22,806 nucleotides of DNA, taken from IMG/VR virus record IMGVR_UViG_3300026518_000062, positions 1 through 22,806 of that record; one strand, written 5' to 3'. The stretch is from a virus. The notes under the pieces were generated by a model that saw only the letters and a program-made list of their open reading frames with translations, ran no database searches and had not been told where the DNA came from. Both the position numbers and the translations under genes were made by a program. Shown piece after piece: positions 1-22,806 of this stretch (its first letter is position 1; each line of letters starts with the position of its first letter).

Positions 1-613
1 TATGTAGATATTGTATCTCTGAGTCTGATAGATACTCACTAAAGTAAATTACATTTTGAGTAGTTCCTCCTATGTAAGCACCAGTCCTAGAACCTATGTG
101 ATAGTCTTTACCAGTGTTATATGGTGCAATTACTTGAATGTCTTGTATGTGCTTACCATCTCCATACACCGACAACACAAGAGTAGCGTAGTCAAACATC
201 ACAACAAAGTTTTTATACCCTTCAGAACCTGCTATTACTACATTTTTATATGTTACATTATCATCATAGTACTGCACTACTAAAGGTGATGCAGAGTTTG
301 TTTTAGTAAACCAACAGTTAAACATTAAACTATTAAATATGCCACCATCTATTAACGTGAAAGCTGCTGTCTTTACTGTGTTAGTTATACTACCTGATAT
401 ATCTATATCTTGGTCTACCCCGTTAAACTTGATTCCTCTACCTGAATACATAGTAGCTTTGTAGTTATGCAATTTTCCATAATCTCTTAAGTATCTATTG
501 CTTGTAAGCGGTTCTACTCCAGTAGTCCACTTGTACTCTATTGCTGGAGGAAGAGGCAAGAGAGAGTTTTGGTACGTTTGGTACTCAATCCCTCTTAAAT
601 CAACTACTGACAT
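1..613 (-). CDS. LamG-like lectin-fold tail fibre or receptor-binding protein (3' end outside window)
   Basis: The frame stays open for 204 codons and runs off the left edge, so the C-terminus is missing. The start is an ATG whose A is shared with the TAA stop of the 77-aa gene upstream, which implies coupled translation. The segment around residues 60-204 reads like a concanavalin A/LamG jelly-roll: GIKFNGVDQDIDI near the beginning, and YHIGSRTGAYIGG followed by FSEYLSDSEIQYL at the edge. The last motif matches the usual closing 'F.G.i....r.LsdeEI..l' strand of that fold. In phages such domains usually bind host glycans. Its position as the last gene of a tail-fibre cluster fits an adsorption role. 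The fold is inferred from motifs. The ligand is unknown. Confidence 0.7.
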   Translation of the reverse strand, partial: MSVVDLRGIEYQTYQNSLLPLPPAIEYKWTTGVEPLTSNRYLRDYGKLHNYKATMYSGRGIKFNGVDQDIDISGSITNTVKTAAFTLIDGGIFNSLMFNCWFTKTNSASPLVVQYYDDNVTYKNVVIAGSEGYKNFVVMFDYATLVLSVYGDGKHIQDIQVIAPYNTGKDYHIGSRTGAYIGGTTQNVIYFSEYLSDSEIQYLH

Positions 614-846
614 TACATACTCACTTCTGCCATAGAAGCATCACTGCTACAATAGAAATACCAAGTTGTGTTCGCAGGAATTACTATGCTCGATTCACTT
701 CCAAATCTTCCCCAACCATCTCTAGGGTTTGCAATATCATCATAAGTGCTTTGTGAGTAGTATATTTTACTGCTTGAAGTGTTTTGCAATGTCGTATCTA
801 CTGTAGGTGTGTAGCTAAGTTCTGTGCCTTTTGTTAGTCTTATCAT
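613..846 (-). CDS. Small tail-cluster protein, unknown function (77 aa)
   Basis: I do not recognise the family. The protein begins MIRLTKGTEL and is rich in Ser, Thr and Tyr. Its C-terminal half (IVIPANTTWYFYCSS) alternates polar and hydrophobic residues, as beta strands do. There is no signal peptide or membrane segment. The ATG has a good ribosome site (AAGGAAAAGAG just upstream). It overlaps the stop of a possible 19-aa ORF by ATGA, and its own TAA overlaps the ATG of the LamG-like protein by one base. The tight coupling to fibre genes suggests a small structural or accessory piece of the adsorption apparatus. That role rests only on position. Confidence 0.6.
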   Translation of the reverse strand: MIRLTKGTELSYTPTVDTTLQNTSSSKIYYSQSTYDDIANPRDGWGRFGSESSIVIPANTTWYFYCSSDASMAEVSM

Positions 847-902
847 CTCTTTTCCTTTGTGTTAAATTTAATTTTTTGTGTGTTGTCGTGCGCTGATGTC
901 AT
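843..902 (-). CDS. Possible 19-aa ORF in the fibre cluster
   Basis: This is a very short frame reading MTSAHDNTQKIKFNTKEKR. It fills the only gap between the 75-aa and 77-aa genes. An AGGAG lies 8 bases before its ATG, and its TGA overlaps the ATG of the 77-aa gene as ATGA, the same arrangement as several real gene pairs here. The peptide is polar and basic with no visible domain. It may be a real mini-protein, or only a translated leader that carries ribosomes to the next gene. Confidence 0.35.
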   Translation of the reverse strand: MTSAHDNTQKIKFNTKEKR

Positions 903-905
903 ACA

Positions 906-1133
906 TTACTCTCCTATACTGCGTTTACAGTGATTGTGTTGTAATTTTTTAAGTATATTGCATAACCATTTATGCTTACCAGTTCTCCCAATGTGGCTAC
1001 TCACTGTCTCGTCTTGACTGCCATTCAGCCACACAACATTAAGCATCTGGTCTAACGTTAATAAAAACCTAAACCATCTGCTTCGCTTTTGTGCATCCCT
1101 CTCGAATTTTGCTATTAAATCTTGTTGTGTCAC
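906..1133 (-). CDS. Small conserved phage protein with DQxxN / DET(L/V)SS / HC motifs (75 aa)
   Basis: The protein has DQMLN at residues 28-32, GSQDETVSS at 38-46, GR at 49-50 and HC at 68-69. From memory this pattern (DQ.LN...G..DETLSSR.GR...HC) recurs in short prophage proteins of Proteobacteria, often close to lysis or tail-end genes. The function of that group is not known to me. The start is GTG, chosen because AAGGG sits 7 bases before it and no ATG lies at that end. It follows the DUF4376 gene closely. There is no membrane segment long enough for a holin, so a lysis role is not supported by the sequence itself. Confidence 0.65.
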   Translation of the reverse strand: MTQQDLIAKFERDAQKRSRWFRFLLTLDQMLNVVWLNGSQDETVSSHIGRTGKHKWLCNILKKLQHNHCKRSIGE

Positions 1134-1143
1134 GTTTATACCC

Positions 1144-1647
1144 TTACCAAATAATTGCGTCTAGCTCGGCCTGCGCGGTAGTTGCTTTTACTTGTCCTTT
1201 TAGGTTTTGCAAGTGGACAAAATTAGCTTGATTTCTCACCAATATAGCACTACTCAACCCCTGCAAATCTGTGTAAGTCATAGCTACTTGCTTGTTAGTT
1301 TTATCTACCCAAAAGAAACCACTCGGAACATTTCCAGCACTAAGTACAGATACTATTAAATCTTGACTCTTTTTGTCTGCTTGAAATGTTGTATTCATAT
1401 AAGCTATATCTAATTGGTTAGCATTACTATATGCTTTCTCAAGCTCCTGTATTTTCTTAGCTTGTAGGTCTGCTAAAGAGTGCATAGGTTCTACAGTACC
1501 ACCTTTAGCTACATAGTCATTGTACATATCAGTATATTGTCTTCTGATACCGTCTGTTGTACTTACTTGCCCTACTGAGCCATCACTAAATGTAAGTGAT
1601 ACCCAGTTGTTATCTTCTGATTTGTATTTTGCTTTAATTATTGTCAT
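1144..1647 (-). CDS. DUF4376-domain protein, probably tail-fibre associated
   Basis: The protein is 167 aa. Residues about 58-167 match the DUF4376 pattern: IAYMNTTFQADKKSQDLI (81-98), then GFFWVDKTNKQVAMTYTDLQ, a conserved Trp in FFW, and a C-terminal ELDAIIW. This domain is common at the C-terminus of small proteins encoded beside phage tail fibres and is thought to act in fibre assembly or attachment; no biochemical role is firmly known. The N-terminal 30 residues look like a short beta region (WVSLTFSDGSVGQV). The ATG is preceded by AGAGGAG. It lies 12 bases after the 470-aa fibre gene, as expected for a fibre partner or chaperone. Confidence 0.85.
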   Translation of the reverse strand: MTIIKAKYKSEDNNWVSLTFSDGSVGQVSTTDGIRRQYTDMYNDYVAKGGTVEPMHSLADLQAKKIQELEKAYSNANQLDIAYMNTTFQADKKSQDLIVSVLSAGNVPSGFFWVDKTNKQVAMTYTDLQGLSSAILVRNQANFVHLQNLKGQVKATTAQAELDAIIW

Positions 1648-1659
1648 TGCTTTCTCCTC

Positions 1660-3072
1660 TTAGTATATTTCTGCATCTGACACTAAATGAATACTATAGA
1701 GATTACCTGCTGTAAGGCCCAGATTGCTGTCAAATATATAGAACTTATTATGCGAATAACTACTTGGTATTCCAAGGTTAAAGGCGTCATAGCTTACTCC
1801 TGATGTGCTATTGTAAATACTGCCTTGTACTCCTGTTACTGGATTATAGACATTTTGTACCCCAGTTATTCTCTGCTCAACAGGCAATAGGAACTGCTGT
1901 GTATAGAAATCAACTGTTCCCGTTGCATACAGTTCAATAAAGCCTTTATCAGTGTAGTTTCCAGTCTCAACCATAGTAGTCCAATAATATCTCTGGCACA
2001 AACTCAACTCTAAACTATAAGGTCTTCGTTCAAATGTTGTAGCTATAGACCCTTCTTCTAGTTGAAGCTCTGCTATCTCTATGAAATTACCTGCTGTTGC
2101 TCCCCAGTTTACACAAGTAGGTGTAGTTATGTAATCACCTGTTTGCCAAGAATTAGTAGTAGAAGTTACATAGACTCCTTGGTTTAAAAAGCCTATTGTA
2201 AGTGTAAACCCAACAGCACTATTATTAACAAGTCCCCCACTAAATATATGATTTAAGGGTATGGCTACTTCTACTTTTTGTGGTACATTTGCTGTAGTAT
2301 AATTAAATGTACTAACATAGCTTTCTATATTATTAAGGTCAGTCCTGTTCCTAAAAGCTATAGGATAGGCACCTGCTACATTTGAGTTGAATACGAATGA
2401 TAGTGTTACTGTTTTCCCCTGTTTGGCTATTGTATAAAGCGTCCTACCCTCAAAACTGTAGTCGAAGCTATGCCAATACTTATTTGTTGTTAAATCTGTT
2501 ACGGCAGTATCTACGTTAAACTTAACACAGTTGCTGCCGTTTATCTCTGATTTAGATATAGTAAACTGCCCATCTGAGGTATTACTAGAATATACTCTAT
2601 CAGCAGTGTGGTAACCAAGAGTGCCAGCTGAATAAGTAAATGAAGTGCCTCTCTGCCATACATCAAAACCTCCATTAATGATTAAGTTTTTTAATCCTAC
2701 TATTTTATTGTCAACTTCTGTTTTTGAGTATGTAGTGGATTGTGGTGCTGCTGCATTAGCTGTCGCTTCTACCGCAGTAAACCTGGCGTCTATTTCTGCA
2801 TCATGATAGCCTTGCACCCAAAATGTACTTGTCGGTGTAGGTTCATTTCCCAAATTATCTACGAGTGCGGTATAAAAAGAGCCATTATGATAAACTCCTG
2901 ATGGCACATTATATTGCGTATTAGCATCCCAATTTCCTTTAAAATTTGCTGTAGCTACTGCACTTGTAGCAGCTTGATTTGCTAATGTTTTTGCAACTAC
3001 CGCTTCATCCTTAGTTGCTATCACATCATCTTTTGTCTGATTGATCTTATCTACACATTGTTGTAATCCCAT
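1660..3072 (-). CDS. Tail fibre protein with CQRYY motif
   Basis: The 470-aa protein has the layered build of a trimeric tail fibre. Residues 1-40 form an Ala-rich predicted coiled coil (QTKDDVIATKDEAVVAKTL). Residues 43-86 form a small carbohydrate-binding-like module (NWDANTQYNVPSGVYHNGSFYTA...FW). Residues 88-126 give a further helical stretch, and 130-142 carry the fibre hallmark LIINGGFDVWQRG. A long beta-rich region follows, with FERRPYSLELSLCQRYYW at about 347-364; the FE.RP..LEL..CQRYY signature is known from many phage fibre and receptor-binding proteins. A perfect AAGGAG lies 7 bases before the ATG. It should project from the tail tip and touch the cell surface. The target receptor cannot be told. 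Confidence 0.9.
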   Translation of the reverse strand: MGLQQCVDKINQTKDDVIATKDEAVVAKTLANQAATSAVATANFKGNWDANTQYNVPSGVYHNGSFYTALVDNLGNEPTPTSTFWVQGYHDAEIDARFTAVEATANAAAPQSTTYSKTEVDNKIVGLKNLIINGGFDVWQRGTSFTYSAGTLGYHTADRVYSSNTSDGQFTISKSEINGSNCVKFNVDTAVTDLTTNKYWHSFDYSFEGRTLYTIAKQGKTVTLSFVFNSNVAGAYPIAFRNRTDLNNIESYVSTFNYTTANVPQKVEVAIPLNHIFSGGLVNNSAVGFTLTIGFLNQGVYVTSTTNSWQTGDYITTPTCVNWGATAGNFIEIAELQLEEGSIATTFERRPYSLELSLCQRYYWTTMVETGNYTDKGFIELYATGTVDFYTQQFLLPVEQRITGVQNVYNPVTGVQGSIYNSTSGVSYDAFNLGIPSSYSHNKFYIFDSNLGLTAGNLYSIHLVSDAEIY

Positions 3073-3082
3073 TATCTACTCC

Positions 3083-3481
3083 TTAGCATTTGGTTTCGTA
3101 ATCATTGTTTGCAAGAACTGTTGCAATGTCATCTAATATTTCTATTGCCATTGTTGTTTTTCTTACTTGTGATGATGAGTTTGATGCTGATACATCACCT
3201 ACTATCTTTACATTCCACGCTCTTTTTAAACCGAAAAATGGAACCTCTAACGTGAAGCTATTGTTTCCATAGTCCAACTCATTTACATACCACTCTGTAA
3301 AAATTCCATACTCCAAATCATCTCTAGCCAACACTTCTACCTTGCCTGTTGGATTAATTATTTTTGACTTACCACCTAAGTAATTTTTCTTTGGTTTAAG
3401 AGTTTGATTAAAACCACTAACCAATATGCAAACTAAGCTTTTTGGAAACTCTTTTGGCTCATAACTTACTGTGCAGCTCAC
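3083..3481 (-). CDS. Tail-tip protein of unknown function (132 aa)
   Basis: No named family is certain. A central segment (DLEYGIFTEWYVNELDYGNNSFTL) followed by strands (WNVKIVGD, KTTMAIEIL) resembles in outline the small beta-rich proteins found beside tail-tip genes of several non-lambda siphophages. That resemblance is weak. The start is GTG, chosen because GAGGAGG lies 7 bases before it. The GTG shares its G with the TAG stop of the 476-aa gene, so the two are probably made together. The position between a tip protein and a fibre suggests a distal-tail or fibre-adaptor role, by inference only. Confidence 0.6.
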   Translation of the reverse strand: MSCTVSYEPKEFPKSLVCILVSGFNQTLKPKKNYLGGKSKIINPTGKVEVLARDDLEYGIFTEWYVNELDYGNNSFTLEVPFFGLKRAWNVKIVGDVSASNSSSQVRKTTMAIEILDDIATVLANNDYETKC

Positions 3482-4911
3482 TAGACAACCTCCTCGAATT
3501 CAAATGATATTGTTTGCGTATCATCAAGTTTATTCTGTTTTGTGCGAGTCTGCATTGACATTCTTTTAAGCCTCCCGATAAGCTGAGTTGCTTGAAACAC
3601 AGTATTGCTATCTGTGTCTATGTTCGACTTGTTGTCGCTACCGTCTATTGCGATAAGCTCCTGAGCAAATCTTTTATTTATTCGAAGAACCTTGTCGTAA
3701 TCTGTTAATTGAATATCAAAAGAACCTTTGTGTTGCACAACTCTCTGCCCTTTTATGTGGTCTATGTACCCGCTCACTTCGCTGACTTTATTTTTGTCAA
3801 AATTCTTTATATCATTTGAAAACTCTAAGTTTGTAGCACCAACATCTATCCAATTTCCAAACCTAATAAAACCTATCTGTGCTTTTGGAGCAGTAAGCGT
3901 TGGTGCGATGTCTATCCAAGCCTCATCCCATTGATTACTAATGACAGTTTGCGGTATGTAGTAAATGATTGTAGATGGCTCAGGAGTTTTGTTACTGATT
4001 ATAAACGCTGCGTCATATTGAATTGTATTTGCGTAGAGGCTAATAACTTCGCTATGGATAACACTTCCATTGCTCATAAATCTAATCTGAACATTGTCCC
4101 CAACAACATTCCCAAGCAATATGCTGCTAACGTCATAAACAGTTCTATCAGGAGGATTTAGTTTCCAAGTTTGTGGCGTAGATGTTGTAACAGCAGAGTA
4201 TTGCTTATCATCAAACGGCAAATCTGCCGCAAGTGGCTTGTAATAATATAGCTCATGATATGTATTTGTGTAGTAAGTATGTGGAAGCTGCTCCCAAATA
4301 CCATCGTCAAGTTGCGTTCCGACAATTGTTGTGGACTTTTCACCTTTAACCATAGCAACTTTGCCATTATCCATAACGAATATAAAACCATTGCTTACTA
4401 TTGGTTTTGGGTGCAGCGTAAAGTTGTACTGATTTAAAATAGTATTATCGGACACCCTTGTCACAGTCACAGTTACATCTTTTGTCCCTATTGCGTCTAT
4501 TGTAGTTGCGTGAAACTGATAGTTTCTGTCATTAGGACATGGCGTATTGCTTGTGTTTGCATCTATTGTTATTGAGAAAAAATCGCTCCCATCATAATAT
4601 TCAAACCTATTCATCGTCACAGGGTATGTAAACGCAGCAAAAGCATCTTCCCAGCACCCTCTTCCCACGTTGTCATATTTCTTTTTATATCCAAGCCCGT
4701 TTATTACAACAGGATTATCCTGAAAATAAAACAGATAGTCTTGATAATCTGGATACTGCACATCTTCTGATTTATTATAAACTGAGTATATGCCATCGCT
4801 TTTCTTTACTAAATCCCCATCAGAGTACGTTGCATTTGGGTCATATAATGGCTCTGTATCAACAACATCTGTGCTTAGTAGAGTTGTTGTTTGTGGTATG
4901 TGAAATATCAT
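3481..4911 (-). CDS. Large tail-tip / minor tail protein (476 aa)
   Basis: This is the first gene after the tape measure, overlapping it by ATGA. Residues 22-46 (LYDPNATYSDGDLVKKSDGIYSVY) form a short carbohydrate-binding-like strand pattern. The middle is beta-rich (TKDVTVTVTRVS, NVQIRFMSNGSVIHSEVIS). The C-terminal 130 residues contain IGFIRFGNWIDVGATNLEFSND followed by DFDI-like strands. This recalls a 'G.i.lG...dlG.t.....i.dys' segment that I associate with minor tail proteins downstream of the tape measure in some marine and soil siphophages. No Dit, Tal, NlpC/P60 or GpJ domain is recognisable. It is probably part of the tail tip or hub. The exact role is open. Confidence 0.65.
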   Translation of the reverse strand: MIFHIPQTTTLLSTDVVDTEPLYDPNATYSDGDLVKKSDGIYSVYNKSEDVQYPDYQDYLFYFQDNPVVINGLGYKKKYDNVGRGCWEDAFAAFTYPVTMNRFEYYDGSDFFSITIDANTSNTPCPNDRNYQFHATTIDAIGTKDVTVTVTRVSDNTILNQYNFTLHPKPIVSNGFIFVMDNGKVAMVKGEKSTTIVGTQLDDGIWEQLPHTYYTNTYHELYYYKPLAADLPFDDKQYSAVTTSTPQTWKLNPPDRTVYDVSSILLGNVVGDNVQIRFMSNGSVIHSEVISLYANTIQYDAAFIISNKTPEPSTIIYYIPQTVISNQWDEAWIDIAPTLTAPKAQIGFIRFGNWIDVGATNLEFSNDIKNFDKNKVSEVSGYIDHIKGQRVVQHKGSFDIQLTDYDKVLRINKRFAQELIAIDGSDNKSNIDTDSNTVFQATQLIGRLKRMSMQTRTKQNKLDDTQTISFEFEEVV

Positions 4912-7900
4912 GCGCCTATCCTTTCTAATCTATCCACTACTTCATCAAGTTTCTCATTTGATGTTTGTATTGCGTTTACTATATCTGTGCGTGTACTATC
5001 CTCGACCTGTGCGTCGAGCGTAGCCACATAGCGATTAAACGCAGCTCTAGCTTGTTCGTCTGTTGTCGCTGTTGCTTGTGACTGTTGCAATGCTAAAAGG
5101 GCTTTCTCTGATGCACTCATAGTTGATGGAATGACATTGTTTGCTATTGAGTTTGCATAAGCTGTTTTTTGAAGCATAGTAAGTGGACTGTAATTTCCAA
5201 GCCAAGCATCGTTAAGTGCTTTTACATTATCACCCATAGACTGAGCGACAAGGTCTATGCTGTCTTTATAGTTTAGTGCAGCTTCAACATTCTTGCCATA
5301 CTGTTGGCTTAACTCTTTTTCTAGTTTAATCTTCGCAGGTAAATCTTTTTCATTCTCTGACTGGAGTAGATCTATTTGCGCTTTTGTGAGCTTCATACTG
5401 TCAATGGTCGTAATGACATCTTTTAAGTATGACTGTAGCGACTGTCCGCCTCTTAGTTTATTAACATCAGCTTGTGCTTGAGCCAGTGCTTTGTTTTTGT
5501 AGTAGTTTCCAAATAGCTTATCGTAGTCGTCTTTGAAGCTTTTACCAGCATCGAAAATCGTCTGATATGAGTTTATGACCGACATTGCAAAATCATGTGT
5601 AGTTTTTTCAGCTTGATTTATGATGTCTTTGTACTCTTGATTTGTTACACCAAATGCAGAAAGGTCTTTGTTGTCTTTAAGCTTCATCAAAAATTCAATG
5701 TATTTTGAAGCGTTTGTTTTGGTTGATTCGTTGATGTTTAACTTACCGTAAGCATCTCCATATCTATAATCTGAATGTTTTGTTTTACTAGCCCAGTCAT
5801 GTTTACTTAGTTTTTCGTAATATGTTGCATTAACATAGTCACTATATTTTTTAAATAGTGCATTTGTTGCAGAGGCTGTTCCAGTGGAGTCACCTGATAA
5901 TGTAAGTTTTGCATCCCAGTGGTTATACCAATTCCCACCATGGGCTTTAAATGTGCTGGACGTACCCATTAACCCAAGTGCTTTCAGTGTATCTACTACT
6001 GATTGTCTTTTGTACGTCTCTTGCGCTCTTTTGAGTTCATTTGACACGGCAGAGCCGCCATATCCGCTAATAGCCTGAAGCAGTTCGATTTGTCTATCAA
6101 GTCTGTCTGTAATAGGTTTGACATTATGTTCGTAGTCTTTTGCTTGTTGGTTGTACTTGCCTTGATACTCTTTGAGTAATTCTGCTGCGCTTTTTGAGTG
6201 AGAGTTTTTGTTTAAGCCACTTATTAAATTTTCAACGACTGATATGCCGACACCTGCAGCTATTCCATACAGCCCGCCCATAGACATTAAACCACCCGCT
6301 GCCTGTAACGTGCTGCCTCCTGCAACAATGTTTGACGTTGAAGCCTGTATCATCGAAGAGCCGATTGAACTTCCAAGTCCTTTTAATGCTCCCTCGACAT
6401 CTCCACTTTGGATAGCATCCACAATGCTGTTTGAGATGGAGGAGTTTAGCGTGTCTCCCCATTTTTGGAAAGTAGCTTCTGCTTTTTTACTATTTTTTAG
6501 AGAATCCCATCCTGCTTCAAATGATTCTGATTCAAACTCTTTTGATGTTTTGATATACTCTGCGTCTTCTTTTAGCTTCTTTTCTTGTCTTTTTTTGGCA
6601 AATTTAAGTCCAGCCTCTATGAGCCCTGCTTCTAGCTTATGCTTCTCATCTATGTTTTTTCTGTATTTTTCTAGTTCTTTATCATTCAGCTTCGCAAGTT
6701 CAGAGTAGTACCATTTATCTACAAGCAGTAGAGTTTCTTTGTCACCTTTCGCTTTTTCGTCAAACTGTTTTGCTTTTTCAATTAGCGCATCGTATGGGTT
6801 TTGACCTGCTATTTCAAGTTGAAGTTTTTTTCTAAGAGTGAGAATTTTTTTATCGGCTTCTGCAGCGTCCTTAACTCTTTTTACTTTAAGCTGTTCCGAC
6901 TTAATCATTTCATTATCATAAAGCCTATTTTGTGCTTTTTCATATAACTCATTAATTCTATTAAGTGCCTCTTTATTCCCAGCATATTTTTTAGTTAGAC
7001 TTTCGTAAGCTTTTTCTAGGTCTGCGAATGGAGTATCAGATTTTATGGTTATTTTTGAGAAAGGGTGCTTTATTTCTTCTATGGCTGCGAAAGAGTCGCT
7101 TATCTTTTTGGCAGCTTTTGCGCCATGATCTCCAAGTTTGTCGTACTCTATTATGGATTTCCTATTCTTATCAATTATCTCATTAGTAGTGCTTAAAAAC
7201 TTTTGTCTCTCATTGCTGTTCATTGACACATAACTTGTAATTTGCCCGAGTTCTATAAAAGCATTTTCAAGCACTACCCCAGTGTTATGTGCTAAGTCAG
7301 CGAATACTGAAAACATTGCTATAGATGTCGATGTTTTATCGTTCACACCATCAAGACCATCACTAATGATATTTAAAGTATCCGATACTGGAGTTATCCC
7401 ACGCACAGCCTCTGCACCAAGAACCTTGAAAAGAACCATTGACTTCTCATAAGTATCTGTTACTCCGTCCACAATCTCTTTACTGTGAATTTTTAAATAC
7501 TCAGTAAGTTCTAATATTTCAGCCTTTGTATCGTCGAATATTGGCTTACTCATCTCTTTTTGAAGTGTTTGCCATTGACCTTTCATGTTTGCAACTGCTT
7601 TGTCAAAAGTCATTATTTTTTCAAGATTTGCGAATGGCTCTAATGCCTGATTTAAAAGATTTGTTAATCCGTTGGTTTGCTTTTTTGCTTCTTTTATAGC
7701 AGCGTTCGCAGCAGTAGGGCTCCCAAAAAGGATAAGCGCAAGCTTTGAGTCACGAGACACGTCACCACTCATCAGAGAGCGAATCTCCTCATTTATCATA
7801 TCCATTGGCATCCCTACCGCACCGCCAAGATTTGACATTCTTTTCGCTATATCTATCATATTGTGGCTAATCTCATTGAAAGATACGCCTAGTGCATCAT

Positions 7901-8759
7901 TTGCACTTAAAGCGTGACCTATTCCTTGTTGGTAAAATCCTACCATCTGATCGAATGTTGCTACTGTGTCATAAGAAGCTGTTTTTAGCTCATCCATTGT
8001 TTTAGTAGTCATTTTTTGAGCTATCTGTAGCTTTTCCGCAGAATCTACTTGTCTGCCAGTTGTAGTTATGTCATCCATCTTTGACGCAACAAGAGCAGAT
8101 AGTCCAAGTGACATACTCTCATATTGCCTTTGTAATTCTATTCCTTGTCCGAAAGTCTCGCCCCATGCTGTCTTTACGGAGTAGTATGCAACCGCTAATG
8201 ACTCTAGCTGCCGAATATGTCTAATTTCGCTTGTACTTAAACTTCTTCTTACTGCATCTTCTTTTCTTAGAGATGATGATAAAGACTTGCTTGACGTGGA
8301 TAGTTTTTTATTTTCACCTATCAGTTTTTTTGTGTTTGCTATTTTTTCAGCGTAATATGATTTTTGTTGCTTTATTGCCGATAGTTCAGATTTATATGCA
8401 GATATGTTTCGTTTTATATTTTTATATTTTTTAAGTTCACTATTTTCAAGTTCTGTGTTTAGTTTTTTTTGCGCAGAGATTTGTTTATTCACTCTCGCAA
8501 GTTCCGCAGACTCTTCTTTGGTAAGCTTTCCATTTTTTATCTGAGCAGACAAAAGCTCTTTCTTTCTATCAATGAATTTGTTTAATGTTTTGTCATTTGC
8601 TTTGATTTGATTTTCGTACTGTTCGTACTGCTTTGAAAGTTCTTTTGTGTCTTTTGCCATAGATGCATATACTGCACCTGACATCTCCTCTAGGTTTTTT
8701 ATCTGCGTTTCAAAGTCTGTTATATCTGCTTTGATTGCATAGACTGTTGAATTTGCCAT
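4908..8759 (-). CDS. H: Tail tape measure protein
   Basis: At 1283 aa this is by far the longest gene. It sits directly after the G/GT frameshift genes, as H does in lambda. Residues 1-180 are charged heptads (predicted coiled coil). Residues about 190-420 look like the tape-measure core: LGLSALVASKM, TFDQMVGFYQQGIGHALSANDALGV, IDIAKRMSNLGGAVG. More coiled coil follows. A Gly/Ala-rich hydrophobic stretch lies at about 795-848 (AAGGLMSMGGLYGIAAGVGI), of the kind that may enter the host membrane. Inside the growing tail it sets tube length and is threaded by the G and GT chaperones. By the lambda ratio of roughly 0.15 nm per residue, the tail would be about 190-200 nm long. A consensus promoter lies just upstream. 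Confidence 0.93.
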   Translation of the reverse strand: MANSTVYAIKADITDFETQIKNLEEMSGAVYASMAKDTKELSKQYEQYENQIKANDKTLNKFIDRKKELLSAQIKNGKLTKEESAELARVNKQISAQKKLNTELENSELKKYKNIKRNISAYKSELSAIKQQKSYYAEKIANTKKLIGENKKLSTSSKSLSSSLRKEDAVRRSLSTSEIRHIRQLESLAVAYYSVKTAWGETFGQGIELQRQYESMSLGLSALVASKMDDITTTGRQVDSAEKLQIAQKMTTKTMDELKTASYDTVATFDQMVGFYQQGIGHALSANDALGVSFNEISHNMIDIAKRMSNLGGAVGMPMDMINEEIRSLMSGDVSRDSKLALILFGSPTAANAAIKEAKKQTNGLTNLLNQALEPFANLEKIMTFDKAVANMKGQWQTLQKEMSKPIFDDTKAEILELTEYLKIHSKEIVDGVTDTYEKSMVLFKVLGAEAVRGITPVSDTLNIISDGLDGVNDKTSTSIAMFSVFADLAHNTGVVLENAFIELGQITSYVSMNSNERQKFLSTTNEIIDKNRKSIIEYDKLGDHGAKAAKKISDSFAAIEEIKHPFSKITIKSDTPFADLEKAYESLTKKYAGNKEALNRINELYEKAQNRLYDNEMIKSEQLKVKRVKDAAEADKKILTLRKKLQLEIAGQNPYDALIEKAKQFDEKAKGDKETLLLVDKWYYSELAKLNDKELEKYRKNIDEKHKLEAGLIEAGLKFAKKRQEKKLKEDAEYIKTSKEFESESFEAGWDSLKNSKKAEATFQKWGDTLNSSISNSIVDAIQSGDVEGALKGLGSSIGSSMIQASTSNIVAGGSTLQAAGGLMSMGGLYGIAAGVGISVVENLISGLNKNSHSKSAAELLKEYQGKYNQQAKDYEHNVKPITDRLDRQIELLQAISGYGGSAVSNELKRAQETYKRQSVVDTLKALGLMGTSSTFKAHGGNWYNHWDAKLTLSGDSTGTASATNALFKKYSDYVNATYYEKLSKHDWASKTKHSDYRYGDAYGKLNINESTKTNASKYIEFLMKLKDNKDLSAFGVTNQEYKDIINQAEKTTHDFAMSVINSYQTIFDAGKSFKDDYDKLFGNYYKNKALAQAQADVNKLRGGQSLQSYLKDVITTIDSMKLTKAQIDLLQSENEKDLPAKIKLEKELSQQYGKNVEAALNYKDSIDLVAQSMGDNVKALNDAWLGNYSPLTMLQKTAYANSIANNVIPSTMSASEKALLALQQSQATATTDEQARAAFNRYVATLDAQVEDSTRTDIVNAIQTSNEKLDEVVDRLERIGA

Positions 8760-8795
8760 TTTCCGTACCTTTTAGGAGTGCAGTATATAAACCCT

Positions 8796-8835
8796 GCTTG
8801 TTTCATATTATATAATATAAATTTAATTAAGTCAA
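8796..8835 (-). promoter_or_regulatory. Sigma70-like promoter upstream of the tape measure
   Basis: On the minus strand TTGACT (8830-8835) is followed by a 17-base spacer and a perfect TATAAT (8807-8812), close to the sigma70 consensus. A start near 8800 would leave a leader of about 40 bases before the tape measure ATG. The -10 lies inside the 14-bp palindrome ATATTATATAATAT (8805-8818). Twenty of 23 bases at 8796-8818 recur upstream of gene W at 17144-17166. The TGA stop of the GT extension lies within the -35 hexamer. The region is very AT-rich, so activity is inferred. Confidence 0.65.
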
Positions 8836-9688
8836 TTTTTTTTGTCTCTTGCTCTGCTTTGTGATTCTAATATTCCATTTTCAAACATATCAACGGCAAA
8901 CATATACTTGAATATGTCTATGTTGTACCCTTTTGCAACCTCTGAAAGCTTATGCCTGTCAATTCCCGTTGTAATTGTTTCCATCCCGCCTATTGAAGTA
9001 GTGAGGTTTGAGTTTGTGGTCAAAAAACTAAATATCTTGTGAGCCAATCTTGATACTTTTGGAATAAAAACAGCCTCTTTGATCTCATCATCATCAAGCT
9101 TTTTAACCTGATTCAGCGTGAGATTTTTTACGGACTCACGTATGACTTGCTTTTGTTCGTCAAAGTACCAAGATTTTATTAGTTTTTTAGGTCTTGACCT
9201 AAACTTGTCATAGTAGCATCATAGGCACTTGCTAGTATCTGTTCTTTCACAAGTACCTGCTCCCACTCTGTAAGCCCTTTCTTTTTTAAGCCTGATATTT
9301 TCCAAACCAAAGAGTCAAGTTTTTTCTCACTATCTGAGTTATTTCCCGCAACTGCTTCCTCCCATAGTTCTTGTATTTCATCAACTTGTTCAAAGTTTGG
9401 CAGGTCGCAGTTTTCAGTACCTTTCGTTTTTTTGAAAGTACCATCTTCATTTCTGACTAGCATTATCTTCTTAGATACTTTATTAAAAAGCTTTGCTATT
9501 TCGATTGCGTCAAAATCTGCAATTTTTAAATCTGTACCTTTGAATAGTTCTTTGATAACCTGAGATTTTTTTACTTTATCGCTTCTTAGCATCTCGTAAA
9601 GCTTCGGCTCTTCTAACGGATTATCACCTACTTTTTTAAATACTTCTTGTAATTCATCTAACAAGATAATTTCTTTTTTGTCTTTCAT
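8832..9688 (-). CDS. GT: Tail assembly chaperone GT, made by -1 frameshift (join 9688-9182, then 9182-8832)
   Basis: The G frame meets A AAA AAC (9188-9182) one codon before its TAA. Slipping back one base continues without a stop through LIKSWYFDEQKQVI... to DKKN* at 8832. This adds 116 residues for a fusion of about 285 aa; lambda GT is 279 aa. The extension has no good start of its own: the only in-frame candidate near its middle is a TTG, and the coding-like stretch reaches right back to the slip site. In lambda, G coats the tape measure and the T part recruits tail tube subunits. The position between tail tube and tape measure fits this role exactly. I saw no strong stem-loop after the slip site. 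Confidence 0.85.
9179..9688 (-). CDS. G: Tail assembly chaperone G
   Basis: This is the zero-frame product of the G/GT pair, 169 aa, ending LGQDLKN*. I chose the ATG at 9688 (MKDKKEIILL) because AGAGAG lies about 7 bases before it. A longer frame from a TTG at 9745 would run into the upstream hairpin and has no ribosome site. The protein is helical, charged and without Cys-rich or membrane segments. Sequence similarity to lambda G is not obvious by eye. The call rests on place, size and the slippery heptamer at its 3' end. It should bind the tape measure during tail assembly and be absent from the finished virion. Confidence 0.8.
   Translation of the reverse strand: MKDKKEIILLDELQEVFKKVGDNPLEEPKLYEMLRSDKVKKSQVIKELFKGTDLKIADFDAIEIAKLFNKVSKKIMLVRNEDGTFKKTKGTENCDLPNFEQVDEIQELWEEAVAGNNSDSEKKLDSLVWKISGLKKKGLTEWEQVLVKEQILASAYDATMTSLGQDLKN
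9182..9188 (-). promoter_or_regulatory. Slippery heptamer A AAA AAC for programmed -1 frameshifting
   Basis: Read on the minus strand in the G frame the codons are CTA AAA AAC TAA, giving the canonical X XXY YYZ heptamer A AAA AAC immediately before the stop. A -1 slip enters the open frame ending at 8832. Long-tailed phages commonly carry such a site in this gene pair; lambda uses G GGA AAG. Confidence 0.85.
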
Positions 9689-9753
9689 AATTTGCTCTCT
9701 TTTTTTTATTTTCTCAATTTTTTCAAGTGCTGGGGAATTGAGCAAAAACCCAG

Positions 9754-9773
9754 CTATCTTAATAAGAAGATAG
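9754..9773 (-). terminator. Terminator-like hairpin after the tail tube gene
   Basis: A perfect 7-bp stem CTATCTT / AAGATAG with a 6-base loop spans the TAA of the tail tube gene. On the minus strand the stem can be extended by CCA/TGG around a bulged C, and GTTTTT follows. The stem is AT-rich, so it may be an attenuator that lowers G/GT and later transcripts relative to the highly needed tube protein, rather than a full stop. Confidence 0.4.
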
Positions 9774-10895
9774 TGGAGAGATTACCTCGTAAGTAACCGA
9801 CTTGTTTGCCTCTGTGTCAAATGCATAGATTGGAATATCAAGCATTGTGCTTTTATTCGTCTCAAAAACTTTATCTACCGCATCCATCTCAAAAGTTGGA
9901 TAGTTGATAGTGATTTTGCATCCGTTTTCTTTTTTGAACTCTATTTTTGCGCTCTGTACTGTGTGTTCTGATGCTCTTTTGTATTTATCAGTATCAAACA
10001 AACATTTTATAGAACCAGAGTTCTCAACCTGCCCTAGGTCGCTGATTTTTTCTCTGTTTAGACCATCTTGAACACTTGCGTTATTAGATGTAGTCATTGC
10101 AAAATCAGTTGTTTGAGCAGCAGCAACACCGTTTATGTAAACAGTGCATTGGTCGATACTATAGGAGTCATTATCTAATGCCACCTCTGATGCGCCAGAT
10201 AGTGCAAGCAGGTTTGTAAATGAGCTATCAAGGATGCTGTCCTCTTTCTTCATACCAACCGTATCTACACTTGATTTTAGCGACATAGCTCCGCCATTTA
10301 GTGATAATGGCAGGGAGTTAATTCTTAGCCCTAAAAATCTTGTGTAAGAGTCAGTCCCGCCTGTACAAGTGTATCCGTCTGTTGCTTCAACTCCGAATGT
10401 ATCCAAACAATCAGCTCTTTCTCCAACATACTTTTTAAGTCGTTTTTGGACATACCACACCACACCACCATCTGTTACAGTTGCCCCATTTGAAACACCA
10501 CTTAAAGATGGCTCTAACGAACCAGAAGTGCCAGCAGTTTTACATACTAATGTATGTGTTCCATCTGAGTGATTTTCCATATCTCCTACTGCGTATGCTG
10601 TTGCAGCAGCCCACGATGTAGTGGTAGCGTCTGTTACAGCTGTTGCCTTACCGATACCGTGATGTAATAAAATTGGCGCATTTTCTGTACTCCAAATAAA
10701 ATCAATATTTCCACCAATATCAAAATTTCCATATGTCTTTCTTGCCGCACCACGACCAGAACCGATTAGCGTATTGACCTCTGATTTTTGAGAAGCTTTT
10801 ACTCCAAAATTTTCAACTTGTAGCGTATAGCAAGTTGGATTAGTTGGAACAGTCGCCTCGTCTGTTTCTTTAAACAAAAGTAGTTTTTGTAACAT
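9759..10895 (-). CDS. V: Major tail tube protein with an inserted binding domain
   Basis: The 378-aa protein sits where lambda V sits, between the U-position gene and G. The framework (YTLQVENFGVKASQKSEV near residue 25; IEFKKENGCKITINYPTFEMDAV and IYAFDTE near the C-terminus) fits the tail tube fold of the Phage_tube_2 type. Residues about 94-148 are an insert: W95, then TAYAVGD, AGTSGSLEP, DGGVVWYV. This 'W...Y..Gd......GtSG..P......DGg.vW' pattern is familiar from decoration domains of phage tail proteins and would protrude from the tube surface. The ATG follows AAAAGGAAAAAAG. It polymerises as hexameric rings around the tape measure. High expression is expected. Confidence 0.85.
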   Translation of the reverse strand: MLQKLLLFKETDEATVPTNPTCYTLQVENFGVKASQKSEVNTLIGSGRGAARKTYGNFDIGGNIDFIWSTENAPILLHHGIGKATAVTDATTTSWAAATAYAVGDMENHSDGTHTLVCKTAGTSGSLEPSLSGVSNGATVTDGGVVWYVQKRLKKYVGERADCLDTFGVEATDGYTCTGGTDSYTRFLGLRINSLPLSLNGGAMSLKSSVDTVGMKKEDSILDSSFTNLLALSGASEVALDNDSYSIDQCTVYINGVAAAQTTDFAMTTSNNASVQDGLNREKISDLGQVENSGSIKCLFDTDKYKRASEHTVQSAKIEFKKENGCKITINYPTFEMDAVDKVFETNKSTMLDIPIYAFDTEANKSVTYEVISPLSSY

Positions 10896-10906
10896 CTTTT
10901 TTCCTT

Positions 10907-11374
10907 TTATAAATAATTTTCATTTGAGACACGAAGAGTAACAATCGCTTGTATATCTTCCGCCTCTCCAACCTCTGTGATTAGAATGTTATAGTTTGAA
11001 ACATATAAGCTTCTATCTCCATCCACCCCAACACACACTAAAGTTTCTTTTATATCTTTTAATGCCTCTAGTGCCAATTCTTCCGCAAAAGAAACCTCTT
11101 CAACGTAGTTTATTCCGTTTGCGTCTGTTTTAGGCTCTCCATAGTACAGAGACACTATAAATTGCAATATATAGTCATTATTACTGTTTTCGTCAAACGT
11201 AGAGTTGAATTTATGAAATGCGATATATGGAGTTTTCTCCTCTTCATAAAGAATTGATGTATCCATATAAAAATTCAACTCCTCTCCGATAAGAGAAAGA
11301 GATTTGTTTTTAAAATCAATGCTGTTTTTTAGCGATGATGTTATTACAGATTGGATAGCGGATAAACTATGCAA
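10907..11374 (-). CDS. U: Probable tail terminator protein (U position)
   Basis: The 155-aa protein occupies the place of lambda U, between the Z-like and tail tube genes. Sequence similarity to U is weak. The pattern of an N-terminal helix (SAIQSVITSSL), a strand pair (PYIAFHKFN, DYILQFIVSLYY), a central helix (FAEELALEALKDI) and a closing strand (AIVTLRVSNENY) fits the alpha/beta fold of tail terminators. These cap the tube at its head-proximal end. The start is TTG, chosen because AGAGG lies 6 bases before it. It overlaps the 3' end of the Z-like gene by 8 bases. Identification rests mostly on gene order. Confidence 0.65.
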   Translation of the reverse strand: MHSLSAIQSVITSSLKNSIDFKNKSLSLIGEELNFYMDTSILYEEEKTPYIAFHKFNSTFDENSNNDYILQFIVSLYYGEPKTDANGINYVEEVSFAEELALEALKDIKETLVCVGVDGDRSLYVSNYNILITEVGEAEDIQAIVTLRVSNENYL

Positions 11375-12017
11375 ATTTCACCTCTCTTACGTGTACGTTA
11401 GCCCTATCAACTGCCCGTCCTAATATTTTAGAGTATGTGTTCGTCATTGCATCCTCGATCGCAGATTTGCTTGATGCATATCCTTTTTCCATAAACTTGT
11501 ACCCAACATATCTAGCATTACTAAATCTTTGAGCAGAAGCATCGCTGCCATTTCTCGTGTAGTATTCGTTTATTTCACCGCTGTTCAGCTTGTTTAAGAT
11601 TGCTTGTGTCGCTTTTGATATGCCTTTAAGCTTAATACTTCCTGATGGTTTTCCGTCACGGTACATTACCATATTTGCATCCCTGTGCGCTCCGCCAACT
11701 ACAACTGTTGTGGATTTATTTCCCATATAGGATGTGATAAAGTTTGACATAGAGTCAGGATTTGCCATCCCACCTTTACTTGACTTTCTCAGCCCAAGTT
11801 CTCGGAGGTCTTTTCTTTTCCATATCCTATGCTTCCCATTAACCCATTCCTGTTCCCAATGGTGCGAAGACCGCTTCATTTCATTTCTTGCGTTCTTTCT
11901 CAGAATATCGCCAGCAATACTCAAAGCCTCACGAGCAGAGCCATAGTTAAGCTTTACAATTTCATCAAGCATCGGAGTAACACCATCAAAAATGTTTAAT
12001 TTTATAGATGTACTCAT
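11367..12017 (-). CDS. Z: Minor tail protein Z-like (tail completion)
   Basis: The 216-aa basic protein follows the FII-like gene with an ATGA overlap, the same order as in lambda. Its first 60 residues contain a helix pair (VKLNYGSAREALSIAGDILRKNAR). The C-terminal part has GYKFMEKGYASSKSAIEDAM, which resembles the 'FM..a.......i..am' segment of the HK97 gp10 / lambda Z group. Z acts at the top of the tail so that it can join the head and deliver DNA. AAGGAG precedes the ATG. The family assignment is moderately sure; the position is strong support. Confidence 0.65.
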   Translation of the reverse strand: MSTSIKLNIFDGVTPMLDEIVKLNYGSAREALSIAGDILRKNARNEMKRSSHHWEQEWVNGKHRIWKRKDLRELGLRKSSKGGMANPDSMSNFITSYMGNKSTTVVVGGAHRDANMVMYRDGKPSGSIKLKGISKATQAILNKLNSGEINEYYTRNGSDASAQRFSNARYVGYKFMEKGYASSKSAIEDAMTNTYSKILGRAVDRANVHVREVKFA

Positions 12018-12373
12018 TTTGTTCTCCTTGCGCTTCTGTTTCCGCTATGGTGTCTGTTCCCACTACACACTAGGTCGTAGATATAGTTCCCTCTAAACCA
12101 CAGTACGTAAAATTTACTTCCATTGTAAGTTATCTTGTCTCCACGTTTAGGCGTTACCCCTTTTGTGTCAACACTCAAAAAGCTAATTTGATCGTCTATG
12201 GTTTCAATATCAGAGTTTCCTTTTTCAACTCTAAAATCTCCATTAGAAACAAACGCATTAGTGTCAAACGCACTTGCAGCATCTACAGGAAAATATGAGA
12301 TTGACTCCCCAAATCCTTTAGAGTCGTTCACTTGCAACAATTCTAAATCTTTTGCGAAGTAATTTAATCCCAC
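12014..12373 (-). CDS. FII: Head-tail joining protein FII-like
   Basis: The 119-aa protein carries FLSVDTKGVTPKRGDKITYNG followed by FYVLWF and YDLVCS. This is the 'd..gv.P..GD.i...g..Y.v......y.l' strand pattern of small head-tail connector proteins such as lambda FII. These seat on the portal-W complex and accept the tail. The start is GTG, chosen because AAGGA lies 6 bases before it. Its G is shared with the TAG of the 46-aa gene, and its TGA overlaps the Z-like ATG as ATGA. The very basic C-terminus (GNRSARRTK) falls in the coupling region. The call rests on motif plus order. Confidence 0.65.
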   Translation of the reverse strand: MGLNYFAKDLELLQVNDSKGFGESISYFPVDAASAFDTNAFVSNGDFRVEKGNSDIETIDDQISFLSVDTKGVTPKRGDKITYNGSKFYVLWFRGNYIYDLVCSGNRHHSGNRSARRTK

Positions 12374-12513
12374 TACTTTTCCTTATTCTCTTTAACGCAT
12401 TTTTGGTTTTCTTTTAAATCAAAAAAGATTGACTCGCTCACATTAAGCTTTTCGCCTTTTTTGATAGCCTTGCCATTAACAATACCATCTTTCGTAAAAA
12501 TGACTTTTTTCAT
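12373..12513 (-). CDS. 46-aa protein between the FI-position and FII-like genes
   Basis: This short gene reads MKKVIFTKDGIVNG... and ends VKENKEK. It begins two bases after the stop of the coiled-coil gene and its TAG shares a base with the GTG of the FII-like gene, so it fills the interval exactly. AAAGG lies before the ATG. The outline (K-V-I-F-x(5)-V-N-G-K-x(3)-K-G-E-x-L-x-V) resembles the small phage module 'kv.fl....ydG..y.pGe...v.e..a..L' often found near head-completion genes. Lambda has no gene at this spot. Its function is unknown; a head-completion or packaging accessory role is an inference from place. Confidence 0.65.
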   Translation of the reverse strand: MKKVIFTKDGIVNGKAIKKGEKLNVSESIFFDLKENQKCVKENKEK

Positions 12514-12514
12514 A

Positions 12515-12799
12515 CTATTTGCCTTTTTTTAAGGTGGCAATCTCTTTTGTAAGTTTTTCAACATCAGCCGTAAGTTTTTCATTTTCAGAAACGAGTTTTT
12601 CATTTTCAGAAACGAGTTTTTCATTTTCAGCCAGAAGTTCTTTTGCATCTTTAGACACCTTTAAATTTACTTCTTTTGCTAACCCCTCTTCAATAAGAGA
12701 CTCAGCCACTTTTTTAGAGATACATCCTTTTCCATTCCCTACTTCTACGATTTCCCCATAAGAGAAACCGCCTGTGATACAGTCAAGTTGAATTTTCAT
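12515..12799 (-). CDS. Coiled-coil protein at the lambda FI position (94 aa)
   Basis: The first 44 residues (GEIVEVG...ISKKVAESLIEEGLAKEV) look like a small beta-plus-helix module, similar in outline to the C-terminal part of lambda FI. Residues about 50-92 form a heptad coiled coil with the exact unit KLVSENE repeated. The repeat is visible in the DNA as a 21-bp tandem repeat. It follows the major capsid gene with GTAAGGAG before its ATG. In lambda FI helps terminase find the prohead; this protein has the same place but a different build, so only the position is shared with confidence. The C-terminal coil suggests oligomerisation. Confidence 0.75.
   Translation of the reverse strand: MKIQLDCITGGFSYGEIVEVGNGKGCISKKVAESLIEEGLAKEVNLKVSKDAKELLAENEKLVSENEKLVSENEKLTADVEKLTKEIATLKKGK
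12573..12630. repeat. 21-bp tandem repeat (about 2.8 copies) inside the coiled-coil gene
   Basis: Two identical 21-bp units (12573-12593 and 12594-12614) and 16 bases of a third follow each other. Each unit encodes one heptad, KLVSENE on the minus strand. Identity at the DNA level suggests recent duplication and possible length variation between strains. Confidence 0.9.
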
Positions 12800-12809
12800 A
12801 ACTTACTCC

Positions 12810-13895
12810 TTACGCTACAAGTGTTGCTTTAATAGAGATAAAAGCTTTTGGCTGATTCATTGTAGGAAGTGGGCTTGAGCGGTAGTATCTTTTGATACCA
12901 GCAGGGTCTTTTTTGATTTCACCATCAATCCACTCTTTTCCGACAAAACCTACAATCTCAACATTCGCACCATCGCCTTGTGCTACAGGAATATTCCCGT
13001 ATTGGATTTGAGCATTTTCTTGATTGTAGCGTTTGAAGCCAACCGCATAGTTTTTATCAAGGTAGTAAACATCTGCACTACCGTCATTGTATTGATCGAT
13101 GTCTGCATAGATTTCAAGAGCTTTTCCGTACACACCTAGAGTAGTACCGATAAACAAGAAAGTATCTGTTGATTTTGCAGCTTTTTCCTCTTTTGTTGCA
13201 ATACTAAAGTTTGCACTATTCCCACTTGATGAGTTGTCGTTTGTAAGTGTATTTGGATTTGTGATGAACGCTTTGTTTGCTTCAAAACCAAGCACAAAAG
13301 TATCTGCCCCATACGCACCCATATTAAGGGCTGCCAACTCAAGTTGTTCCACAGGATTTGCAGAAGTAGATTTCCATTGGTATTGTCCGTCTGTAGAGTT
13401 ATCATTAACAACTTTATTTGTGAGACCATAGTCAATTTCATCTGTTTTTCCATCAGCAGCAGACACAACAACTTTACCAGAAGTTAGTACATCATACGCA
13501 GATTTTTTTACAAGTCTCTCGCCACGTTTTTTAAGTTTACCAAAACCTTTTGCATCTTCTTCAATAGCCATCTGTTCCACAGCAGAGATACCTTTTAGTG
13601 AACCATCAACTGTCTCACCGATACGTTTTTTATTAAGATTAATCGGAGCATCAACAATGCTTTCATTGATTTGCATAGGATTTACTGTAACAGTTTTAAA
13701 CCCGTCTTTAGATACTATATTTGATTGCTTTAAAAAACTTCCTTTTAATGCAATATCAGCACCACCATCATACACATCAAACTCTACCTTTTGAGAGTCG
13801 TGTTCATACTCTACAGGAAACGCCATATCAAGGATTTTTCTATCCACCGTTTTCATCATTGCAACTACTGCAACTACGCTTGTTTTTACTGCCAT
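12810..13895 (-). CDS. E: Major capsid protein (lambda E type)
   Basis: The 361-aa protein matches the Phage_cap_E family in length and layout. After an N-terminal arm come KILDMAFPVEYEHDSQKVEFDVYDGG and ADIALKGSFL, then TVTVNPMQINESIVDA, then a helix with IAVEQ-like residues (SAVEQMAIEEDAKGFGKLKKR). The C-terminal half carries NQENAQIQYGNI and KRYYRSSPLPTM, as in E-type capsids. It forms the HK97-fold shell. It lies directly after the D decoration gene, 10 bases away, with TAGGAG before the ATG. Confidence 0.88.
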   Translation of the reverse strand: MAVKTSVVAVVAMMKTVDRKILDMAFPVEYEHDSQKVEFDVYDGGADIALKGSFLKQSNIVSKDGFKTVTVNPMQINESIVDAPINLNKKRIGETVDGSLKGISAVEQMAIEEDAKGFGKLKKRGERLVKKSAYDVLTSGKVVVSAADGKTDEIDYGLTNKVVNDNSTDGQYQWKSTSANPVEQLELAALNMGAYGADTFVLGFEANKAFITNPNTLTNDNSSSGNSANFSIATKEEKAAKSTDTFLFIGTTLGVYGKALEIYADIDQYNDGSADVYYLDKNYAVGFKRYNQENAQIQYGNIPVAQGDGANVEIVGFVGKEWIDGEIKKDPAGIKRYYRSSPLPTMNQPKAFISIKATLVA

Positions 13896-13905
13896 TTTCT
13901 TACTC

Positions 13906-14235
13906 CTAGTCCATCAAGAAGATGCTTTTTGCATCTAGTGCGTCTCTTACTTCTGCATCTGTTCCATCAAAGAAATTAACCTCTGATGCTTTAATATCTG
14001 CATCTCTGTAAGCCAAACCAACAACATCGCCAGCACTCGCATCAACATCCTCTACCATTACTGTGTATGGAACTTTCCCTGTTGCAAATGGAACTACTTT
14101 TGTAGTAGCCGTATCATCGAATCTCACTAAGTCGCCACGACTTACTGTGTTTCCTGCCAATACTGTAACTTTTTTTACTTTTCTAACCTCGACATCTAAA
14201 TTGTCGATTGATTCAACTGTCGTTACTAAAGCCAT
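13906..14235 (-). CDS. D: Head decoration protein D
   Basis: The 109-aa protein fits the lambda D family (lambda D is 110 aa). It has the conserved beta pattern VLAGNTVSRGDLVRF near residues 26-40, then TGKVPYTVMVEDVDASAGD and VGLAYRDADIKASEV, with a C-terminal DALDAKSIFLMD. D trimers lock onto the expanded capsid and stabilise it against DNA pressure. AAGGAG lies before the ATG, between the protease/scaffold and capsid genes as in lambda. Confidence 0.88.
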   Translation of the reverse strand: MALVTTVESIDNLDVEVRKVKKVTVLAGNTVSRGDLVRFDDTATTKVVPFATGKVPYTVMVEDVDASAGDVVGLAYRDADIKASEVNFFDGTDAEVRDALDAKSIFLMD

Positions 14236-14245
14236 AAATTACTCC

Positions 14246-14614
14246 TTATACGCTTAGTTTTTTAGCGATTGCTGCCGCTAATTCTGTATCGGAAACTCTT
14301 GCATCTGCTTCCAAGTCTCCTTGAGGTGATGCGCCACCTGATTTGATAGCATCTAGTGCCACAATACCAGCTTCGCCAACTGTCTCTTTCTCCATCATTG
14401 CCATAGCTGTCTCTTTTGAAACGCCATGCTCATAAGCCATTGCCACAATGCTTTTTAAAGTTGCTACTTTTTCAGCACCAGCTTCGCCTAATGCAGATAA
14501 TTTCGCAGTAAGTTCTGCTTTCTCATCTGTTAGCTTCCCAAGTGATGCAGTAGCCTCGTCTAATTTAGCTTGAACAGCATCTAAATCTTCCTGAGTGATT
14601 GCAGTTTCTTGCAT
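14246..14614 (-). CDS. nu3: Internal in-frame scaffold protein (Nu3-like)
   Basis: An ATG inside the protease gene (codon 278) has an ideal ribosome site AAGGAG with 5 bases between. Starting there gives a 122-residue protein in the same frame that begins MQETAITQED. It has an N-terminal coiled coil (LDAVQAKLDEATASLGKLTD, KAELTAKLSALGEAG) and a C-terminal helix region. Lambda uses the same plan: Nu3 starts inside C and shares its C-terminus. The scaffold would guide capsid assembly and then be degraded. No sequence similarity to Nu3 is claimed; the evidence is the start site, helical content and gene order. Confidence 0.75.
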   Translation of the reverse strand: MQETAITQEDLDAVQAKLDEATASLGKLTDEKAELTAKLSALGEAGAEKVATLKSIVAMAYEHGVSKETAMAMMEKETVGEAGIVALDAIKSGGASPQGDLEADARVSDTELAAAIAKKLSV

Positions 14615-15445
14615 ATCTTCTCCTTGTAAATTTGATTTTTCTATTTTGTAGGCTACGTTACCAGTGGGCATAGATGCCACGCTTTGAGATAAAATATCTT
14701 TAAAAGTAGTTATCCCGTTGATAAAGCCCGCTTGGAGTGCGTCTTTTGCAAAGATTACATCTCCATTATTAAAAACTGATTTTATTTTCTCTGCATCAAA
14801 GCCTGTGTTCGCTTCAACCCTTGCGTAGAAAATAGCCTCATATTCATCAATAGTGCGCTTTATCTTCGCTTCGCAGTCTCCATTCAGCCCACAAGATTTA
14901 TTGTCGGCATTTTTTGACACTATCGTTACTGTTTTGCTTTCCTCATCACTTTTTAGGAATGTAACTATCACACCAATAGATCCTAACTGTGTTGGTTCAG
15001 TTGCATATACTTCATCGGCAGCAGTAAACGCCCAAATCCCAGCACTTGCACCTAAATTTTCATACAGAGTGATTGTTTTTTTGCTTGAATTGGAGATACG
15101 TGTTTGCACCTCATCTACGCCTGCTACTGCTCCGCCTGCCGTATCTACTCTAAATAAGATAGTGTCCACTTTGCTGTCGCTCTCTGCGCTATCAATTGCT
15201 TTCACTATTTTTTCGTATGAAGCTACACTCATACATAGTCCACTCATATCACGTTTATACATTGCACCATCAATAGAAATAACAGCTACGTTTTCAACTA
15301 CTTCATACTCTACTGAGTTATTTGCCACATTTTCTACTCTTGCCACATCGCCTGCGTTTAGAACACTAACTACGTTTTCCATAGCTTTTGGCAAGACTGC
15401 AAAAGGCTGTGAGCTAAGTTCAGCTTTAATATAGTCGCCTCTCAT
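14246..15445 (-). CDS. C: S49-family prohead protease (lambda C type) with C-terminal scaffold
   Basis: The 399-aa protein has the S49/ClpP-fold core. VISIDGAMYK lies at about 55-64, then ILFRVDTAGGAVAG (97-110), then ENLGASAGIWAFTAADEVYATEP (129-151) with the likely nucleophile Ser134 in ASAG, and GSIGVI (155-160). A basic residue for the Ser-Lys pair lies further on and cannot be fixed by eye. Residues 278-399 are a coiled-coil tail that doubles as scaffold. The enzyme matures the prohead, cutting scaffold and portal. The ATG shares its A with the portal TAA. AGGAGG lies in the end of the portal gene. Confidence 0.88.
   Translation of the reverse strand: MRGDYIKAELSSQPFAVLPKAMENVVSVLNAGDVARVENVANNSVEYEVVENVAVISIDGAMYKRDMSGLCMSVASYEKIVKAIDSAESDSKVDTILFRVDTAGGAVAGVDEVQTRISNSSKKTITLYENLGASAGIWAFTAADEVYATEPTQLGSIGVIVTFLKSDEESKTVTIVSKNADNKSCGLNGDCEAKIKRTIDEYEAIFYARVEANTGFDAEKIKSVFNNGDVIFAKDALQAGFINGITTFKDILSQSVASMPTGNVAYKIEKSNLQGEDMQETAITQEDLDAVQAKLDEATASLGKLTDEKAELTAKLSALGEAGAEKVATLKSIVAMAYEHGVSKETAMAMMEKETVGEAGIVALDAIKSGGASPQGDLEADARVSDTELAAAIAKKLSV
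14620..14625 (-). promoter_or_regulatory. Strong internal ribosome-binding site for the scaffold
   Basis: AAGGAG on the minus strand sits inside the protease coding region, 5 bases before the in-frame ATG at 14614. No such signal is needed for the protease itself, which makes separate internal initiation likely. Confidence 0.75.
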
Positions 15446-16878
15446 TATTTACCCTCCTGTGTAGGTATTTCAATGCCTGCTTTCGCATACATCTCTTTTC
15501 TCAATTTTAGTTTCTCTATCTCGTCCTCTATCTCTTCTCGATAAACGTCTTCGATGTTACGACCACGCTTAGAGACAATCTCTCTTTTTGAGTGTGTACC
15601 ATTATCAATATTTTTTGCATTTGCCGCAGCAGTTTTCATTGGTTCTATATCAATTTCGCTTACTCTCATAAAGTCGAATTTATGGTATTTTGATGGATTT
15701 GTGAAATAACCGTCTATGTTTATATGCCCTGCTGTAACGCCAACCTTGACTACGTTTTTAAGTATAGGCAGCATTACTTTTTTACTAAGATTATCAAACT
15801 CAATGCTCCAATTAATTTGAGCAAGTGCGAGCATAGCTTTTATTGCAGAGTAATTTGATTTTGATGGATCTTGGTACACTATTTGAGAACTTAACCCCTG
15901 TGATGAAGACACTTTTAGCTGAGAGTTGTTTGTCAATGCTGTATAAATCGAGTCGGTGTTGTTTGAGTCTAATACTATTTCATCATCTCTTGGAATTGGA
16001 GTAAGCCCCTGCGGTTTTACAGCTTGCTCACTAATCCTTTTCATTAGCTTTGCGATATTGTCGTTTTTAGCTTTTGAGTCTTGTGTTTGTCGGGCTATCT
16101 TCATAATATCATCATACAATGAAGTTTTCCAATATCTGCCAGCTTTGCTTTTGTCTATTGCCGACTTCAGCTCTGCATCGCTGTATTGCTCAAGATTGTC
16201 AATAGACGGCAATATTGTTGATAGCTTAGAAACCGCTGTATATTGAGAAAGGCTTATCCATACAGGAGAATAATATATCAACTCTGACTTATCAACAAGT
16301 CTCGATATGCTTCTAGTTTGGTCGGTAAATAAATAAATGCCCGTTATTCTGCCGTACTTGTCTTTTTTTATACCGTTTAGAACATTTGTCTTTTTAAGGT
16401 TTTTTGAGGTGTCTATCATCCCAACTTCTATAAGTTCAAACCGATAAGGTATATCCCACTCTGAATTAAAGTGGTGTCTCACTAAGAAACCTCCGTCTTT
16501 ATCGGTAAATTCCACCATTGAACGCCAAGCCTCGTCAAGATGCCACCTTCCAGTTACTTCACAGTTCTCATCACTTGAAAATTCTTTAATATAGTCTTCT
16601 ATTTGAGTATTCAATTCAGGATTATCTTTAATTCTCGATTGAATATTCACTTTTGTACCGATTATGCCTGCTTTGTTTGCATTAATTATGGACGGGATGT
16701 CTGTGCCGTTTGCTCCGTGCCATCTGATAACTTCTCTTACATTTTTTGCAAAAGAAATATCTATCTTTTCTATGCTTTCGTCAGTAACAGGCTTGTTTTT
16801 TACTGTTTCAAGTTCGTTTACCGCTACGTATCCGAATTTTCCATATAGCCAATTTTGGATATTTGTTAAAAATGTCAT
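15445..16878 (-). CDS. B: Portal protein (lambda B type)
   Basis: The 477-aa protein matches the lambda-type portal family (Phage_portal_2). NVREVIRWHGANGTDIPSI lies at about 45-63, then NANKAGIIGTKVNIQSRI, the 'R...rn.......i..n.vG.g....s' signature. GGFLVRHHF follows near 130, and SRLVDKSELIYYSPVW around 210. The C-terminal region is helical and charged (DEIEKLKLRKEMYAKAG). Twelve copies would form the ring through which DNA enters. The ATG overlaps the W stop as ATGA. Length is a little under the 533 aa of lambda B. Confidence 0.9.
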   Translation of the reverse strand: MTFLTNIQNWLYGKFGYVAVNELETVKNKPVTDESIEKIDISFAKNVREVIRWHGANGTDIPSIINANKAGIIGTKVNIQSRIKDNPELNTQIEDYIKEFSSDENCEVTGRWHLDEAWRSMVEFTDKDGGFLVRHHFNSEWDIPYRFELIEVGMIDTSKNLKKTNVLNGIKKDKYGRITGIYLFTDQTRSISRLVDKSELIYYSPVWISLSQYTAVSKLSTILPSIDNLEQYSDAELKSAIDKSKAGRYWKTSLYDDIMKIARQTQDSKAKNDNIAKLMKRISEQAVKPQGLTPIPRDDEIVLDSNNTDSIYTALTNNSQLKVSSSQGLSSQIVYQDPSKSNYSAIKAMLALAQINWSIEFDNLSKKVMLPILKNVVKVGVTAGHINIDGYFTNPSKYHKFDFMRVSEIDIEPMKTAAANAKNIDNGTHSKREIVSKRGRNIEDVYREEIEDEIEKLKLRKEMYAKAGIEIPTQEGK

Positions 16879-17075
16879 AATGAGCTATGCTCCCAAGCTG
16901 TTATTTTTGCTTCAATTGCATCTATTTGTGTTTGGAGCTTATCTATTTGGAGGGTTTGAGTATGAAAATTTCCTTTTCCGAATGAGTGTACTTTGTTTTC
17001 CACTATTTCATCTAAAGTAGCTTGATATTTGTCTCGTCTGGTCTTTAGTTGTGAAATTCTCTCTGCTTTTGTCAA
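16875..17075 (-). CDS. W: Head-tail joining protein W
   Basis: The 66-aa protein has the W build: an N-terminal helix (AERISQLKTRRDKYQATL), a short beta hairpin (FGKGNFHTQTLQ) and a C-terminal helix (IDKLQTQIDAIEAKITAW). Lambda W is 68 aa and fills the portal channel so that FII can attach. It lies between terminase and portal as in lambda. The start given is TTG; its ribosome site is poor. AAGAGG lies 40 bases further up in the same open frame but has no ATG, GTG or TTG at the right distance, so the real N-terminus is not certain. Confidence 0.75.
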   Translation of the reverse strand: MTKAERISQLKTRRDKYQATLDEIVENKVHSFGKGNFHTQTLQIDKLQTQIDAIEAKITAWEHSSL

Positions 17076-17121
17076 GGGTAAGTCCGTCTTTTTGTAGAGT
17101 GTTTTAATCCTCTTTTTTGAA

Positions 17122-17137
17122 TGTCGCCGTCACGACA
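17122..17137 (-). other. Small GC-rich hairpin in the W leader
   Basis: TGTCG / CGACA with a 6-base loop forms a short GC-rich stem in an otherwise AT-rich leader between the promoter and gene W. There is no U-run, so it is not a terminator. It may shape the 5' end of the W-portal mRNA. Confidence 0.35.
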
Positions 17138-17143
17138 CATATT

Positions 17144-17183
17144 GCCTACTTCATATTATATAATATTAATATATAAAAAGCAA
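17144..17183 (-). promoter_or_regulatory. Promoter upstream of gene W, twin of the tape measure promoter
   Basis: On the minus strand TTGCTT (17178-17183), a 17-base spacer and perfect TATAAT (17155-17160) lie in the 144-base gap after the large terminase gene. The 14-bp palindrome ATATTATATAATAT (17153-17166) and the bases after it match the tape measure promoter at 20 of 23 positions, with three transitions. The -35 is weak. A start near 17148 would give a leader of about 70 bases to the TTG of W. Confidence 0.55.
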
Positions 17184-17219
17184 GTTATTCGCATAACTAT
17201 TGCAAAATCACATTCGTAT

Positions 17220-19211
17220 TTAGTTTAAAAAATCATCTAAAATTTTATCAAAACTTTCATCTTTTGGTTTTTGCATAATACTAACATTGTCTATCATTGC
17301 TAAGGCGACCGCCTGTACCGCATTGTCGAAGTAATGGTTATCTATTGATTGGTTTCGCTTTTCCCATGTCTTCTTAGACGCAACTTTTCCTGTTTTTTTA
17401 TCTATCTTGTAAATATATTCTTCTGATGTCATTTGTCTTTCATAGTCAGTAGATAGCGATTTTTCGCCTTTTTCCATCTTTGATTCTGCATCTTCCGCTA
17501 TCGTATTGTTTATAAAAAACATTCTTGTCGAGTAGTTTTTTGCTCTCTCTTCGCCTTTTGCTTTCTCTATGCTTCTCTCGATCATGTTGTTTAATTCATT
17601 CTTTATGAGGGTGTTGTTTATTTTTATTGCTCGTATCGGAGTTTTCAACCTTTTTTCAGTTGAAACATTTTTTGACACTTCCGTGTAGTACCATAATCTA
17701 CCACTAGCATCGTTTTGTACGCCCATTGTCGGAAAAATAAGTCCATCCATGCCTTTATCTAGTATTAGGCTTGTTATCCACGCATCTACTTCTGCTGTAC
17801 GCTCTAATATTCCGAGTCTGTCAATTACTGTCTTGTCTATCAAAAAAGTTTTTCCATTTTTGTCTTTAAGCCTTAACCCCATTAGCATCTCAAGCTCATC
17901 AAATGTCTCAACAAATCCTTTCATAACCGTATGCCCGTTGAACCCATAAGTAAACGCAATTACTGAGTACCAAAACCCGAATTTTTGTGTATCTATCGTC
18001 AAATACACTTTTACTGTATCATCTGGTATTATTTTTTCATCAATTCCATTTGAGATAAGTAGAAAATCATTTTTCTCTACACTTTTGACTTCTTGTTCAT
18101 ACATCTCATTAAAATAACCTCTGTATATCTTATCAAGCAGTGTATGTTTCATTTGACTAAAGTCTGCATCTATTAGCATTTCTGCTATACTTTCAAGTGT
18201 AGTAAAATACATAGACAGTGCATTTGCTTTATACCCGATTGTGTTTCCGCTATGCTCTCCATCGTAAACAAACCATCGTACTTTTTTTGAAAGAATTTGG
18301 TTATCTCTCTCTTGTGTGGTTATCTTAGCAGAGCAGCACTCGCATTCAATATATACATTTTTTAAAGCCTCTGTTTTATATTTTATTGGTTGAACCTCAC
18401 CCTCATCAATTGAATGATCCGCAATATAGTCTTCAACTGTAAGATATTTTAAATGTGATGATTTCATGTAAAAGAACTCTTCGCAGTGGGGACATTGTAT
18501 TTCAAAACGCTTTTTTGTTTCACAATCATTCAAATTCCTATTTATCTCATCGTTTGAATCCTCCATCGTAGAAACAAGAAATATCTTTCTAAAGAATTTC
18601 TCATAAGATTTTGTTCTTTCTATTGCTTCGGATACTGCACCATCTTCAAACTCTGCTATCTCATCTGCTTGAAAGTATTTAATTGACAAAGATTTTCTTT
18701 CTCCTCTTGAAGAACCGGTAACAGATAGCCCACCTCCTGCAACTCTTAACTCAGCCCCTCTGTTTCTTAACTTCTCTACACTTGTAAAGTCGTGCATTTT
18801 TCCTTTGAGTGATTTTATTCCGTTCATAAAAGGATTTAGTTTTTTTGTTAAGTATCTAGGTATTCCTTTTGCAGTTGGTATCATGAGTTGCGACGGGGCA
18901 GGATCGGTGTCAAGTGATTTTGCGGTTATACTAAAAAGTGCAGTTGTCTTCGCAGTCTGAGAGCTCCACATAAGCACTTGCTTCCATACTTCTGGTCTGT
19001 CGTAGTCATCAAACACTTCCTCTAGGTGAGGCGTGTATTTTAGTCTCATCTTTCCACCTATCGGGGAACTGTCTGTGCTAAGAATAACATTCTCCTCCAC
19101 CCACTCTTTTGTAGGCTGAAACGGAGTCCACTTATATATGCATTCCACTCTTTTTCCGACAAATGTCAAAACTAAGTCTTGTATGAAATCTACAATTTTT
19201 TCAAATGCCAT
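17220..19211 (-). CDS. A: Terminase large subunit (lambda A type)
   Basis: The 663-aa protein has the GpA layout. The ATPase domain shows a Walker A-like WSSQTAKTT at 82-90, DPAPSQLMIPTAKG at 103-116 (the 'dP.p.l.v.Pt' element) and Walker B-like YFQADEIAEF with Asp183-Glu184. A Cys cluster follows: CPHC at 240-243 and CECC at 290-293, a likely zinc site seen in GpA proteins. The nuclease domain starts with LTIDTQ (Asp407) and ends with NHYFDNAVQAVALAMI near the C-terminus. It cuts concatemers at cos and pumps DNA through the portal. The gene follows the small subunit with no gap. Confidence 0.92.
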   Translation of the reverse strand: MAFEKIVDFIQDLVLTFVGKRVECIYKWTPFQPTKEWVEENVILSTDSSPIGGKMRLKYTPHLEEVFDDYDRPEVWKQVLMWSSQTAKTTALFSITAKSLDTDPAPSQLMIPTAKGIPRYLTKKLNPFMNGIKSLKGKMHDFTSVEKLRNRGAELRVAGGGLSVTGSSRGERKSLSIKYFQADEIAEFEDGAVSEAIERTKSYEKFFRKIFLVSTMEDSNDEINRNLNDCETKKRFEIQCPHCEEFFYMKSSHLKYLTVEDYIADHSIDEGEVQPIKYKTEALKNVYIECECCSAKITTQERDNQILSKKVRWFVYDGEHSGNTIGYKANALSMYFTTLESIAEMLIDADFSQMKHTLLDKIYRGYFNEMYEQEVKSVEKNDFLLISNGIDEKIIPDDTVKVYLTIDTQKFGFWYSVIAFTYGFNGHTVMKGFVETFDELEMLMGLRLKDKNGKTFLIDKTVIDRLGILERTAEVDAWITSLILDKGMDGLIFPTMGVQNDASGRLWYYTEVSKNVSTEKRLKTPIRAIKINNTLIKNELNNMIERSIEKAKGEERAKNYSTRMFFINNTIAEDAESKMEKGEKSLSTDYERQMTSEEYIYKIDKKTGKVASKKTWEKRNQSIDNHYFDNAVQAVALAMIDNVSIMQKPKDESFDKILDDFLN

Positions 19212-19871
19212 CTATTTTCCAATCAATGATACTAAGGCATCAAAGAATTTCACACCATCTTTTTTTCTTGGCTTATTCACAATCGTGTGCATATCTTCAA
19301 TTCGTGCAGCGTAATGGTCGTCAAGCATTGGTGTAATTTCCTGCTTAGACTTATTTTCAAGAAGTATAGGCAGAACTTTTAAGTCGCTCTTGTATTGTGC
19401 CAAATGTAACGCTCCTATCTCTGCCATTGCTTTATCTGTGTCTTCGGCAGGGATTAGCTTCTTTGTGAGTTCAAGATGCTTCGTTCGCTCTATTTTCACT
19501 TTCTCGATTGTAAGTAGCCTATCAGCTTCTTCTTTGTCAACGTCATTAAGGTCTGAGTTTGAAAAGTCTATAGGAGGCTGTTGCTGTTTTCTTAGTTTAT
19601 CAGTAGCTCTTGATTTTGTAGAATTTATGTTGTTGCGACTCCACTCTTCAACCTCTCTTAAATTAAATAGTTTTGTACGATCAACTTCATATGATTCACT
19701 CACTCCTTTTTTTCTCCAATTTAAAAATTGACGTGAAGATATTGAGAAGTAGTCAGAAACAAAATCGATAGTCACATATAGTTCCCCATCTATCATATAC
19801 GCATCTTGTTTTTTTACATTCTTTGCACCAACAGCTTTTTTAATTTTTGCAATAGATAATTTATCTGCCAT
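19212..19871 (-). CDS. nu1: Terminase small subunit (Nu1-like)
   Basis: From the ATG at 19871 (MADKLSIAKI) the protein is 219 aa. A TTG start 36 bases further up would add residues but only by reading deeper into the preceding gene. Residues about 40-90 form a winged-helix DNA-binding part: TIDFVSDYFSISSRQFLNWRKKGV, then LFNLREVEEW. This corresponds to Nu1 'adiF..S...i..W...G.P'. Then DKEEADRLLTIEKVKIERTKHLEL and LIPAEDTDKAMAEIGAL match the Nu1 helical domain. It binds cosB repeats and loads the large subunit. It overlaps the 69-aa gene by 11 bases. Confidence 0.85.
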   Translation of the reverse strand: MADKLSIAKIKKAVGAKNVKKQDAYMIDGELYVTIDFVSDYFSISSRQFLNWRKKGVSESYEVDRTKLFNLREVEEWSRNNINSTKSRATDKLRKQQQPPIDFSNSDLNDVDKEEADRLLTIEKVKIERTKHLELTKKLIPAEDTDKAMAEIGALHLAQYKSDLKVLPILLENKSKQEITPMLDDHYAARIEDMHTIVNKPRKKDGVKFFDALVSLIGK

Positions 19872-20070
19872 TTTCAATAGCCTTCGATACAGCGTGAATT
19901 TTAGCAACTTCTTCTATGTCTATATTATGTTTCTTTACAAACACTCCAATTTTCAATATCTCATAGAATTTCTGCTTGTCTTTCTTGTTTTTATATGATT
20001 GTCTAATATTCTGAGGGGATGTGCCTATGGCATCTGCCACTTCTCGCACAGTTACGAGTTCTGTATTCAT
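19861..20070 (-). CDS. Small HTH DNA-binding protein ahead of terminase (69 aa)
   Basis: Residues about 7-28 (TVREVADAIGTSPQNIRQSYKN) form a clear helix-turn-helix of the MerR/excisionase-like type. The rest is a short, charged helical region. GGAAA lies before its ATG. It is the first gene after the packaging promoter and overlaps Nu1 by 11 bases, so the two are made together. It might regulate the promoter whose inverted repeat lies 60-80 bases upstream, or help terminase at cos. Neither is shown. It is not a standard lambda gene at this place. Confidence 0.7.
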   Translation of the reverse strand: MNTELVTVREVADAIGTSPQNIRQSYKNKKDKQKFYEILKIGVFVKKHNIDIEEVAKIHAVSKAIENGR

Positions 20071-20126
20071 TTGCGTTTCCGTAATATTGTAGTTTGGTAT
20101 TATCTACCATTAATTTCCACTATTAG

Positions 20127-20158
20127 TAAAGTATAAAAAGAAACTATACTTTAGTAAA
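20127..20158 (-). promoter_or_regulatory. Promoter with overlapping inverted repeat for the packaging operon
   Basis: On the minus strand TTTACT (20153-20158), a 17-base spacer and TATACT (20130-20135) form a reasonable sigma70 promoter. A 9-bp perfect inverted repeat, TAAAGTATA (20127-20135) and TATACTTTA (20145-20153), with a 9-base centre, lies over the -10 and spacer. This is where a repressor or activator could bind. The start would be near 20123, about 50 bases before the HTH gene. Confidence 0.5.
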
Positions 20159-20938
20159 ATGGCGGAAAGATGAAGCTAGTTCAATTATAATAGCTTTTTA
20201 CAATTATACTTGTTTATGCGCAAATAATCAAGCCATATCCCCATGTTCAATCGTTAAATAGGGCTTTTTACTTGCTTTTTGCATAAATGATTATGGGAAG
20301 TGGAAATCAGCTGAAAAACTTGGACGAGTGTCTCCCCCTCAGGCTCCGCCCACCCTTAAACCCCAAAACTAGGGCTTACAGTACCTTTTAATGATAACAA
20401 ATATCATCTACAAAAACCTCCAACCCCACTGAATATAGGGCGATACAGCAATTTTAAAAAAAATAACACGTTTTTTCTCAATTTATCCGATTTATGCTCA
20501 ACCTTAAATAAGAGGGTAAAAAATTTATCAAATTTAGTGCGATTTATTGTTAATTTGTAGATTTTATCTTGTGTTTGATGCCCTATAAGTGAATTATAAT
20601 TGTTTTGCATTGTGTGAGTTGCTCTTATTGTGTGCCGTGTGTATATATATTTTAGTGTATAGCACTATGAACTTGTGCCAGTGCTGTGTTATGCGTAGTA
20701 GTTTAATCAGAATAACATTTCATTTTTTCATAGTGTGAGCTTTATTTGTTAGTGCGCTATTTTATGCTAGCTATGATCTATTTTTTAAATGTTGCATATT
20801 TTAAAGTTATGAAGTTTTTTATGAAGTGTGAAGCTGTAAGGGCTTGAAGATATAAGCCCTATTATTTGCAATTAGTTTTGTATCTTATTCTTTAGTATGC
20901 GTCTTTAGGTTCAATGTTTCTATCTTTTTTTTATAATT
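20159..20938. other. Long gap without convincing genes; candidate cos / control region
   Basis: No gene with a good start was found on either strand. The gap holds repeated GCTTTTTAC and CAATTATA words (20185-20275). A GC-rich island lies around 20330-20370 (CCCCTCAGGCTCCGCCCACC on plus). A dyad AGCACT/AGTGCT lies at 20661-20685, GTGTGAG words near 20615 and 20735, and a 7-bp stem AGGGCTT/AAGCCCT at 20839-20860. Its place just upstream of the terminase genes is where lambda has cos and the terminase-binding sites. A replication origin is a second possibility. Neither can be proved from sequence alone. Confidence 0.45.
20839..20860. other. Hairpin downstream of the ArdA gene cluster
   Basis: AGGGCTT and AAGCCCT form a perfect 7-bp stem with an 8-base loop about 80 bases after the last small gene. 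The minus strand has no U-run after it, and the plus strand only a weak one (ATTATTT). It may mark the 3' end of the small-gene transcript through processing, but it is not a clear rho-independent terminator. Confidence 0.35.
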
Positions 20939-20998
20939 TTATCCAAATAGTCCCAAAAAGATTAAAACCGCGATCACTATGATTATATTTTCTAGCAT
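20939..20998 (-). CDS. 19-aa hydrophobic peptide, possible single-pass membrane mini-protein
   Basis: The frame reads MLENIIIVIAVLIFLGLFG and stops. After a short acidic start it is almost wholly hydrophobic and just long enough to span a membrane once. The ATG overlaps the TAG of the 85-aa gene in ATGCTAG, so reinitiation by the same ribosome is likely. It is the last gene of the ArdA cluster. Short membrane peptides of this kind often tune a larger membrane protein or depolarise membranes. Which, if either, applies here is unknown. A chance frame is possible, but this composition is unusual for one. Confidence 0.45.
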   Translation of the reverse strand: MLENIIIVIAVLIFLGLFG

Positions 20999-21249
20999 TG
21001 TATAGCCTCCTTGTATAGTCTTTTTGTAGTGCTGCATGAATAATCTTGTAACCCACAAGCGAAACAATCGCATAATACTTTATCATCTGCATAGATAGCA
21101 ATATACTCATCTTTTTCTATACTGTTTAGCATCTTATCCTTGTTCACTTTATTATTTATAACTCTAGCAGTTTTCCCAACTGCTGAAACCTGTTTCATTA
21201 TTTCTCCCGTTTTTTGATTGATTATTTTTGCTTCAAATTTAATATTCAT
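20992..21249 (-). CDS. Unknown small early protein with Cys cluster (85 aa)
   Basis: I do not recognise the family. The N-terminal half (FEAKIINQKTGEIMKQVSAVG) looks like beta strands. The C-terminal half has Cys-x-Cys-x2-Cys (CDCFAC) followed by two more Cys, which could bind a metal. There is no membrane segment. AAGGGG lies before the ATG. It follows the 84-aa gene by 15 bases. The place within an ArdA cluster suggests an early accessory or anti-defence function. That is guilt by association only. Confidence 0.6.
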   Translation of the reverse strand: MNIKFEAKIINQKTGEIMKQVSAVGKTARVINNKVNKDKMLNSIEKDEYIAIYADDKVLCDCFACGLQDYSCSTTKRLYKEAIQC

Positions 21250-21264
21250 TTTGTACCCCTTATT

Positions 21265-21519
21265 TTAATTATATTGCAGCATTGTTAAACTGCAACTATT
21301 TTTTAGTTCTATATACCCTTTTTTTACTGATTCTATAAAATTATCAACATATCTTACTTTCATTAGTTTTGTATAGTCGTTCATATAGCCTACATTTGAG
21401 CCTTTATATGAAATTAAATATCTACCAAAATAACTATTTTGGTATTTATTCCAGATCATAACAGGTGTAACCGTGAAATCACCTATTTTAAAACTATCTC
21501 TTATTATTGCATTTTTCAT
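21265..21519 (-). CDS. Unknown small early protein (84 aa)
   Basis: No known family is evident. The sequence is beta-rich and aromatic: FKIGDFTVTPVMIWNKYQ, then FGRYLISYKGSNVGYMND, then a helix VDNFIESVKKGY. It is soluble and slightly basic. The ATG overlaps the TGA of the 53-aa gene as ATGA, and AGGGG lies 6-7 bases before it. This strict coupling supports a real gene. Its job is unknown; place suggests early phage takeover or anti-defence. Confidence 0.6.
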   Translation of the reverse strand: MKNAIIRDSFKIGDFTVTPVMIWNKYQNSYFGRYLISYKGSNVGYMNDYTKLMKVRYVDNFIESVKKGYIELKNSCSLTMLQYN

Positions 21520-21677
21520 TTTTCGCCCCTCTTAATTTTGTTATATAGTCCGATTCCTATATAATTCAATTTTTCATCATATAACTTTATTTGATTGTAA
21601 TCAAATATGTCAACTTTTTCAATGTCAATTAATCCCCACGCCGTGCCGCTATAATTTAATTTATAATATTTTTTCAT
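21516..21677 (-). CDS. Unknown 53-aa early protein
   Basis: The frame begins MKKYYKLNYSGTAWGLIDIE and ends NKIKRGEK. A good ribosome site, AAGAGGTGG, lies before its ATG, and its stop overlaps the start of the 84-aa gene as ATGA. It is rich in Tyr, Lys and Ile and looks like a small beta protein without a membrane segment. I cannot assign a function. The coupling to the next gene and the ribosome site make it likely to be translated. Confidence 0.55.
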   Translation of the reverse strand: MKKYYKLNYSGTAWGLIDIEKVDIFDYNQIKLYDEKLNYIGIGLYNKIKRGEK

Positions 21678-21705
21678 CTCATCCACCTCTTAAAATAATT
21701 CTATG

Positions 21706-21723
21706 GCTATTTTTTCAAATAGC
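21706..21723 (-). other. GNRA-type hairpin between ArdA and the 53-aa gene
   Basis: On the minus strand GCTATTT and AAATAGC form a perfect 7-bp stem closed by a GAAA tetraloop, a very stable RNA loop class. There is no U-run, so termination is unlikely. It could protect or separate the ArdA mRNA from the following genes. Confidence 0.4.
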
Positions 21724-21751
21724 ACGTCAATCTTTATTAATATATCGCTGA

Positions 21752-22270
21752 TTAATCGCATCTGCATATATCTCCGTTATACTCTGTATAATCAAACGCT
21801 AAGTCTCTAGATATCGCCTTAATGTCTACATAGCTCCAGTTTGTTTTAAATACTTGCTGCAACGCCTCACCAAAAAGCCCCTCTTCTATAAACTCCTCAG
21901 CTAATGAGTCTATGTTTGTGTCTTCGTATATCTCGCAGTCATCAAGTTTTGACGCTGCATCCTCTAGTTTGTAACCTTGACAATTTATCAAGAAGTTTAT
22001 TTTTTTAATCTCCGTTTCATTAAGTCCGCTGATTATTTCATACACTTCATATGCTTCATGTAATGATTCATCGCCTTTAATTGTGCCTGTTTCATCACCC
22101 TCAACATCAGCAACAAATAATTCTAAATCATCACTATTTAAGCCCTCTTCTTTTTTTAGCTCTTTAAAGTGTTTTTCTATTTCTTCAATCTCGACATCTT
22201 CAAGATCAAACCATTCGCACGCTAAAATTCCGTTGTTATATAATTCCCAATCTTCAACTGCTACTCTCAT
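21752..22270 (-). CDS. ardA: Antirestriction protein ArdA
   Basis: The 172-aa protein has the ArdA opening: a strand, then YNNGILACEW (11-20), which matches the 'YN.G...G.W.dl' motif. Later come LAEEFIEEGLF and WSYVDIKAISRDLAFDY, matching the closing 'Y.d....arDl' motif. About 47 of 172 residues are Asp or Glu and basic residues are few, as expected for a protein that mimics the shape and charge of B-form DNA. ArdA binds type I restriction-modification enzymes and blocks them when phage or plasmid DNA enters. AAGGAT lies before the ATG. Early expression is expected. Confidence 0.92.
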   Translation of the reverse strand: MRVAVEDWELYNNGILACEWFDLEDVEIEEIEKHFKELKKEEGLNSDDLELFVADVEGDETGTIKGDESLHEAYEVYEIISGLNETEIKKINFLINCQGYKLEDAASKLDDCEIYEDTNIDSLAEEFIEEGLFGEALQQVFKTNWSYVDIKAISRDLAFDYTEYNGDICRCD

Positions 22271-22325
22271 GATTTATCCTTTTTATGCTATTATTACATT
22301 TCTTATTTATAAGAGGGGCGGGAGT

Positions 22326-22418
22326 TTAATCGCTCCCTTTGTTTATAATCTCGATGATTTTTAAGAGTGCTTCCAACACTTTTAAAATAGAGATTATAAG
22401 CTTAAGATGTTTTTTCAT
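22326..22418 (-). CDS. 30-aa amphipathic peptide upstream of ArdA
   Basis: The frame reads MKKHLKLIISILKVLEALLK and goes on for ten more residues to KGSD. Hydrophobic residues alternate with Lys and Glu at helix spacing, giving a cationic amphipathic helix. Size and pattern resemble membrane-active toxin peptides such as E. coli TisB, but no homology is claimed. AGAGGCGGAG lies just before the ATG. The gene ends about 55 bases before ArdA. A 5-bp stem GGGAG/CTCCC (22320-22337) covers its stop. It could be a toxin, a holin-like peptide, or a leader peptide for ArdA. Confidence 0.5.
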   Translation of the reverse strand: MKKHLKLIISILKVLEALLKIIEIINKGSD

Positions 22419-22695
22419 CTGCTCCGCCTCTTTTTAATTTTGGACTTACATTGTCAGAATTTCCAACAACCGCCAAAACAACTAAAATTTAAAAAACCCG
22501 TTTCGTTTTTGAAACAATGTAACTATAATATAAACCGGAATTTAATACCTTAAAGCTATTTCTTAATCCATTTATATTTTTATAGTTTTTTTTGAAGTGC
22601 CTACTTTACTGGGTTTGTGAGCTTTTTTCGTTGATTTTGATTATTATTATCTATGATATTATTTTATATGAAGTTTTAGGCTGAAATGCCTATGT
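22419..22695. other. Non-coding gap, probable control region of the ArdA cluster
   Basis: No gene was found. Several AT-rich -10-like words occur on the minus strand, such as TATAGT (22522-22527) and TATAAA, but none has a good -35. Two copies of GTAAACAT spaced 19 bases apart lie at its right border (the right copy falls in the partial frame). A promoter for the small early genes should be here, but I cannot name its exact place. Confidence 0.35.
22491..22517 (-). terminator. Possible rho-independent terminator
   Basis: On the minus strand GTTTC and GAAAC form a 5-bp stem around a 6-base loop. Two wobble pairs can extend it, then a G and six T follow. The stem is short. It would end transcripts arriving from the right edge, or act as an attenuator ahead of the 30-aa peptide and ArdA. 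Confidence 0.4.
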
Positions 22696-22806
22696 TTACG
22701 ATATTTTAGAATGTTTACTATAAGTGTTAGTAGGAGCTTCCACAACTTTTTTTCTGAATGTTGCACATAATAAGGCATCTGCATTTCGGAAGACACCTGT
22801 TAGTAG
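22696..22806 (-). CDS. Possible C-terminus of a protein cut by the right edge
   Basis: The minus frame is open from the window edge for 36 codons to a TAA. It includes TGVFRNADALLCATFRKKVV and ends SKHSKIS. The composition looks protein-like rather than random, but the piece is too short to assign a family. It could also be a chance frame. Confidence 0.3.
   Translation of the reverse strand, partial: LLTGVFRNADALLCATFRKKVVEAPTNTYSKHSKIS

Follow-up and report, generated by a model that had tools for sequence, protein, structure and literature searches.

Two sigma-70-type promoters probably account for a repeated element before the W-like and tape-measure genes of a low-GC phage

A 23-bp element that occurs twice among the late genes of a phage genome fragment very probably supplies the -10 regions of two minus-strand promoters of sigma-70 type, which would be read by the host RNA polymerase. 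The fragment analysed, hereafter the window, is the entire 22.8-kb virus record (IMG/VR record IMGVR_UViG_3300026518_000062; 22,806 nucleotides). Its late genes lie on the minus strand in a lambda-like order: terS, terL, a W-like 66-aa gene, portal, S49 protease, decoration protein, capsid, tail genes, tail tube and tape-measure protein (TMP). One copy of the element is located between terL and the W-like gene, in a gap of 144 bp, and the other precedes TMP, in a gap of 72 bp. The W-like gene (16875-17075, minus strand) occupies the lambda-like position between terL and portal and aligns with same-position genes in related phages; a family match above the cut-off was not found for it. The TMP gene (4908-8759, minus strand) encodes a protein with 41% identity to annotated tape-measure proteins of phage OP947165 and Nitratiruptor phage NrS-4, and the family is present in Nitratiruptor and Campylobacter phages. 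The window also encodes an ArdA-type antirestriction protein (21752-22270, minus strand; Pfam PF07275, E 1.2e-10).

The copies at 8796-8818 (GCTTGTTTCATATTATATAATAT) and 17144-17166 (GCCTACTTCATATTATATAATAT) agree in 20 of their 23 bases, with transitions at all three mismatches, and each contains the perfect 14-bp palindrome ATATTATATAATAT around TATAAT (8805-8818 and 17153-17166). These features, described in the initial annotation, were reproduced here. That annotation missed that the genes are read on the minus strand, where the TTG of a -35 hexamer is placed exactly 17 bp upstream of TATAAT. The exact core common to both copies comprises 17 bases (8802-8818 and 17150-17166) and is the longest dispersed exact repeat within the window. 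The only longer exact repeat is tandem and intragenic: an in-frame 21-bp repeat at about 12573-12651, within the 94-aa gene that follows the capsid gene; its translation is the repeat KLVSENE/KLTADVE.

The significance of the repeat was assessed by simulation. Because the DNA is 64% A+T, repeated 17-mers are not especially rare: one arises in 3-18% of whole-window Markov simulations (order 1-4), and the repeat by itself is therefore not decisive. The exact 17-mer is also present in 104 other viral contigs of IMG/VR, which are unrelated to the window phage; as the loci examined among them encode no structural-gene relative, the 17-mer was rejected as a mark of the phage family. Both figures could be reconciled with a functionless, chance convergence of A+T-rich leaders. 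Shuffling restricted to the gaps argues against this. When seven non-coding gaps alone were shuffled with dinucleotides kept, at least 17 bases were common between gaps in 2 of 3000 sets (~0.07%), and when the two gaps carrying the element were shuffled alone, 17 bases in common were reached in none of 5000.

Read in the direction of the genes, the W copy is AACTTGCTTTTTATATATTAATATTATATAATATGAAGTAGGC, or TTGCTT-17-TATAAT, and the TMP copy is AAATTGACTTAATTAAATTTATATTATATAATATGAAACAAGC, or TTGACT-17-TATAAT. The TMP-side -10 hexamer (8807-8812, minus strand) matches the consensus at 6/6 positions and ranks first of 45,600 positions by promoter score. Its -35 hexamer TTGACT (8830-8835, minus strand), which overlaps the stop codon of a 71-aa gene, agrees with TTGACA at 5/6 positions (shuffle p 0.009 for the TTG spacing). 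No other site in the window reaches 11/12 at a 17-bp spacer, and this combination tops the consensus scan. The W-side -10 hexamer (17155-17160, minus strand) is likewise 6/6 and ranks 13 of the 45,600 positions; the -35-like hexamer TTGCTT (17178-17183, minus strand) is weaker, with a 3/6 match (TTG spacing, p 0.04). The -35 comparison allowed spacers of 16-18 bp, and both sites have 17 bp. By its parts, the pair thus appears to be a known kind of element, the TMP site carrying both hexamers and the W site a -10 with a weak -35. The extended -10, with TG one base before TATAAT, is absent from the two window sites, where TTATATAAT is found. A weak terminator-like hairpin after terL (GCAATAGTTATGCGAATAACTTGC followed by TTTTT; 17175-17203, minus strand), part of a -9.3 kcal/mol fold (z -1.8), overlaps the W-side -35.

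TATAAT occurs at only two of the 20 late-gene junctions, those before W and TMP. For the window's own A+T-rich leaders taken singly, the -10 alone gave shuffle p values of 0.23-0.35. An A+T-rich, -10-centred element repeated before structural genes might also be read by a phage-specific late sigma factor or polymerase, in the manner of T4-type late transcription. T4 late promoters have the consensus TATAAATA and lack a -35. The window sites instead have TATAATATG with a -35-like hexamer, that is, the host consensus, and no sigma-like gene was seen among the window proteins scanned, which represent part of the open reading frames of a fragment. A phage-encoded specificity is thus extremely unlikely.

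The same two leaders were then compared in related phages. Relatives were obtained by alignment-based scans (L111, L112/L118, L113, L114, L115, L116, L117, L119, L122, L125 and L129), and the annotated phage OP947165 (L006) was identified by protein search. Single-protein scans with TerL and capsid returned no relatives, although the alignment-based scans did; none were found in the bacterial genome collection or among plasmids. An alignment of TMP N-terminal sequences proved too diverse to serve as a query. The closest relative is L111 (TerL 72%). A -10 hexamer of at least 5/6 was present in 12 of 12 readable W leaders and 9 of 9 readable TMP leaders, the window included; L128, having no readable TMP start, was left out of the TMP set. 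The hexamer is mostly 25-39 bp before the start codon, often as TGATATAAT, TGGTATAAT or TGATACAAT, and the extended form TGnTATAAT occurs in several relatives (e.g. L006, L112, L114, L122 and L129). Each leader was shuffled with dinucleotides kept, and the combined p over 19 leaders was ~2e-9, a value which overstates independence because the records share ancestry. The more distant NrS-4 and CJIE4 phages have no matching -10 in the TMP leader. In OP947165, TGnTATAAT is found at three further junctions; these are therefore general promoters rather than a signal confined to W and TMP.

The recurrence of the -10 at both places in related phages, the -35 spacing at both window sites and the lack of TATAAT at the other 18 late junctions make functionless convergence of the leaders very unlikely. 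Since similar promoters stand at both positions in the relatives, the twin element probably has a function, as an element of a known kind. The proposal in the initial annotation that the repeat belongs to a promoter family is thus supported, and the search of related phages at the same places did not show the element to be absent.

The alternative in that proposal, a binding site for one regulator, did not receive similar support in this phage. A dimeric phage regulator bound to the palindrome over both -10 boxes could coordinate head and tail expression. In agreement with such an operator, the 14-bp dyad is kept at all three sites in the window phage and L111, the L111 copy (TTAATATTATATAATAT) being located in a W leader that otherwise aligns poorly. 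The W and TMP sites also resemble each other somewhat more within one genome than between genomes (the observed sum was reached in 62 of 5040 permutations, p ~0.012), the window being the main driver of this result. Against it, the remaining relatives keep the -10 without the dyad, half of the dyad is dictated by TATAAT itself, and no further copy within one mismatch exists elsewhere in the window. As the palindrome is common only to the closest relative, the conserved feature is the promoter and not a dyad operator, and an operator role is unlikely.

The shared stretch could alternatively act in the leader RNA, as part of an element through which translation of W and TMP is controlled. The window TMP leader and the L111 W leader have GCWG-GGTTKAWATA-CWGC-ACT in common, with a similar purine-rich ribosome site, and the hairpin shows a paired change, GCAG/CTGC in the former and GCTG/CAGC in the latter. 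The folding energies are however ordinary (z -0.5 and -1.0), the comparison involves two or three sequences, and the repeated core would scarcely be transcribed because it extends upstream from the presumed start site. Control through such an RNA is accordingly quite unlikely. The predicted leader RNAs (window 8760-8803 and 17076-17150, minus strand; L111 3362-3422) share a small hairpin, after which come CACT and a ribosome site that is rich in purines and contains ACGGA. A candidate 22-codon leader ORF (ATGTGTCGTGACGGC...) was noted at 17070-17138 (minus strand); its TGA overlaps the TTG start of the W-like gene, an arrangement that would possibly allow translational coupling.

With the two sites taken as sigma-70-type promoters, transcription from the W promoter would begin ~75 bp before the W-like gene and proceed through W, portal, protease and capsid and onwards. 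From the TMP promoter it would begin ~45 bp before the tape-measure gene and cover TMP and the tail genes after it. The two promoters would in this way split a long morphogenesis operon into units by restarting transcription at the junctions. Late timing would be expected from the genes served. The junctions of presumed restart carry, in relatives, terminator-like hairpins on the TMP side or inserted genes on the W side. In L113, L114, L115 and L125, the TMP promoter is separated from the upstream gene by hairpins stronger than those of shuffled sequences. The terL-W junction has taken up extra genes in L116 (3267-4181; a DUF723 gene on the opposite strand) and in L122 (2057-8991) and L125 (1499-7234), where the inserts span several kb and include a DNA methylase, an HNH endonuclease and DUF1064 alongside unknown genes. 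These hairpins and inserts support the idea of a transcription-unit boundary at both places. One TMP leader and the W leader of a different phage contain the identical sequence TACATTTTATGATATAATA (-10 positions L114 12552 and L122 9747), a sign that promoter pieces either converge or are moved from one position to the other.

With this assignment, concrete boundaries of transcription units would become available for low-GC phages of a little-studied group, possibly one infecting Campylobacterota. The promoter positions persist while the surrounding proteins diverge to ~35% identity.

In three relatives, a further element accompanies the -10 hexamers. The inverted box TTGAY-N4-RTCAA, of FNR/CRP type, is found 10 times in the record behind L122, 5 times in that of L125 and 4 times in that of L115 (19 in total), while the reversed control pattern occurs 1, 0 and 0 times and the shuffle expectation is 0.14-0.19 per locus. 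For 13 of the 19 boxes a -10 is found at exactly 22 bp, which places the box centre near -41.5. This is the class II activator position of FNR and CRP. The boxes (L122 1997, 6364, 8988 and 13955; L125 1480, 3091, 5374, 10957 and 18204; L115 2502; with further sites in their records) precede TMP (at 18-19 bp), inserted genes and the L125 protease gene, and are also found where terL ends. They likely represent a host-controlled promoter set. No Crp-type protein above the cut-off is encoded in the three records, and the regulator would therefore be the host's. The part of the literature covered yielded no FNR-controlled phage promoter set and no Campylobacterota FNR box. A class II box is absent from the window twin sites; the window has one exact box, at 21591.

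These patterns can be drawn together in a model that we hold with about even confidence. Virion genes would be run as separately promoted modules, W/head and TMP/tail. In one sub-lineage, comprising the records behind L122, L125 and L115, promoters of this set, among them the TMP promoter of two records, would have been wired to a host regulator of FNR/CRP type, thereby tying expression to the respiratory or redox state of the host; the window phage would represent the form without this wiring. If bound, the boxes in these three relatives would be phage promoters that read a host metabolic signal.

Among known systems, the CtrA case, in which a host regulator acts on phage promoters (PMC9437464), is comparable to what is suggested for L122, L125 and L115, where FNR/CRP-type boxes precede phage -10 hexamers. 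The regulator family is different, and the window twin sites are without such boxes. The mycobacteriophages of cluster O (PMC4351075) likewise have several host-type promoters inside long phage operons and short intergenic dyad repeats, but their dyad is GC-rich and present in >30 copies, whereas that of the window has two copies and is centred on the -10. Campylobacterota RpoD promoters are described as TGxTATAAT with no clear -35 (PMC3656092, PMC3847290), the consensus reported for Campylobacter being TGxTATAAT (PMC3656092) or gnTAnaAT (PMC3847290). The relatives' -10 is often TGnTATAAT or gnTAnaAT with A/T-rich tracts upstream; the window sites, in contrast, have no TG and carry a -35-like hexamer, and this consensus may not be that of the window's host. 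OP947165 was assigned to Thiohalocapsa by CRISPR spacers (PMC10370329) despite the occurrence of the TMP family in Nitratiruptor and Campylobacter phages. The bacterial sigma-70 (RpoD) promoter, TTGACA-17-TATAAT, differs in that the W-side -35 agrees at just 3/6 positions and the window starts are predicted from sequence. The window sites share with it TATAAT in both copies, a -35 or (at W) -35-like hexamer at exactly 17 bp and a location before a gene in the direction of that gene.
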